From Thermasporomyces composti (lineage in GTDB: Bacteria > Actinomycetota > Actinomycetes > Propionibacteriales > Actinopolymorphaceae): a DNA stretch of 64,000 nt. Below the pieces are notes generated by a model. It worked only from the letters and a program-made list of their open reading frames with translations, ran no database searches and was not told where the DNA came from. This document shows positions 1-64,000 of this stretch, piece by piece. The first letter of the stretch is position 1, and the number at the start of each line of letters is the position of its first letter. The stretch is from positions 3,658,001 through 3,722,000 of the forward strand of contig NZ_QTUC01000001.1 in NCBI RefSeq assembly GCF_003386795.1. Reading direction: 5' to 3'. A program made the translations under genes and the position numbers.

Positions 1-281
1 GAAACTTTCTGCCGAAGAGGGCAGATCGTTGGTAAGTGAGGGCGATCGTGCCGCCGGTCCTGCCCACGGTCAAGACCTTCGGCGCAACAGTCACGGTGCT
101 GTAACCCACACGAGTCGAGACCTCACTGGGGACGACAAGGCTCGGCACGCCGGTCGACGGCTCGTCGTCGCCTCGATCACCGGAGAGGGCAGGATGGACG
201 AGTGCCTCGTTCACGGTCGACGCCTCAGCGAGCAGCCGGGATGAGGACCGTTAGTCGCTGATCCGCACGAAGGAGATGCCT

Positions 282-707
282 ATGGCCACCACACGCACGG
301 CGAACGCGCATTGGGAGGGTTCCCTCATGGAGGGGTCCGGCCGGGTCTCGCTCGACTCCTCCGGCCTTGGGACCTACGACGTCACGTGGCCATCGCGCGC
401 GGAGCAGCCGGATGGGCGCACCAGCCCCGAAGAGCTCATCGCCGCGGCTCACGCCACCTGCTACTCGATGGCGCTCTCCCACGGGCTGGCCCAGGCCGGC
501 AACCCACCGAGCAGCGTCGACACCAAGGCCGAGGTGACGTTCCAACCAGGTGAGGGGATCACCGGGATCCATCTCACGGTGCGCGCCAGCGTGCCGGGAC
601 TCGACGCCGAGGCCTTCGCGCGGGCGGCGGAGAACGCCAAGGCCAACTGCCCCGTCTCCAAGGCGCTCGCGGGCACGAAGATCACCCTCGACGCCGCCCT
701 GGTCTGA
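282..707 (+). CDS. osmC: OsmC/Ohr-family peroxiredoxin
   Basis: 141-residue protein of the OsmC/Ohr family, cytosolic thiol peroxidases that reduce organic hydroperoxides. The two family cysteines are visible: one in the HATCYSMAL segment near residue 60 and one in the NCPVSKAL segment near residue 125. Length is normal for the family. I chose the ATG at 282 because AGGAG at 271-275 lies 6 nt upstream; the in-frame ATG at 276 directly abuts the AGGAG and is too close. The N-terminal sequence (residues 1-20, with WEGSL) is more OsmC-like than Ohr-like; the exact subclass is inferred. It converges with the mechanosensitive channel gene, with a strong shared hairpin between them. The 281 nt upstream hold no gene that I can support. 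Confidence 0.93.
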   Translation: MATTRTANAHWEGSLMEGSGRVSLDSSGLGTYDVTWPSRAEQPDGRTSPEELIAAAHATCYSMALSHGLAQAGNPPSSVDTKAEVTFQPGEGITGIHLTVRASVPGLDAEAFARAAENAKANCPVSKALAGTKITLDAALV

Positions 708-718
708 GGCTGGCCGGC

Positions 719-758
719 CGCCGTGTCCGGTGCCGTCAGCGTGGCACCGGACACGGCG
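719..758. terminator. Bidirectional hairpin between osmC and mscS-like gene
   Basis: Inverted repeat with 16-bp arms at 719-734 and 743-758 around an 8-nt loop, in the 57-nt gap between two convergent genes. No clear T-tract is present, so termination is inferred from position and stem strength; it could serve both strands. Confidence 0.7.
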
Positions 759-764
759 CTCGTC

Positions 765-1667
765 TCACGCCGGCACCCGGACGCCCTCGGCGTCGAAGGC
801 CTTCTTCAGCCGCGAGCGCAGCTCCCGCTGGATGCCGAACTGCTCGTTGGGCAGGCACTTGCCCTCGATCCGAATCGTGATCGACTGCCCGGTCACCTCT
901 TCGACGCCGACGACGTGGGGCGTCTCGAGGATCTTGTCCTTCCACTGGTCGCTCGCCGCGATCTCGCGGGCCTGCTGGTCGACGAGCCGCTCGACGCGGT
1001 GGATGTCCTCGTCGTAGGCGACCGCGATGTCGAGCACGAGCGCGGACCATCCCTGGCTCTTGTTGCCGACCCGCAGGATCTCGCCGTTGCGGATGTGCCA
1101 GAGCACTCCGTCGCTGTCACGCACCCGCGTCACTCGCAGGCCCACGCTCTCCACCGTGCCGACGGCGACGTCGAGGTCCACGACGTCACCGACGCCGTAC
1201 TGGTCCTCCAGCAGCATGAAGATGCCGGCGAGGAAGTCCTTGACGAGGCTCTGGGCGCCGAAGCCGATCGCGATACCGGCGACACCGGCGCTGGCGAGCA
1301 GTGGCGCGAGCGAGTACCCGAGCTCGTCGAGGATCATGAGGACCACGACGACCCCGACGAGCGCGGTCGTGGCGCTCTTGAAGAGGGAGCCGAGTGCCTG
1401 AGCGCGCTGCGCGCGGCGCTCCTGCTGGAGCGTGGGGCGCTCCCGGGCGTCGTCACCCCGCCGGTCTCCGCGAAGCGGTTTCGGCAGGGTGAGGCCAACC
1501 GCTCGAGTGACGAGCCGGTCGATCAGCCGGTGCGCCAGATGCCGCAGGACGAGTCCGACCCCGACGAGCAGGGCGACTCGCAGCAGGATCCTGGCCGGGG
1601 TCTCCGCGGCTTCGACGACCTGGCTCCAGGTGAGGGCGACCAGAAGGTCAGGATGCGGCTTGATCAT
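765..1667 (-). CDS. MscS-family mechanosensitive ion channel
   Basis: 300-residue small-conductance mechanosensitive channel homologue. It has about three predicted membrane segments (around 27-49, 98-118 and 124-153). The pore-lining helix carries the small-residue Ala/Gly pattern typical of MscS TM3 (ASAGVAGIAIGFGAQSLVKD) and continues into the beta domain with the GDVV motif. The C-terminal cytoplasmic alpha-beta part (residues about 215-300) is complete. The family releases solutes on hypo-osmotic shock; it is slightly longer than E. coli MscS (286 aa). It is transcribed alone and converges with osmC. An Arg-rich, charged loop (residues about 62-95) lies between TM1 and TM2. Confidence 0.93.
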   Translation of the reverse strand: MIKPHPDLLVALTWSQVVEAAETPARILLRVALLVGVGLVLRHLAHRLIDRLVTRAVGLTLPKPLRGDRRGDDARERPTLQQERRAQRAQALGSLFKSATTALVGVVVVLMILDELGYSLAPLLASAGVAGIAIGFGAQSLVKDFLAGIFMLLEDQYGVGDVVDLDVAVGTVESVGLRVTRVRDSDGVLWHIRNGEILRVGNKSQGWSALVLDIAVAYDEDIHRVERLVDQQAREIAASDQWKDKILETPHVVGVEEVTGQSITIRIEGKCLPNEQFGIQRELRSRLKKAFDAEGVRVPA

Positions 1668-1880
1668 CGTGCGGCCTCGTCATGGGTCGGACGTCTGGGT
1701 CGAGCGCGTCACTGCAGGGTCTGGACGCGGGCGGGCCCACATCCGTCGGTCATTGTGCAAGGTTCTCCGAGGCCGAGACGGCGATGGCCCCCCGTGAGCA
1801 CCGTGGCGGCGGCCGCTGGACGCGACGGCGGCGGGGCGAGGACTGGCCGGTCCACTGTCGCGGGTACGGTGTCAACCGTG

Positions 1881-2300
1881 ATGAAAGGTCAGGGGATGAT
1901 CCGGGCGTTCCTGCGACGAGGTGTCACGATGGGTGTGACGTGCGCCACGGTCGTGTTGGCGACGAGCACGTCCGCCTCTGCGGCGACAGCGAGCTCGGCG
2001 CCGCCGGGTCTGGATCTGTCGCCCCTCGAGGTGCTCGGGATCTTCGGTGGGATCCCTGTCGGCTTGTTCCTCCTCATCAGCCTTCTCGTCATGGCGCCCG
2101 ATCTGATCCGTCGTGGCTCACAGACGAGCTTGTCGTGGAGCGGTCCGCCGGAGTGGTTCGGCGCCCGCCCGGCCGAGGCTGGCACTCCGCTGGAGAGGAC
2201 AGGTGACTCGCCCGAGCTGGGATCCGACCAGCCTCGCGGTGAGGGAGCGTCGTCCGAAGGAGGAGCAGCCGGCCGAGGTGGCGCCGGTGGCCAGTGGTGA
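1881..2300 (+). CDS. Small membrane protein with N-terminal signal/anchor
   Basis: 139-residue protein of unknown function. The N-terminus looks like a signal peptide: basic residues (RAFLRRG), then a hydrophobic stretch ending in an Ala/Ser-rich ASAA region near residue 38. A second hydrophobic segment (about residues 50-75) should anchor it in the membrane, followed by a hydrophilic Gly/Glu-rich tail. The start is uncertain: ATG at 1881 and ATG at 1896 both leave the basic n-region intact; neither has a good Shine-Dalgarno sequence. It lies 33 nt upstream of a DUF5130 gene, probably co-transcribed. I recognise no family; a membrane partner of the DUF5130 protein is an inference from neighbourhood only. 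Confidence 0.65.
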   Translation: MKGQGMIRAFLRRGVTMGVTCATVVLATSTSASAATASSAPPGLDLSPLEVLGIFGGIPVGLFLLISLLVMAPDLIRRGSQTSLSWSGPPEWFGARPAEAGTPLERTGDSPELGSDQPRGEGASSEGGAAGRGGAGGQW

Positions 2301-2333
2301 AGAAGCCAGTGGTGAAGAAGAGGTGAGGCGCCG

Positions 2334-2723
2334 GTGGTCGGTCGTGAGGGCTTCAGCATCCGCGAACGCAACGAGCTCGAGCGGGCGATCCGGAACGCCG
2401 AGGAGCTGTCCGGCCTGACCTTCTCCACCTACGTCGGGCCCGTCGATGGGCCGTCGAGGTCCGTCGCGGAGCGACTGCACGCGGCGCTTCCCGACCCGGC
2501 GCGCAGCGTCTTCATCCTCGTGGACCCGAAGGGGCGACGGGTGGAGATCGTGACCGGGGAGCAGGCTCGGCGCCGCCTCACCGACGCCGACTGTCAGCTG
2601 GTCGTCCTCGGGATGCGGTCGTCGTTCGCCGACGGCGACCTCGTGGGTGGCTTGGTCACCGGAATCCAGCAGCTCGGCGAGCACGCGAGTCGTCCCGGCA
2701 GCACACCGCTGCCGGAAGAGTAA
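2334..2723 (+). CDS. DUF5130 (TPM-fold-like) protein
   Basis: 129-residue protein resembling the actinobacterial DUF5130 family, which has a TPM-like alpha/beta fold. Visible hallmarks are the early helix with ERNELERAIRNAEE, the strand LTFSTYVG, the central VFILVDPKGRRVEIVTG segment, and the C-terminal helix entering GGLVTGIQQL. There is no signal peptide or membrane segment. The GTG at 2334 is preceded by an AGGTGAGG ribosome binding site at 2321-2328, which fixes the start. It is probably co-transcribed with the membrane protein upstream and converges with pepN, as homologues near pepN do in other actinomycetes. Molecular function is unknown. Confidence 0.82.
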   Translation: MVGREGFSIRERNELERAIRNAEELSGLTFSTYVGPVDGPSRSVAERLHAALPDPARSVFILVDPKGRRVEIVTGEQARRRLTDADCQLVVLGMRSSFADGDLVGGLVTGIQQLGEHASRPGSTPLPEE

Positions 2724-2727
2724 GCAC

Positions 2728-2781
2728 CGACGAGGGCCTGGACCTCCTCCCGCACCGCGGGGGAAGTCCAGGCCCTCGTCG
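2728..2781. terminator. Bidirectional terminator hairpin between DUF5130 gene and pepN
   Basis: Perfect 16-bp inverted repeat, arms 2728-2743 and 2766-2781, enclosing a loop that can itself form a small CCCGC/GCGGG stem. It fills the 72-nt gap between convergent genes. No long T-tract, so bidirectional termination is inferred. Confidence 0.75.
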
Positions 2782-2795
2782 TGCTCGCGAGACGG

Positions 2796-5360
<2,565 letters not shown>

Positions 5361-5439
5361 CCTTCCACGCGGCCCAGTGGGAGGGCCAACGACTTGCGAC
5401 TCGGCGCGGTGGGTCCCGTCGCGCGAACGATGCGATCGT

Positions 5440-5470
5440 ACGTTCGCCTAGGTTTACGTTCGCCTAGGTT
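5440..5470. promoter_or_regulatory. Tandem 15-bp direct repeats in the pepN/dsbA divergent promoter region
   Basis: ACGTTCGCCTAGGTT occurs at 5440-5454 and again at 5456-5470, a 16-bp period (about one and a half helical turns), each copy centred on the palindrome CCTAGG. Just before it, GCGAACG (5423-5429) and CGTTCGC (5441-5447) form a partly overlapping dyad. Placement between divergent genes suggests a regulator-binding site; the regulator is unknown. Confidence 0.5.
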
Positions 5471-5496
5471 ATGGGCGGGTTTCCCGGACGATCGTT

Positions 5497-5514
5497 CGGA
5501 CCTCACGAGGTCCG
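5497..5514 (+). promoter_or_regulatory. Hairpin just upstream of the DsbA-like gene ribosome binding site
   Basis: Inverted repeat CGGACCT (5497-5503) and AGGTCCG (5508-5514) with a 4-nt loop, ending 12 nt before the AAGGAG at 5527-5532. It could be an operator half of the divergent region or a 5'-UTR hairpin; the sequence does not decide. Confidence 0.35.
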
Positions 5515-5536
5515 GACACATGGAGTAAGGAGCACG

Positions 5537-6166
5537 ATGGCTGAGCAGCGCGAGGTCGCGGACTTCTGGTTCGACCCGATCTGCCCATGGGCGTGGATCA
5601 CTTCCCGGTGGATGCTCGAGGTGGAGAAGGTCCGCCCGGTGACGACCCGCTGGCATGTGATGAGCCTGGCGGTCTTGAACGAAGGGCGCGACCTGCCGGA
5701 GGACTACAAGAAGGGTCTGGAGAACTCGTGGGGCCCGGTCCGGATCGCGATCGCGGCCGCTGAGCGGGCCAAGGCGGCCGGCGAGGACGAGAGCGAGGTG
5801 CTGGGCCGCTACTACACCGCGATCGGCACCCTCTTCCACCACGAGAAGCGGCCGCGAGAGAAGGAGACCTACGTCGCGGCACTCGAGGCGGCCGGTCTGC
5901 CCACCGACCTGGTGGACGCCGCGGACAGCACGGAGTACGACGAGGCGCTGCGCGCCAGCCACAAGGAGGGCATGGACCTCGTGGGCTACGAGGTGGGCAC
6001 CCCGGTCATCAAGGTGGGGGATGTGGCGTTCTTCGGCCCGGTCGTCTCGCCCATCCCGCACGGTGAGGCGGCGGGCAAGCTCTGGGACGGCGTCAAGCTG
6101 GTCGCCGGTACGGACGGCTTCTTCGAGCTCAAGCGCAGCCGGACCCGCGGGCCGATCTTCGACTGA
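5537..6166 (+). CDS. Rv2466c-type mycothiol-linked DsbA-family oxidoreductase
   Basis: 209-residue DsbA/thioredoxin-fold protein closely matching the mycobacterial Rv2466c family, mycothiol-dependent reductases. Shared segments are ADFWFDP near the start, WHVMSLAVLNE, the inserted helical domain, GTPVIKVGDVAFFGPV with the cis-proline, and the FFELKRSRT tail. The active-site motif reads CPWA: the nucleophilic cysteine (about residue 18) is kept, but the second cysteine of the CPWC motif is Ala, so a monothiol mechanism with mycothiol is inferred. AAGGAG at 5527-5532 fixes ATG 5537 rather than the ATG at 5471 further upstream. It is monocistronic and divergent from pepN; rpiB, its other usual neighbour, lies about 4 kb away. 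Confidence 0.9.
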   Translation: MAEQREVADFWFDPICPWAWITSRWMLEVEKVRPVTTRWHVMSLAVLNEGRDLPEDYKKGLENSWGPVRIAIAAAERAKAAGEDESEVLGRYYTAIGTLFHHEKRPREKETYVAALEAAGLPTDLVDAADSTEYDEALRASHKEGMDLVGYEVGTPVIKVGDVAFFGPVVSPIPHGEAAGKLWDGVKLVAGTDGFFELKRSRTRGPIFD

Positions 6167-6187
6167 GCCTGCGGCTGCGTGACCTTC

Positions 6188-6246
6188 GGCGAACCGGACG
6201 CGGTCACCCTGGTCACGTTCCCAACATGGCCGCGTCCGGCTTCGCC
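6188..6246. terminator. Inverted repeat after the DsbA-like gene, overlapping the 3' end of the MFS gene
   Basis: Arms 6188-6203 and 6230-6246 pair over about 16 bp with one bulge around a 26-nt loop. The right arm lies within the last codons of the convergent MFS gene. No T-tract; a bidirectional terminator is inferred. Confidence 0.45.
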
Positions 6247-7463
6247 GGGCTCACTGTCGCTCGCGGCGCCATCCGCTCGCGGAGGGCCACCCCGATCAGC
6301 CCGGCGACGCCCGCCAGAACCGCGATCGTGCTCAGCGCCGCCGGCAGGCCCCACTGGTCGGCGAGGAAACCGATGATCGGTGGCCCGCCGAGCATCCCCA
6401 CGTTGCCGATCGTGGAGGCCAAGCCCACGCCTCGCGAGCCGCCAAGCGCACCCGCGCGGGCCATCGCCACAGGGAACATGTTGGCCAGGCCGAGGCCCAC
6501 GACCACCAGGCCCACCCAGGCGACCCAGACCGAGGTCGTCCACGCCGCCACCAGGATTCCGAGCGCGGCGAGGACGGCGCCGCCGATGAGCACCCAGCTC
6601 TCGCCGACCTGCTGGATGATCAGACCACCCGTCAGCCGGCCGACGCTGACCGCCACCATGTAGGCGCCGAAGCCGTAGGCGGCGAGCGACTCGGAGGCGC
6701 CGACGTCCTGCTGCAGGTGGAGGACGGCCCAGTCACCGACCGCACCCTCGCCGTAGGCCGTGCACAAGGCGACCACGCCTAGCAAGATCACTAAGGTCCG
6801 TACCGCGGGGAAGGCCGGCTGCGGAGCGTGTCGAGTGGTCGGCGCGGTGGCGGCTGTGAGCTCGCCGGGTCCCGCCGACCGCGAGTCCGGCCGCATCATG
6901 GACGGGGCCACCAACAGCGTGGTGACGACGCCGGAGATCGCGATGACGCCGAGGTGTGTCGACGTGGTGAGCCGCTCGACGAGCATGCCGCCGGTGACCG
7001 CGCCCACCAGACCGCCGACACTCCACAACCCGTGCATGGGCGACATGAGCGCGCGCTGTGTTGCCTTCTCGACTTCGACAGCGGCCGCGTTGAGGGCGAC
7101 GAGCAAGGTTCCGTAGACGCAGCCCCACGCGAAGAGCACCACGCCGAGCTGGATCGGCGAGCGGGTCAGTGCCGGTAACACCAAGCCCACGCAGACGAGC
7201 GGGAAGGACGCGACGGTCACGAGCCGGGTGCCAAGCCGCGCGCATAGTCGCCCGGCGACGTACATGGAGATGGCGGAGGCGAACGTCATGCACAGCAGCG
7301 CGAAGCCCAGCTGGGTCGCGGTCGCGCCGACCTGGGCCTTGATGTGCGGAATCCGCACCACCCACGCGGCGAACAGGATCCCGTCGGCGGCGAAGAAGAC
7401 GGTCAGGGGATAGAGCCGGGTCACGGGCTCGCGGCTGGCGTTGAGGAGACGTCGTAACACCAC
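6213..7463 (-). CDS. MFS transporter (first of a tandem pair)
   Basis: 416-residue major facilitator superfamily protein with about 12 hydrophobic segments. It has the MFS loop motif between TM2 and TM3 (GRLCARLGTR) and a conserved GFLADQWGLPAAL segment near TM12. Sequence style recalls the YbjJ-like branch of inner-membrane MFS carriers; substrate is unknown. The GTG start at 7463 has an AGGAG 6 nt upstream (on the minus strand, 7469-7474). It begins 24 nt downstream of a second MFS gene with the same motifs, so the two are paralogous tandem duplicates in one operon, divergent from a ROK-family regulator. Sugar or sugar-derivative transport is a guess from the ROK neighbour. Confidence 0.88.
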   Translation of the reverse strand: MVLRRLLNASREPVTRLYPLTVFFAADGILFAAWVVRIPHIKAQVGATATQLGFALLCMTFASAISMYVAGRLCARLGTRLVTVASFPLVCVGLVLPALTRSPIQLGVVLFAWGCVYGTLLVALNAAAVEVEKATQRALMSPMHGLWSVGGLVGAVTGGMLVERLTTSTHLGVIAISGVVTTLLVAPSMMRPDSRSAGPGELTAATAPTTRHAPQPAFPAVRTLVILLGVVALCTAYGEGAVGDWAVLHLQQDVGASESLAAYGFGAYMVAVSVGRLTGGLIIQQVGESWVLIGGAVLAALGILVAAWTTSVWVAWVGLVVVGLGLANMFPVAMARAGALGGSRGVGLASTIGNVGMLGGPPIIGFLADQWGLPAALSTIAVLAGVAGLIGVALRERMAPRATVSPAKPDAAMLGT

Positions 7464-7487
7464 AGCGTGCTCCTGGCGGTCGGCGGG

Positions 7488-8831
7488 TCAGCCCTGGAGC
7501 TTTTCGGCCGAGCTGGAGACGTCGGCTGGATCGCCGGACAGGCCGGACGCCGCATCGGTCGCGGACGGGCGGGTTGCGGCCGGCCCGGGCGAGGAGGGCC
7601 GGTCGGCAAGGGGAGTGCGAGGCCGGGTGCCGGAGCTCCACGCTCGCAGTCCGAACGCAAGTGTGGCGGCGCTCACGGACAGGACAGCGACCGTCGTCAG
7701 CGCGGTCGGTAGCCCGTAGCGGTCCGCGAGAAACCCGATGAGCGGGGCCTGGCTGAGGGCGCCAAGGTTCGCCGCGACCCCGATTCGGCTCACACCCCGC
7801 GGCCCGCCGAGCACGCCCGCGCGGCTGATCGCGATGGGGTAGATGTTGGCGAGGCCCAGACCCAGGGCGACGTAGGCGACGAACGCCACGGCGAGCCCGC
7901 CGGGAAGGTGTCCCGCCCAGCTCGTGAGCACGGTGGCGACGGCGGCGAGCAGGAAGCCGCCACACAGGACTCGGGTCTCACCGAGGCGTCGGATCAGGCG
8001 GGCGCCGAGGAAGCGGCCGACGGCGATGGCCCCCGCGTAGCAGGCGTAGCAGTAGGCCGCGACGGAGGCGGAGGTGCCGAGGTCCCGACGCACATGCAGG
8101 GTGGCCCAGTTGTTGTTGGTGAACTCCGCGAACGCCGTGCACGCCGCGATCACGCCGAACAGCAGCACGATCCAGCGGGCGCGTGCCCACGGGATGCTGT
8201 CGGGCGTGGCGGAGCTTCGGGGGTCGGCCGGGCCGCTCGCCAGGGCTGAGCGCAGCAGAGGTGGCCCGGCCACGGCGGTCACGAGCAGACCGAGCACGCC
8301 CACGATGCCGAGGTGCGCACCCGGCGACATCCGTTCGGCGACGACACCGCCTACGGCAGCGCCGGCCAACCCGCCCACGCTGAAGACCCCGTGCAGCGTG
8401 GGCATCAGCGGGCTCCCGCTCGCCGCGGCCATCTCGACGGCCGAGCTGTTGACGGCGATGGTGAACGTCGCCTGAGCCATCCCGACGAGCACGAGGGCGA
8501 GGGCGAGCGAGTGCAGGGATGGAGCGACGCCGGGAAGCGTGATGAGCAGGCTGAGCAGCGCGCTCGCCGGCACCAGGACGCGCCGCGGGCCGAGGCGTAG
8601 GCACAGCCGGCCCGCGACCAGGAGGGCGGCGAGGCTGCCGAGGGAGCCGCTCAGGAGCGCGAGACCGAGCTCGCTGTCGCTGGCGCCGACCTGCTCCTTG
8701 ACGTCCGGCACTCGCACGAGCCAGTTGGCGGGCAGGAAGCCCACGAGGCCGAAGAAGGAGGCGAGCGCGTAGGGCCGGCGGCCGTGGGGCGTGGTGTCTG
8801 ATGAGCCGGCGTCGGCCTGTCGTCTCGACAC
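7488..8831 (-). CDS. MFS transporter (second of a tandem pair)
   Basis: 447-residue MFS protein, paralogous to the adjacent downstream carrier: both share a VPDVKEQVGAS/IPHIKAQVGAT-type segment after TM1, the GRLCLRLGPRR loop motif and GFLADRYGLPTAL near TM12. I place the start at the GTG at 8831, because a GAGGAG (8840-8845) sits 8 nt before it; the longer reading upstream is Pro/Arg-rich and unlike a carrier N-terminus. A hydrophilic C-terminal tail of about 45 residues follows the last membrane segment. It is the first gene of a two-gene operon divergent from the ROK regulator at 9043, which probably controls it. Substrate unknown. Confidence 0.87.
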   Translation of the reverse strand: MSRRQADAGSSDTTPHGRRPYALASFFGLVGFLPANWLVRVPDVKEQVGASDSELGLALLSGSLGSLAALLVAGRLCLRLGPRRVLVPASALLSLLITLPGVAPSLHSLALALVLVGMAQATFTIAVNSSAVEMAAASGSPLMPTLHGVFSVGGLAGAAVGGVVAERMSPGAHLGIVGVLGLLVTAVAGPPLLRSALASGPADPRSSATPDSIPWARARWIVLLFGVIAACTAFAEFTNNNWATLHVRRDLGTSASVAAYCYACYAGAIAVGRFLGARLIRRLGETRVLCGGFLLAAVATVLTSWAGHLPGGLAVAFVAYVALGLGLANIYPIAISRAGVLGGPRGVSRIGVAANLGALSQAPLIGFLADRYGLPTALTTVAVLSVSAATLAFGLRAWSSGTRPRTPLADRPSSPGPAATRPSATDAASGLSGDPADVSSSAEKLQG

Positions 8832-8984
8832 GTGTGTCGCTCCTCGAGGGTCGTGGTGATCCTTTCGCTCACCGATGGCCGTTGGCACGGCTGGCCCGTA
8901 CGCCGGTGGACGGGTGACGACGTGCCTCGCACGCGGACACGTCGAGGTCGAAGGCCGCGCGTCGGCTGCCGGGGATGCGGCCGG

Positions 8985-9013
8985 TTGACCCGGCATCCTG
9001 TGAGATCTACCGT
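8985..9013 (+). promoter_or_regulatory. Sigma70-type promoter of the ROK regulator gene
   Basis: TTGACC at 8985-8990 and TACCGT at 9008-9013 are separated by exactly 17 nt, 29 nt before the ATG at 9043. The following 5'-UTR is unusually A/T-rich for this genome. The divergent MFS operon starts at 8831, so a binding site for the regulator probably lies between 8832 and 9042, but I see no convincing palindrome. Confidence 0.55.
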
Positions 9014-9042
9014 GGCGGAGAAATTAACAGGCAGGGTTCCTT

Positions 9043-10350
9043 ATGAAAAGAGGGGTGTCCAGTCCGCGAACCGCGACACCGCGCACCGCACGGCTCATCA
9101 ACGACCGCGTGGCCTTCGAGCTCCTCCTCGACCGAGGCCCGCTAACCCGCCGCGAGCTGAGGACGCTGACCGGCTTGTCCGGGCCCACGATCGCCGCGCT
9201 CGTCCACCGGCTCGAGGCGGCCGGCCTGGTCGCGCCGGTCGGCGAGGCAGGCACCGACCGCCGCGGCCCCAACGCACGGCTGTACGGGGTCGTCGCCGAC
9301 CGCGCCCACGTCGCCGGTGTCGAGGTCCGACCGGACAACGTCCTCGCGGTCGTCACCGACCTGACCGGTGCCACGGTCGGCAGCGCGCGCGTGCCCCAAG
9401 ATCCCGGAGCCCAGCCCGACCGGATCATCCAAGCCGCGCTCGACGGCGCCCTCGCCGACGCCGGACTCAGCGACGACCGACTGCGCATGGTGGTCGTGGG
9501 GACGCCGGGACTCGTCGACCCGGAGAGCGGGGACGTGAGCTTCGTCGCGAGCCTGCCCACCTGGCACGCCAACGTCCTGCCCGGGCTGCGGGACCGCTAC
9601 GGGGACCGAGTCGAGCTGCAGAACGAGGTCAACCTCGTCGGATACGCCGAGCATCGGCTGGGCGCCGCCCGCGGGCACGACACCTTCGCGTTGCTCTTCC
9701 TCGATGAAGGAATCGGTGTGGCGATCGTGCTCAACGGTCGTGTCCTGCGCGGGGCGTCCGGCGGCGCGGGCGAGGTGGCGTACCTGCCCCTCGGTCGGGG
9801 GACGTTCCAAGACCTCGCCGGTGGCCCAGCGGTGCGTGAGCTCGCCCGGCAGCACGGGATACCGGTCCCGGACGACACCTCCCGAGACGTCGACACCTCC
9901 CGGGACGTCGACACGTCCGGGCGCGTCGACGCGCCCGGGGAACGGGTGAACGGCTCGTCCGATCCGGCTGGCCCCTCGTCTGATCCCGCCGACACCTCCG
10001 CCGACGTGGCGGACCCTTCGTCCGACCTGGCCGGCCTCGTGCGCGCGGCGGTCGACGGCGGGCCCGCGGGGGCGGCGTTCTTGGACGCGCTCGCCGACCG
10101 GGTGTCTCAGGGCGCCGCCGCCCTGTGCGCTGTCGTCGACCCCGGGTTCCTCGTCCTCGCTGGCGAGGTCGGACGTACCGGGGGCCTCGCGCTCGCCCGG
10201 CGCGTGGAGGAGCGGTTGTCGACGCTGATCCCCCTGCCGACCCGGGTCGCACCCGGTGCCGTGGACGGGAACCCGGTCGTGCGGGGCGCTGTCCTCGTGG
10301 CGTTGGACCACCTCCACCGGGAGACGTTCGGCCTCGACGTCGAGGTGTGA
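9043..10350 (+). CDS. ROK-family transcriptional regulator with a repeat-containing insertion
   Basis: 435-residue ROK (repressor, ORF, kinase) protein. Residues about 10-70 form a winged helix-turn-helix (LTRRELRTLTGLSGPTIAAL); the rest is the ROK sugar-kinase-like fold. Two things are unusual. The ROK zinc signature (CxCGxxGCxE) is missing: after GGAGEVAYLPLGRG the protein goes directly to FQDLAGG without those cysteines. And residues about 278-330 are a low-complexity Asp/Ser/Thr/Pro insert built on a repeated DTSRDV unit. So it may bind ligand differently or not at all. It is divergent from two MFS genes, the likely targets, and about 70 nt upstream of rpiB. A clear TTGACC-17-TACCGT promoter precedes it. 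Confidence 0.88.
   Translation: MKRGVSSPRTATPRTARLINDRVAFELLLDRGPLTRRELRTLTGLSGPTIAALVHRLEAAGLVAPVGEAGTDRRGPNARLYGVVADRAHVAGVEVRPDNVLAVVTDLTGATVGSARVPQDPGAQPDRIIQAALDGALADAGLSDDRLRMVVVGTPGLVDPESGDVSFVASLPTWHANVLPGLRDRYGDRVELQNEVNLVGYAEHRLGAARGHDTFALLFLDEGIGVAIVLNGRVLRGASGGAGEVAYLPLGRGTFQDLAGGPAVRELARQHGIPVPDDTSRDVDTSRDVDTSGRVDAPGERVNGSSDPAGPSSDPADTSADVADPSSDLAGLVRAAVDGGPAGAAFLDALADRVSQGAAALCAVVDPGFLVLAGEVGRTGGLALARRVEERLSTLIPLPTRVAPGAVDGNPVVRGAVLVALDHLHRETFGLDVEV
9874..9945 (+). repeat. 18-bp tandem repeats inside the ROK regulator gene
   Basis: Four consecutive 18-bp units at 9874-9891, 9892-9909, 9910-9927 and 9928-9945. The first two differ by one base; the third and fourth are increasingly diverged. 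They encode DTSRDV, DTSRDV, DTSGRV and DAPGER in frame, so copy-number change would keep the reading frame. Confidence 0.85.
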
Positions 10351-10420
10351 ACGGCTCGCCGATGCCGGAAGTGGCGGACTCGCCGTCGGCTCGAGAGAGC
10401 CGACTGCCAGACTCTGCGGC

Positions 10421-10882
10421 ATGCGAGTGCATCTGGGATCGGACCACGCTGGCTTCGAGCTCAAGCAACACCTGGCCGGCTGGCTCGCCGATCATGGCTA
10501 TGAGGTCGTCGACCACGGGCCCACGGAGTACGACCCGGACGACGACTACCCGGTGTTCTGCCTCCGCGCCGCCCGTGGCGTGGTCGCGGACCCAGGCAGT
10601 CTCGGGATCGTCCTCGGCGGCTCCGGCAACGGCGAGCAGATCGCCGCGAACAAGGTGGCAGGCGTGCGTGCCGCCCTGGCGTGGAACGAGGAGACGGCTG
10701 CCTTGGCCCGCCAGCACAACGACGCCAACGTGCTGTCGATCGGAGCCCGGATGCACTCGATCGAGGAGGCGACGGCCTTCGTCCAGGTGTTCCTCACCAC
10801 GCCCTTCTCGGGCGCGGAGCGCCACGCTCGTCGTATCGCCATGCTCACCGAGTACGAGCGGTCGGGCGCCCTACCTGGCTGA
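10421..10882 (+). CDS. rpiB: Ribose-5-phosphate isomerase B
   Basis: 153-residue RpiB/LacA-family isomerase interconverting ribose 5-phosphate and ribulose 5-phosphate in the non-oxidative pentose phosphate pathway. The N-terminal GSDHAGFELK motif and the central GGSGNGEQIAANKVAGVRAA motif are present. The position of the catalytic cysteine of E. coli RpiB (CGTG) is Gly here, as in the mycobacterial subgroup that uses a glutamate, which is seen here in GNGEQ. No good ribosome binding site precedes the ATG. Its location near the DsbA-like gene and pepN matches the Rv2465c-Rv2467 neighbourhood, now separated by the MFS/ROK genes. Confidence 0.95.
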   Translation: MRVHLGSDHAGFELKQHLAGWLADHGYEVVDHGPTEYDPDDDYPVFCLRAARGVVADPGSLGIVLGGSGNGEQIAANKVAGVRAALAWNEETAALARQHNDANVLSIGARMHSIEEATAFVQVFLTTPFSGAERHARRIAMLTEYERSGALPG

Positions 10883-10936
10883 CCCGGCACCCTGCTGATT
10901 CCGGCGGCGCGGGATGCGCCGTCCGTCGGCGACAGC

Positions 10937-12259
10937 TCAGCGTCCGCCGGCGCCAGCGAGGTTCCAAGCTGGGAAGGTGTGGTCGAGCATGGCGCGCAGC
11001 TCCTCCCGCCCCCGGTGGAGCATGTCCATGAGCCGGTCGACGTCGACGTCGGGTGGGAGCGGAGCCTCCGCGAGCAGGTCCCGCGTGGTGAACGGCGTCT
11101 CCAGCCAGCAGCGCAGGTCGACGAGGTCTGCCAGCGTGTCGTCCGGGTCCTGGGGCGTCGCCGCGTACGTCGTCGGGTCCGCGCCGAGCGCGGCGTGCAG
11201 GCCCGAGCGTCGGACGAGGCACGGAAAGCAGGAGCCACAGTTGTTGTGGTGCGGCCGGTTGACGCTGCGGTTCCCACAGCTGATGGTGCCGGCCAGGACA
11301 CGTTCCGCGTCGCTCCCGATTCTCTGCAGCGCGTCCCTCGCGATCGCGCACACCTCGCCCTTGGTGAGGTAGAGGAGCGGGTTGACGACCCGGACGTCGC
11401 CGCCGAGCGCCTCGATGAGGCGGTTGAGCTGCCAGAGCACCCACGGGTGCACGGACTTCGTCGAGCAACTCGCCGCCCGCGCGGGGGTGAGGGAGGGATT
11501 GATCGCCACCTGCCCGTTCTCCGGAATCCGGACGCTCGTGACGTTGAAGGCGGTGGCGACGAGGACAGCGAAGGCGGCGAAGAGGAATCCTCGCGAGCGG
11601 TTCGACTCGTCGGCGGAGCCGCGAACCTGTGGGTTGACTCGACTGTGGACGTAATCAGATCTCAGGAGGCGGTCGATCTCATCGAGGATGGCCTCTTGTG
11701 GCTGGCGATGCCGGTCAAGGTAGAAGGAAAGGAGGTACATCGTCACGCCGCCACGGCTGGCCAGGTCGAGCGTGTAGGCCGCGGAGTCCAGACCTCCGGA
11801 GAGAAGGACGACGGCGTCGAATCCGTCCACCGACGGCATGTCGTCGAGGAGGATCGCGGCGTCGATCGGTGGAGCGCCACCGTACACCTCGACGAGCCAC
11901 TCGTCAGCGGTGAGGACCCGAAGCATGGACGTGAGGGTGCTGATCACCTCGGGCTGCCAGAGTGAGGGATCCCCGACCTCGACGCTGAGGTGGATGACCC
12001 TCGTCCACCTGTCAGGACTGCTCCTGCGTGCGGCGCGTCTGTCCGCGAGATGGACGGCGCAGGCGATGCGGCAGAGGTCTTGCACCCAGACCGGAGTCTC
12101 TCGTCCGCCTCCGACCAGCTTCGGAACCGCAGAGATCAACGACCTGAAATCCTTGCCGCGCAGCCTTACCCAGCCTGTCTTCTCACGTCGGCTGGACTCC
12201 GAGTAGTAGAAGAAGTACTCCCCCCGGTGCTTCACGCCGTACTCCCTACGGTGCGTCAT
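10937..12259 (-). CDS. QatC-like, QueC-family PP-loop ATPase (putative defence protein)
   Basis: 440-residue protein with a QueC-like (7-cyano-7-deazaguanine synthase) domain behind a 145-residue N-terminal extension. The PP-loop VLLSGGLDS lies at residues 151-159, and four cysteines at 328, 341, 344 and 347 (CGNRS... CGSCFPC) form the QueC-type zinc site. Between them, PENGQVAINPSLTPARAAS and a nearby STKSVHP resemble the QatC branch rather than housekeeping QueC. ATG at 12259 overlaps the upstream stop codon (ATGA) and has GGAGGAGG just upstream. No queD, queE or queF is adjacent. The pairing with a MGTS-starting protein points to QatB-QatC-type antiphage function, in which QueC-like enzymes are thought to act on a protein N-terminus; this is inference. 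Local sequence is more A/T-rich than its neighbours. Confidence 0.82.
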   Translation of the reverse strand: MTHRREYGVKHRGEYFFYYSESSRREKTGWVRLRGKDFRSLISAVPKLVGGGRETPVWVQDLCRIACAVHLADRRAARRSSPDRWTRVIHLSVEVGDPSLWQPEVISTLTSMLRVLTADEWLVEVYGGAPPIDAAILLDDMPSVDGFDAVVLLSGGLDSAAYTLDLASRGGVTMYLLSFYLDRHRQPQEAILDEIDRLLRSDYVHSRVNPQVRGSADESNRSRGFLFAAFAVLVATAFNVTSVRIPENGQVAINPSLTPARAASCSTKSVHPWVLWQLNRLIEALGGDVRVVNPLLYLTKGEVCAIARDALQRIGSDAERVLAGTISCGNRSVNRPHHNNCGSCFPCLVRRSGLHAALGADPTTYAATPQDPDDTLADLVDLRCWLETPFTTRDLLAEAPLPPDVDVDRLMDMLHRGREELRAMLDHTFPAWNLAGAGGR

Positions 12260-13077
12260 GCCGCCTCCTCCGCCGGGTTGAGCAGACGTTCCACGATGTG
12301 GTCCGCCAGGTCGCGCGCGATGGCGGTGAGGGGCTTGGACGGGTTGCGCTTCCGCTCCGCACACGGGGAGACGACGCGCGCCACGACTCGGGTCGTGGCG
12401 CGGCTGACGAGGTCCGCTGGGTCCACGAGCGGCAGGACCGGTGCCACGGTGACGAGCTTGGCGAAGATGACCGCGCGGAAGAACTCCTCGACCAGGTCCG
12501 CGAAGAACAGCTGGTACAGCTCACAGAACACCGCGTCAGGGAGGACGACGTCCGACGTGTCGCCTGACGCGACCGCGTCCCGCACCGCTGGGCTCATCTC
12601 GAGCAGACGCTCCGCCGTCCGTCGGGCTGCGCGGCGAGCGAGGGCGTCGACGAGCAGGCCGGAGTCCCCGACGACCTCGTCGATGAACCACCGAACGAAG
12701 CGGTCTTCCGGGTCGGACGGGCTCGCCAGCCCGGTCGTGCCCTGACTCCATCGGTCGAGGTTGGTCAAGACGTCGACCAAGGCGTGGCCACAGCGGCGGG
12801 CAGTGGTCCGAAATCCTATGAAGTCCGGGGGATGGTGCCGCAGCTCCTCGCTCAGCGCCCTCGCCAGACACTCGGCGGCCTTCTCGACCGTGTCCGCCGT
12901 GCGTCGAGCGTCTCGTCCTCGGTTGTCGCTGGCCGCGGCGCGCTCGCCAGGCGCTTCGTGTCGCGGCGCGCCATCGGGGCGTCGGGTGGACCGCTGGATG
13001 GGCAGCGCGACTCCCACCCGGCCGTGAGCGGACCAATTGCGGCCGGCCGGCCCTGACCACCTGGTCGACGTGCCCAC
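12256..13077 (-). CDS. QatB-like protein starting Met-Gly-Thr-Ser (putative defence protein)
   Basis: 273-residue protein of unrecognised fold. A GGAGGT (minus strand, 13083-13088) stands 5 nt before the GTG at 13077, giving an N-terminus MGTSTRWSGPAGRN; residue 2 is Gly. The first 60 residues are disordered-looking (Gly/Pro/Arg-rich); residues about 65-273 are mostly helical, with hydrophobic stretch LYQLFFADLVEEFFRAVIFA near 188-207. As I recall, QatB proteins of the QatABCD system share this MGTS start, flexible linker and helical C-terminus. Its stop codon overlaps the start of the QatC-like gene by 4 bp, so the two are translationally coupled. A weak promoter candidate (TTGATC at 13132-13137, CTACTG at 13108-13113) precedes it. 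Function is inferred, not proven; QatA and QatD are absent nearby. Confidence 0.68.
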   Translation of the reverse strand: MGTSTRWSGPAGRNWSAHGRVGVALPIQRSTRRPDGAPRHEAPGERAAASDNRGRDARRTADTVEKAAECLARALSEELRHHPPDFIGFRTTARRCGHALVDVLTNLDRWSQGTTGLASPSDPEDRFVRWFIDEVVGDSGLLVDALARRAARRTAERLLEMSPAVRDAVASGDTSDVVLPDAVFCELYQLFFADLVEEFFRAVIFAKLVTVAPVLPLVDPADLVSRATTRVVARVVSPCAERKRNPSKPLTAIARDLADHIVERLLNPAEEAA

Positions 13078-13200
13078 TCCCCACCTCCATGTGCTCCTCC
13101 CTCTCTCCAGTAGAGGAGTGGGCGAGAAGTTGATCAAGGTCACGCCGGTTACGGACGGGTGACACATCGATACGTGATGTGGTGATGGCACCCTTGGCCC

Positions 13201-14088
13201 GTGCTCGGACCGCTCGCGCTCGCGTCCACCCCGTCTGCGACCCCCACCGTGGGAGTGACGGTCGCGGTCTTGACGGCGGCCGTGTTGCACGCGGTCTGGA
13301 ACGCCCTCGCCCACGCGTTCACCGACAAGCTCGTCGGTGTCGCGGTGCTGTCCGCGGGGTTCGTCGTGGGTGGGCTCGTCGCGTTGCCCTGGGTCGGCGT
13401 CCCGGCACGGGCGAGCTGGCCGGCGCTGCTCGCCTCCAGCTGCGTCCACGTCCTCTACAACCTCTCGCTCATGCGCTCGTACCGACTCGGCGCGTTCAAC
13501 CAGGTGTATCCGTTGGCGCGTGGCATGTCACCGTGGACGGTGGCCCTCGCCGCCATGGTCGTCGTTGATGAGCACCTGAGCGCGGGTCAGCTGGCCGGTG
13601 TGGTCGTCGTCTCCGTCGGGCTGGGGTGCCTGGTCTGCGCGCGAGGTCGGCCACGACGGGAGGAGCTGCCGGCGGTCGCGGCCGCCGTGGTGACCGGGCT
13701 GCTGATCGCGACGTACACCGTACTGGACGGCGTGGGCGTTCGACGGGCTGAGGGGCCGCTGGCGTACGCGGCCTGGTTGTTCGTGCTCCACGGCGCTGTC
13801 GTGGTGGTGCTCGTCGCGCTGCACAAGGGCCCCTCGGTCTTGCTGCGCGACATCGAGTCGCACTGGCGGATCGGAGCCGTCGCCGGGACCTGCGCGGTGG
13901 CGGCCTACGGACTGGTGCTGGTCGCGCAGACACGCGGCTCGCTCGCGGCGGTCGCGGCTCTTCGTGAGACCAGCGTCATCGTCGGCGCCATCATCGGCGC
14001 GGTCGTCTTCAAGGAGCCGTTCGGTCGGTGGCGCACCGCCGCCACCGTCATCGTCGTCGCCGGGATCGCCCTGCTGAACCTCGCGTGA
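13201..14088 (+). CDS. EamA-family (drug/metabolite) transporter
   Basis: 295-residue membrane protein with about ten hydrophobic segments in two repeats, the layout of EamA/DMT superfamily carriers. Typical features are the N-terminal HAVWNALAHA segment, the NLSLMRSYRLG stretch and the second-repeat end with AALRETSVIVGAIIGAVVFK. Probable role is efflux of a small metabolite; the substrate cannot be told. GTG at 13201 is the start, with no strong ribosome binding site. It diverges from the QatB-like operon across 123 nt and is followed, after 152 nt, by two Gfo/Idh/MocA dehydrogenase genes that have their own -10 element (TATGGT at 14203-14208), so it is probably monocistronic. Confidence 0.87.
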   Translation: MLGPLALASTPSATPTVGVTVAVLTAAVLHAVWNALAHAFTDKLVGVAVLSAGFVVGGLVALPWVGVPARASWPALLASSCVHVLYNLSLMRSYRLGAFNQVYPLARGMSPWTVALAAMVVVDEHLSAGQLAGVVVVSVGLGCLVCARGRPRREELPAVAAAVVTGLLIATYTVLDGVGVRRAEGPLAYAAWLFVLHGAVVVVLVALHKGPSVLLRDIESHWRIGAVAGTCAVAAYGLVLVAQTRGSLAAVAALRETSVIVGAIIGAVVFKEPFGRWRTAATVIVVAGIALLNLA

Positions 14089-14240
14089 GTGTGTCAATGA
14101 TCACCTGACGACGAGAGAGGACCTGGCGACGGAGAGGCAGGCCACCCGGTCGCGTCCACGAGGTGGACGGGTCTTCCCATCGGGCCGATGGGGCGTTAGG
14201 GATATGGTCAGCTCCAATCAGCGGCCGAAGGGATGAGTTG

Positions 14241-15269
14241 GTGAAAGTCAAGAGCGTGGGTGTCGTCGGGCTCGGCGGCATGGGTGGAGTGCACATCGCC
14301 GGGTGGCAGCGACTCGGCGTGGACGTGCACGGGTACGACGGACTACCCGAGGCGCGAGCTCGCGCCCGCGACGAGCGGGGCGTGACCGTCCACGACGACA
14401 TGGAGAGCCTGCTCGGCGCGGTCGACGTGGTCGACGTCTGCACCCCCACCGACGCCCACCACACGGTCGCGCTCGCGGGCATCCGGGCGGGTCGTCACGT
14501 GATCTGCGAGAAGCCGCTGACCCGCACGCTCGCGGAAGCCGACGAGCTGATCGCCGCCGCGCGGGAAGCCGGCGTCCAGCTGCACGTCGCGCAGGTCGTG
14601 CGGTTCTTCCCCGAGTACGCCGCCGCGCGCGAGGCCGTCGTGGCCGGTCGCATCGGCACGCCAGCGGTGCTGCGGTTGACCCGTGAGGGCGGCATGCCCG
14701 CGGGCGACCGGTGGTACCACGACCAGGCTCGCTCCGGCGGCATCATCTGCGACGTCATGATCCACGACATCGACTTCGCGCGCTGGATCGCCGGAGATGT
14801 CGTCCGGGTCTACGCCAAGACGCTGCGACCGGCTGGCCCGCAAGGCGCCCACACCCACGCCTACGCGATCCTCACGCACGCGAGCGGGGCGATCAGCCAC
14901 CTCACCGCCTCGTGGGCCAGGCTGAAGGCGCCGTTCCGCACCAGCTTCGAGCTCGCGGGCAGCGAGGGCATGCTCGACTACGCGACCGACCAGCGGCCCG
15001 CGGTCCGGACGGCGCCTCCGGAGCTGGCCTTCGCCGGAGGTTGGCCGACGGCGGAGGACCCCTGGGCCGCCGAGCTTCGCGAGTTCCTCGCCGCGATCGA
15101 GGACGGGACACCGCCCCGGGTAGGCGCGGAGGACGGTCGGGCGGCACTGGAGATCGCGCTCGCTGCGGTGGAGTCGGCCGAGACCGGACGCGCGATCGAG
15201 CTTCCGACCGACGAGTCGGACACGAACCTTGGTACGACGACCGCGTCCGCGGAGGTGACGTCGGCATGA
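14241..15269 (+). CDS. Gfo/Idh/MocA-family oxidoreductase (1)
   Basis: 342-residue NAD(P)-dependent oxidoreductase of the Gfo/Idh/MocA family, enzymes that oxidise or reduce sugars, inositols and related compounds. The N-terminal Rossmann fold begins with GVVGLGGMGGVH, and the family EKP motif is present (VICEKPLT, about residue 90). The second domain has the substrate-side GGIICDVMIHDIDFARW motif with the catalytic His. The start is GTG 14241, preceded by GAAGGGA; a TTG one codon earlier is possible. The stop overlaps the next dehydrogenase start by 4 bp (ATGA), so the pair is an operon and may make a heteromeric or sequential pathway. Substrate unknown. Confidence 0.9.
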   Translation: MKVKSVGVVGLGGMGGVHIAGWQRLGVDVHGYDGLPEARARARDERGVTVHDDMESLLGAVDVVDVCTPTDAHHTVALAGIRAGRHVICEKPLTRTLAEADELIAAAREAGVQLHVAQVVRFFPEYAAAREAVVAGRIGTPAVLRLTREGGMPAGDRWYHDQARSGGIICDVMIHDIDFARWIAGDVVRVYAKTLRPAGPQGAHTHAYAILTHASGAISHLTASWARLKAPFRTSFELAGSEGMLDYATDQRPAVRTAPPELAFAGGWPTAEDPWAAELREFLAAIEDGTPPRVGAEDGRAALEIALAAVESAETGRAIELPTDESDTNLGTTTASAEVTSA

Positions 15270-16312
15270 GCGGCTCCCCCAGCCCTGCCACCGAGACCAG
15301 CGAGCGCCCGCTCAAGATCGGGATCCTGTCCTTCGCCCACCTGCACGGGCTGAGCTACGCGTCCGTGCTGGCCAGCCGCCCTGACGTCGAGCTTCGCGTG
15401 GCCGACGAGAACGCCGAGCGCGGCAAGCCGATCGCCGACCAGCACGGCGTGAGCTTCACCACCTCCTACGCCGAGCTCCTCGAGTGGGGGCCGGACGGCG
15501 TGGTCATTTGCTCGGAGAACGCCCGTCACCGCGTGCTCGTCGAGCAGGCCGCGGCGGCCGGAGCACACGTGCTGTGCGAGAAGCCCCTCGCCACGTCGTT
15601 GGCCGATGGCCGGGCGATGATCGAAGCCTGCGAGAAGGCCGGGGTCAGCTTGATGACCGCGTTCCCGGTGCGGTTCTGCGGCCCCGTCGTCAGCGTGGCC
15701 CGCCTGGTGCGGGACGGGAAGCTCGGACGGATCCACGGTGTGGCCGGAACCAACCCGGGCACGATGCCCGGCGGCTGGTTCGTCGATCCCGAGCTCGCCG
15801 GTGGCGGCGCGGTCATGGACCACACCGTCCACGTCGCGGACCTGCTGCGCTGGATCCTCGGGAGCGAGGCGGTCGAGGTCTACGCCCAGGTCAACCGCCT
15901 GCTGTATCCCGACCTCCCGGTCGAGACGGCCGGCACCATCGCGGTGACCTTCGAGAACGGCGTCGTGGCGACGATCGACTGCAGCTGGAGCCGTCCGAAG
16001 TCCTATCCGACGTGGGGCGGGGTGACGCTGGAGTTCGTGGGCGACGACGGCGTGGCGACCGCGGACGCGTTCGCCCAGACCATGAACTCCTACTACGACG
16101 GCCCGTCTCGGTCCGGCTCCCAGAACGTGCAATGGCTGCCGTGGGGTGACAACGCCGACGCGCTCATGATCGCGGAGTTCCTGGCCGCGATCCGCGAGGG
16201 ACGCCAACCGCAACCGAGCGGGTGGGACGGTTACAAGGCGACGGAGATCGCGTTCGCGGCCTACGCGTCGGTCAAGGCGGGGCAGCCAGTCCGCCTGCCT
16301 CTGGAGGAGTAG
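15266..16312 (+). CDS. Gfo/Idh/MocA-family oxidoreductase (2)
   Basis: 348-residue second member of the overlapping dehydrogenase pair. The Rossmann start is atypical (IGILSFAHLHGLSYA instead of the glycine-rich GxGxxG), so dinucleotide binding is uncertain, but the EKP motif (VLCEKPLA) and the C-terminal domain with GGGAVMDHTVHVADLLRW, including the candidate catalytic His, are present. ATG at 15266 is preceded by GGAGGTGA (15251-15258) and overlaps the upstream stop. Pairs like this act on inositol-type or keto-sugar substrates; nothing here identifies one. A loss of strict dinucleotide motif could mean a changed role. Confidence 0.9.
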   Translation: MSGSPSPATETSERPLKIGILSFAHLHGLSYASVLASRPDVELRVADENAERGKPIADQHGVSFTTSYAELLEWGPDGVVICSENARHRVLVEQAAAAGAHVLCEKPLATSLADGRAMIEACEKAGVSLMTAFPVRFCGPVVSVARLVRDGKLGRIHGVAGTNPGTMPGGWFVDPELAGGGAVMDHTVHVADLLRWILGSEAVEVYAQVNRLLYPDLPVETAGTIAVTFENGVVATIDCSWSRPKSYPTWGGVTLEFVGDDGVATADAFAQTMNSYYDGPSRSGSQNVQWLPWGDNADALMIAEFLAAIREGRQPQPSGWDGYKATEIAFAAYASVKAGQPVRLPLEE

Positions 16313-16422
16313 CCCGGAAGGAGGGGTCCAGGCGGCCGGGACATGACGACCCGGCGAGGGGTCGGCCGGAGGCGACCGGACCACGGTGAGGGCGATGAGA
16401 CCACGGTGGGAGACTGACCCTC

Positions 16423-17196
16423 GTGCGGGAGGACGTGTCGCCTCGAGACCGGTTCGTGACGGTCTACGGGATTCGACCGGTGCTGGCGGCCCTGACCGAT
16501 GAGCGCCTCACGGTCGACAAGGTGCTCGTCGCCGAGGGTGCCCGGAGCGGGTCGATCCGGGAGATCGTCGCCGCAGCCCAAGCGCGAGGCGTCGCGGTTC
16601 GACGAGTTCCGGCTCAGCGCATCAACCTCCTGTCAGGGAACCCGCGGCACGACAACGGCGTGCTCGCCGATGTCGTCGCTCCTCGCATGCGGACCTTGGC
16701 TGACGCGCTCGGTGGCAAGCACCACGAGCGTCCGGACACAGTGCTCGTGTTGGACGGGATCAAGACCCCGGCCAACGTGGGGATGATCCTGCGCTCGGCG
16801 ACGGCGGCCGGTCTGGGGGGAGTTGTCGTGCCGCATCGCGGAGTGGCCGACCTCGATCCGCTCGTGGTGAAGGCCTCCGCGGGCGTGGCGTTCCGCGCGC
16901 CGGTCCTCCGCTGCGACACGGCGGAGGAAGCCGCGGAGCGGCTGGTCGAGGCCGGCTACGAGGTGGTCGGGCTCGCCGCCGACGCGACAGAGACGATCTT
17001 CGAGACCCGCGTGGAGCCTCCGGTGGCGTTCGTCCTCGGCAGCGAGACCGAGGGGGTGACGGCGGCGGTGCGGCCCTACGTCGCGCGGTGGGTGAGCATC
17101 CCGATGCCCGGAGACGTGGAGTCCCTGAACGTCGCGAGCGCCGCGGCTGTCGTGTCGTTCGAGATCGTCCGGCGGCGGCTGTCCGGGCAGGCCTGA
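16423..17196 (+). CDS. SpoU/TrmH-family RNA 2'-O-methyltransferase
   Basis: 257-residue SPOUT methyltransferase. Residues 1-90 form the N-terminal substrate-binding domain (VYGIRPVLAAL, RHDNGVLADV), and the C-terminal catalytic domain has all three knot motifs: TPANVGMILRSA (motif 1, Asn), VLGSETEGV (motif 2) and IPMPGDVESLNVASAAAV (motif 3). It probably 2'-O-methylates rRNA or tRNA using S-adenosylmethionine; RlmB-like guanosine specificity is plausible, the target is not certain. Start GTG 16423 has GGGAG ten nucleotides upstream; a GTG four codons later is an alternative. It is separated from leuS by the leader region starting near 17272. Confidence 0.9.
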   Translation: MREDVSPRDRFVTVYGIRPVLAALTDERLTVDKVLVAEGARSGSIREIVAAAQARGVAVRRVPAQRINLLSGNPRHDNGVLADVVAPRMRTLADALGGKHHERPDTVLVLDGIKTPANVGMILRSATAAGLGGVVVPHRGVADLDPLVVKASAGVAFRAPVLRCDTAEEAAERLVEAGYEVVGLAADATETIFETRVEPPVAFVLGSETEGVTAAVRPYVARWVSIPMPGDVESLNVASAAAVVSFEIVRRRLSGQA

Positions 17197-17271
17197 GCGG
17201 GTACGAACCGGGCGTCAGCGCTCCGTGAGGTCGCGCGTCATGCCGTGCGGCGGCCAGGCGTTCGTGTGCGC

Positions 17272-17277
17272 TACCCT
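17272..17277 (+). promoter_or_regulatory. -10 element of the leuS leader transcript
   Basis: TACCCT, ending 7 nt before the ATG of the leader peptide at 17285. This spacing would put the transcription start at or beside the ATG, giving a leaderless leader-peptide mRNA. No convincing -35 is visible. Confidence 0.5.
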
Positions 17278-17284
17278 GAGGGGC

Positions 17285-17320
17285 ATGCCAGTGGCTCTGC
17301 TCCTTAGCGAGCCGCGCTGA
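17285..17320 (+). CDS. Leucine-rich leader peptide upstream of leuS
   Basis: 11-codon reading frame encoding MPVALLLSEPR and stop, with three successive Leu codons (CTG CTC CTT at 17297-17305). It is followed by a pairing of GCCGCGC (17311-17317) with GCGCGGC (17350-17356), an internal hairpin at 17327-17345, then an intrinsic terminator at 17357-17384, and leuS at 17492. This is the layout of ribosome-mediated attenuation: slow decoding of Leu codons when charged tRNA-Leu is scarce would favour readthrough into leuS. The regulation is inferred; the frame, Leu run and terminator are seen directly. The leuA leader at 52440 has the same CTG CTC CTT order. Confidence 0.65.
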   Translation: MPVALLLSEPR

Positions 17321-17356
17321 CCATCAGCGGGTGCGTGAGCACCGCGTCGGCGCGGC

Positions 17357-17384
17357 AAACCCCTCCTGTGTTGAGGGGTTTTTT
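17357..17384 (+). terminator. Intrinsic terminator/attenuator before leuS
   Basis: AAACCCCTC (17357-17365) and GAGGGGTTT (17373-17381) pair perfectly around a 7-nt loop and run into a T-tract (17379-17384). It is 107 nt upstream of leuS in the same direction and just after the leader peptide, so it is best read as the attenuator; it would also end transcription of the methyltransferase gene. Confidence 0.85.
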
Positions 17385-17491
17385 GTTCGAGGTCTGAGGG
17401 GCGTCCCCGAGGTGCCGGCGCGGGCCGGTGGTGGGGTCGCCGCGTCCCCGGCAGAAGTCACCATCCGCCCAGCCTTCACGGAGCACGAACG

Positions 17492-20044
17492 ATGAGCAAG
17501 TCGCACGCGGCAGAGCCGGAGTCGTCCACCCCTCGAGCGGGAACGGGCCCCCGAGCGGCGACGGACACCGACACCTACGACTTCGTCCGCATCCAGAACA
17601 AGTGGCTGCCGGTGTGGCAGCAGATGAACCCGTTCCGGGCGGACCGTCTCGCCGGAGACGACCCCAAGGCTGCGCCGGACCCGCGCGAACGCCGCTACCT
17701 GCTGGACATGTTCCCGTACCCCTCCGGTGACCTCCACATGGGGCACGGAGAGGCGTACGCGTTCGGCGATCTGATCGCGCGCTACTGGCTGCAGAAGGGC
17801 TACAACGTCCTGCACCCCATCGGCTGGGACGCGTTCGGCCTGCCGGCGGAGAACGCCGCGATCCGGCGCAACCTGCACCCCGCGGAGTGGACCTGGGCCA
17901 ACATCGAGACGCAGGCCGAGTCCTTCCGGCGGTACGCCGTGTCCTTCGACTGGTCACGCCGGCTGCACACGTGCGAGCCCGAGTACTACCGGTGGACCCA
18001 GTGGCTGTTCCTGCGCTTCTACGAGCGCGGGCTGGCCTACCGCAAGGCCTCGCTGGTCAACTGGTGCCCGCAGGACCAGACGGTCCTGGCCAACGAGCAG
18101 GTCGTCAACGGAGCGTGCGAGCGCTGCGGTGCGACCGTCACCAAGCGTGAGCTCACCCAGTGGTACTTCAAGATCACGGACTACGCCGAGCGGCTGCTCA
18201 AGGACATGGACCAGCTGGAGGGCCGCTGGCCAGAGCGCGTGCTGACCATGCAGCGCAACTGGATCGGCCGGTCCGAGGGCGCCTACGTCGACTTCACGAT
18301 CGAGGGTCGCGAGGAGCCGGTCACCGTCTTCACCACCCGCCCGGACACGCTCTACGGCGCGACGTTCTTCGTGGTGGCGCCGGAGTCGCGGCTGGCTCAG
18401 GAGATCTGCGCCCCGGAGCAGCGGGAGGCGTTCGAGGAGTACCTGGCGCAAGTCAAGCGGACGTCGGAGATCGAGCGGCTGTCGACCGAGCGCGAGAAGA
18501 CCGGCGTCTTCCTGGGCGCGTACGCGATCAACCCGGTCAACGGCGAGCGCATCCCGGTGTGGGCCGCCGACTACGTGCTGGCCGACTACGGCACGGGCGC
18601 GATCATGGCGGTGCCCGCCCACGACCAGCGCGACCTGGACTTCGCGCTCAAGTACGGCCTTCCGGTGCGCGTGGTCGTGGACACCGGTGAGCCGGATCCC
18701 GCCGAGACCGGCATCGCCACACCCGGCGAGGGACGGCACGTCAACTCTCCGGTCATCGACGGCCTGGGCAAGGACGAGGGCATCCAGGCGATGATCGAGT
18801 GGCTGGAGAAGCAGGGGATCGGCAAGCGGGGCGTCACCTACCGGCTGCGCGACTGGCTGATCTCGCGGCAGCGGTTCTGGGGCTGCCCGATCCCGATCAT
18901 CCACTGCGACAGCTGTGGCGAGGTGCCGGTACCCGACGACCAGCTGCCGGTGGAGCTGCCCGACCTGCGCGGGGCGGACCTGGCGCCCAAGGGCGTCTCG
19001 CCCCTGGCCGCGGCGACGGACTGGGTGAAGGTCGCGTGTCCGAAGTGTGGCGGCGAGGCGCGCCGTGACTCCGACACCATGGACACCTTCGTCGACTCCT
19101 CGTGGTACTTCCTGCGCTACTGCTCGCCGGGGTACCAGGACGGGCCGTTCAACCCCGAGGACGTGCGGCGGTGGATGCCGGTCGACCAGTACGTCGGCGG
19201 TGTGGAGCACGCGATCCTGCACCTGCTGTACAGCCGCTTCTTCACGAAGGTGCTGTACGACATGGGCATGGTCGACTTCACCGAGCCGTTCAAGGCGCTG
19301 CTGAACCAGGGGCAGGTCATCAACCAGGGCAAGGCGATGAGCAAGTCCCTGGGCAACGGCGTCGACCTGGGCGAGCAGCTGTCGACGTACGGTGTGGACG
19401 CCATCAGGTTCACCATGGCGTTCGCGGGGCCGCCCGAGGACGACATCGACTGGGCCGACGTGTCGCCCGGCGGGTCGCTCAAGTTCCTGCAGCGCGCCTG
19501 GCGGCTGTCCGGTGACGTCCAGAGCGAGCCCGGTGTCGATCCGGCGAACGGCGACCAGGCTTTGCGCAAGGTGACCCACCGGACGATCAAAGACGTCACC
19601 GAGCTGGTGGAGTCCTTCAAGTTCAACGTCGCCTTGGCCCGGCTCATGGAGCTGACCAGCGCGACCCGGAAGGCGATCGACTCCGGCCCGGGCCCGGCCG
19701 ACCCGGCCGTGCGGGAGGCGGTCGAGGCGCTGGCCATCATGCTGAGTCTGGTCGCGCCGTACACGGCGGAGGACATGTGGGAGCGCCTCGGCCACGAGCC
19801 GACCGTCGCGCTGGCGGGCTGGCCGAGCTACGACCCGGAGCTGGCGACAGCCGAGTCGGTGACGGCCGTCGTGCAGGTCGCGGGCAAGCTGCGGGACAAG
19901 TTCGAGGTCTCGCCCGACGTCACCGAAGACGAGCTGCGCGAGCGGGCACTCGCCTCCGAGAAGGTTCGCAACGCTCTGGGCGACCGGGAGATCCGGAAGG
20001 TGATCGTCCGGGCTCCCAAGCTGGTCAACATCGTCCCAGGCTGA
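17492..20044 (+). CDS. leuS: Leucyl-tRNA synthetase
   Basis: 850-residue class Ia leucyl-tRNA synthetase, which charges tRNA-Leu. The HIGH-type motif ([14 protein letters not shown], residues about 75-90), the CP1 editing domain with [15 protein letters not shown], the KMSKS-type AMSKSLGNG near residue 615 and the C-terminal anticodon-binding domain are all present; length is close to bacterial LeuRS. A Ser/Thr-rich N-terminal extension of about 30 residues precedes [13 protein letters not shown]. The start ATG 17492 has GGAG 8 nt upstream. It is transcribed through the leucine leader at 17285-17384, so control by leucyl-tRNA charging is likely, and ends in a strong terminator. Confidence 0.98.
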
Positions 20045-20062
20045 TCGTTCGAGCTGATCGTC

Positions 20063-20102
20063 GCGGGCGGGGAGAGGCCAGGCATGGCTGCTCCCCGCCC
20101 GC
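20063..20102 (+). terminator. Terminator downstream of leuS
   Basis: Perfect 12-bp inverted repeat, arms 20063-20074 and 20091-20102, with a further GCCA/TGGC pairing in the loop, 19 nt after the leuS stop and followed by TCGATTTG. It could also serve the convergent minus-strand gene ending at 20196. Confidence 0.78.
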
Positions 20103-20195
20103 TCGATTTGCGCGACAGGAGCGCGGCGAGAGGTGTGGCCCTCGCTCGCCGGCCCTTGGCGATGCTTCCGGGCGACGGTCGTCCGGGGCGGGCCG

Positions 20196-20723
20196 TCAGG
20201 AGGTCAGGCCGGCCTCAGCGAGAACCTTCTGCTTCTGGTAGGCGTACGCGACCATCCAGTGCGGCACGACGCGGAGGTAGACGACGTCGTCGGCCCAGGT
20301 GGTTGGCGAGCTGCCGTAGTGGCGTGTCAGGTGCTCCTCGATCTCTGCCCAGTTGGGGTGCTCGGGTGAGATGAACTCGGCCACGCCGTGGGTGAAGACG
20401 CCGAGGTCGTCTCCCCGGAGGTGGGCGACGCTGACCGCTGGACGCGCCTTGAGGTGACGCGCCTTGGCCGCGGCGCCGGTGGTGGAGAAGACCCACCGAC
20501 CGTGCAGGAAATGGCCGTCGACCGCGCTGATGCGCGGCTCGCCTCGCGCGGTCACCGTCGCCACCGAGAGCACGCACATGCCGGTGAGGACTCTGACCAG
20601 CTCTCGGGCGGTCAACGTGCGCTCGCCTGGTGTCACGATGGACCGTAGATGGGCGGTTGATCGGGCGAGCGAGGTGTCGAGAAGGGTTTGCAGCTCGTCG
20701 AGCTCGGCCTCGGTCTCTTTCAC
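20196..20723 (-). CDS. Pyridoxamine 5'-phosphate oxidase-like (flavin split-barrel) protein
   Basis: 175-residue protein with a PNPOx-like FMN-binding split-barrel fold. After an N-terminal helix (ELDELQTLLDTSLAR), residues about 50-130 contain VLSVATVTARGEPRISAVDGHF, WVFSTTGAAAKARHLKARP and VSVAHLRGD, the alternating strands and cofactor-binding segments of this family. The family includes F420- or FMN-dependent reductases and haem-binding proteins in actinomycetes; activity cannot be assigned. Start GTG at 20723. It converges with leuS and diverges from the phosphotransferase-like gene at 20897 across a region holding 16-bp tandem repeats. Confidence 0.82.
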   Translation of the reverse strand: MKETEAELDELQTLLDTSLARSTAHLRSIVTPGERTLTARELVRVLTGMCVLSVATVTARGEPRISAVDGHFLHGRWVFSTTGAAAKARHLKARPAVSVAHLRGDDLGVFTHGVAEFISPEHPNWAEIEEHLTRHYGSSPTTWADDVVYLRVVPHWMVAYAYQKQKVLAEAGLTS

Positions 20724-20754
20724 CGTGGCATTCTCACACCGGCTTCCGACAGTC

Positions 20755-20802
20755 TGGGCCGACGAGAAGCTGGGCCGACGCGAAGGTGGGCCGACGAGCT
20801 GG
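20755..20802. repeat. 16-bp tandem repeats in a divergent intergenic region
   Basis: Three contiguous 16-bp units beginning TGGGCCGACG at 20755-20770, 20771-20786 and 20787-20802, with a fourth degraded copy (GGCTGACGCG...) at 20803-20818. They lie between two divergent genes, about 95 nt before the GTG at 20897. Either a slippage-derived microrepeat or multiple binding sites. Confidence 0.75.
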
Positions 20803-20883
20803 GGCTGACGCGATCCGGAAAACGAGAAGGAGGCGTGCGGACGCGACGACCCATGCTCCCCGCTTTCGCGACGGTGCGTGCCC

Positions 20884-20889
20884 TACCCT
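20884..20889 (+). promoter_or_regulatory. -10 element of a leaderless gene
   Basis: TACCCT ends 7 nt before the GTG at 20897, the same hexamer and spacing as before the leuS leader peptide. A leaderless transcript is inferred. Confidence 0.5.
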
Positions 20890-20896
20890 GGCGATC

Positions 20897-21829
20897 GTGA
20901 GCCAGGGTGGTGACTTTCGTCAGGAGGCGCTGGCCGCGATCGCCGACCGGTACCACATACCGATCGACGATGTCGTGCCCGCTCCGATTCTGGGCGCGGC
21001 CAACCACGTGTACTTCCTGGGCGACCACCTGGTGGTGCGGATCCCGCGCGGGGGAGGAGCTCGGCTCGCCGAGCTGGCCAAGGAGGCGACCGTCATCCCG
21101 GTCGCCCGACGTGCCGGTGTCCGGACACCCGCGGTGGTGACCTACGACGACAGTTGCACCGTGGTGAACGTGCCCTACCTGGTCATCGAGCGTGTGCGAG
21201 GACGTGACCTGGCCGCGCTCGGCACCTCGCCGTCCGAGGCCGCGGACGCCTACCGTGACGTGGGCCAAAGCCTGGCACGGCTGCACGGGCTCACCCGTGA
21301 GCTGGTCGGCTCGCTGCCCGGTCTCCACGTCCACGAGCCAGACGACCCGCACGCCACCGTGGACCAGCTGGCCAGCGCCGGCTCCATCGACCTGGAGACT
21401 GCGCAGTGGCTGCTGGAGTGGCTCGATCGGCTCGAGGAGTGGCGCCCCGCCGACGTCGAGCCGGTGATCGTCCACGGTGACGCCTCGCCCACGAATGTCG
21501 TGGTCGACGCGGACTCACCTGACGTCGCGAGCCTGGTCGACTGGGGCGACGCCGCCTGGGCGGATCCCGCTGTCGACTTCGCCAAGCTGCCCTTGCGGGC
21601 GGTGCCCTTCGCGTTGGAGGGGTACGCCGCTGCGTTGAGCGGGCGGGAACGACGCGAGGCGATCCACGAGTGGTCCGCCCGCGTGCTTTGGTACCACCTC
21701 AGCTGGGCGCTGGCCGCCCTCCGACAACCAGGCGGTCACAACCGGACCTCACCGTCGGCTGACCGGCTGCTGGAGATGTTGCGGTTCTTCGCGGAGTCGC
21801 CGCCATCACCGTGGCCGTCGCTCGTCTGA
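20897..21829 (+). CDS. Aminoglycoside phosphotransferase-family protein (1)
   Basis: 310-residue protein of the APH/choline-kinase-like fold. The N-lobe has LGDHLVVRIPR; the catalytic loop is VIVHGDASPTNVVV (HGD Brenner-type motif), followed by LVDWGDAAWADPAVDFA, the magnesium-binding WGD segment. Proteins of this family phosphorylate antibiotics, sugars or other small molecules; nothing here identifies the substrate, and resistance should not be assumed. The start is set at GTG 20897, because of the TACCCT -10 element 7 nt upstream and lack of a ribosome binding site, which together suggest leaderless translation. Confidence 0.85.
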   Translation: MSQGGDFRQEALAAIADRYHIPIDDVVPAPILGAANHVYFLGDHLVVRIPRGGGARLAELAKEATVIPVARRAGVRTPAVVTYDDSCTVVNVPYLVIERVRGRDLAALGTSPSEAADAYRDVGQSLARLHGLTRELVGSLPGLHVHEPDDPHATVDQLASAGSIDLETAQWLLEWLDRLEEWRPADVEPVIVHGDASPTNVVVDADSPDVASLVDWGDAAWADPAVDFAKLPLRAVPFALEGYAAALSGRERREAIHEWSARVLWYHLSWALAALRQPGGHNRTSPSADRLLEMLRFFAESPPSPWPSLV

Positions 21830-21920
21830 CGCGCCTGGCGCCGTCGTCCACAGCTCCTCGGCTCGGTCGCGCTCTCCACAGCGCGGTCGTCGAACCGTGA
21901 GCCGAAGCACGCCCGCGTCC

Positions 21921-21926
21921 TAGCGT
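21921..21926 (+). promoter_or_regulatory. -10 element upstream of comEA
   Basis: TAGCGT ends 7 nt before the comEA ATG at 21934; no ribosome binding site is seen, again suggesting a leaderless mRNA. Confidence 0.4.
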
Positions 21927-21933
21927 CCGGGGC

Positions 21934-22788
21934 ATGGTCTTGTGGCGTGCCCCTCGTCCCGACGATGCCGCGGTGGCGCTCCACCGCGTGCGTGCGTTGG
22001 CTCGCCCTCGCTCACGGGTGGGTGGATGGGTTCCGCGGCGAGGGATGGCCGTGCCGGATGGCGGCGGCGAGCACGAAACGACGAGCGCTGCCGACCCACA
22101 GACCGACGCGGCCCCAGCCTCAGGTGGCCGCGGTGGTCTCGCGGCCGTGGGCGACGTCCTCGCGGCGGCGTGGTACGTGCGCCGAGGTCATGTGGTCGTC
22201 ATCGCGGCCCTGCTCCTGGCCGCGGTCCTGGCCACCGTCGTCACGGCGGTGCGGGACCGGCCTACCCGCATCGACCTCACCCCCGATGACGCGGCGGCCA
22301 CCCCCCGAACGCTCGTGCCGGTCGCGACCAAGGCTGGTCCGCCCTCGCCCACGCCGGCACCCACCATCGTCGTCCACGTCGCGGGGAAGGTCCGGTCGCC
22401 TGGTGTCCTGCGTCTTCCCCCGGGCTCCCGCGTGGTCGACGCGGTGTCGGCCGCAGGCGGTGCGCTGCCAGGGGTCGATCTCTCCACACTGAACCTCGCG
22501 CGTCCTCTCGGCGACGGTGAGCAGGTCCTCGTCGGCGTCACTCCACCGCCTGGCGTTGCGTCTCCTGGCCCGTCGCGTGGCCCAGCCGAGGGTGGGTTGG
22601 TCGATCTCAACACCGCCACCGCCGAGCAGCTCGAGATGCTGCCGGGCGTCGGACCCGTGCTCGCCCAGCGCATCCTCGAGTTCCGGGCGAGACACGGCCG
22701 CTTCTCGAGCGTCGACGAGCTACGCGAGGTGGCGGGCATCGGAGAACGTCGGTTCGCCGAGCTCGCCGCCCGCGTCACCGTCTCGTGA
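21934..22788 (+). CDS. comEA: ComEA-family DNA-binding/uptake protein
   Basis: 284-residue membrane-anchored protein. One hydrophobic segment at about residues 85-105 (VVVIAALLLAAVLATVVTAV) anchors it; outside are an SLBB domain (residues about 145-200, VHVAGKVRSPGVLRLPPGS) and a pair of helix-hairpin-helix motifs at the C-terminus (VDLNTATAEQLEMLPGVGPV, then LREVAGIGERRF). In competent bacteria ComEA binds incoming double-stranded DNA at the cell surface. Its stop overlaps the comEC start (GTGA), so they form an operon with holA. Whether this species is naturally competent cannot be told. The N-terminal 80 residues are long and Arg/Pro-rich, so the true start could lie at ATG 22045. Confidence 0.88.
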   Translation: MVLWRAPRPDDAAVALHRVRALARPRSRVGGWVPRRGMAVPDGGGEHETTSAADPQTDAAPASGGRGGLAAVGDVLAAAWYVRRGHVVVIAALLLAAVLATVVTAVRDRPTRIDLTPDDAAATPRTLVPVATKAGPPSPTPAPTIVVHVAGKVRSPGVLRLPPGSRVVDAVSAAGGALPGVDLSTLNLARPLGDGEQVLVGVTPPPGVASPGPSRGPAEGGLVDLNTATAEQLEMLPGVGPVLAQRILEFRARHGRFSSVDELREVAGIGERRFAELAARVTVS

Positions 22789-25409
22789 CCGCGGTTGAGC
22801 GGGTGGGCGCCATGGGGGAGTTCGCGGACTCATCCCCTTGGCGACGGCGTCCGCCCGACCTGCGACTGGTTCCTCTCGCAGCGACCGCCTGGCTGTGTGC
22901 GCTCGTGGTTCCTGTCGCTCCCGTGCCCGTCGTGGTGGGGACGGCGATCGGCTTGGCGGCGCTGGTGCCGGTGATCCTGCTCCTCGGCCGACGTCGGGCG
23001 CCGGATCGGCGCTCGGCACTGGGGCGGGGCGTCAACGTGCTGGCGGTCGTCCTCCTCGGCGGCGCCGCCTTCTCGTTGATCACCCTCGTGCACGTGTCCA
23101 GTACCCGTGCGGGACCTGTGCCCACGCTCGCGGCCGACACGGCTGTGGTCTCGGTCGACCTCCGAGTGCGCAGCGACCCGGTACGTCGCGAGGGACGTGG
23201 CTTCCGCTCCGCCTACGTCGTCCTGGACGCGGAGGTGGTGCGCGTCACCGCGCGCGGTGTCACCACCCGAGTCTCCACTCCTGTGGTGGTGATCGCTCCC
23301 ATGTCGTGGGGGAGCGTCCAACCGGACGAGCTCGTGTCGACGACGGGGCGGCTGTCTCCGACCGAGCGAGGCGATCGTGCGGCCGCCGTGCTCTCCGCCC
23401 GCTCGCCGCCCCACCTGGTCGAAGCGGCGTCGCCTGCTCACCAGGCCGCGAGTCGGCTTCGTGCTGGCCTGCGAGCGGCAGTCGCTGACCTACCGGAGGC
23501 CGAGCGAGGCCTGGTGCCGGCGCTGGTCGTGGGAGACGAGTCGAACCTTCCGGACCACGTCGTCGACGACTTCGAGCAGGCCGGGCTCACGCACCTGACC
23601 GCGGTGTCCGGCACGAACTTCACCCTCGTCCTCGCCGTGGTACTCACCGCGGCGCGCTGGGCGAGAGTGCCGTTCGGTCTGCTGCCGGTTCTGGGCGTGC
23701 TGACCACCCTCGGCTTCGTCCTCCTCGCACGACCGGAGCCGAGCGTGCTGCGGGCCGCCGCGATGGGTCTGGTCGGCCTGCTCGCCGTGTTCGCCGGAAC
23801 CCGTCGATCCGGTGTACCGGCGCTGGCGGTTGCCGTCATCAGCGTGCTGGCCCTCGACCCGTGGCTGGGCCGTACGTACGGGTTCGCTCTCTCCGTCCTC
23901 GCGACCGCCGGCATCCTGGCGCTCGCGCCGAGCTGCACCGACGCGCTCCGGCGTTGGTTGCCGCGGACGGTCGCGGCGGCGATCGCCGTCCCGCTGGCCG
24001 CCCAGCTGGCGTGCGCACCCGTGGTGGCCATGCTGTCCGGCTCGGTCAGCGTCGTCGCCGTCTTCGCCAACGTCGTCGCCGCTCCCGCGGTCTTTCCCGC
24101 CACGGTCCTCGGTCTGCTCGCCACTCTCACGACACCGCTCGATGTGCGGCTTGCGGCGGTGCCGGCCCGGCTCTCCGGCTACGCCGCCCGCTGGATCATC
24201 GAGGTGGCCGAGGTGTCCGCCTCGCTCCCGGGTGGGAGCGTGTCCTGGCCCGCCTCGTGGCTGGGCATCGCGGTGCTGAGCTTGCTGTGTCTCGCTGCCG
24301 CGCTCACCGCCCCGGCGCTGCTCCGACGGCGGGCCCTCACCCTGGCGGTCGCCGGCCTGACGACCTGCTGGGTGCTCCAGCCCATCCGATCGTTCGTGCC
24401 GCTGGCCTGGCTCACCGGTTGGCCGCCGGCCGGGTGGGTGGTGGTCGCCTGCGACGTGGGGCAAGGAGACGCGCTCGTCCTACGGGCCGGACCGCGGACC
24501 GGTGTCGTCGTCGACACCGGTCCCGAACCAGCGACCGTTGACCGGTGCCTGGCCGAGCTCGGTGTCACCGACGTCCCGTACGTCCTGCTCACCCACTACC
24601 ACTCCGACCACACCAGTGGGCTCCCAGGTGTTCTGCGGGGAAGGCGCGTGGGTGAGATCGGCGTCCGTCCCTTCCAGCCCTCCGCCGGCCGTCCCGGGAC
24701 CTCACCCAACGCGGCCCAGCGTGTGCTCGCGTGGGCCGGCGACGCCGCCGTGCCGGTGACCGTGGCGGTCCCGGGAGAGCGGCGGCGTGTCGGGCAGGTG
24801 ACGTGGACGGTCGTGAGCTCGTCCGAGGACACCCTCGCGGCGGACGCGCCCTCGCGCCGGGACGCTGTTCCGGGAGATGAGTCGGCCGAGAACGACGCGA
24901 GCGTGGTCGTCGTCGCCGAGACGCAGGGCCTCCGTGTGCTGCTCACCGGCGATATCGAGCCACCCACGCAACGAGCGCTGCTTCGGTCGGGCGTCGACCT
25001 GCGTGCCGACGTCCTCAAGGTTCCCCACCACGGGTCCCGCTACCAGGACCACGACTTCCTCGCCGCCACTCAGGCGCGGATCGCCCTGGTGAGCGTCGGT
25101 GCCGGCAACGACTACGGCCACCCGTCGGAGTCCGTCCTGAGAGCGCTCAGGCGCGGGGGTGCCGTCGTCGCGCGCACCGACCGGGTTGGCTCGGTGGCGA
25201 TCGTTCGTGACGGAGATCGGTTGGCGGTCGTCACGCGCCGGGAGGACGAGACGCTGTCGGCGTGGCGTGGGATGCTGGCGCTCGATGGCAGCGAAGTCAC
25301 GGTCACCCGAGGTCTCGGTCCTCGGCGGAGTCACCCTCATCGTGGGCCCGGAGGACTTTCTCGCCGAACGCGCCGTCGCGGCCGCGCTCCGCGCGGTGCG
25401 GGAGGCTGA
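22785..25409 (+). CDS. comEC: ComEC/Rec2-family DNA transport protein
   Basis: 874-residue ComEC homologue, the proposed inner-membrane channel for single-stranded DNA uptake. An N-terminal hydrophobic region and DUF4131-like OB domain (to about residue 190) precede the competence domain with about eight membrane segments (HLTAVSGTNFTLVLAVV onwards) and a C-terminal metallo-beta-lactamase domain with LLTHYHSDHTSG near 605 and VPHHGSRYQD near 745. The GTG start overlaps the comEA stop. The last 40 or so residues are Arg/Gly/Pro-rich and overlap holA by 125 nt in another frame, so the natural end of the conserved protein (VAVVTRRED) lies before the stop codon. Confidence 0.92.
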   Translation: MTAVERVGAMGEFADSSPWRRRPPDLRLVPLAATAWLCALVVPVAPVPVVVGTAIGLAALVPVILLLGRRRAPDRRSALGRGVNVLAVVLLGGAAFSLITLVHVSSTRAGPVPTLAADTAVVSVDLRVRSDPVRREGRGFRSAYVVLDAEVVRVTARGVTTRVSTPVVVIAPMSWGSVQPDELVSTTGRLSPTERGDRAAAVLSARSPPHLVEAASPAHQAASRLRAGLRAAVADLPEAERGLVPALVVGDESNLPDHVVDDFEQAGLTHLTAVSGTNFTLVLAVVLTAARWARVPFGLLPVLGVLTTLGFVLLARPEPSVLRAAAMGLVGLLAVFAGTRRSGVPALAVAVISVLALDPWLGRTYGFALSVLATAGILALAPSCTDALRRWLPRTVAAAIAVPLAAQLACAPVVAMLSGSVSVVAVFANVVAAPAVFPATVLGLLATLTTPLDVRLAAVPARLSGYAARWIIEVAEVSASLPGGSVSWPASWLGIAVLSLLCLAAALTAPALLRRRALTLAVAGLTTCWVLQPIRSFVPLAWLTGWPPAGWVVVACDVGQGDALVLRAGPRTGVVVDTGPEPATVDRCLAELGVTDVPYVLLTHYHSDHTSGLPGVLRGRRVGEIGVRPFQPSAGRPGTSPNAAQRVLAWAGDAAVPVTVAVPGERRRVGQVTWTVVSSSEDTLAADAPSRRDAVPGDESAENDASVVVVAETQGLRVLLTGDIEPPTQRALLRSGVDLRADVLKVPHHGSRYQDHDFLAATQARIALVSVGAGNDYGHPSESVLRALRRGGAVVARTDRVGSVAIVRDGDRLAVVTRREDETLSAWRGMLALDGSEVTVTRGLGPRRSHPHRGPGGLSRRTRRRGRAPRGAGG

Positions 25410-26283
25410 TGCCGATGCCGACGTCGCCCAGGTCGACGCCGCCGGTCTCGGCCCAGGAGCCTTGTCCGAGCTGACGAGCCCGTCCCTCTTCGCCAACGCG
25501 CGGGCCGTCGTGGTCCGAGGGCTCGAGTCGCTCCCCGCGGAGACCGGCGACGCGCTCGTCGCCTACGTCAAGAATCCGCAGCCGGACGTCGCGCTCCTGC
25601 TGGTCCATCGCGGCGGGCAGAAGGGCCGGGCGATCGTCGACAAGCTGCGCAAGGCGCGTGTGCGCACCGTCGAGTGCGAGGCGGTGAAGAGCTCCGACCT
25701 CCCGTCGTTCGTCATGCGGGAGGCCCACGCGGCCGGCGGACGGATCAGCGAGGAGGCGGCGCGGATGCTCATCGAGGCGGTCGGCAGTGACCTGCGCGCC
25801 CTTGCCGGGGCTACGTCCCAGCTCGTCCAGGACGCCGGTGGCGCTCCGGTGACGGAGGAGGTCGTCGGTCGGTACTTCGCCGGCCGAGCCGAGGTGACCA
25901 GCTTCGCGGTGGCCGACGCCGCCGTGTCCGGGCGGACCAGCGACGCGCTGGAGCAGCTGCGCTGGGCTTTGCGAACTGGTGTGGCGCCGGTGCTCGTGAC
26001 GTCGGCCCTGGCGTCCGGCTTGCGGAGTCTGGCCAAGCTGGCCGGAGCGCCACGAGGACTGCGCGATGCCGACCTGGCGAGAGAGGTCGGGGTGCCTCCG
26101 TGGAAGGTGCGCATCCTTCGCGGCCAGCTCCGCGGCTGGAGCACCGAGGGGCTCGCGCGCGCCATCCGAGCGGTCGCGAGAGCCGACGCGGAGGTCAAAG
26201 GAGCGGCCGAGGACGCCGAGTACGCCCTGGAGCGAGCCGTCCTGGAGATCGGGCGAGCCCGCTCCAACCGAACGCTGAGCTAA
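25285..26283 (+). CDS. holA: DNA polymerase III subunit delta
   Basis: 332-residue HolA, the clamp-loader subunit that opens the sliding clamp. The N-terminal VTLIVGPEDFLAERAV segment, the central RARVRTVEC and AGGRISEEAARMLIEAVGSD parts and the C-terminal helical collar domain (VPPWKVRILRGQLRGWS) follow the family pattern and usual length. ATG 25285 is the first reasonable start and lies 125 nt inside the 3' end of comEC in a different frame; a GTG at 25312 is an alternative that shortens the overlap to 98 nt. The downstream rpsT is convergent and separated by a perfect 27-nt palindrome. comEA-comEC-holA-rpsT is a standard actinobacterial order. Confidence 0.93.
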   Translation: MAAKSRSPEVSVLGGVTLIVGPEDFLAERAVAAALRAVREADADADVAQVDAAGLGPGALSELTSPSLFANARAVVVRGLESLPAETGDALVAYVKNPQPDVALLLVHRGGQKGRAIVDKLRKARVRTVECEAVKSSDLPSFVMREAHAAGGRISEEAARMLIEAVGSDLRALAGATSQLVQDAGGAPVTEEVVGRYFAGRAEVTSFAVADAAVSGRTSDALEQLRWALRTGVAPVLVTSALASGLRSLAKLAGAPRGLRDADLAREVGVPPWKVRILRGQLRGWSTEGLARAIRAVARADAEVKGAAEDAEYALERAVLEIGRARSNRTLS

Positions 26284-26362
26284 GCCCCGTGGTGGTCGGC
26301 GTCGAGAGGCAGCCGGCTCGCGGCGCGACGAGGCCCAGACGGATCGGGTTCAGACAGACACG

Positions 26363-26389
26363 TGGCTACCCGGCTCAGCCGGGTAGCCA
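26363..26389. terminator. Bidirectional terminator between holA and rpsT
   Basis: Perfect palindrome, 13-nt arms 26363-26375 and 26377-26389 around one base (a 3-nt loop in practice), midway between the convergent holA and rpsT genes. Confidence 0.8.
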
Positions 26390-26457
26390 TCGAAGCCTGG
26401 TCCTCGTGTGCCGCTCGACGTCGCCGCCCGCTCAGGCGGGGTCGAGCGCCAGCAGGC

Positions 26458-26718
26458 TCAGAGCGCGTTGACCTTCTTGAAGATGGCCGACTTCTTGTTG
26501 GCGGCCGTGTTCTTGTGCAGCACGCCCTTCGACGCCGCCTTGTCCAGCAGCCTGCCGGCGTGACGGGCAAGCTCCTCAGCCCTGGCCCTGTCGCCAGCCT
26601 CAGCGGCTTCACGGAACTTGCGAATCGCCGTCTTCACCGACGAACGCACCGACTTGTTCCGCAGCCGGCGGCGCTCGTTCTGCTTGATCCGCTTGATCTG
26701 GGACTTGATGTTCGCCAC
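26458..26718 (-). CDS. rpsT: 30S ribosomal protein S20
   Basis: 86-residue, Lys/Arg-rich ribosomal protein S20, complete. The start [18 protein letters not shown] and the end segment [19 protein letters not shown] are the family hallmarks. It binds 16S rRNA early in assembly of the small subunit. The A/G-rich minus-strand sequence between 26719 and about 26990 contains its promoter; TAGGCT around 26816-26821 (minus strand) is a -10 candidate, which would give a 5'-UTR of roughly 90 nt. S20 is often autoregulated at translation, but I see no specific structure to support that here. Confidence 0.98.
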
Positions 26719-26989
26719 GGAGCTTGTGCCTCGATCGACGTCTTCGGACGGATTGGATGGGGTTGGAAGGTGCCCAGGTCGGTCCTCTCACTGACCCCTG
26801 GACACGCGACGGGAAAGCCTACCAGCCGACCCGGGCGGGGGGCGAATGAGGCGGGATCGGACGTCGCCCAGACCATCCTCCCGGGCATCCCAGGTGCCTC
26901 TCCCGCAGGGCCCGCCCCGTCGGCAGCGGCCCACCGACACGTGCACGTCGCGCCCTGCCGACCTTCTCCTCACCACCCTCTACTCACCT

Positions 26990-27706
26990 CTACTCACTCT
27001 CCGTGAGGGTGAGCGAGCGCAGCCGTTGCCCAGCCAGCACCGTCGCGAGCACGGTCACGACGATGAGCAAGATCGTGCCGGCTCCCGTACCCACAGCCGC
27101 CTGGGCCGTGTCCGAGGAGACCATCGCCTCGGTCAAGGCGAGGGCCCACTGCTGGATGCTGAGCATCTGCGCGCCCGGGATGAAGCCGCCGACCATCGAC
27201 TCCCAGATCAGGGCGTAGATCAAGCCGAAGACGACCGCGTGCTTGGTCACGACCGCGAGGAGCAGGAAGAGAGCGCTGTAGGCGATCCCGGCGACGACGG
27301 CTCCCACGCCGAAGCCCACGGCCATCCCCTCGTCGAGACCCACCATGACGAGGCCGGCGGCGACGATCGGGATCGCCGCGAAGACGACCAAACACGCGAT
27401 CGAGACCAGGAGCTTGGTCACGACGATGACCGAGCGGCGCACCGGCTTCGACAGGATGTAGACGATCGAGCCGTCATCGATCTCCGACCCGATGACACCC
27501 GTTCCGGTGATCAGGCCCAGGAGCGGCACGATCGTCCCCAGCGCGAACGTCTGGAGCAGCCCGGCGCTCAGGTGAGGGTCCGGCCCTGCCAGCCAGCGGA
27601 CGAGGACGGCGAACCCGAGCAGCAGCGCCGGCAGGATCACCAAGAACAGGGCCCGTCGCTTGCCGAGCAGGGTGCTCACGGTGAGCCGGGCGATGGTTGC
27701 GTTCAT
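26990..27706 (-). CDS. ABC-2-type transporter permease
   Basis: 238-residue integral membrane protein with about six hydrophobic segments, typical of ABC-2 permeases (e.g. LFLVILPALLLGFAVLV, then YSALFLLLAVVTKHAVVFGL). The segment GSEIDDGSIVYILSKPVRRS after TM2 is the hallmark cytoplasmic loop of NosY/ABC-2 family exporters. ATG 27706 is chosen over the longer upstream reading, because it starts a hydrophobic MNATIARLTVSTLLGKRRA and sits 7 nt after the stop of the ATPase gene. The partner ATPase (27714-28631) is directly upstream, so they are translated in tandem. Substrate unknown. Confidence 0.88.
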   Translation of the reverse strand: MNATIARLTVSTLLGKRRALFLVILPALLLGFAVLVRWLAGPDPHLSAGLLQTFALGTIVPLLGLITGTGVIGSEIDDGSIVYILSKPVRRSVIVVTKLLVSIACLVVFAAIPIVAAGLVMVGLDEGMAVGFGVGAVVAGIAYSALFLLLAVVTKHAVVFGLIYALIWESMVGGFIPGAQMLSIQQWALALTEAMVSSDTAQAAVGTGAGTILLIVVTVLATVLAGQRLRSLTLTESE

Positions 27707-27713
27707 GCTGTCC

Positions 27714-28631
27714 TCACGAGGTGACGAGGTAGGAGAAGACGCTTTCGAGGGACTCGTCGGTCGGGGAGACCTCGTAGAGCCGGACACCGGCATGTCGGGC
27801 CACCTGGGGCACCAGCCAGGTGAAGCGCTGGAAGTCGACGGCCTGCACCCGTAGGCACCCCTCGCGCGTGTCGACCTCGACGCCGGAGGAGGAGCCGTCG
27901 GCGATGAGCGCCGCGGCGAGCCGCCGGTCGTCGCTGGACCGGATGACGTACTGGTGCGGGCGGTCGGCCATCAGCCGCCGGATCTCGCGGAAGTCGCCGG
28001 AGGCGGCGTGCCGTCCAGCGACCACCACCTCGATCTGGGAGGCGACCTGCTCGACCTCCTCGAGGATGTGCGAGCTGAACAGCACGGTGCGGCCTTGCTC
28101 GCCGAGGTGGCGAAGGAGGTCCATCATGTGCAGCCGCTGCCGCGGGTCCATGCCGTTGAAGGGCTCGTCGAGGAGCAGCACGGCCGGGTCGTGGACGAGC
28201 GCGGTCGCCACCTTGATCCGCTGTTTCATGCCCTTGGAGTACGTGCCGACGCGGCGGTGCTGCGCGGACGTCATGTCCACCAGCTCGATCGCCCGTCTCG
28301 CCGCGGCCTCGGGGTCGGGAAGCCTGTGGAGCTGGGCGTTGGCGAGGACGAACCGCCAGCCCGTGAGGTTGTCGTAGAGAGCCTCCCGCTCGGGGACGAG
28401 CCCGATCCGTCGATACACCTCGTGGTTGCGCCACAGCGGCTGCCCGTCCAGCGTCACGCTCCCGGCCGACGGGGCGAGGAAGCCGCTCATCATGTGGATG
28501 AGGGTGGACTTGCCGGCCCCGTTCGGACCGAGCAGACCGGTCACGCCGGGACCGATCGTCATGGTGACGTCGTTGACCGCGACGACATTGCCGTACCAGC
28601 GGGACGCCCGCTCCAGCCGTAGCACACTCAT
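27714..28631 (-). CDS. ABC transporter ATP-binding protein (1)
   Basis: 305-residue ABC ATPase of the CcmA/NatA exporter type. Walker A is GPNGAGKST (about residue 36), the signature is YSKGMKQR and Walker B is AVLLLDEPFNG, with the switch His in SSHILEEVE. About 90 residues follow the ATPase core, the usual regulatory tail of ABC-2 exporters. It pairs with the downstream permease. A second ATPase/permease pair with the same layout lies immediately upstream (28693-30670), so the four genes probably form one operon or duplicated unit; both are on the minus strand with short gaps. Confidence 0.93.
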   Translation of the reverse strand: MSVLRLERASRWYGNVVAVNDVTMTIGPGVTGLLGPNGAGKSTLIHMMSGFLAPSAGSVTLDGQPLWRNHEVYRRIGLVPEREALYDNLTGWRFVLANAQLHRLPDPEAAARRAIELVDMTSAQHRRVGTYSKGMKQRIKVATALVHDPAVLLLDEPFNGMDPRQRLHMMDLLRHLGEQGRTVLFSSHILEEVEQVASQIEVVVAGRHAASGDFREIRRLMADRPHQYVIRSSDDRRLAAALIADGSSSGVEVDTREGCLRVQAVDFQRFTWLVPQVARHAGVRLYEVSPTDESLESVFSYLVTS

Positions 28632-28692
28632 CCTTGCCTCGCTTCGATGTGACCCGCGACGGGCGGCGGCACCGCGGGGCAGCTCTGACTGA

Positions 28693-29679
28693 TCACGACC
28701 CGGTCACCTTCCGGTAGCGCAGGAGCAGCAGCCCGACCGAACCGGCCACGACCACGACAGTCGCCAGCAGGTACACGGCGGTGGCGAGCGCGGTGTCGGG
28801 CGGCGGCACGACGCCGCTGAACTCCCCGCCGAAGATCCGCGCCTGGAGGCCGTCGACGAGGGTGATGGGCGAGAAGACGCCCAGGTAGCCGGCCACCTCC
28901 TCGTGGTCGGAGTGCTGGATGACCTCGGCGGCGAGCGAGGTGCCGGCGTAGCTCAGCGTCAGGACGCTGATGATCCCGGCGACGCCGAAGCCCCGGCGCG
29001 TGGTGAGCGACGCGATGACCGCGCCGATGCCGGCGAGGACGCAGGAGAGGACCAGTGCGCCGGCCGCGCCGACGGCGAAGTCCTTGGTCTGCTCGCCCAC
29101 CGGCAGCTTGGCCAGGAGCGTGCCGAGGTAGAGCACGGCCAGCGGGGCGATGGTCACGATGGCGACGGCCGAGACCATCGCGGCGTACTTGGCCAGCACG
29201 TAGTCGCCGCGTGGCATGGGCCGAGAGAAGTACAGCGCCAGCGTGCGGAACCGCAGGTCGCGGGAGAACAGCACGGGCGCCTGCGCCGCGACGAAGACGC
29301 CGATCACCGCCTGCATGATGACGGTGTAGCGGGGATACGGCACCGGCAGGCTCGGCGCGTTGATCACCACCATGATCGCGACGATCAGGGCCGCCGGCAT
29401 GAGCATGACGCCGAGGAGGAGGAACGGCAGCACCTTCGACCGGGCGCTGCGACCCAGACCGAAGGCCGCGCGAACGCTGTGGGTGTAGAGCGCGCGGAAG
29501 ATGGCGGCTCGGCCGAGCCGGGCGCCCTCGTACCGGCGGTAGCCGATGTCGTGGATCACGCCGCCCTGGCCGGAAGCACCGGCTGGTGCGGTCGCGGTGG
29601 CGCCAGGGGCACCGTCTCCTGTGGGAGTGGATCCCGGGGAACCGGGCCCCGTGGCGGGCGCGTCAGGGGGCACCGACAT
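28693..29679 (-). CDS. ABC-2-type transporter permease with Pro/Gly-rich N-terminus
   Basis: 328-residue ABC-2 permease. A flexible Pro/Gly/Ala/Thr-rich N-terminus (about 45 residues) precedes GVIHDIGYRRYEGARLGR, a segment seen in this subfamily, then six or more membrane spans. The loop SRDLRFRTLALYFSRPMPR before TM3 matches the ABC-2 signature also seen in the neighbouring permease. The ATG at 29679 lies 17 nt inside the 3' end of the upstream ATPase gene, so they are probably translationally coupled. Substrate is unknown; both permeases being encoded together suggests either two exporters or one heteromeric one. Confidence 0.87.
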   Translation of the reverse strand: MSVPPDAPATGPGSPGSTPTGDGAPGATATAPAGASGQGGVIHDIGYRRYEGARLGRAAIFRALYTHSVRAAFGLGRSARSKVLPFLLLGVMLMPAALIVAIMVVINAPSLPVPYPRYTVIMQAVIGVFVAAQAPVLFSRDLRFRTLALYFSRPMPRGDYVLAKYAAMVSAVAIVTIAPLAVLYLGTLLAKLPVGEQTKDFAVGAAGALVLSCVLAGIGAVIASLTTRRGFGVAGIISVLTLSYAGTSLAAEVIQHSDHEEVAGYLGVFSPITLVDGLQARIFGGEFSGVVPPPDTALATAVYLLATVVVVAGSVGLLLLRYRKVTGS

Positions 29680-30670
29680 GCTGCGACTCCTCCTCGGACT
29701 CTGGCGTGGCCGCACCGTCACGGAAGACCTCTGCGATGCGGTGCCGGCGTTGGTGCATCCGGACCAGACCCAGCTGTAGCTCCGCCGCTGTGTCGCGGAC
29801 GACGTCGTAGGTGCGCTCGTCGGCGATGTCGACGGCGAGACAGCGCCCGTCCGCTCGTACGCGCAGACCTCGTGCGGCCAAGGCCTGGCCCATGCGGTCA
29901 CGCGCGTTCGTCGGCCCGGCCTCGTCGAACGCCACGACCTCCACCGTCAAGACCGGTGTGACACGGGTGAACTCCGCGGTCGACGAGGCGCGCAGCAGCC
30001 GGCCGCCGTCGATGACCACCACGTGGTCGCAGATGCGCTCCAGCTCGCCGAGCAGGTGGGAGGTGACGATGACCGAGATCCCGAACTCGGTGCCGATCCG
30101 GCGGATGAGGTCGAGCATCTCGTCCCGGCCGGTCGGGTCGAGGCCATTGGTCGGCTCGTCGAGGAACACCAGCCGTGGGTCGTGAACCAGGGCCTGCGCG
30201 AGCTTGACGCGCTGCCGCATGCCGGTGGAGTAGCCGCCGACGAGGCGATAGCGCTCCTCGTACAACCCGACGTGCCGAAGCGTGTCGGCGGTTCGCTCGC
30301 GCGCGCTGGCCGCCGGCAACCCTGCCATGCGCGCCATGTGGACGACGAAGTCGGTGGCGGACACGTCGGGCACGAGGCAGTCGTGCTCAGGCATGTATCC
30401 GACGTACCGGCGGATCTCCTGGGCATGGGTGGCGACGTCGAGGTCGAGCACGCGTGCGTGCCCGGAGGTCGGCCGCTCCAGGCCGAGGAGGATCTTGATG
30501 AGCGTCGACTTCCCCGCCCCGTTGGCTCCGACCAGCCCGGTGACGCCGGTTCCGACGTCGAGCGTGAGCCGGTCGAGCGCCGTGACGCCCGGGAAGGTCT
30601 TGGTGAGGTCGCGTGTACTGACCACAGGCACGGGGACGACGCTAGTGGACCCGCCGCCTGCTGCCGTCAC
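29663..30670 (-). CDS. ABC transporter ATP-binding protein (2)
   Basis: 335-residue ABC ATPase with Walker A GANGAGKST (about residue 50), signature YSTGMRQR, Walker B LVFLDEPTNG and switch His in TSHLLGELE, plus a 100-residue C-terminal extension ending in an acidic tail. The ATPase region resembles the neighbouring ATPase in the order of motifs. The GTG at 30670 is the first start in frame and has no strong ribosome binding site; a start nearer residue 16 is possible because the first 15 residues are variable. It heads the four-gene ABC cluster and overlaps the following permease by 17 nt. Confidence 0.92.
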   Translation of the reverse strand: MTAAGGGSTSVVPVPVVSTRDLTKTFPGVTALDRLTLDVGTGVTGLVGANGAGKSTLIKILLGLERPTSGHARVLDLDVATHAQEIRRYVGYMPEHDCLVPDVSATDFVVHMARMAGLPAASARERTADTLRHVGLYEERYRLVGGYSTGMRQRVKLAQALVHDPRLVFLDEPTNGLDPTGRDEMLDLIRRIGTEFGISVIVTSHLLGELERICDHVVVIDGGRLLRASSTAEFTRVTPVLTVEVVAFDEAGPTNARDRMGQALAARGLRVRADGRCLAVDIADERTYDVVRDTAAELQLGLVRMHQRRHRIAEVFRDGAATPESEEESQHVGAP

Positions 30671-30739
30671 CCTGTCGGATGAAGCAGGTTGCGGCCCAGG
30701 TATGACTTTGGTCGTGCGGTCCCGTAAGGGCTTCCCCGA

Positions 30740-31735
30740 TCAGCCCACCCAGCCGCGACGGACGGCGAGCCAGGACAGCGCGGCGGCGGCGTACGACGCC
30801 TGGTGCGCTCGGAGGTGGGGCGACCTGGCGTCGGGCGGGAGCAGGGACGACCGCGTGAAGTAGCCGGCGAGCCCGGCGAGGACGGCGTCGACCGCCTCGG
30901 CGTCGACGTCCGCGCCCAGCGGATGGGCGGCGAACAGCGCGTCGGTGTCGTAGCCGTCAGCCCGTGCGGAGATCAACAACAGCAGCAGGTCGAACCACGG
31001 CGCGCCACGGCTCGCCCAGTTCCAGTCGCAGAACCACACCTGGCCGCCGTCGCCGACGATCACGTTGTCGTCCCGGAGGTCCGCGTGAATGATCGAATCG
31101 CCGCGCAGCGCGTCGAGGGCGTCCTTCTCCAGCGCGGCGAGCTCGGCGACCTGAGGATCGGTCTCCCCGGAGCCGTGACCGGCGAGCTGGGTCCAGTACC
31201 CGAAGTCGTCGCGGAGCCACTCGCGGGCCTCGGGGACGACGAGGTCGGGCGGCCCTGGGGTCAGCGCCTGCGCCATCACCGTCAGCGCGGTGAGGGAGGC
31301 GGTCAGCTCCTCGGGGCGCCACGGCCGGTGCGGCGGGTGGCCGGGGACATCGTCGAAGCACAGGACCGTCCACCCTGCCTCGTCGAAGGTCCACCGCAGG
31401 ACGGGGGCGGGCACCTCCTCCGGAAGCCGCGCGGAGGTCTCGGCCTCGACGCGATAGGCACTGGCAAGGTCGGGTGTGTCCTCGACGGACGCGGCCTTGA
31501 CGAACACGCGCTGGCGTCGCCCGATGACGAGCCGAGCAGCGAACCCGGGGGAGAAGCCGGAGTCCTGGCTGGTCACGGCGACCACACGACCGCCCAGGCG
31601 CTCCTCGATGCGAGCACGGATCAGGCCGGGAAGCTCGTACCACTGCAGCCTGACGGCAGTGGCACCGTGGGGGATGGACGGCGAGGACGGCGACGACGAC
31701 CGAGGCGACGACGAGGGCTGCGAGGAGTTGGACAT
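30740..31735 (-). CDS. Aminoglycoside phosphotransferase-family protein (2)
   Basis: 331-residue APH/choline-kinase-like protein. After a Ser/Pro-rich leader of about 24 residues come the N-lobe (VFVKAASVED), the catalytic SIIHADLRDDNVIV loop (HADLR in place of HGD) and the metal-binding WFCDWNWASRGAPWFDLLLLL. The C-terminal helices and overall length are those of uncharacterised kinase-like proteins common in actinomycetes. Substrate unknown; I would not call it a resistance gene. The upstream 212 nt (31736-31947) separate it from divergently transcribed lepA, and I see no further gene there. Confidence 0.83.
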   Translation of the reverse strand: MSNSSQPSSSPRSSSPSSPSIPHGATAVRLQWYELPGLIRARIEERLGGRVVAVTSQDSGFSPGFAARLVIGRRQRVFVKAASVEDTPDLASAYRVEAETSARLPEEVPAPVLRWTFDEAGWTVLCFDDVPGHPPHRPWRPEELTASLTALTVMAQALTPGPPDLVVPEAREWLRDDFGYWTQLAGHGSGETDPQVAELAALEKDALDALRGDSIIHADLRDDNVIVGDGGQVWFCDWNWASRGAPWFDLLLLLISARADGYDTDALFAAHPLGADVDAEAVDAVLAGLAGYFTRSSLLPPDARSPHLRAHQASYAAAALSWLAVRRGWVG

Positions 31736-31947
31736 CGGCGAGATCCTGACATCCCGGCTGTGCGCACAGTGGCCGGGGGAGGGCTGGAGCCGGAGGCCAC
31801 CTGGAGCGTCCTGGACAAACCGGCCCGTGCCCGGCGATCCGGGCCGGCTGGGTCGTCGGGCCCCCGGAGGCCTCGGTGGGACGGGCAGGCGAGCGAGCGG
31901 CGTGGGATGATGAACGTCGTTCCCCGACCACAGTGAATGGATCGTCC

Positions 31948-33813
31948 GTGCCCGTACCAGTTCAGGGATCCGTGCCGCAGCCGGGACAGACCGACCCGGC
32001 GCTGATCCGGAACTTCTGCATCATCGCGCACATCGACCACGGCAAGTCGACGCTCGCCGACCGCATGCTGCAGCTCACCGGGGTGGTCGACGAGCGCGTC
32101 ATGCGGGACCAGTACCTGGACCGCATGGACATCGAGCGTGAGCGGGGCATCACGATCAAGAGCCAGGCCGTCCGACTGCCGTTTCGGGCGACGGCGGGCG
32201 AGCACGCCGGGACGACCTTCGTCCTCAACCTCATCGACACTCCCGGGCACGTCGACTTCACCTACGAGGTGTCCCGCTCGCTGGCCGCCTGCGAGGGGGC
32301 GGTCCTGCTGGTCGACGCGGCGCAGGGGATCGAGGCGCAGACGCTCGCCAACCTCTACCTCGCGCTCGACGCCGACCTGCAGATCATTCCCGTGCTCAAC
32401 AAGATCGACCTGCCGTCGGCGCAGCCGGACAAGTACGCCGCGGAGCTCGCGAGCATCATCGGCTGCGACGAGAGCGAGGTGCTGCGGGTCTCCGCCAAGA
32501 CGGGGGAGGGTGTCGAGAACCTCCTCAACGAGATCGTCAGGCGGGTGCCCCCGCCGGAGGGTGACCCGGACGCGCCGCCGCGGGCGCTCATCTTCGACTC
32601 GGTCTACGACACCTATCGCGGGGTCGTCACCTACATCCGGGTCGTCGACGGGAGCATCTCCCACCGGCAGCGCGCGCTGATGATGGCGACGAAGGCGTCG
32701 CACGAGATCCTCGAGATCGGCGTCATCTCCCCAGAGCCCGCTCCGGGCCAGTCGCTCTCGGTGGGGGAGGTCGGCTACATCATCACCGGCGTCAAGGACG
32801 TCCGGCAGTCCCGCGTGGGTGACACGGTGACCGTCACCGCCAACCCCGCGGGGACCCCGCTGGGGGGCTACCGTCACCCGAAGCCGATGGTCTACGCCGG
32901 GCTCTACCCGGTCGACGGCGACGACTATCCCGACCTGCGGGACGCGCTGGAGAAGCTCCAGCTCAACGACGCGGCGCTGACCTTCGAGCCGGAGACGTCG
33001 GGCGCGCTGGGCTTCGGGTTCCGCTGCGGCTTCCTCGGCCTGCTCCACATGGAGATCGTGCGGGAGCGGCTGGAGCGCGAGTTCGACCTCAACCTCATCT
33101 CGACCGCGCCCAACGTCGTCTACCGGGTGCAGATGGACGACGGCAGCGAGGTAACCGTCACGAACCCGAGCGAGTTCCCGAAGGGCAAGGTGGCGCAGGT
33201 CTTCGAGCCGGTCGTCCGGGCGACCATCCTGACGCCCGCCGACTACATCGGCGCGGTGATGGAGCTTTGCCAGTCCCGGCGCGGGCAGCTCCAGGGCATG
33301 GACTATCTGTCCGAGGACCGGGTGGAGATGCGCTACACGCTCCCCCTGGCCGAGATCGTCTTCGACTTCTTCGACGCCTTGAAGAGCCGCACCCGCGGGT
33401 ACGCCTCGCTCGACTACGAGCCCACTGGTGAGCAGCCGGCCGACCTGGTGAAGGTCGACATCCTGCTCCACGGGGACCCCGTCGACGCGTTCAGCGCGAT
33501 CGTCCACCGCGACAAGGCGTACTCCTACGGTGTCTCGATGGCCCAGAAGCTGAAGGAGCTCATCCCGAGGCAGCAGTTCGAGGTGCCGATCCAGGCCGCG
33601 ATCGGCTCCCGCGTCATCGCCCGTGAGACGATCCGCGCGCTCCGCAAGGACGTTCTGGCCAAGTGCTACGGCGGGGACATCACCCGCAAGCGCAAGCTGC
33701 TCGAACGTCAGAAGGAAGGCAAGAAGCGGATGAAGATGGTCGGGCGGGTCGAGGTGCCCCAGGAGGCCTTCATCGCGGCGCTGTCGGCGACGGAGCCCAG
33801 CGGGAAGAAGTAG
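31948..33813 (+). CDS. lepA: Elongation factor 4 (LepA)
   Basis: 621-residue translational GTPase. G1 [10 protein letters not shown]3 DTPGHVDF and G4 NKIDLP are present, followed by domains II, III, V and the LepA-specific C-terminal domain (residues about 500-610, with [20 protein letters not shown]). EF4 acts on stalled or mistranslocated ribosomes. I place the start at GTG 31948, because the resulting MPVPVQG... Pro-rich N-terminus has the length usual in actinomycetes; GTG 31933 is possible. It is read divergently from the phosphotransferase-like gene. The 240 nt between lepA and the next gene (33814-34053) contain no feature I can support. Confidence 0.97.
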
Positions 33814-34053
33814 GCCGTTGTATGGCCGCGTCAAACCGGATCGCGGCCCCTTGTGGGCGTGGAGCCTGGCGTGCCGGTCGCTCGTGCACCACGATGGTCG
33901 CGGCGAGTTGACGACGCGTGACCGCATCGCGCGTCCGACCCGCCTCGTTCGTGGTGAGATGCCTGGGTTCGGGCGGCGCTCGCCGCGAGAGACGTGGGCC
34001 GCCGGGCTGTTGGGCGCAACGGCCCGGCTGATCGCAGAAGGTGGAGGGACGCG

Positions 34054-35904
34054 ATGTCCAGCGACCTGATTCGGGGCGCCACGCCCCGCCAGCCCGACCA
34101 GTCCAAGGTCGACAACCGCGCACCCACCGTGCCACGGATGATCTTCGACCGGATCTCCGCCACCCCGGACGCCCCGGCATTCAGCTACCCGGTGGGTGAT
34201 CGCTGGGAGTCGGTTACCTGGCGTGAGGCGGGCGAGCGGATTCGCCACATCGCCGCCGGCTTGATCTCGCTCGGCATCCAGCCGGAGGAACGGGTCGCGA
34301 TCGCGTCGACGACGAGGTACGAGTGGATCCTCGCCGACTTCGGCATCATGTGCGCGGGTGCCGCCACCACGACCATCTACCCGACGACCACCTCGTCCGA
34401 GGTCGCCTACATCATCGGTGACTCCGGGAGCCGGGTGGTCTTCGCCGAGGACGACGACCAGGTCAAGAAGATCCGGGAGCACCGTGCGGAGCTTCCCGAC
34501 CTCCGCCTGATCGTGACGTTCGACGGCTCCGCGGACCTCGGTGGTGAGGTCATCACCTTGGCCGACCTGGAGGCGCGGGGGCGCGACCACCTCGCCAGGA
34601 ACCCGTCCGCGGTGGAGGACGCCAGCGCCGCCGTCGGCCCGGACAGCCTCGCGACCTTGATCTACACCTCTGGGACGACCGGCAAGCCCAAGGGTGTGCG
34701 GCTGGTCCACGACTGCTGGACCTACGAGGGGGCGGCCATCGACGCCGTCCAGATCCTTCGTCCCGACGACCTTCAGTACCTGTGGCTGCCGCTCGCGCAC
34801 TCCTTCGGCAAGGTGCTGCTGATGGCACAGCTGCAGATCGGCTTCGCCACGGCGGTGGACGGGCGGGTCGACAAGATCGTCGAGAACCTCGCCGTGGTGC
34901 GCCCGACGTTCATGGCCGCCGCCCCGCGGATCTTCGAGAAGGCGCACGGTCGGATCGTCTCGATGATCGAGCAGGAGGGCGGCATCAAGGCCCGCCTGTT
35001 CGACTGGGCCTTCGGCGTCGGCAAGCGGGTCTCGCAGCTGCGGCAGAACGGCCAGGACGCCAGTGGCCTGCTCGCGCTCGAGTACGCCGTGGCCGACCGG
35101 TTGGTCTTCCGCAAGATCCGACAGCGGTTCGGTGACCGGCTGCGCTTCTTCGTCTCCGGGTCGGCGGCGTTGAGCCGAGAGCTCGCCGAATGGTTCCACG
35201 CGGCGGGCATCCTCATCCTGGAGGGCTACGGCCTGACCGAGACCAGCGCGGCGACGTGCGTCAACCTGCCGGGCGACTTCCGGTTCGGCACGGTGGGACG
35301 CCCGTTCCCGGGCACCCAGCTGCGGATCGCTCACGACGGCGAGATCCTCGTCAAAGGCCCCGGTGTCATGCGGGGCTACCACAACCGTCCGGAGCTTTCC
35401 GACGAGGTGCTGGAGCCTGACGGCTGGTTCCACACCGGCGACATCGGCGAGCTCGTGGACGGCGGACGGCTGTGCATCACCGACCGGAAGAAGGACCTGT
35501 TCAAGACCTCGGGCGGCAAGTACATCTCGCCGCAGGCGATCGAGGTCATGTTCAAGGCGATCTGCCCGTGGGTGAGCCAGATCGTCGTCCACGGCGAGAA
35601 CCGCAACTTCTGCTCCGCGCTCATCACGCTCGACCCCGATTCGATCCAGACCTGGGCGGCGGAGGTCGGGCTCCAGGGCCGCTCGTACGCCGAGATCGTC
35701 ACCTCCGACGCCGCGCGGGAGATGGTGCAGGGGTACATCGACCAGTTGAACGCGCGGTTGAACCGTTGGGAGACGATCAAGCGGTTCGCGATCCTCGACC
35801 ACGACCTCACGATCGAGGACGGTGAGGTGACCCCGAGCCTGAAGCTTCGGCGCAAGGCGGTCGAGAACCGCTACGCCGCGATTCTGGACTCGTTCTACTC
35901 CTGA
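34054..35904 (+). CDS. Long-chain acyl-CoA synthetase-like AMP-forming ligase
   Basis: 616-residue ANL-superfamily enzyme of the FadD15-like long-chain fatty acid:CoA ligase type. The AMP-binding P-loop is LIYTSGTTGKPKG; the core motif GYGLTETSA, the hinge ITDRKKDLFKTSGGKYIS and the C-terminal catalytic Lys region (LKLRRKAV) are present. It activates a carboxylic acid with ATP and transfers it to CoA. The ATG at 34054 has GGAGGG about 6 nt upstream; the upstream reading is Arg-rich and unlikely. It is monocistronic, between lepA and hemW, the common place for this gene in actinomycetes. Chain-length preference cannot be read from the sequence. Confidence 0.94.
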   Translation: MSSDLIRGATPRQPDQSKVDNRAPTVPRMIFDRISATPDAPAFSYPVGDRWESVTWREAGERIRHIAAGLISLGIQPEERVAIASTTRYEWILADFGIMCAGAATTTIYPTTTSSEVAYIIGDSGSRVVFAEDDDQVKKIREHRAELPDLRLIVTFDGSADLGGEVITLADLEARGRDHLARNPSAVEDASAAVGPDSLATLIYTSGTTGKPKGVRLVHDCWTYEGAAIDAVQILRPDDLQYLWLPLAHSFGKVLLMAQLQIGFATAVDGRVDKIVENLAVVRPTFMAAAPRIFEKAHGRIVSMIEQEGGIKARLFDWAFGVGKRVSQLRQNGQDASGLLALEYAVADRLVFRKIRQRFGDRLRFFVSGSAALSRELAEWFHAAGILILEGYGLTETSAATCVNLPGDFRFGTVGRPFPGTQLRIAHDGEILVKGPGVMRGYHNRPELSDEVLEPDGWFHTGDIGELVDGGRLCITDRKKDLFKTSGGKYISPQAIEVMFKAICPWVSQIVVHGENRNFCSALITLDPDSIQTWAAEVGLQGRSYAEIVTSDAAREMVQGYIDQLNARLNRWETIKRFAILDHDLTIEDGEVTPSLKLRRKAVENRYAAILDSFYS

Positions 35905-36140
35905 TCAGGCTGTCTTTGGTCGGACTCTCCTCGGGCTGCCGATGATCGGGTCGCTGGGGGACCGGCGTCGGTCCGATGTGTCGGGTCAGTTGTGGGTCGG
36001 GTCAGCTGTCGGTCGGGGCCGGGTGACGTGCTGCGGCGCACCGACTGCTTCGGTCGGACTTCGCCGGATCTGCCCTGACCGGGCGGCGGGTCGGGCGCGG
36101 ACCGGGCCCCCTGGGCGGGCTGCTTCGTGGGTGCGCGGCC

Positions 36141-36146
36141 TACCCT
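36141..36146 (+). promoter_or_regulatory. -10 element upstream of hemW
   Basis: TACCCT ends 6 nt before the hemW ATG at 36153; same hexamer as before the leuS leader and the gene at 20897. No ribosome binding site follows, suggesting a leaderless mRNA. Confidence 0.5.
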
Positions 36147-36152
36147 GGCCGC

Positions 36153-37406
36153 ATGCCGTCCACCTTGCCCGACGGCGAGCCAGCGCCCCCCTCCGGAGAA
36201 CTCCCCGCGTCGGCCCTGGGGGAGCTGGGCGAGCGTCCGTTCGGGATCTACGTCCACGTGCCGTTCTGCGCGACCCGCTGCGGCTACTGCGACTTCAACA
36301 CCTACACCGCGGCCGAGCTCGGATCGGCTCCGGGCGCGTCGCGAGCCACCTACGCGGACGCGGCGATCCGGGAGATCCGGCTGGCGCGCAGGGTGCTCGG
36401 CGGCGTCGACCTGCCCGTCGTCAGCGTCTTCGTGGGAGGGGGGACGCCCACGCTCCTGCCACCGACCGACCTTGGACGGATTCTGCGGGCCGTCCAGGAC
36501 GAGTTCGGACTCGCTCCCGACGCGGAGGTGACCACCGAGGCCAACCCGGAGTCGGTGGACGAGCGGAGCCTCACGGCGTTGCGTGCGCACGGCTTCACCC
36601 GGGTGTCGTTCGGTATGCAGAGCGCCCGTCCGCACGTCCTGGCGGTGCTGGAGCGCCAGCACACTCCGGGACGGGCAGTACGGTGCGTCGAGGAGGCGCG
36701 CTCGGCCGGCTTCGACCACGTCAACCTCGACCTCATCTACGGCACGCCGGGGGAGTCGGCGGACGACTGGCAGGCGAGCCTGGACGCCGCGATCGGCGCG
36801 GGGCCGGACCACGTGTCGGCCTATGCGCTCATCGTGGAGGAAGGCACTCGTCTGGCGGCGCGCATCCGGCGCGGTGAGCTCCCCATGCCGGACGACGACG
36901 TGCTCGCCGACCGCTACGTCCAGGCGGAGGAGACGCTGAGCCGGGCGGGCCTGTCGTGGTACGAGATCTCCAACTGGGCCCGGTCGCCTGGCGACCGTTG
37001 CCGGCACAACCTGCTGTACTGGACCGGGGGCCACTGGTGGGGCGTTGGTCCAGGCGCGCACAGCCACGTCGGCGGTGTCCGCTGGTGGAACGTCAAGCAC
37101 CCGGCGGCCTACGCCGAGCGCCTCGCCCAGGGCCTGAGCCCCGCGGCAGGCCGGGAGGTGCTCGACCCGTTCACTCGCCGTTTCGAGCGGATCATGTTGG
37201 AGCTTCGCCTCGTCGACGGTCTCGACCTCGAGGTGCTCGACCCGGACGGCCGGGCGGCCGCCCACGCCGCAGCGTCCGAGGGGTTGCTGGAGCCGGCGGC
37301 GCTCCGGGACGGGCGAGCGGTGCTCACGCTTCGCGGGCGTCTGCTCGCCGACGGCGTGGCTCGCGACCTGGTGCCGACGGGCGAGAGCCTGGCAGGACAA
37401 GCCTGA
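36153..37406 (+). CDS. hemW: Radical SAM haem chaperone HemW
   Basis: 417-residue radical SAM protein of the HemW/HemN-like family. The [4Fe-4S] motif CATRCGYCDFN lies near residue 39, followed by the SAM-binding GGGTP loop and the family NLDLIYGTPGES segment; the C-terminal HemN domain follows, with GVGPGAHSH and RFERIMLELR. HemW inserts or hands over haem to respiratory proteins; it is no longer considered an oxygen-independent coproporphyrinogen oxidase, and the sequence has the single CxxxCxxC cluster of HemW. A 26-residue Pro-rich N-terminus is peculiar to this group. It precedes the DUF3097 and hrcA-dnaJ genes. Confidence 0.93.
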   Translation: MPSTLPDGEPAPPSGELPASALGELGERPFGIYVHVPFCATRCGYCDFNTYTAAELGSAPGASRATYADAAIREIRLARRVLGGVDLPVVSVFVGGGTPTLLPPTDLGRILRAVQDEFGLAPDAEVTTEANPESVDERSLTALRAHGFTRVSFGMQSARPHVLAVLERQHTPGRAVRCVEEARSAGFDHVNLDLIYGTPGESADDWQASLDAAIGAGPDHVSAYALIVEEGTRLAARIRRGELPMPDDDVLADRYVQAEETLSRAGLSWYEISNWARSPGDRCRHNLLYWTGGHWWGVGPGAHSHVGGVRWWNVKHPAAYAERLAQGLSPAAGREVLDPFTRRFERIMLELRLVDGLDLEVLDPDGRAAAHAAASEGLLEPAALRDGRAVLTLRGRLLADGVARDLVPTGESLAGQA

Positions 37407-37430
37407 CAGGTCGGGCGTGAGCGCCTGGGA

Positions 37431-37482
37431 GTGAGCGCCCGGGAGAGGGCGCCAGCGCGGGCTGGCGTGGCGCCCGGCTCAC
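37431..37482. terminator. Terminator structure between hemW and the DUF3097 gene
   Basis: Nested inverted repeats: outer GTGAGC (37431-37436) with GCTCAC (37477-37482) and inner CGCCAGC (37450-37456) with GCTGGCG (37461-37467). The right outer arm includes the stop codon of the convergent DUF3097 gene. Bidirectional termination is inferred. Confidence 0.6.
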
Positions 37483-38333
37483 GCGACCGGCGCGGTCACG
37501 AAGTCGATGAGCTCCTCGACCCTGCCGAGCAGTGCGGGCTCCAGGTCGCGGTAGTCGCGCACCCGGCCCAGGATGCGGCGCCAGGCCTCGGCGATGTCGG
37601 CCTGGTCGGCGTGCGGCCAGCCGAGCGCTGCGCACACGCCGTGCTTCCAGTGCTCCGACCGTGGGATGTCAGGCCAGCGGTCGAGGCCGAGCCGCTGCGG
37701 CCGGACCGCCTGCCAGATGTCGACGAAGGGGTGCCCCACGACGAGCACGTGCTCGCCGTAGGGGCCTCGCGCCACCTCCTCGGCGATCCGGCTCTCCTTG
37801 CTCCCGGGCACGAGGTGGTCGACGAGGACACCGAGCCGGCGGTGCGCCGTGGGTTGGAAGTCCCGGACGATGGCGGCGAGGTCGTCGACTCCGGCGAGGT
37901 ACTCGACCACGACGCCCTCGAGGCGCAGGTCGTCGCCCCAAACCTTCTCGATCAGCTCGGCATCGTGCCGACCTTCGACGAAGATGCGGCTCGGACGAGC
38001 CACGCGCGCCCGTGCGCCTTCGACCGCGAGGGAACCGGACGCGGTCCGACGGGGTGTGGCGCTGGCCGCGCGCCGCGCCGGTCGCCGGATGGCGACTGGA
38101 CGGCCTTCGAACAGGAAACCCGGCCCGAAGGGGTAGCTGCGTCGGGCTCCGAAGCGGTCCTCGAGCACCACGAGGTCACGCTCGATCGCTACGACCGCGC
38201 CGCAGAAGCCGGTGACGGGGTCCTCCAGCACCATGTCCAGCTCGACGGTGAGGTCGACGGTGCGCCCACGGGCTGGGGCGCGCCAGTCGGTGGCGAGCAC
38301 GTCGCGACCGTAGCGATCAAAGGACGCGGCCAT
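37479..38333 (-). CDS. DUF3097 protein
   Basis: 284-residue protein of the actinobacteria-specific DUF3097 family. Recognisable parts are the N-terminal [14 protein letters not shown], the central [20 protein letters not shown] (Toprim-like glutamate and following Asp) and [20 protein letters not shown], and the C-terminal [12 protein letters not shown]. The Toprim resemblance suggests a nucleic-acid enzyme, but the activity is unknown. ATG at 38333 is clear. It sits between hemW and hrcA on the opposite strand, and is followed downstream on the same strand by nothing; the 126 nt to the metallo-beta-lactamase gene hold no gene that I can support. Confidence 0.9.
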
Positions 38334-38459
38334 GGTGGGGCAGGGTACCGGTCGACGGAGGGCTCGTTCGTGACGCTGGCTGGCGTGTCGGTGTCGGCGA
38401 GGTCACGGGCGTCGCTCGATCCACGGTCGGGTCGCTCGGCGTGTGGGCCGGAACGGCTC

Positions 38460-39365
38460 TCACGAGTGGTCGTCTCGGGGCAGCAGCGGGAGGGAGGTCC
38501 GACCACCGGGCTGGACCGGCCGGGTGGCCGTGGGTCCTCCGGACTCGGCGAGGTGGGCGTAGCCGCGGCGTACCGCTTCCTCGAGGACCTGCCGGGGGTA
38601 CGGCCACTCGGCGGCGTCCCACACCCGGTCGAGGGGAACCCCTTCGGCGGCGAGGCGACGGATGGTCTGGGCGACGAGGTGGATGTCGTCACGCTGGTTC
38701 GCCACGAAGCCCCGGTCGACGACCGCGCCGTGCCCGGGGACGACGGCCGTACGGGGGGTGAGCAGGCCAGCCACGACGTCCAGCGTGGTCGGCCACTCCA
38801 AGGGATACGAGTCGTCGCCGTACGCCGGTGGTCCGGACTCCTCGACCAGGTCGCCGACGTAGACCACGTCGGCGTCGGGAACCCGCACGACCACGTCGCC
38901 GTCGGTGTGGCCGCGTCCCGGATGGATGAGCTCGACCACACGATCGCCGAGGTCGATCGTGGCGACGGAGACGAACGTCCGGGTGGGTGGGCGCAGCGTC
39001 AGCTCAGCCATGTCGCGGGCCCACTCTGGCGAGCGCCTGGCCAGGTCCGCGCGAACCTCGTCCGCGCGCGCGGCGAGCGTCTCCGGCACCGTCTCGTGGC
39101 CGTAGATGACGGCGTCGGCGAACCGCGCGTTGCCGAAGCAGTGGTCGAAGTGCCAGTGGGTGTCGACCACCCACCGCACGGGCGCGCGGGACAGCCTCCG
39201 CAGGTCGGCGAGCAGCTCATCGGCCTCTCGCAAGCTCGCGCGGGTGTCGATGACGAGGAGGCCGTGGGACCCCACGACGACGCCGACCGACACGTCGAAG
39301 GAGGAGTACCGCCGCACGTAGCAGCCGCGGCCGATTTCGGACCAACCGGACGTGTCCGCGCTCAT
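38460..39365 (-). CDS. Metallo-beta-lactamase-fold hydrolase
   Basis: 301-residue MBL-superfamily hydrolase. The metal-binding motif is [11 protein letters not shown] (HxHxDH), with later ligands in [10 protein letters not shown] and the final His in VVPGHGAVV. The early [15 protein letters not shown] part is typical of the glyoxalase-II/SoxH-like branch. Substrate unknown. ATG 39365 is preferred over another ATG 4 codons earlier (39377); neither has a strong ribosome binding site. It is divergent from hrcA, and both starts face the CIRCE-containing region, though CIRCE lies on the hrcA side. Confidence 0.85.
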
Positions 39366-39418
39366 GTCCCACAGCATGGCATCCGCGCCCGCGCGCGATC
39401 TCGGCTGTTCGCCGTAGA

Positions 39419-39445
39419 CTGGCACTCGGGTCAGGGGAGTGCTAG
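39419..39445 (+). promoter_or_regulatory. CIRCE operator upstream of hrcA-dnaJ
   Basis: CTGGCACTC (39419-39427), 9-nt spacer, GAGTGCTAG (39437-39445): CIRCE consensus is TTAGCACTC-N9-GAGTGCTAA. The dyad has one mismatch (G39421 with T39443). A -10 candidate TAGACT (39415-39420) overlaps its left edge, so HrcA bound here would block transcription. The remaining 120 nt to hrcA form the 5'-UTR. Confidence 0.85.
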
Positions 39446-39566
39446 AGCACTGTGGTCGCCTGCCCGCAGAGTCGCGGTCGTTGGAACGTGCGTCGTCTCG
39501 TTTGGCGGGTGTGCCGAGCGGGCGAGTACTGGCGACCGCACGAACGCGAGGAGGTGCGAGCGGTCC

Positions 39567-40589
39567 ATGCTCGATCAGAGGAAGCTGGCTGTTCTCCGCG
39601 CCATCGTCGAGGACTACGTGCGCACCGAGGAGCCGGTGGGTTCCAAGGCGCTCGTCGACCGGCACAACCTGGGTGTCTCCTCGGCTACTGTCCGTAATGA
39701 CATGGCGGCGCTGGAGGAGGAGGGTTACATCCAGCAGCCCCACACGAGCGCGGGTCGGATCCCCACCGACAAGGGGTACCGGCTGTTCGTGGACAAGCTG
39801 ACGAGCATCAAGCCCTTGTCGCCTGCCGAGCGTCGTGCCATCTCGACGTTCCTCGACGGCGCGGTCGACCTCGACGACGTCGTCAACCGCACCGTTCGCC
39901 TGCTCGCCCAGCTCACCCGCCAGGTCGCGGTGGTGCAGTACCCCACCCTCACCCGGTCGAAGGTCCGGCACGTCGAGCTGGTGACGCTCTCGTCCACTCG
40001 GCTGTTGCTCGTCCTCATCACCAGCACGGGCAGGGTCGAGCAGCGGGTCGTGGACGTGAAGACGACGTTGCGCGACGACCTGTTGAGCGACATCCGCAAG
40101 CGCCTCAACGAGAAGGTCGTCGGCAAGAAGCTCTCCGAGGTCAGCTCGCTGGTCGCCGACTTGCCGGACTCCTTCGACGTGGAAGACCGACCCTACGTCG
40201 CGACGATCCTGGCGACCTTCCTGGAGACCGTCGTCGAGCGCCCCGACGAGCGGATCGCGGTCGGCGGGACGGCGAACCTCATCCCGCCGGGCCAGGAGTT
40301 CCACTTCTCGATCCGTCCGGTCCTCGAGGCCCTCGAGGAGCAGGTCGTCCTGCTCCGACTGCTGGGGGAGGCGAACGGGTCGTCACGGGAAGTCACCGTC
40401 CGGATCGGCAGCGAGAACCCCTACGCGGAGCTGTCGTCGGCCTCGGTGGTGGCGAGTGGATATGGTCCTGGTGACGAGACCGTCGCCAACCTCGGTGTCG
40501 TCGGACCCACACGCATGGACTATCCCGGCACGATGGGTGCGGTTCGGGCCGTCGCCCGCTATGTCAGCCGAATCCTCGCGAGTGAGTGA
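39567..40589 (+). CDS. hrcA: Heat-inducible transcriptional repressor HrcA
   Basis: 340-residue HrcA. The N-terminal winged-helix domain ([53 protein letters not shown]) and the C-terminal GAF-like domain, ending with a segment including [15 protein letters not shown], are intact. HrcA binds CIRCE and represses chaperone genes at normal temperature. The ATG at 39567 follows GAGGAGGTG about 10 nt upstream. A CIRCE lies at 39419-39445, so the hrcA-dnaJ operon should be autoregulated. dnaJ follows after 52 nt. Confidence 0.97.
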
Positions 40590-40641
40590 CACATAGGCGA
40601 GTGACCGAGGACAACTCCCAGTGCACGAGGCCACCCACAGC

Positions 40642-41784
40642 ATGAGCCAGGACTACTACGAGCTCCTCGGCGTCGACCGTGACGCGTCGCCGGAGGAGAT
40701 CAAGCGTGCGTACCGCCGCTTGGCGCGAACGCTGCACCCCGACGTCAATCCCGACCCGGAGACGCAGGAACGCTTCAAGGAGATCACGCGCGCCTACGAG
40801 GTGCTGTCGGACCCCAAGAAGCGGGAGATCTACGACCTCGGCGGCGACCCCCTGTCGGCCTCCGGGCGTGGCGGTGCGAGCACCGGCTTCGGGTCCGGCT
40901 TCTCGTTCACCGACATCATGGACGCGTTCTTCGGCACCACGACGACGCGGGGACCTCGACCCCGCAAGCGTCGGGGCCAGGACGCGCTCCTGCGGCTGTC
41001 GGTGGAGCTCGCGGAGGCGGTCTTCGGCGCGGTCAAGGAAATCCAGGTCGACACGGCGGTCGTGTGCTCGACCTGCTCCGGTGCCGGGACGGCGCCGGGC
41101 ACCACTCCCGTGACGTGCACGGTGTGCGACGGCCGGGGTGAGGTGAGCTCGGTCCAGCGGTCGTTCCTCGGTCAGGTTATGACGACCAGGCCGTGTCCCC
41201 GCTGCCAGGGCTACGGGACCGTGATCCCCAGTCCGTGCCCGGAGTGCGCGGGCGAGGGGCGCGTCCTGTCCCGCCGCACGCTCGCGGTGCGCATCCCGGC
41301 CGGCGTCGACGACGGCACCCGGATCCAGCTCGCCGGCCAGGGCGAGGTGGGCCCTGGCGGCGGCCCGGCCGGCGACCTCTACGTCGAGATCGAGGTCGAG
41401 CCGCACGAGGTGTGGACGCGCCGTGGGCATGACCTGCACTGCTCGGTGACGCTCCCCATGACCGCCGCCGCGCTCGGCACGACCATCACCCTCGAGACCC
41501 TGGACAACGACATCCTGGAGCTCGACGTCAAGCCGGGCACCCAGTCCGGGCACCAGATCAGGGTTCCCGGCCACGGCGTGCCCCACCTGTCGAGCCCGCA
41601 GCGTGGCGATCTCATCGTGCACGTGATCGTCGAGACCCCGACCAAGCTGGACCACGCCCAGCGGGAGCTGCTCCTGCAGCTCGCACGGTTGCGGGGAGAG
41701 GACAAGTTGACCGGTCAGTTGGCGTCCGGGCGCAAAGGGGTCTTCTCCCGGATTCGCGACGCCTTCAACGACAGGAGCGCGTGA
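40642..41784 (+). CDS. dnaJ: Chaperone DnaJ (HrcA-associated)
   Basis: 380-residue type I J-protein. The J domain has the HPD triad (LHPDVNPDP, about residue 33); a Gly-rich linker follows; then four CxxCxGxG zinc repeats ([32 protein letters not shown]) and two C-terminal substrate-binding subdomains. It stimulates DnaK ATPase and delivers unfolded proteins. Start is taken at ATG 40642, which gives the standard [14 protein letters not shown] at 40621 would add seven residues. It lies 52 nt after hrcA and is probably co-transcribed under CIRCE control. This is the DnaJ2 paralogue usual beside hrcA in actinomycetes; no DnaK is in the window. Confidence 0.96.
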
Positions 41785-41787
41785 CCT

Positions 41788-42153
41788 GTGACAGCCAGTC
41801 CTGTGCCAGCCAACGCCGACTGCGTCTTCTGCCGGATCGTGGCCAGGGAGATCCCGGCCACGATCGTCCGTGAGACCGACCGAACCCTGGCGTTCCGCGA
41901 CGTCAACCCTCAGGCGCCGGTCCACGTCCTGGTGGTCCCCAAGGCGCACACGACGACCCTGACGGAGCTCGCGGACGACGCGGAGCTCCTGGGAGTCCTG
42001 CTCCAGGAGTGCGTCGCCGTCGCCCGGAGCGAGGGCATCGTCGACACCGGCTACCGGGTCGCCGTCAACACCGGCGAGCAAGGCGGCCAGGTCGTCCAGC
42101 ACTGCCATCTCCACGTGCTCGGTGGTCGGCAGCTCGTCGGTTCCCTCGGCTAG
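41788..42153 (+). CDS. Histidine triad (HINT-like) nucleotide-binding protein
   Basis: 121-residue HIT protein. CVFCRIVAREIPATIV at the start and the histidine triad HCHLHVLGG near the C-terminus are diagnostic; the two cysteines of CVFC are kept in a zinc-binding HINT subset. Such enzymes hydrolyse adenosine phosphoramidates and related AMP conjugates. The GTG start at 41788 comes 3 nt after the dnaJ stop, with AGGAG about 10 nt upstream, so it is in the hrcA-dnaJ operon. The order hrcA-dnaJ-HIT-phoH-ybeY is common in actinobacteria. Confidence 0.93.
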   Translation: MTASPVPANADCVFCRIVAREIPATIVRETDRTLAFRDVNPQAPVHVLVVPKAHTTTLTELADDAELLGVLLQECVAVARSEGIVDTGYRVAVNTGEQGGQVVQHCHLHVLGGRQLVGSLG

Positions 42154-42332
42154 GAGGGGAGACGCTGCGGGGTTCGAGACGGTTCTGGACGCTTGTCCGA
42201 AAGACCCCTCATGCGAGGTTGACCCCTGTTCCCGCGCGCAATACGCGTGCTCGCGCGGCACCGCGCGGGCTACGATGAACGTCGTTTCGAATGCTGGCGC
42301 GCCTTGCCGAGCGCCGGCGACTGAGTGACGAC

Positions 42333-43382
42333 ATGACGAAAAGGAGCAAGGCCAGCAGGCCGCCCATGGCCAAGACGAACTCGTCACAGACCAAGATCGT
42401 CGTCCCGGCGAGCATCCCCATGGTGAGCCTTCTCGGGCCGCGCGACGAGTTCCTCCGGGTCGCCGAGAAGGAGTTCGACGCCGAGATCCACGTCCGAGGG
42501 AACGAGATCACCGTCACCGCCGCACCGGAGGAACGCATCCTCGTCGAGCAGCTGTTCGACGAGCTGGTCGCCGTTCTCCGCTCCGGACACGGGTTGACGT
42601 CTGACACGGTGGAACGCTCCGTCGCGATGCTCCGGGCCCGCGAGGCGGAGCGCCCGGCCGAGGTCCTGACGGTCAACATCCTCTCCAACCGCGGGCGCAC
42701 GATCCGACCCAAGACGCTGGGGCAGAAGAGGTACGTCGACGCGATCGACAAGCACACCGTGGTCTTCGCCATCGGTCCGGCCGGCACGGGTAAGACCTAT
42801 CTCGCGATGGCGAAGGCCGTGCAGGCGCTGCAGGCCAAGCAGGTGAACCGGATCATCCTCACCCGACCGGCGGTCGAGGCAGGCGAGCGGCTGGGGTACC
42901 TGCCGGGCACCTTGTCGGAGAAGATCGACCCGTACCTGCGGCCGCTCTACGACGCGCTCCACGACATGATCGACCCCGACTCGATCCCACGCCTGCTGAC
43001 GGCGGGGACCATCGAGGTCGCGCCGCTGGCCTACATGCGGGGCCGCACGCTCAACGACGCGTTCATCATCCTGGACGAGGCGCAGAACACCTCGCCAGAG
43101 CAGATGAAGATGTTCCTCACCCGGCTCGGCTTCGGCTCGAAGATGGTCGTCACCGGCGACATCACCCAGGTCGACCTGCCCAGTGGCGTCCACTCGGGCC
43201 TGAAGGTGGTCCGCGAGATCCTCGCCGGCATCGAGGACGTCCACTTCGCGACGCTCACCGGCCACGACGTCGTCCGCCACAAGCTGGTGGGACGAATCGT
43301 CGCGGCCTACGACGAGTACGAAGCACGCAACTCCGGGCGCTCGGACGCCAGGCGGAGCCGACGCACCCGTGAGGAAACCTGA
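42333..43382 (+). CDS. phoH: PhoH-family P-loop ATPase
   Basis: 349-residue PhoH/PhoL-like ATPase. An N-terminal KH-like domain precedes Walker A GPAGTGKT (near residue 150) and Walker [26 protein letters not shown] is a family segment. PhoH-like proteins are thought to work with YbeY in RNA metabolism. I use ATG 42333; ATG 42366 (after a Lys-rich stretch) and ATG 42291 are alternatives. Upstream, TTGACC (42219-42224) and TACGCG or TACGAT (42271-42276) are weak promoter candidates. ybeY follows after a 126-nt gap. Confidence 0.93.
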
Positions 43383-43508
43383 CGACCGTGCACGGCGTCT
43401 ACACCTCACCTACGGGGAGAGGAGGCGGGTCGGCACCTTCGGTCGCTTCGTCGACATCCTCCGTGCTCGGGTGTCACGCGCACCCCTCCAGGGCCTTGTG
43501 AAGTAGCC

Positions 43509-43991
43509 ATGACGATCGACATCGCCAACGAGTCCGGGGTCGAGATCGACGAGCACGAGCTCGCCAGGCTCGCCCGTTTCGTCCTCGACCGGATGCGCTT
43601 GCACCCGCAGGCCGAGCTGTCCATCGTCCTCGTCGACGAGCAGACGATGGCGGAGCACAACCTGCGGTGGATGGACGAGACCGGCCCGACCGACGTCCTC
43701 GCGTTCCCGATGGACGAGCTGCGTCCTGGCCGCGACGGCGAGGAGCCGCCCTTGGGGCTGCTCGGGGACGTCGTGCTCTGTCCGCAGGTGGCCGCGCGCC
43801 AGGCCCGCGAGGCCGGACATACCCTCGAAGACGAGCTGCACCTGCTCACGGTCCACGGGATCCTGCACCTGCTCGGCTACGACCACGCCGAGCCCGAGGA
43901 GCATCGAGAGATGTTCGCGTTGCAGGCGAGACTGCTCGCCGAGTGGCAGCCGCGACGAGAACGCGAAGGTGGCGTCGCCGATGGGCGGTGA
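43509..43991 (+). CDS. ybeY: rRNA maturation endoribonuclease YbeY
   Basis: 160-residue YbeY. The zinc-binding motif is [11 protein letters not shown], preceded by the family segment TDVLAFPM and [14 protein letters not shown]. It participates in 16S rRNA 3'-end maturation and ribosome quality control. Normal length. The ribosome binding site before ATG 43509 is weak. The 126 nt between phoH and ybeY show nothing further. The gene overlaps the start of the CorC/HlyC gene by 11 nt, so the two are translationally coupled. Confidence 0.95.
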
Positions 43992-45285
43992 CCCGCAGCT
44001 GCTCATCCTCGCGGCGGCCTTGGTGCTGGTCGCGGGGGTGCTCGCTGCGGCCGAAGCCGCCCTGTCGACCTTCTCGAAATCCCGCGCGGAAGGGCTCGCC
44101 GAGGCCGGCCGGCGGGGTGCCGAACGAGTTCGGATGATCGTGGCGGACAGCGCCCGGTACCTCAACACCGCGCTGTTCCTACGGCTGGCGTGCGAGCTCA
44201 TCGCCACGATCCTGGTCGCGGACGTCTTCTTCGGCTGGATCGAGACCACGTGGCTGGCGATCCTCGCGGCCGCCGGGGTCATGATCGTCGTGTCCTACGT
44301 CGTGGTCGGGGTGGCACCCCGCACAATCGGCCGTCAGCAGGCCGACCGAGTGGCCTTGCTCACCTCGGGTCTGCTCATGGGGCTGACCCGGGTCCTCGGG
44401 CCGCTGCCGAAGCTGCTGATCTGGCTCGGGAATCTCCTCACGCCAGGCAAGGGATTCCGGGAGGGGCCGTTCGCGACGGAGGCGGAGCTGCGCGAGCTGG
44501 TCGACATCGCGGAAGCGAGCCGTGTCATCGAGTCCGGTGAACGGCAGATGATCCACTCGGTCTTCGACCTCGGCGACACGATCGTCCGCGAGGTCATGGT
44601 CCCGCGGACCGACATCGTCGTCATCGAACGCCACAAGACGCTCCGCCAGCTGATGTCGCTGGCGCTGCGCAGCGGCTTCTCGCGCATCCCCGTCATCGGC
44701 GAGAACCTCGACGACATCGTGGGCGTGGCCTACCTGAAGGACGTCACGCAGCGGATCTACGACAACCGCGCGGCCGAGACGACGGAGCGGGTCGAGCAGG
44801 TCATGCGGCCGCCCGCGTTCGTCCCCGACTCCAAGCCGATCGACGCGCTGCTCCGCGAGATGCAGCAGCAGCGCACCCACCTCGCGATCGTGTTGGACGA
44901 GTACGGCGGTACGGCCGGCCTCGTCACCATCGAGGACATCCTCGAGGAGATCGTCGGCGAGATCACCGACGAGTACGATGTCGCGCCGCAAGCCGTGGAG
45001 CGCCTGGGAAGCGGCGCCGTGCGGGTCAGCTCACGGCTGCCCATCCACGAGCTGGGCGAGGTGTTCAACATCGACCTCGACGACGAGGACGTCGACAGCG
45101 TCGGCGGCCTCATGGCGAAGTACCTCGACAAGGTGCCGATCCCGGGCGCGAAGGTGACCGTCGACGGGCTCCAGCTCGTGGCGGAGGGGCCGGTCGGTCG
45201 GCGGAACCGGATCCCCACGATCCTGGTCACGCGGATCGACACGCCGGAGGACGGCGAGGTTCCGAGCACCGAGGAACGAAAGTGA
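43981..45285 (+). CDS. HlyC/CorC (CNNM-like) family membrane protein
   Basis: 434-residue protein with a DUF21/CNNM transmembrane domain (about four hydrophobic segments, 1-145), a CBS pair (residues about 200-325, with [15 protein letters not shown] and [20 protein letters not shown]) and a C-terminal CorC/HlyC domain ([11 protein letters not shown]). Family members affect magnesium, cobalt or sodium homeostasis; names such as hemolysin are historical. ATG 43981 lies inside ybeY and GTG 43969 is an alternative. The downstream SDR gene is convergent with only 9 nt between the stop codons. Rv2366c occupies the equivalent place in M. tuberculosis. Confidence 0.92.
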
Positions 45286-45294
45286 CCTGGCTCG

Positions 45295-46071
45295 TCAGGC
45301 CGACAGGCCGCCGTCGACCATGAGGGTCGCCCCCGTGATGTAGGAGGCCTCGTCGCTGCCGAGGAAGAGGATCGCGTACGCGATCTCCCGGGGCTCGGCG
45401 TGGCGTCGCAGCAGCGTGGGCGTCTGTCGGGCGAGCGCCTCCCGCGCTTCGTCCAGGTTCTCGCCGGTGGCCTCGGCCCGCCGACGCACGTGGAACGTCG
45501 TCAGGGTCGGGCCCGGACACACCGCGTTGACTCGGATGCCCTCGTCGGCGTGGTCGTAGGCCATCGACCGGGTGAGCGCGAGGAGCGCCGCTTTCGTGGC
45601 GTCGTACTGGGCCATGCCACTCCGGCCGGTGACCGCGTTCGCGGACGAGACGTTGACGATGCTGCCACCGCCCCCGGCGACCATCGCGGGCACCGCGAAC
45701 TTCGAGCAGTAGGCCACCTGGAGCAGGTTCCCGCGCAGGATCACGTCCCAGGACCGCGGATCCGCCGTGGTGATCGGGCCCCACACTCGCACACCGGCGA
45801 CGTTGGCGAGGATGTCGAGCCGCCCGAAGCGGCGGACGGTCTCGGAGACGGCCCGCCGGGCTTCGCCCTCCTCGTCCAGCCGCGCGGTGACGGCCACCAC
45901 CTGTTCGCCGGTCGGGTCGATGTCGTGGGCGGCCCGCGCGACCGCGTCCGCGTCCACGTCGACGAGCACGACGCGGGCGCCCTCCTCGGCGAACAGCTGG
46001 CCCGTCGCCTGACCGATGCCGCCACCGCCGCCGGTCACGAGGGCGACTTTGCCAGCGACCCGACCCGTCAT
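45295..46071 (-). CDS. Short-chain dehydrogenase/reductase
   Basis: 258-residue classical SDR. NAD(P)-binding TGGGGGIGQ (about residue 14), NVAG (about residue 90), catalytic Ser in NVSSAN and YxxxK as YDATK are all present, with CPGPTLT and the terminal FLGSDEASYITGATLMVDGG. An Asp after the first strand (VDVDAD) suggests NAD+ preference. Substrate unknown. It is inserted between the CorC-like gene and the era operon on the opposite strand, so it is probably an acquired or rearranged insert in the conserved ybeY-CorC-era block. Its ATG at 46071 faces the promoter of the cytidine deaminase-like gene. Confidence 0.93.
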   Translation of the reverse strand: MTGRVAGKVALVTGGGGGIGQATGQLFAEEGARVVLVDVDADAVARAAHDIDPTGEQVVAVTARLDEEGEARRAVSETVRRFGRLDILANVAGVRVWGPITTADPRSWDVILRGNLLQVAYCSKFAVPAMVAGGGGSIVNVSSANAVTGRSGMAQYDATKAALLALTRSMAYDHADEGIRVNAVCPGPTLTTFHVRRRAEATGENLDEAREALARQTPTLLRRHAEPREIAYAILFLGSDEASYITGATLMVDGGLSA

Positions 46072-46253
46072 GCCGCGTCCTCCCCGCCGGTCGTCTCCTC
46101 GCCGGCCCCACCTCGCCGGTCGTCATCCCGCGTCACGGGACGACCCGATCATCGCACCGCGCCCTCGCTTCGTCGTCGCTCGCAGCCGGCATCGGCCGAC
46201 CAGCTCGGCGGGCGCCGAGGGAGCGCGGACGTCTCGCCGCCTAGGATCACGGC

Positions 46254-46598
46254 GTGCACGAGCTCGACCCTGAGGACGCGAAGATCGTGACGCTGGCGCG
46301 GGCCACCCGGGCGCGTGTCGGGGCGGCGGAGGGCGCCGCGGTGCGCGATACGACTGGTCGCACCTACACGGCCGCGACCGTGACGCTGCCGTCGCTGCGG
46401 CTGTCCGCGCTCCAGCTCGCCGTCGCGATGGCGGTCTCCAGCGGAGCGGAAGGGCTGGAGGCCGGAGCTGTGGTGTCCGACGCGGACGACGTCTCCGCGG
46501 AGGACCGGGCCGTGATCGGAGACCTGGGCGGTGCCGGTGTCCCGATCTTCCTCGCCGGCGTCGACGGCGAGGTCCGAGCTGTCGTCCACACCGGTTGA
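46254..46598 (+). CDS. Cytidine deaminase-like protein lacking the catalytic motifs
   Basis: 114-residue small protein homologous to cytidine deaminase in overall pattern (ELDPEDAKIVTLARATRARV, RTYTAATVTLPSLRLSALQLAVA). The zinc-binding signature (C/H-A-E, then PCxxC) is absent: at its place stand LRLSALQLAVA, and no cysteine is present at all. So it should be catalytically inactive. The same kind of gene precedes era in mycobacteria (Rv2365c). A leaderless transcript is likely: -10 TAGGAT at 46242-46247, then 6 nt to GTG 46254. Role unknown; a structural partner for ribosome-associated Era is possible but speculative. Confidence 0.8.
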   Translation: MHELDPEDAKIVTLARATRARVGAAEGAAVRDTTGRTYTAATVTLPSLRLSALQLAVAMAVSSGAEGLEAGAVVSDADDVSAEDRAVIGDLGGAGVPIFLAGVDGEVRAVVHTG

Positions 46599-46736
46599 GC
46601 GGGCCGTCGACCGTGGCGTCGACTGGCCCGGGCGCGTCCGTCCCGGGCATCCCCGGCCGGGACGAGGTTCTCGCCGTCCGTCGATGGACGACCGGGCGCG
46701 GCCAGCCCGCCGCTCGGGTACGGCAGAATCGGCGGA

Positions 46737-47663
46737 GTGAGTGAGACGACGGGGTTCCGCTGCGGCTTTGCGTGCCTGGTCGGGCGTCCCAACACGGGCA
46801 AGTCGACGTTGACCAACGCCTTGGTCGGGCAGAAGGTGGCGATCGCGTCGTCTCGTCCGCAGACGACCCGCCACACGATCAGGGGCATCGTGCATCGCCC
46901 GGACGCGCAGCTCGTCCTCGTCGACACACCCGGGCTCCACAAGCCCCGCACCTTGCTCGGCGAACGTCTCAACGACCTCGTCCTCACCACACTCGGCGAG
47001 GTCGACGTGGTGGGGATGTGTCTGCCAGCCGACGAGAAGACCGGGCCCGGTGACCGGTTCCTGGCACGGGAGATCGCGAGGGTCCGCAGCCGGTCGACGT
47101 TCGCGATCGTGACGAAGGCCGACCTGGTGGGCAAGGCGAGGATGGTCGAGCGGCTGGTGTCCGTCCAGCGGCTCGGCGAGGAGATCGGCATCGAGTGGGA
47201 CGAGATCGTCCCGGTCTCGGCCAAGACGGGCTTCCAGGTCGATCTGCTGGCCGACCTGCTGGTGGCTCGACTGCCGGAAGGGCCCCCGCTCTACCCGGAG
47301 GGCGAGCTGACCGACCAGCCCGAGGAGGTGCTCGTCGCCGAGCTGATCCGGGAGGCCGCGCTCGAAGGCGTCCGCGAGGAGCTGCCGCACTCGATCGCCG
47401 TCGTGGTGGAGGAGATGGGTCTGCGGGAGGACCGTCCGCCCGACCGGCCCCTCCTCGACATCCATGCCAACCTCTACGTCGAGCGGCCCAGCCAGAAGGC
47501 CATCATCATCGGCACCAAGGGGCGGCGCCTGGTCGAGGTGGGCACCAAGGCACGGCAGCAGATCGAGGCGCTGCTGGGTACGCCGGTCTACCTCGACCTG
47601 TACGTCAAAGTGGCCAAGGACTGGCAGCGCGACCCCAAGCAGCTGCGCAGGCTCGGCTTCTGA
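46737..47663 (+). CDS. era: GTPase Era
   Basis: 308-residue Era GTPase, essential for 16S rRNA maturation and small-subunit assembly. G1 GRPNTGKST, the switch region SRPQTTRHTIRG, G3 DTPGLHKP, G4 TKADL and G5 PVSAKTG are present, as is the C-terminal KH domain (ERPSQKAIIIGTKGRRL). Length is standard. GTG 46737 lies 7 nt after a CAGAAT -10 candidate, with no ribosome binding site, so it may be leaderless. The gene is 138 nt after the deaminase-like gene and is followed by a short hairpin (47701-47722) before the transporter gene. Confidence 0.97.
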   Translation: MSETTGFRCGFACLVGRPNTGKSTLTNALVGQKVAIASSRPQTTRHTIRGIVHRPDAQLVLVDTPGLHKPRTLLGERLNDLVLTTLGEVDVVGMCLPADEKTGPGDRFLAREIARVRSRSTFAIVTKADLVGKARMVERLVSVQRLGEEIGIEWDEIVPVSAKTGFQVDLLADLLVARLPEGPPLYPEGELTDQPEEVLVAELIREAALEGVREELPHSIAVVVEEMGLREDRPPDRPLLDIHANLYVERPSQKAIIIGTKGRRLVEVGTKARQQIEALLGTPVYLDLYVKVAKDWQRDPKQLRRLGF

Positions 47664-47700
47664 GCCCCGTCACCAGGGCACACCTCCGCCAGAGGGACCA

Positions 47701-47722
47701 TCCGGGCGCCCTCCCGCCCGGA
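47701..47722 (+). terminator. Hairpin downstream of era
   Basis: TCCGGGCG (47701-47708) and CGCCCGGA (47715-47722) form a perfect 8-bp stem around 6 nt, 37 nt after the era stop. No T-tract follows, so a weak terminator or a 5'-UTR hairpin for the next gene are both possible. Confidence 0.4.
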
Positions 47723-47747
47723 CATCTGGGACGCCCGAGGGGGAGGC

Positions 47748-48725
47748 ATGGCGGAGGAGGCGGTGCCGGCCCGACCGATCGTCGGGACCGCGGCCGAGCA
47801 CGCGTCGACCGAGGTCCCGGAGGCGGCGCCGGGGGACACCGTCGCCGACGTCCTGGCGCTCCTGAGGCGACGGGCCTTCGACAGCGTGTCCGTCATCGCG
47901 GTCGTCGACGGCGAGCGGCTGGTGGGCGTCGTGCCGATCGAACGCCTGCTCATCGCGCCCGACGGCCAGCCGATGCGGGACCTGGTGGATCCCTCGGCGC
48001 CGGTCGTGGCGCCGACCACCGACCAGGAGCGGGCTGTGTGGGCGGCGCTGCGGCGCGGCAGGCTGGGTGTAGCGGTGGTCGACGACGAGGGCCGATACCG
48101 CGGAGTCCTGCCGCCGCGGCGGCTGGTGGGGGTCCTCGTGCAGGAGCACGAGAAGGACCTCGCCCGGCTCGGCGGCTTCGGCGGGTCGAGCCGCTCCGCT
48201 CGCGAGGCGACCGCGGAGCCGGTGCCGCGTCGACTCTGGCACCGCCTGCCGTGGCTGGTCCTCGGCCTCATCGGGTCGGTGGCAGCGGCCGGGGTCATCG
48301 ACTCCTTCGAGCAATCCCTCAACCGTCAGATCCTGTTGGCGATCTTCCTACCCGGCGTGGTCTACCTGGCGGACGCGGTCGGTACCCAGACCGAGACGCT
48401 CGTCATCCGAGGACTGTCGGTCGGTGTCAGCATCAGGACGGTCGCCTGGCGGGAGATCGTGACCGGCGCCCTCCTCGGGGTGCTGCTTGCCGCGACCTTC
48501 TGGGTCATCACGGTGCTGGTCTGGGGGAACGCCGCTGTGGCGACGGCGGTGGCGCTGGCGCTGCTGGCGGCCTGCTCGATCGCCACGCTCGTCGCGATGG
48601 CGTTGCCGTGGATCCTCCATCGGTGCGGCCGAGACCCCGCCTTCGGGTCCGGGCCGCTGGCCACCGTCGTGCAGGACTTCCTGTCGATCGCCAGCTACTT
48701 CCTCATCGCCACGGCTCTCCTGTGA
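47748..48725 (+). CDS. MgtE-like magnesium transporter with CBS domains, N-domain absent
   Basis: 325-residue protein: an N-terminal CBS pair (residues about 10-130), then five hydrophobic segments forming an MgtE-type membrane domain. IFLPGVVYLADAVGTQTETLVIRG is the degenerate counterpart of the conserved GNxGTQ segment, and DPAFGSGPLATVVQDFL carries the Asp-containing last helix motif. The large cytosolic N domain of classical MgtE (about 450 aa in total) is missing, so channel gating by magnesium may differ. ATG 47748 follows GGGGGAGG. It begins a same-strand run with two universal stress protein genes. Confidence 0.87.
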   Translation: MAEEAVPARPIVGTAAEHASTEVPEAAPGDTVADVLALLRRRAFDSVSVIAVVDGERLVGVVPIERLLIAPDGQPMRDLVDPSAPVVAPTTDQERAVWAALRRGRLGVAVVDDEGRYRGVLPPRRLVGVLVQEHEKDLARLGGFGGSSRSAREATAEPVPRRLWHRLPWLVLGLIGSVAAAGVIDSFEQSLNRQILLAIFLPGVVYLADAVGTQTETLVIRGLSVGVSIRTVAWREIVTGALLGVLLAATFWVITVLVWGNAAVATAVALALLAACSIATLVAMALPWILHRCGRDPAFGSGPLATVVQDFLSIASYFLIATALL

Positions 48726-48735
48726 CCAGCGACAT

Positions 48736-48784
48736 GGGACCAAAGATCAGGAGTGGGCGTCGACCGCGTGGGACCTTCGGTACC
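48736..48784 (+). promoter_or_regulatory. GGGACC-type DosR-like half sites upstream of the USP genes
   Basis: GGGACCAAAGATC (48736-48748) and the near-palindrome GGGACCTTCGGTACC (48770-48784) resemble the DosR/DevR box (GGGACTWWAGTCCC type), with another GGGGACCC at about 48791. Universal stress protein genes are typical DosR targets in mycobacteria. The matches are partial, so this is a candidate only. Confidence 0.35.
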
Positions 48785-48924
48785 AGGCCGGGGACCCAGG
48801 CCCATGGAAGTCGGGGCGGCAAACGCGAACAATATCCAGGTCCGCGCGGTGCGGACGCGAGCACAGATGCGAACGCGAGTCGACGAGGGCCCACGACCCG
48901 CGTCCCTGGAGGAAGGGAGCCGAG

Positions 48925-49821
48925 ATCGCAGCGCAAGTTCGGCGTTTGACCGTCGGCGTCGACGACTCCGACAGCGCGATGACGGCGGTGGAGTGGGCGG
49001 CGCGCGAGGCCGCGATCCTCGGCGCTCCCCTGCGCGTGGTCCATGCCTTCGTGTGGCCGCTCCTCCACCTGCCGCCCGTGGCGCGGCGGATGGGTCCGCC
49101 CGGTGGGGAGCGGGTGTACGCCGAAAACCTCTTGAGCCGTGCGGCGGACCGCGCACGGGCGGTGGCGCCGTCTGTGTCGGTCAGCACAGCACTGGTGAAG
49201 GACTTCCCGTACCCGCTGCTCGTCGAGGAGAGCCGGACCAGCGAGTACGTCGTGGTGGGGGCGTCCGGCCTCGGCGCACTGGCCACCGCGCTCGCCGGCT
49301 CCATTGCCGTGCGCCTCGCGGCCAGCGCTCACGCACCGATGGTGCTCGTGCGAGGTGAGACGGAACGGACGGCCGGCCGGGTCGTGGTCGGCGTCGACGG
49401 CTCCGAGCTCTCCGCGGTGGCCGCGGAGCTGGCAGCGCGGGAGGCGGCATACCGGTCCGCCCGGCTCGGTCTCGTCCACGTCGAGGAAGGTGGCCGAGGC
49501 GACCGCGCCGCCGACGTGCTGGCGTCGGCGGCGATGAGGGCGCGCCAGGCCCATCCGGGCCTCGTGGTCGAGGAGCGAGTCCTTCCCGGTCACACCGCCG
49601 GCGTGCTCGTCGAGGAGTCTCGCACGGCGGACCTGGTGGTGGTGGGTTCTCGAGGACGCGGCGGCTTCACCGGGCTTCTCCTGGGCTCGGTGAGTCAGAC
49701 GCTCCTGCACCAGGCGCACTGCCCCGTCATCGTCGTGCCGCCCAACGCCGCCGAGCGGATCCGGGAGGAACCGGACGGACGCTCCAGCGGAGCAGCAGAC
49801 CAGCAGACCGGCGGCGGATAG
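48925..49821 (+). CDS. Tandem universal stress protein, apparent ATC start
   Basis: 298-residue protein with two UspA domains (residues about 7-140 and 150-285). The second has the ATP-binding pattern GSRGRGGFTGLLLGS; the first has GASGLGALATALAGS. UspA proteins help cells survive nutrient, redox or hypoxic stress. The start is odd: conservation (LTVGVDDSD) begins just after ATC GCA GCG CAA at 48925, and AAGGGAG lies 5 nt before the ATC, but no ATG or GTG exists upstream in frame within the non-conserved stretch. An AUC start, or TTG 48946 without a ribosome binding site, are the options. It is followed after 10 nt by the USP-CBS fusion gene. Confidence 0.83.
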   Translation: MAAQVRRLTVGVDDSDSAMTAVEWAAREAAILGAPLRVVHAFVWPLLHLPPVARRMGPPGGERVYAENLLSRAADRARAVAPSVSVSTALVKDFPYPLLVEESRTSEYVVVGASGLGALATALAGSIAVRLAASAHAPMVLVRGETERTAGRVVVGVDGSELSAVAAELAAREAAYRSARLGLVHVEEGGRGDRAADVLASAAMRARQAHPGLVVEERVLPGHTAGVLVEESRTADLVVVGSRGRGGFTGLLLGSVSQTLLHQAHCPVIVVPPNAAERIREEPDGRSSGAADQQTGGG

Positions 49822-49831
49822 GAGGACAGAC

Positions 49832-51286
49832 GTGAGTCCACGAGGAATCGTGGTGGGTGTCGACGGGTCCGCGGCGAGTGTCTGCGCCCTGCGGTGGGCA
49901 GCCGACCACGCCGAGCTCCTCGACGTGCCGCTCGAGGCGGTGCTGGTCTCGGTGGAGGACCAGGGCGAGGACGAGCAGGCGCTCGCGGCGGCGTTGGCGG
50001 CGACGGTCGACTCCGCCGTGGGAGCGCCGGAGCTCCGTCGGCGGGTATCCCAGGACGTCTTGCGGGGCCCGCTCGTCGACGTCCTCGTCGAGCGGTCGCG
50101 CGGCGCTTCCCTACTCGTCCTGGGTCGGCCGCACGGTCGACACTCGCCGCGCCTGACGACCTTGACCCGGTGCATTCGCCACGCGGCCTGCCCCGTGGCG
50201 GTCATCCCGGTGACCGCGCCTCGGCCCCACCCGGTCCGCGTCACCCGGGCGCCGACCGGTGACCTGGGGGACCGTCCGGTCCGAGACGTGATGACGCCGA
50301 CCGTGCTCGCGATCCTGCCGTCGACGAGTGTCGACGTGGCGCTGCAGATCATGGCGGGCGCCGGCATCCACCACCTGCCGGTCATGGAGCACGGAGCATG
50401 TGTGGGTCTCCTCCACGAGACCGACGCGGTGTGGCACCTGGCGTCCAGGTCCTCGAGCGAGCGTCGCCTCACCGCGGGCGAGGCGGTGCGAGGACCCGTC
50501 GCGACGGTGGCGCCGGACGCGACGGTCCGCCAGGCGGCGGAGCGCATGTTCGCCAGCAGCGGCGACGCGCTCGTGGTCGTCGAGGACGAGCAGATCGTGG
50601 GCATCCTGACGGCCAACGACTTGCTGGCCGTCCTGGCCGGGCACGAGCGAGGACCTGGGCCCCGCCACGACGCCGCCCTGCGCGCGATCGACGGCGGCCA
50701 ACGGCGGGAGCGGACCCACACGACGCGGCCGGTGGAGGACCAGACGCCCGTTCGGTCCAGCGAGCCGGAGAGCGAGCGGACCATCGTCGTGGGCGTCGAC
50801 GGGTCGCCGGCGTCACGCGAGGCGCTGAGCTGGGCGGTGGACTACGCCCGCCGGCTCGGCTATGCGGTGCGGGCGGTCTCGGTCTGCTCGCTCGTGTCTC
50901 CCGCGGCGTTCATGCCCGCCGGCGGCGCTCCCATGGAGGACCCCGACGTTCTCATCCAGGCGCACGAGGAACAGCTGGATGCCGTCGTGCGGGAGGTTGA
51001 TCCCGGAAGCCGAGGGGTCAGTGTGCAGACCTCGGTGATCCTGAGCGACCCGGGGCCGGGGCTCTGCGCCGTCGCCGCCAACGCACCCGCCCTCGTGCTC
51101 GGCAGCCGAGGGCGAGGGAAGGTGCTGAGCGCACTCCTCGGCTCGGTGAGCGCGTACTGCGTGCGCCACGCCAGGGCCGCGGTGGTCGTGATCCCACCAG
51201 CGGCGGTCGCCGACGGATCGGCCGACCTCGACCTGCCGGAGGAGGTGGCGTCCGAGCCGACGCCCGCAGGCGTCGACCCGGACTAG
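49832..51286 (+). CDS. USP-CBS-CBS-USP fusion protein
   Basis: 484-residue protein of unusual order: UspA domain (residues 5-127), CBS pair (about 148-275), linker rich in charged residues, second UspA domain (about 312-462) with the ATP motif GSRGRGKVLSALLGS. The first UspA domain has GRPHGRHSPRLTTL instead of the canonical glycine pattern and may not bind ATP. CBS pairs bind adenosine nucleotides, so the protein could couple energy state to stress response. GTG 49832 has GGAGG about 7 nt upstream. It lies 10 nt after the tandem USP gene, so the two form an operon, probably under the DosR-like sites at 48736-48784. Confidence 0.88.
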   Translation: MSPRGIVVGVDGSAASVCALRWAADHAELLDVPLEAVLVSVEDQGEDEQALAAALAATVDSAVGAPELRRRVSQDVLRGPLVDVLVERSRGASLLVLGRPHGRHSPRLTTLTRCIRHAACPVAVIPVTAPRPHPVRVTRAPTGDLGDRPVRDVMTPTVLAILPSTSVDVALQIMAGAGIHHLPVMEHGACVGLLHETDAVWHLASRSSSERRLTAGEAVRGPVATVAPDATVRQAAERMFASSGDALVVVEDEQIVGILTANDLLAVLAGHERGPGPRHDAALRAIDGGQRRERTHTTRPVEDQTPVRSSEPESERTIVVGVDGSPASREALSWAVDYARRLGYAVRAVSVCSLVSPAAFMPAGGAPMEDPDVLIQAHEEQLDAVVREVDPGSRGVSVQTSVILSDPGPGLCAVAANAPALVLGSRGRGKVLSALLGSVSAYCVRHARAAVVVIPPAAVADGSADLDLPEEVASEPTPAGVDPD

Positions 51287-51301
51287 AGGCTGGGCCGAGG
51301 C

Positions 51302-52288
51302 TCACACCGCGCGCTGCCAAGTGACGCCCCGGGCGACGATCGAATACCCGAGCGCCTCGTTCACCGCGATCATGTGGGCGTTGGACTCGGCGTTCCAGGT
51401 GTCGATCCAGCGCACGGTCGGCTCCGCCTCGGCGAGCCAGGCCATCATCTCCGACTTCAGCAGCAGCCCCAGGCGGTGACCGCGGTGGGCGCGCATCACG
51501 CTCGTGTCGTACTGCCAGGCCCATCCGGGCTGGTCCGATGGCACCGCCACGATCGTCTGACCGGCCAGTGGGCCGTCCTCGCCGAGACGGGCGACGAGCC
51601 GGTAGACCCGGACCCGCGCCGCCGCGTGCGCGGCCTCGAAGGCGCGGATTCGCTTGGCGTCGTAGACCTCGTCCTCGATGTCGAGGTCATCCGTGGGGGC
51701 GTCGTTGATGGCGGCGGTGATCTCGGCCACCTCGTCGACGAGGTCGTCGGGCACGGCGTCGACCAGCCGCAGGAGCGTGTAGTCCCGTGCGGCCGCGCGT
51801 GCTTCCTCGCGAAGCTTGGCGACCCGCTCCTGGTCGACGGCGTGCAGGTCCTGCCGGCGCTGGATCTCCACGCTGCCGGGCGTGAAGCCGGCGTTCCGCA
51901 GAAACGCCGACGGTCCGGGCGCGTCGATCGAGTAGGTGAGGGCCAGCCGACGACCGGCCGTCTTGACCCGCGCCAGCCCTTCCTCCAGCAGCGCCCGGCC
52001 GTGGCCGCGACGGCGGTGGTCCGGATGAACCTGGACGAAAACGTTGCCCCGGTGACGGTTGTCTCGCTGCGGGAGGTTCACCGTGAGTTTCGCGATCGGG
52101 GTGTCACCGTCGTACAGAAGCCACACCTCGTCGGGCTCGCCGTCCCAGCCGTGGCGGAGCAATCCGGCGAACGTGACCGGGCCCTTGGGGGGATCCCACG
52201 GCGTGTCCACCGCCTGCGCGGCCTCGGTGAGCGCGCGGGTGGCCGCCACTGCCTCGTCATCGAAGGGATCGACGCGTTCAAGCTTCAT
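51302..52288 (-). CDS. GNAT-family N-acetyltransferase (tandem domains)
   Basis: 328-residue protein with two GNAT folds. The N-terminal one has the acetyl-CoA loop VQVHPDHRRRGHGRALLEEG (motif A, R/QxxGxG/A); the C-terminal one has VMRAHRGHRLGLLLKSEMM and NAESNAHMIAVNEALGY, the typical final strand and helix. Such tandem GNAT proteins are common in actinomycetes and of mostly unknown substrate (some act on antibiotics or mycothiol precursors). MshD (mycothiol synthase) is also tandem GNAT, but the residues here do not let me call it so. ATG 52288 has GAGG 8 nt upstream. It diverges from the leuA leader. Confidence 0.87.
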   Translation of the reverse strand: MKLERVDPFDDEAVAATRALTEAAQAVDTPWDPPKGPVTFAGLLRHGWDGEPDEVWLLYDGDTPIAKLTVNLPQRDNRHRGNVFVQVHPDHRRRGHGRALLEEGLARVKTAGRRLALTYSIDAPGPSAFLRNAGFTPGSVEIQRRQDLHAVDQERVAKLREEARAAARDYTLLRLVDAVPDDLVDEVAEITAAINDAPTDDLDIEDEVYDAKRIRAFEAAHAAARVRVYRLVARLGEDGPLAGQTIVAVPSDQPGWAWQYDTSVMRAHRGHRLGLLLKSEMMAWLAEAEPTVRWIDTWNAESNAHMIAVNEALGYSIVARGVTWQRAV

Positions 52289-52423
52289 CCCGCAAGCCTC
52301 GCCGGCGCCGGTCGGGAATGGCAACGGGATTTCCTCGGGGTCGGGCGACGCACCGCGCCTCTCTGGAGACCAGCTCCGCGAATTTCTCCGGGGGGTCGGG
52401 TGATTGTGTGACTCCGAGCGCGG

Positions 52424-52429
52424 TATGGT
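52424..52429 (+). promoter_or_regulatory. -10 element of the leuA leader transcript
   Basis: TATGGT, 10 nt before the leader peptide ATG at 52440. A TTGTGT at 52404-52409 is a poor, closely spaced -35 candidate. Confidence 0.45.
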
Positions 52430-52431
52430 GA

Positions 52432-54297
<1,866 letters not shown>

Positions 54298-54307
54298 CCT
54301 GAACCCG

Positions 54308-54380
54308 TCACCCCGCCGGCGCTGGCCGGTCCGGTAGGCAACCGCCGGCGGCGTTCGGATCGGTCAGCCCGGCGGGGTGA
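54308..54380. terminator. Inverted repeat between leuA and the convergent Gfo/Idh/MocA gene
   Basis: TCACCCCGCCGG (54308-54319) and CCGGCGGGGTGA (54369-54380) are perfect 12-nt complements; the right arm lies in the last codons of the convergent gene, and the loop contains a second GC-rich pairing. Bidirectional termination is inferred. Confidence 0.5.
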
Positions 54381-55488
54381 GCGAGGTCCAGGACGCCAGC
54401 ACGTCCCGCACCTCCCCTGTGGCGCGCTCGAGCGCCTCGGCGTGCGCGCGCTCCAGGACATCGGCCACGACGACGCGCTGCCGCGACCGTGAGGACTCGA
54501 TGGCCGCGTGGACCATCGCCAGGCTCAGCACGTTGTCCGCGGCCTCGCCCATCGGCGTGCTCCCGGTCCGCACCGCGTGGACAAACTCCCGCAGCGACCC
54601 GGCGATGCCTGGGTGAACCGTCTCCTCGGCGTCGTCCGTTTCCTCACCCGCGTCAGCGCCCTCGGCGACCTCGAGGGTGGGAGGGCTGTCGCCGTCCCAC
54701 ACCGCGCTGCCGTACTCGCCGCTGGCCCGCCACGCGGCGTTCCACGAGGTCTCCAGTCCTGGGCTGCACCAGCTGCCGGTGTAGACGTAGCGCGACCCAT
54801 CGGCCATCTCGAAGATCGCGGTGCTCGCGGCGTCGCCGGCGTACCAGCTCCAGGCCGGGTTGTGCTCGTCGCAGTAGACGGCGACCGGATCGACCCCGAG
54901 CAGGTACCGCGCGCTGTCGAAGCTGTGAATCGCCATGTCGAGCACGAGGGGATGCGCCATGGCGTCACGGAACCCGCCGAACCGCGGTGCCTTGAAGAAC
55001 TGGGTGGTGAGGATGCCGATTCGGCCGAGCCGACGCAGCAGCCGCCGGAACGCCACGAGGTTGGCGTCGTAGCGTCGGCTCTGGCTCACCATGAACAGCC
55101 GCCCATACGCCTGTGACGCCGCGACCAGCTCGAGTGCCTCGGCGAGACTCGCGGCGAGCGGCTTCTCGCCGAGGACGGGCAGGCCCCGGCGCAGCGCCTG
55201 CATCGTCACCGTGTGGTGGGCTTCGGGAACCGTCACATCGAGGACGACGTCGGCGGCGACGTGGTCGATGAGCTCCTCCAGGGTGCGGGCGGTCGGAACG
55301 TCAGGCGCACCCGTCTCGTCAAGTGCGGCTTTCGCTCGAGCGACATCCAGGTCGGCGAGGCCGACCAGCTCCACGCGATCGTGGGAAAGCAGTGTCCGCA
55401 GCCACGTACGCCCCATCCCGCCGGCACCGACCTGGAGCACGCGAAGAGGCAGGTTCGTATTGACGAGCGAATCCGAGCTGGGCGTCAC
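54364..55488 (-). CDS. Gfo/Idh/MocA-family oxidoreductase (3)
   Basis: 374-residue dehydrogenase with Rossmann start VLQVGAGGMGRTWLRTLL, family motif LGEKPLA (about residue 95) and second-domain segment HPLVLDMAIHSFDSARYLL with the catalytic His. An acidic stretch (AEGADAGEETDDAEE) lies near residue 290. The start is GTG 55488, supported by GGGAGGA 6 nt upstream; the longer upstream reading is Arg-rich and unlikely. It is directly downstream of a LacI-family regulator gene with a gap of 100 nt, and so may be controlled by it or co-transcribed. Substrate is probably a sugar or polyol derivative. Confidence 0.9.
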   Translation of the reverse strand: MTPSSDSLVNTNLPLRVLQVGAGGMGRTWLRTLLSHDRVELVGLADLDVARAKAALDETGAPDVPTARTLEELIDHVAADVVLDVTVPEAHHTVTMQALRRGLPVLGEKPLAASLAEALELVAASQAYGRLFMVSQSRRYDANLVAFRRLLRRLGRIGILTTQFFKAPRFGGFRDAMAHPLVLDMAIHSFDSARYLLGVDPVAVYCDEHNPAWSWYAGDAASTAIFEMADGSRYVYTGSWCSPGLETSWNAAWRASGEYGSAVWDGDSPPTLEVAEGADAGEETDDAEETVHPGIAGSLREFVHAVRTGSTPMGEAADNVLSLAMVHAAIESSRSRQRVVVADVLERAHAEALERATGEVRDVLASWTSLTPPG

Positions 55489-55588
55489 AGCGTGTCCTCC
55501 CGTCCGTTCACCGCGAGGACCGTAGTGAGCGACGCTCTCGACTGTCCACCTCGGCTCGTCGGAGGGGCCGCACCTGGTCACGCTCGGG

Positions 55589-56584
55589 TCAGCTCGGCGG
55601 CGGTGCGATGCTGCGCCCGCCGATCCAGCGCGCCGGGATGAGGCGGCTCGTGGGGGTCTCACCCTCGATCCTGGCGAGCGCGAACTCCACCACCGTGGTG
55701 GTCATGTCGGCGATCGGAAGTTCGGATCGGGCGAGCGGCACCTGGTCGACCAGGTCGGGGGTAGCGCCGATCACGGCGAGGGACACGTCGCGCGGGATCA
55801 CGTACCCGTGCTCCCGCAGGATCCCCGGCAGGGCGGGAACGGCGTGGTGGATGACGACCGCCGTCGGTGTCGGCTCGCTCGCCAGGAGCGCGAGGAGCCG
55901 ACGGGCCAGAGTCCGGCGCGAGGGGGACGACCGCATGACCGCGAGCCTGACTCCAGCCTCTCGGGCGGTCGCACGAGCACCGGCCACGGCGCGCGGGGCG
56001 TAGTTGAGGCCGGCGCGGAACTCGGCGTCGGTCGAGCTGACGAAGATGATCGAGCGGTGGCCGGCGCGGACCAGCTCCCGCACGGCGCGGGCGGCCGCTC
56101 CTTCGAAGTCGTAGTCGCACCACGGCAGGCCGCGCGGGTCGGCCGGGCGGCCCAGGACGGCCCCGGCGAACCCGAGGTCGTCGAGGGCGTCGACCCGCTG
56201 GTCGTGGGTCAGCACGGCCATGAGCACCGCGCCGTCGGCGAGTCGGCTACCGGCGATCCGACGCAGGTCACGGACGCTGTCGTCGCCGGTCAGCAGGAGG
56301 ACGTCGTGGTCGTGGGCACGAGCGGCGGCGTTGATGTGGTAGACGAAGCGCCAGCCGATCTCGTGGTAGCTCTCCGCCTCGCGGGGGATCGAGAGGGCCA
56401 GGATCCTGGTTCGCGCGCCGCGCAGGGCGCGAGCACCGGCGTGGGGTCGGTAGTCGAGCTCCTCGATGGCCCGCTCGACAGCGCGACGGGTCGCCGCGGA
56501 GATCGGTCGCCGATTCGTCAGGACGTACGACACCGTGCTGGGGGAGACGCCCGCGCGTCGGGCGACGTCAGCGATGGTGGTCAC
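55589..56584 (-). CDS. LacI-family transcriptional regulator
   Basis: 331-residue LacI/GalR repressor. The DNA-binding helix-turn-helix is TIADVARRAGVSPSTVSYVL, with the hinge ALRGARTRILAL; the periplasmic-binding-like domain (residues about 60-320) follows and is complete. Start GTG 56584, with AAAGGA about 10 nt upstream. It is divergent from the Tat lipoprotein gene at 56916, and an imperfect 23-bp palindrome is placed at that gene's transcription start, so repression of a sugar-uptake locus is likely. Effector sugar unknown. Confidence 0.93.
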   Translation of the reverse strand: MTTIADVARRAGVSPSTVSYVLTNRRPISAATRRAVERAIEELDYRPHAGARALRGARTRILALSIPREAESYHEIGWRFVYHINAAARAHDHDVLLLTGDDSVRDLRRIAGSRLADGAVLMAVLTHDQRVDALDDLGFAGAVLGRPADPRGLPWCDYDFEGAAARAVRELVRAGHRSIIFVSSTDAEFRAGLNYAPRAVAGARATAREAGVRLAVMRSSPSRRTLARRLLALLASEPTPTAVVIHHAVPALPGILREHGYVIPRDVSLAVIGATPDLVDQVPLARSELPIADMTTTVVEFALARIEGETPTSRLIPARWIGGRSIAPPPS

Positions 56585-56744
56585 GAGAGGTCGTTCCTTT
56601 CACGCCGCGGACCGCCGACGGTGTCTCGGGGTTGTCGTGACCTGGCGAGGCGAGACCGACCACAGCGTACGCGGCGGTCGTGTTCGAGATCCCGGACACC
56701 TCCGTTGACGTCCGGGGACGGCCAGCGCTCGTCGTCCGCCGATC

Positions 56745-56775
56745 TTGACACCGTCCGAGCACGCCCGACTACCGT
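56745..56775 (+). promoter_or_regulatory. Sigma70-type promoter of the substrate-binding protein gene
   Basis: TTGACA (56745-56750) and TACCGT (56770-56775), spacer 19 nt (slightly long). A transcription start near 56782 would place the palindrome at 56786-56808 just downstream. The rest of the 331-nt divergent region 56585-56915 holds no gene I can support. Confidence 0.5.
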
Positions 56776-56785
56776 GTCCCGCATT

Positions 56786-56808
56786 CGTTGAATCGAATCG
56801 AATCGACG
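56786..56808. promoter_or_regulatory. Candidate LacI-family operator palindrome
   Basis: 23-bp near-palindrome CGTTGAATCGAATCGAATCGACG centred on 56797. Outer CGT/ACG and the TCGA blocks are symmetric; mismatches fall regularly at the A/A or T/G positions. It contains three GAATC units 5 bp apart. It lies right after the promoter of the substrate-binding protein gene and opposite a LacI-family gene. Confidence 0.55.
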
Positions 56809-56915
56809 GATGCCGGTGTCCTGGTGACGTGTTCCGGTGCCCCTGACTCCTGTTCCACGCTCGACTGACCGGGGTGCCGACCCAACCACGCCCGAAGGCG
56901 AAAGGTCCCGGAACC

Positions 56916-59030
56916 ATGGCAGCTCAGGTTGAGGTCACCCGACGCTCCTTCCTCCGCGCCACTGCGTTCGCCGTCGGCAGTGCCACGCTCGCCGCGGCGT
57001 GCAGCGGGAGCAGCGACCGATCGAGCACGAAGCCGCGTTCGAAAGCAACAGCGAGCGCTCGGAAAGGCTCAGAACCGCGGCCGCTTTCCGCGCCTGCCAC
57101 GTTCCGGGAAGCGCCGATGCTCGCCGCGCAGGTCAAGGACGGAAAGCTGCCTCCAGTCGAGGAACGGCTGCCCGTGAACCCTTACGTCGTCCCGCACCGA
57201 TGGCTGACGCCCGGAACGTACGGCGGACACCTTCGGCTGGTCTGCGGCGCCACCAACGACTACTCCATCAAGGAGTACATGTACGGCCATTCGCCGTTGC
57301 GCTGGCTGAACGAAGGACTCGACCTGGGCCCGGGTCTGGTGGAGAGCTGGGAGGCCAACGACGACGCGTCGGAGTGGACGCTGCATTTCCGCAAAGGCCT
57401 GAAGTGGTCCGACGGCCACCCGTGGAGCACCGAGGACATCCTGTTCTGGTGGGAGGACATGGTCCTCAACGAGGAGTTCGGTGAGGGCATCCCCGATGAG
57501 GCTCGCTCCAGCAAAGGTACGGTGGTCAGCCTCTCCGCCCCTGACGAGACGACACTCGTGCTGAGCTACGACGCGCCGAGCCCGATGGTGGCGGAGATGA
57601 TCGCCAACTGGGTCAACCGAGGTGTCGGCGCCTCGTGGATGGAGCCCAAGCACTATCTCGCGCAGTTCCATCCCAGGTACAACCCGAGCATCCGCGGTGA
57701 CTGGACGGCCAACTTCGACCGCATGCGCAACCCCATCCTCAACCCCGAGGTGCCCACCATGACCGGGTGGCGGCTGGTCTCCTACGAGGAGGGGAGCTAC
57801 TCCAGGTTCGAACGCAATCCGTACTACTGGGTGGTCGACCGAGACGGCAACCAGCTTCCCTACATCGACAGCCTGACCTTCCGGGTGGTCGACAATGTCG
57901 AGACCAGGAAGCTACAGATCCAGAACGGTCAGTTCGACTTCGTCCACGGTGCTTTCGCCGGCATCACGCTGGCCGACGTCTCCGGCCTTCGCGCCACCCA
58001 GTCTCGGCACCAGATGGACATCATCTTGTGGGACAGCGGATCAGGCACCGGGTCGGTGTTCTTCTTCAGCCAGGACTACGAGGACCCGGCCATGCGGGAG
58101 CTCATCCGGATGCCGAAGTTCCGGCAGGCGCTGTCCCTCGCCTACGACCGAGCCGAGGTTCGACGCTCGATCTACTTCGACACCGGGGACCTCACCACAG
58201 GCGGCTACGGACCGAAGACCCGAGAGTTCAACCGTGGTGATGGCCGGCGGATGTACGAGCAGTGGCGGAAGTCGTGGCTCGACTACGACCCAGATCGGGC
58301 GCGCGCCATGCTCGACGAGATCGGATGTGTCGACCGGGACGGCGACGGCTTTCGGGAGAAGCCGGATGGCAGCAGGCTCGTCGTTCGGTTGGACTATCCG
58401 GCGGACCTTGACCCCAGTGGCGAGCACATGCGCAAGAACCAGGTGCTCAAGAAGAGCTGGGAGGCCGTGGGCATCAAGACCGAGCTGAACCCGGTCGCTC
58501 CCACCGCGTTCGCCGACCTGTGGGCGCAGGGCAAGCTCATGTCGACGACGGCGTGGGAGGTCAGCACGATGAGCGTCGCCGCAGACCTCCTGTGGATGAT
58601 GCCGATGGAGCCCACCCGATGGGCGCCGCTCCAAGGCCAGTACTACGCGCTGCGCGGAACGCCGCACGAGCATCGGCAGAAGGACGTCGACCCGTACAAG
58701 CGCACGCCTCCCCGCATGGAACCTGACCCAGATGGGCCCGTGGACCGGCTCTGGAAGCTCGCCGAACGCGTGCGGGTCGAGGCGGATCCGGTCGTACGGG
58801 ACAAGCTCGTCTGGGACATGGTGAAGATCCACATCGAGGAAGGGCCGTTCTTCCTCGGGGCTGTCGCGAACTATCCGCAGGTCGAGCTCGTCAAGCAGGG
58901 CCTGCGGAACGTTCCGACTCGCGAGGAGACCGCACTCGGCGGCTTTGTCAACGACTGGCACTACCCCATGCCAGCCGCCTACGACCCGGAGGCGTGGTAC
59001 TGGGACGACCCCGACAGCCACACCGAATGA
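56916..59030 (+). CDS. Tat-exported ABC transporter substrate-binding lipoprotein (peptide/family 5 type)
   Basis: 704-residue extracellular solute-binding protein of the DppA/family 5 type. The N-terminus has a twin-arginine motif (TRRSFLRA) and a lipobox (LAAAC, Cys near residue 29), so it is probably exported folded and lipid-anchored. The mature part has the family segments EWTLHFRKGLKWSDGHPW and FRQALSLAYDRAEVRRSIYF, with a long C-terminal domain; it is longer than most (500-600 aa). ATG 56916 is chosen because the upstream reading adds a poor PRPKAKG stretch before the signal. No permease or ATPase genes follow, unlike a usual operon. LacI control is suggested by the operator at 56786-56808. 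Confidence 0.93.
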   Translation: MAAQVEVTRRSFLRATAFAVGSATLAAACSGSSDRSSTKPRSKATASARKGSEPRPLSAPATFREAPMLAAQVKDGKLPPVEERLPVNPYVVPHRWLTPGTYGGHLRLVCGATNDYSIKEYMYGHSPLRWLNEGLDLGPGLVESWEANDDASEWTLHFRKGLKWSDGHPWSTEDILFWWEDMVLNEEFGEGIPDEARSSKGTVVSLSAPDETTLVLSYDAPSPMVAEMIANWVNRGVGASWMEPKHYLAQFHPRYNPSIRGDWTANFDRMRNPILNPEVPTMTGWRLVSYEEGSYSRFERNPYYWVVDRDGNQLPYIDSLTFRVVDNVETRKLQIQNGQFDFVHGAFAGITLADVSGLRATQSRHQMDIILWDSGSGTGSVFFFSQDYEDPAMRELIRMPKFRQALSLAYDRAEVRRSIYFDTGDLTTGGYGPKTREFNRGDGRRMYEQWRKSWLDYDPDRARAMLDEIGCVDRDGDGFREKPDGSRLVVRLDYPADLDPSGEHMRKNQVLKKSWEAVGIKTELNPVAPTAFADLWAQGKLMSTTAWEVSTMSVAADLLWMMPMEPTRWAPLQGQYYALRGTPHEHRQKDVDPYKRTPPRMEPDPDGPVDRLWKLAERVRVEADPVVRDKLVWDMVKIHIEEGPFFLGAVANYPQVELVKQGLRNVPTREETALGGFVNDWHYPMPAAYDPEAWYWDDPDSHTE

Positions 59031-59066
59031 CGACGCCGTGAACCATTTCCGTGCGGCCCAGGGCAC

Positions 59067-59930
59067 CTAGCGCGTGTCGCCGGAGCCCTGACGTCCGTCG
59101 CCACTGCTCGCGGTGGGACCGGAGGGCAGTACGGCGGCACATGCCGTCGCGACCCGGCGGAATCCGAGTCGCTCGTAGATTCGTGCGGCGTCCGCCGATC
59201 CGGCGGAGAGGAACACCAGCGCCACACCGTGGCGCAGCGCGTCGGCGGACAGGGCCGCTGTGATCGCACTCCCGATGCCGCGCTCTCGCCGTGACGGGAT
59301 GGTCGCGATTCCCATCAGCTCAGCGACGCCGTCACACGGCTGGTAGCTTCCGCCGGCGACCGGTCCCGACGCGTCCTCCGCGACCGCCCACCGCTGATGA
59401 CCGGCCCGGATGTGCTCCCGAATCAGGGCGAGACGTCCCGGCGGGAGGTTGCGCGCGAGCTCGTCGCGTCTGGATAGGTCGTCTCCCTCACCTGGCGAGA
59501 ACCCGATGTCGACGGCGGCCACCGCGGCGGCGAGGGCGTCATCCTCGGCCTCCATGAAGCGGACGCGTACCCCGGGCGGCGGCTCGGCGGGTACGAGCTC
59601 GTCGAGAACGAGCAGGGGATAGCGCTCCACACTCAGGCCGGCCTCGGTCATCACCTCGACCAAGCTCGGTGCCGCTTCGTGGGTCCACTCGAACCGCACG
59701 GGTTGGCGAAGCTCCTCCAGCCGACGGCGGACCGCCGTGACGTCTAAGACATCGAACGAGTCGGTGTGGCCCAGGCGTGGGCGCGCGTAGAGTGGCCACG
59801 GCATCCGGGAGACGAACAAGGTGAACGGTCCGTGATCTTCGACGTCGGCCTGGGTGCGCGGCATCGTGTCGTAGTAGGTCTCCAGCCGACACACCAGGTC
59901 TGACGTCCCCCGTGTCGCGTTTTCGTGCAC
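59067..59930 (-). CDS. GNAT-family N-acetyltransferase
   Basis: 287-residue protein with a C-terminal GNAT domain: IPSRRERGIGSAITAALSADA is motif A (acetyl-CoA pyrophosphate loop, RERGIGSA), followed by ALVFLSAGSADAARIYERLGFR, typical of the final strand-helix-strand. The N-terminal half (residues 1-130) is a divergent region with no recognisable motif, perhaps a second degenerate GNAT fold. Start GTG 59930; no clear ribosome binding site. It lies downstream of the HesB-like gene on the same strand, separated by strong hairpins, so it likely has its own promoter. Substrate unknown. Confidence 0.83.
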   Translation of the reverse strand: MHENATRGTSDLVCRLETYYDTMPRTQADVEDHGPFTLFVSRMPWPLYARPRLGHTDSFDVLDVTAVRRRLEELRQPVRFEWTHEAAPSLVEVMTEAGLSVERYPLLVLDELVPAEPPPGVRVRFMEAEDDALAAAVAAVDIGFSPGEGDDLSRRDELARNLPPGRLALIREHIRAGHQRWAVAEDASGPVAGGSYQPCDGVAELMGIATIPSRRERGIGSAITAALSADALRHGVALVFLSAGSADAARIYERLGFRRVATACAAVLPSGPTASSGDGRQGSGDTR

Positions 59931-60038
59931 GGGCGGATTCTGAACGAGGCGGTGGATTCTCGTCCAGCGAGTTCAGCGCACGTCGACGAGTGCACGTCGT
60001 GCGCACCATCGACTCGGCACATCGCCTTGGCCCAGCGC

Positions 60039-60064
60039 GTGCTGAGGTGAGCACACCTCAGCAC
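60039..60064 (-). terminator. Hairpin terminator downstream of the HesB-like gene (1)
   Basis: Perfect 11-bp inverted repeat, arms 60039-60049 and 60054-60064, with a 4-nt loop, between the minus-strand HesB-like gene and the GNAT gene. A bulged CGC/GCG extension is possible. Confidence 0.65.
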
Positions 60065-60099
60065 CGCGAGGCACGATGTGCCCGGATAGCCCGTCGTGA

Positions 60100-60118
60100 A
60101 GCCCGGCTGTGCCGGGCT
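60100..60118 (-). terminator. Hairpin terminator downstream of the HesB-like gene (2)
   Basis: AGCCCGGC (60100-60107) and GCCGGGCT (60111-60118) with a 3-nt loop, immediately after the HesB-like stop codon on the minus strand. Two successive hairpins make termination here likely. Confidence 0.65.
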
Positions 60119-60125
60119 CGCACGA

Positions 60126-60446
60126 TCAGGCAGGCGCGCCGTCGTCCGACGGCGACGGGCCGCCAGACTGCGTGCCCAGGAAGAACTGGACGCTGCCCTG
60201 AGCGTCGACCTCGGCGTCGAGCACCATCTGGTCGAGCATGCTGGACGCGCTCGGCTCCAGGAAGACACGTGCCCCTTGCTCCTCGACCACCGTGTCACCG
60301 GCGGCCGGCTCGGGGGCCACGGCCAGGCTGAGGCTTTGCTGGTCCTCCGGCAGGGCGGTGATCCGCAGACCCGCGCTGCCGGGAAGGTCAGGGCTGTTCG
60401 TCAACGACTGGATGACGAGAGCAGCGTTGCTGGTGAGCGCAAGCAA
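60126..60446 (-). CDS. HesB/IscA-like protein without cysteines
   Basis: 106-residue protein with the HesB/IscA fold pattern: start MLALTSNAALVIQSL, central LRITALPEDQQSLSLAVA and VVEEQGARVFLEPSASSMLD. The three cysteines that bind iron-sulfur clusters in IscA/HesB are all missing, so it cannot act as a classical cluster scaffold. I place the start at TTG 60446, because AAGGAG (minus strand, 60452-60457) is 5 nt away and the result is the family's normal MLALT beginning; an ATG at 60475 would add ten residues. Proteins like this occur in actinomycetes with unknown role. It diverges from the CPBP protease gene. Confidence 0.8.
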   Translation of the reverse strand: MLALTSNAALVIQSLTNSPDLPGSAGLRITALPEDQQSLSLAVAPEPAAGDTVVEEQGARVFLEPSASSMLDQMVLDAEVDAQGSVQFFLGTQSGGPSPSDDGAPA

Positions 60447-60639
60447 GATGGCTCCTTGACTGAACTGGGAGAACATGGACTTCCGACCCCTCGTCACAGG
60501 GGGCGCGGTGACCGCACCATGAGGGGTCACGCCGGCTGCAAGTGGTGAATCACTCCTCGGCGCACTCGAATGCCGGTCTCTCCACCCTTGCCCCTCAGCC
60601 CCGCTGAGTCAAACCCACGCGCTGGGCGATGATGGTCAG

Positions 60640-61356
60640 GTGACAACAGTCGAGCCACCCGAATCGGTCCCGACCCAGCCAGTCCTACCCCGCTGGGGCC
60701 TCCGCGATGCGATCGGTTCTTTGCTCGGGTTTGTCCTGCTCACCCTCGGCGTGTCGTGGGGCTTGACGAGCCTGGGGGTCCACCCGGTGACGGCCACGCT
60801 CATCGGGACACCCGTCGGGTGGCTGTCCCTGGCAGGGTGGCCGCTTGTGGCCAGCAGACGTCGCGGCAACGGTCCTCGCTCGGACTTCGCGCTGCGGTTT
60901 CGGGTCGCGGACGTGGGCTACGGCTTGCTCGGCGCCCTGGTCGCCTTCGCGGCCAGCGCCGTCTACGTCCTCGTCTACCTGCAGGTCACCGGACGGATCC
61001 CCACCTCAGCGGTGGGCCTCGCGGCGGGGCACGCGACGGCCGACTGGCAGGTGCTGGGGCTGGCTGGCTTGGCGCTGGCCGCGGCGTTCGTGGAGGAGCT
61101 CCACTTCCGCGGCATGTGGTGGTCGGCGCTGCGGCGGCGCGGGCTCGGGCCGTGGGCCACGCTGCTGATCACTTCGGCGTTGTTCATGCTCCTGCACCTG
61201 GAGCCGCAGCGGGCGCCGCTGCTGTTCGCCGCGGGCTTGACCGTCGGGTACGTCCGGATGGTCACCCATCGACTGGGCCCGGCGATCGCCACCCACCTCG
61301 TGATCAACGGTGTCGCCGCGCTCGCGCTGCTCGGCCTGCTCGAGAGCACCGGCTGA
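60640..61356 (+). CDS. CPBP-family intramembrane metalloprotease
   Basis: 238-residue membrane protein with six or more hydrophobic segments and the Abi/CPBP (Rce1-like) motifs: EELHFRG (glutamates, about residue 150), FMLLHLEPQR with the second-motif His and THLVINGV (HxxxN) near the end. The family includes protein-processing proteases and self-immunity proteins of bacteriocin loci; no bacteriocin gene is seen here. Start GTG 60640 is preceded by a GATGAT -10-like element 6 nt away and no ribosome binding site. A 21-bp tandem duplication covers its stop codon and the space before recO. Confidence 0.88.
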   Translation: MTTVEPPESVPTQPVLPRWGLRDAIGSLLGFVLLTLGVSWGLTSLGVHPVTATLIGTPVGWLSLAGWPLVASRRRGNGPRSDFALRFRVADVGYGLLGALVAFAASAVYVLVYLQVTGRIPTSAVGLAAGHATADWQVLGLAGLALAAAFVEELHFRGMWWSALRRRGLGPWATLLITSALFMLLHLEPQRAPLLFAAGLTVGYVRMVTHRLGPAIATHLVINGVAALALLGLLESTG

Positions 61357-61385
61357 GGTGTGGGGAGCACCGGCTGAGGCGTAGG
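61344..61385 (+). repeat. 21-bp tandem duplication at the 3' end of the CPBP gene
   Basis: GAGCACCGGCTGAGG occurs at 61344-61358 and again at 61365-61379; the full 21-bp unit is repeated with two or three changes. The first copy carries the CPBP stop codon; the second copy forms the recO promoter region. Confidence 0.7.
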
Positions 61386-61398
61386 GAAGAATGACCGT

Positions 61399-62247
61399 GT
61401 GGCTTTGTACGTCGATGAGGCCGTGGTGCTGCGCACCCACAAACTGGGGGAAGCGGACCGGATCATCACGTTGCTGACCCGGCACCACGGTCGGGTGCGG
61501 GCGGTCGCCAAGGGCATCCGGCGTACGACGTCCCGGTTCGGTGGGCGGCTCGAGCCCTGCTCCTACGTCGAGGTGCAGCTCGCGGTTGGTCGCTCGCTCG
61601 ACGTCATCACCCAGGTCGAGACCCGTCGCCCCTACGCGGAGGCGATGTACTCCGACTACCGCCGCTACACCACCGCGGCGGCGATGCTGGAGACGGCGGA
61701 GCGCTTGACGGCGGAGGAGCGGGAGCCGGCGACGCAGCAGTTCCTGCTGCTGGTGGCCGCCCTGCGGGCCCTGGCCGAGCGGCGCCACGACCCTGGTCTG
61801 ATCCTCGACTCCTACCTGCTGCGGTCTCTGGCGGTCGCGGGGTACGCGCCATCGTTCGACGCCTGCGCGCGGTGTGGCGCCCCTGGCCCTCACCGCGCCT
61901 TCTCGCCTGCCGCGGGCGGCATGACCTGCGCCACGTGTCGTCCCGCGGGTGCCGCGCTGCCCGCGCCTGAGACGGTGCGCCTGCTCGCCGCGCTCCTGAC
62001 GGGGGAGTGGGAGGTCGCCGAAGCCAGCGAGGAGAGGCACCGTCGGGAGGCGACCGGGATGGTGTCGGCGTACCTGCAGTGGCACCTGGAGCGGTCGCTG
62101 CGCTCGCTTCCCCACGTCGAGCGCGGCTTCACCCCGCCCAACCGCCCGGTTGGATCCTCCACGGAGGGCATGCCGAACCTCGAGCGCGCCATGCCGAGTC
62201 TCCAGCGGCCCGTCCACGCTGCTGCACGAGGTGTGAGCGCCGGATGA
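61399..62247 (+). CDS. recO: DNA repair protein RecO
   Basis: 282-residue RecO, which helps load RecA with RecR and anneals DNA. The N-terminal OB fold starts [20 protein letters not shown]; the zinc site CARCG plus CATC lies near residues 155-176. The C-terminus has a tail of about 40 residues with Pro/Arg-rich sequence. Start GTG 61399 has no ribosome binding site but an AAGAAT element 6 nt upstream, again suggesting a leaderless mRNA. Its stop codon overlaps the uppS ATG (ATGA), so recO-uppS form an operon. Confidence 0.95.
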
Positions 62248-63044
62248 GCACCCGAAAGGACGGCGACCGGTCGACGCGGCCTCGGCGCGAGTACGTCCCG
62301 CCCGACCCGCACCCCTCGGGCGCTCGACCTCCGGACATCCCGAAGGAGCTGGTCCCGCGGCACGTGGCGCTCGTCATGGACGGCAACGGCCGCTGGGCGA
62401 AGGCCCGCGGGCTGCCTCGAACCAAGGGACACGAGCGTGGCGAGAGCGCCCTACTGGACACCATCAAGGGCGCGATCGAGATCGGGGTGCAGACCCTGTC
62501 GGCGTACGCGTTCTCCACGGAGAACTGGCGGCGTTCCCCTGAGGAGGTCCGCTTCCTCATGGGGTTCAACCGGGATGTGATCCACCGCCGCCGGGACGAG
62601 CTGGATGCCATGGGCGTGCGGGTCCGCTGGGCGGGCCGTCGTCCCCGGCTGTGGAAGAGCGTGATCGCGGAGCTGGAGGAGGCGGAGCGGCGTACCCGCC
62701 ACAATGACGTGATCACGTTGCAGTTCTGCGTCAACTACGGCGGGCGTGCGGAGATCGCTGACGCGGCTCGCGCGATCGCTCGGGACGTCGCCGCGGGACG
62801 GCTCAACCCCGACCGGATCGACGAGCGGACCGTGCAGCGTTACCTCTACAACCCGGACCTGCCGGATGTGGACCTGTTCATCCGCTCGTCGGGGGAGCAG
62901 CGGACGTCCAACTTCCTGCTGTGGCAGTCGGCGTACGCGGAGATGGTCTTCCTCGACACCCTGTTTCCCGACTTCGACCGGCGCGACCTGTGGCGGGCGA
63001 TCGAGATCTACGCCACGCGGGAGCGCCGTTTCGGCGCCGCCTGA
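62244..63044 (+). CDS. uppS: Isoprenyl transferase (undecaprenyl diphosphate synthase family)
   Basis: 266-residue cis-prenyltransferase. An N-terminal extension (about 40 residues, Arg/Pro-rich) precedes the catalytic [11 protein letters not shown] motif with Asp, then [24 protein letters not shown], and the C-terminal [20 protein letters not shown]. It makes the C50-C55 polyprenyl diphosphate carrier for peptidoglycan and other glycans. ATG 62244 overlaps the recO stop. Actinomycetes often have two cis-prenyltransferases; whether this makes the long or the intermediate chain product cannot be read from motifs. The Fur-family gene typical of this locus is found at the window end, in the opposite direction. 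Confidence 0.97.
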
Positions 63045-63075
63045 CCACCGAGCTCCGGCGAACCGACCATCGGGA

Positions 63076-63120
63076 GCTGACGTCAGCGGGTTGACGTCGC
63101 TCCGATCACGGTGAGACGGT
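63076..63120 (+). promoter_or_regulatory. Palindrome and promoter candidate before the TIGR03086-type gene
   Basis: Perfect 12-bp palindrome GCTGACGTCAGC (63076-63087), then TTGACG (63091-63096), 18 nt, GACGGT (63115-63120), 30 nt before the ATG at 63150. A regulator bound at the palindrome would sit directly upstream of -35. The regulator is unknown. Confidence 0.45.
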
Positions 63121-63149
63121 GACGCTCCACCAGACGGGAGGGAGCGGCC

Positions 63150-63725
63150 ATGGCGCTGGGGGAGAGTCCGGCCGAACGGCACCGGCACATCGCTGGGACC
63201 TTCACCGACCGTGTCCTGGGTGTGCGGTCCTGGGACGCGCCGTCGCCGGTGGCCGGCTGGGTCGCCCGGGACGTTGTGCGGCACCTGATCGACTGGACGA
63301 CCGACTTCGTCGCCTCCGGCTCTGGGATCGAGCTGCCTCGCGGACCTTCGGTCGATGACGATCCAGTGACCGCCTGGCGCGTCCATTCCGACGGGGTGCA
63401 GGCGCTCCTGGACGACCCCGCCGCGACGCAGCGCGAGCTCAGTCACCCGAGAATCGGTCGGCTAGCCCTGGAGTCGGCGATCGACCGGTTCTACACCACC
63501 GACGTGTTCATGCACACGTGGGATCTCGCCAGGGCGACCGGTCAGGACGACCGACTGGATCCTGACTTCTGTGCCGAGCTCCTCGCTGAGCTTGAAGGGC
63601 TGGACGAGCGGATCCTGCGGAACCCCGAGGTGTTCGGCCCCCGGGTCGGGGTTCCCGTCAACGCGGACGTCCAGACCAGGCTGATCGGTTTCATCGGCCG
63701 GGACCCGTCCTGGCGACCGTCCTGA
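63150..63725 (+). CDS. TIGR03086-type (maleylpyruvate isomerase/DinB-like) metal-binding protein
   Basis: 191-residue protein of the mycothiol-dependent enzyme superfamily (DinB-like four-helix bundle). WVARDVVRHLIDW (first metal His), a central helix and DVFMHTWDLARATG (second His) match the TIGR03086 family; actinomycetes have many such proteins, some using mycothiol. ATG 63150 follows GGGAGGGAG about 8 nt upstream. Whether it is a thiol transferase, a sensor or something else cannot be told. It lies between uppS and the convergent Fur-family gene. Confidence 0.85.
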   Translation: MALGESPAERHRHIAGTFTDRVLGVRSWDAPSPVAGWVARDVVRHLIDWTTDFVASGSGIELPRGPSVDDDPVTAWRVHSDGVQALLDDPAATQRELSHPRIGRLALESAIDRFYTTDVFMHTWDLARATGQDDRLDPDFCAELLAELEGLDERILRNPEVFGPRVGVPVNADVQTRLIGFIGRDPSWRPS

Positions 63726-63823
63726 TGCCGATGCACGCGGAGTCGTGAGCCCGGTGCACGTGCGGCTCCACGCCGTGAGGGCGTCGAGCCGGCGCACGTG
63801 TCGGGTGGTCTAGGCGGGAGCGC

Positions 63824-64000
63824 TCACCGGGTCTCACCGGCCGCCTTGCCGCGAGCGCCTCGCGCGCAGTCGGGGCACGTCCCGAACACCTCGACGGTAT
63901 GGGTGACGTCGACGAACCCAGCCTCCCCGGCCACACGCTCCGCCCAGCGCTCGACGGCCGGGCCTTGCACCTCCACCGTGTGGCCGCAGTACCGACAGAC
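63824..64000 (-). CDS. zur: Fur-family regulator, C-terminal part (probable Zur)
   Basis: Partial: the last 58 codons of a minus-strand gene that runs off the window end (TGA at 63824-63826). The visible sequence has the structural zinc site: CRYCGHTVEV at the start and GTCPDCARGARGK near the end (CxxC ... CxxC), with FVDVTHTVEVFG between. In streptomycetes and mycobacteria the Fur-family gene near uppS is the zinc regulator Zur (FurB); the symbol is inferred from this context and should be checked with the missing N-terminal part. It is convergent with the TIGR03086 gene. Confidence 0.75.
   Translation of the reverse strand, partial: VCRYCGHTVEVQGPAVERWAERVAGEAGFVDVTHTVEVFGTCPDCARGARGKAAGETR

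Follow-up and report, generated by a model that had tools for sequence, protein, structure and literature searches.

A short element lying between an RlmB-like methyltransferase gene and leuS is, with a probability that we put at roughly three in four, a leaderless attenuator of leuS transcription that works through the ribosome, senses charged leucyl-tRNA and does so most sharply at the last CUU codon of its leader peptide. The leader frame, the hairpin and the terminator found before leuS are real, beyond chance. That transcription attenuation gated by codons operates at leuS is very likely because of their conservation, the covariation of both helices, the rare codon at the end of the leucine run and the exchange of codons seen in the elements before cimA and ilvB. 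The window, i.e. the whole stretch of 64,000 nt that was analysed, comes from a genome of 4.37 Mb in a single contig, and the relatives of its LeuS recovered by protein search are actinobacterial. The parts of the locus are as follows (window positions).

16423-17196: RlmB-like methyltransferase gene, the upstream neighbour (best NCBIfam model TIGR00186, 146 bits, under the cut-off of 160)
17270-17388, plus strand: extent of the whole element according to the match of covariance model R1 (E 4.4e-14, whole-genome search; genome positions 3675270-3675388)
17272-17277, plus strand: TACCCT, -10 box of the TAnnnT type, putative leader promoter, 13 nt ahead of the leader ATG
17285-17320, plus strand: leader peptide ORF MPVALLLSEPR and its stop (direct reading; related leaders occur elsewhere)
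17297-17305, plus strand: regulatory Leu codons CTG CTC CTT, with the last one, CTT at 17303-17305, as the likely sensor
17306-17310, plus strand: spacer of 5 nt from the last Leu codon to P1 (same length in 58 of 82 distinct elements)
17311-17321, plus strand: 5' arm of the P1 hairpin, overlapping the last codons and the stop of the leader ORF (covariation)
17346-17356, plus strand: 3' arm of P1, forming 11 pairs with the 5' arm and ending directly before the terminator (covariation)
17357-17381, plus strand: intrinsic terminator hairpin of 9 pairs with a 7-nt loop (terminator scan; covariation)
17379-17384, plus strand: U-tract TTTTTT, entered by the terminator stem (direct reading)
17492-20044, plus strand: leuS, leucine--tRNA ligase, the regulated gene (TIGR00396 leuS_bact, 967 bits, cut-off 548)

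The leader consists of 11 codons and a stop, ATG at 17285 and then CCA GTG GCT CTG CTC CTT AGC GAG CCG CGC TGA; this frame with its CTG CTC CTT run, proposed in the original prediction, could be read directly, and so could the GC stem followed by T residues, which is the 9-pair terminator. The start proposed for the element, 17272, is that of the -10 box, while its end lies at about 17388 instead of 17384. The transcript from 17285 to 17390 has a predicted folding energy of -52.2 kcal/mol, which corresponds to z = -3.58 relative to dinucleotide shuffles. A loose terminator pattern gave three sites on both strands of 701 bases, against 0.2 expected from shuffles, two of the three being overlapping versions of the 17357-17381 hairpin.

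Conservation was assessed at 110 leuS loci: a set of 80 obtained by protein search, 29 more from 296 genomes of the class, and the window's own. A strict finder detected leader and terminator at 60 of the 110, window included. The covariance model R1 was built from an alignment of 30 diverse members, one of which is the window's own element. In this alignment both helices covary, with 97.0% of the cells paired and double changes at 9 of 16 pairs; none of 500 shuffles reached that level of pairing, and sliding the partners lowered it to 41-60%. R1 matched 58 of the 80 loci of the first set, each time 5' of leuS, and at E 0.01 it gave no match away from the leuS start in the 568,628 bases of these loci. 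Twenty-three of the 80 had served as training rows, and among the 57 others 35 were matched. Many of the 80 are from Arthrobacter and close kin. The Leu codons and the terminator are thus kept upstream of leuS in many genera, as the first reading of the sequence had anticipated. In whole genomes of the class, 234 of 394 gave at least one R1 match at E 0.01, not all of them at leuS; at E 0.001, eight genomes outside the class were found, among 22 of 296 in the sample. No Rfam family corresponds to the leuS element: over 15000-22000, the Rfam search returned two chance-level matches (E 0.76 and 0.87, far below gathering) and the T-box covariance model none, and nothing reached the gathering score at the leuS, cimA and ilvB loci of the window's genome.

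A few loci depart from this pattern. No R1 match was obtained at 22 of the 80 leuS loci, among which all seven from Kocuria and those of Cutibacterium and Tessaracoccus; among the contigs of these 22, two have under 100 nt upstream of the gene. Four loci, three from Glutamicibacter and one from an Arthrobacter sp. (L049, L053, L073 and L077), carry short leaders, such as MKPQ, at a distance of about 60-130 nt from the leuS match on its upstream side; these have none to two Leu codons and an adjoining terminator. Leu-poor leaders of this kind beside a terminator that was kept are perhaps a natural series of decay.

Geometry and codon usage were examined in a set of 82 distinct elements. It was drawn from the 60 leuS loci and 40 fetched matches, three of which were omitted (two ilvB, one at a contig end); the resulting 97 were reduced by 11 duplicates and by four for which the finder failed to return P1 together with a terminator (L019, L039, L046 and L225), although the folds of the first three of these do show both helices. 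The set is weighted to relatives of the window's LeuS, with 39 of its 82 members coming from the 80-locus set.

A simple rule emerges for the two hairpins. The original prediction had seen, upstream of the terminator, a stem alternative to it; the stem exists, as the 11-pair P1, but it abuts the terminator instead of taking its arm. In the window the gap between P1 and terminator is 0 and no nucleotide is common to both. With a finder that returns no gap below 0, the gap was 0-1 nt in 79 of the 82 elements, as compared with 12% of shuffled controls. When P1 and terminator were located by independent finders, 61 of 80 elements had a gap of 0 or +1, 13 an overlap of 1-3 nt (the P1 finder returning no gap below -3), two a gap of +2 and four one of 11-22 nt; the total is 80 as these finders saw no terminator in two of the 82.

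To represent the ribosome in RNAfold predictions, nucleotides were masked from the A site onwards. The mRNA enters the ribosome at about the A codon plus 5 nt, and the 8-nt mask covers just that, the A codon and 5 nt. Setting this mask at the last codon of the run left the P1 base predicted to form in 76 of 82 elements; setting it at the stop did so in none of the 82. P1 is thus placed where a stalled ribosome can spare it and an advancing one opens it. This gating hinges on the footprint assumed: 8 nt gives a gated P1, whereas with 13 nt the P1 base is blocked at the last Leu codon also (0 of 82, as at the stop). In nine leaders of cimA, ilvB and leuA the 8-nt mask likewise kept P1 closed when placed at the last regulatory codon and opened it when placed at the stop. 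As for the terminator, five states were modelled, with or without ribosome mask, and in each of them 78 to 81 of the 82 elements were predicted to form it; P1 and terminator coexist in nearly all of these predictions.

The mechanism that we favour on these grounds can be described as follows. Transcription would begin at, or next to, the leader ATG, a start suggested by the sequence, and a ribosome would translate MPVALLLSEPR. When leucyl-tRNA is short, the ribosome would wait, its A site occupied by a Leu codon; P1, which begins 5 nt past the last Leu codon and hence at the mouth of the ribosome, would stay closed, the geometry being observed and its effect presumed. A closed P1 abuts the base of the terminator and leaves no spare nucleotide, so that the terminator would remain incomplete inside the RNA polymerase and leuS would be transcribed. 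When leucyl-tRNA is plentiful, the ribosome would reach the stop codon in the 5' arm of P1 and open the P1 base, and the terminator would form. P1, gated by the position of the ribosome, is in this modelling likely to be the antiterminator. Its blocking of the terminator is inferred, as the thermodynamics of RNAfold lets both hairpins coexist. That starvation turns leuS on is the most likely direction, judging from the role of the gene and by analogy with tested relatives.

The original prediction had spoken of a classical ribosome-mediated attenuator. The conserved leader, Leu run and terminator, and codons which track the downstream gene, bear out the ribosome-mediated part; the terminator, which persists in 78 to 81 of 82 elements in the folding predictions, gives no sign of an exclusive antiterminator. 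The classical three-structure scheme, in which, on stalling, the 5' arm of the terminator is captured by a segment lying between it and the leader, with P1 as the protector (1:2) hairpin, is the textbook arrangement, and for two leuS leaders from Streptomyces, Seliverstov et al. depicted antiterminators (PMC1262725; this and the following papers are cited for those parts of their text that were available). A model of Corynebacterium glutamicum ilvBNC also includes a third, anti-antiterminator hairpin, in the available part of its description. Yet no antiterminator capturing the terminator 5' arm appeared in the folds of the 82 elements with ribosome masks. For a ribosome placed on the final codon of the Leu run or on the stop, with a mask of 8 or 13 nt, the terminator had a probability of at least 0.5 in 80 to 81 of the 82. 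When each Leu codon was masked in turn in 45 sequences, the probability was at least 0.83 in all 45, of which three fold away from the terminator when ribosome-free. Moreover, a P1 and a terminator 0-1 nt apart leave no room for the loop between segments 2 and 3. We consider the three-structure scheme unlikely here.

Equally hard to sustain is the opposite role for P1, namely that it promotes termination, by stacking or by making the RNA polymerase pause, and that a ribosome stalled on the Leu codons removes it and causes read-through. The end-to-end stacking of P1 on the terminator would suit such a role, and a ribosome with a 13-nt footprint would indeed block P1 when stalled. With that footprint, however, a ribosome at the stop blocks P1 too (0 of 82), and the starved and fed states become equal unless release is very fast. 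A related candidate, a class-I pause with its UG located 11-12 nt past P1, was rejected: it fits the window (U17367, G17368) and not the cimA leader of the same genome.

Returning to P1 as antiterminator, its predicted formation in 76 of the 82 ribosome-free elements would imply read-through of untranslated leaders, in contrast to C. glutamicum ilvBNC, where expression falls by 80% once the leader has lost its start (cited in PMC11857589). In the ribosome-free fold of the window, a small hairpin between 17293-17297 and 17309-17313 takes the first three bases of P1. From this modelled fold, the hairpin could serve as an anti-antiterminator that opens P1; small hairpins of this type are absent from most of the other folds.

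The leader transcript is probably leaderless, starting at the ATG itself. This is suggested by the TACCCT box 13 nt upstream of the ATG (17272-17277), the sole TAnnnT box between 17197 and 17300, and the same arrangement recurs: 81 of the 82 elements have a TAnnnT whose first base precedes the start codon by 12 or 13 nt, as scored by a leader finder which gave extra weight to starts preceded by a -10 box. In a scan for this type of box, none was found between terminator and leuS (17385-17491), so that a start of leuS transcription downstream of 17384, the case that would have undone the original prediction, receives no support from boxes of this type. The same results bear on another explanation, an ordinary terminator of the rlmB-like gene joined to a chance short ORF, with the leuS promoter further down. 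The element does come after the RlmB-like gene of 16423-17196, and a terminator after a gene is a normal thing. But leader, Leu run, P1 and terminator are kept together before leuS, and the only box of the type scanned for is that of the leader, between the two genes, none being present in 17385-17491. We find this explanation very improbable.

The leucine run itself follows a pattern. Its final codon was CTT in 69 of the 82 elements, CTC in 12 and CTA in one, i.e. CTY in 81, as against 18% CTY among the Leu codons of leuS genes; in 46 such genes CTG makes up 79% of the Leu codons and CTT 2.2%. The earlier codons of the runs were CTG (66), CTC (62), CTT (28) and TTG (4). The finder took the longest Leu run, and isolated Leu codons do occur after it in some leaders (CTG or TTG in L047, L218, L229 and L232, CTT in L051); with these counted, the last codon was CTT in 65, CTC in 12, CTG in two, TTG in two and CTA in one, hence CTY in 77 of 82. 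CTT and CTC are both decoded by the tRNA with anticodon GAG, which is therefore likely to be the sensed isoacceptor. Downstream of the run, the spacer to P1 had 3-5 nt in 77 of the 82 elements.

The stop codon lies inside the P1 5' arm in two ways, as a TAG one codon past the last Leu codon (31 of 82) or as a TGA four codons past it (38 of 82, the L-x-x-P-R-stop type). As both positions fall in this arm, the variety of tails is accounted for: S/T-x-P-R is frequent past the Leu run, with SEPR, TGPR, SPPR and a bare S before the stop as variants. From the sequences, the peptide tail appears as a by-product of the RNA, the conserved thing being GCCGC as an arm of P1. Conservation of SEPR at the peptide level was considered and rejected, since two stop positions occur and it is the P1 arm that covaries. 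That the LLLSEPR peptide itself acts as a nascent-chain arrest peptide, for which the frequent S/T-x-P-R and an identical LLLSEPR in S. lividans might speak, is scarcely credible, as 31 of 82 elements have a single codon between the last Leu codon and TAG and the conserved part is the covarying RNA GCCGC of P1.

The same scaffold is found before other genes. In the window's own genome, R1 at E up to 10 gave three matches, before leuS, cimA and ilvB. The two other elements are the following.

705604-705707, minus strand: cimA element (L149; E 8e-5), leader MLSTMIIS with ATT ATT, hairpin, terminator
715303-715426, minus strand: ilvB element (L150; E 0.08), leader codons for I-L-V-L, hairpin, terminator

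The product of this cimA is a citramalate synthase (TIGR00977, 586 bits, cut-off 450), and ATT ATT occupies the place which the Leu codons have at leuS; ATT was absent from the 21 Ile codons of the gene itself, over the 487 codons read. The gene downstream of 715303-715426 codes for acetolactate synthase. Among the 80 regions fetched with R1, 73 were assigned by tblastn and the other seven are the tandem-leuS regions described below. The 73 gave 70 assignments, 40 to leuS, 18 to ilvB and 12 to cimA or leuA; of the three left over, two are at contig ends and one precedes a 2-isopropylmalate synthase gene (leuA) according to NCBIfam. Of eleven cimA elements, the last regulatory codon was the rare ATT in 10, the spacer 5-6 nt in 10 and the gap 0-2 nt in all 11. 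The 19 parsed ilvB elements are looser, with a spacer of 1-7 nt in 17 and a gap of -3 to +1 in 16, two of the three gap outliers being parsing errors. For the ilvB element of the window's genome and for L262, both mis-parsed by the automatic finder, the geometry was taken by eye and the counts are left as the finder gave them; 3 of the 35 regions parsed by this finder yielded no leader. Outside the class, the scaffold precedes leuS, leuA with Leu codons, and ilvB. The leuA elements with Leu codons seen there are those of L244, L245 and L248.

The codon run thus varies with the gene that follows, Leu before leuS and leuA, Ile before cimA, and Ile/Leu/Val before ilvB, and such gene-matched swaps are what ribosome-mediated attenuation predicts. 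A wider reading may be drawn, that one re-codable scaffold (leaderless start, codon run with a rare last codon, 5-nt spacer, hairpin and abutting terminator) rules leuS, leuA, cimA and ilvB throughout the phylum, the codons choosing the amino acid, and that abutment of hairpins without common nucleotides is what antiterminates, by a mechanism of an unfamiliar type. Taken as a whole this is tentative, and so, as a part of it, is the idea that the length of the 5-nt spacer is set by the point at which mRNA enters the ribosome; we hold this joint reading to be possible and somewhat doubtful. Natural leaders with Leu, Ile or mixed codons on one scaffold provide a clean test of whether a hairpin that shares nothing with a terminator can prevent termination, and the rare sensor codon, the nearly fixed spacer and the abutting hairpins add to its value.

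The attenuators of the trp, his and leu operons of Escherichia coli have a leader rich in the amino acid that is sensed, a terminator, a stop codon near the first hairpin and an overlapping 2:3 antiterminator; the leuS element resembles them in its leader and terminator and differs in that no 2:3 antiterminator was found. The original prediction knew of no standard annotation of this kind for actinobacterial leuS, which does not hold for Streptomyces. For S. avermitilis and S. coelicolor, leuS attenuators were predicted in 2005 (PMC1262725), and in 2021 the S. lividans leader LeuL2, MRAVRLLLSEPR, was described as leaderless by RNA-seq and followed by a hairpin and U-stretch (PMC8079986); the peptide of one of our leaders (L207) is the same. 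These Streptomyces systems share with the window the gene, the Leu run in LLLSEPR, a start that in the window is probably leaderless as well, the hairpin and the U-stretch, and the window has the features of the leuL2 type, consecutive Leu codons directly upstream of leuS and a terminator between leader and gene. They were, in the available text, published as classical attenuation, whereas the present elements show abutting hairpins together with spacer and sensor-codon rules; the published cases are, as far as found, from Streptomyces, whereas the element occurs here in many actinomycete genera and in a few genomes outside the class. A leuS attenuator has already been published for Streptomyces; compared with those papers, the scaffold described here is broader and more closely defined. 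No report of a leuS attenuator outside Streptomyces, or of a cimA leader, was found in titles and abstracts of the open-licence part of PubMed Central, and neither subject came up in the available portions of PMC3896937, PMC11995493, PMC9413887 and PMC13158618. In this light, a translated leader that controls an aminoacyl-tRNA synthetase would be a common design in actinobacteria, and the leuS element offers a compact amino-acid sensor.

The closest experimental parallels concern branched-chain biosynthesis. In C. glutamicum ilvBNC and the ilvB-II motif, the start is next to the leader codon, the leader is of the branched-chain type, the hairpin bases are adjacent and the ribosome pauses at the control codons CUU and GUA (PMC11857589, PMC10272879). 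The adjacent bases of the ilvBNC terminator and antiterminator hairpins (PMC11857589) share a GCC trinucleotide, in a model with a third hairpin, whereas the leuS hairpins mostly share none; the boundary trinucleotide was called a hallmark of ilvBNC by the 2025 authors (PMC11857589). In M. tuberculosis ilvB1, replacement of the LVVI codons by Ala abolishes induction and expression stays low (PMC13236596). Codon-dependent read-through, which is the likeness with the leuS element, was shown there with reporters; the gene and the codon set are different. Both the adjacent hairpin bases of C. glutamicum and the codon replacement in ilvB1 agree with the abutting-hairpin reading. Among the genomes listed for the family of M. 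tuberculosis, none gave an R1 match. In three genomes, ilvB leaders with LVVI codons (L267, L268 and L270) have, by eye, a hairpin that adjoins the terminator. Two other results recounted in PMC1262725 are worth mentioning: mutations of leader codons in S. coelicolor ilvB and leuA did not fit attenuation, and actinobacterial leuA was reported to carry a LEU element, with a pseudoknot that includes the leuA Shine-Dalgarno box. The LEU element is likewise a Leu-rich leader before a leucine gene, with a different fold.

Finally, duplications were encountered close to the window's lineage. The window's genome has one leuS element by R1 and one strong LeuS match by protein search. The seven other genomes of its family that were searched all have a second R1 match at a distance of 2.7-6.8 kb (E 8e-13 to 0.004); these are the tandem-leuS regions (L178-L184), two of which, L178 and L183, were read. 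In both, the second match precedes a second leuS-like gene. In L183 (minus strand), the second copy has kept leader and P1 and no terminator is visible. In L178 the two elements are located at about 420-560 and 3490-3610, and the second leuS-like gene scores 615 bits with leuS_bact.
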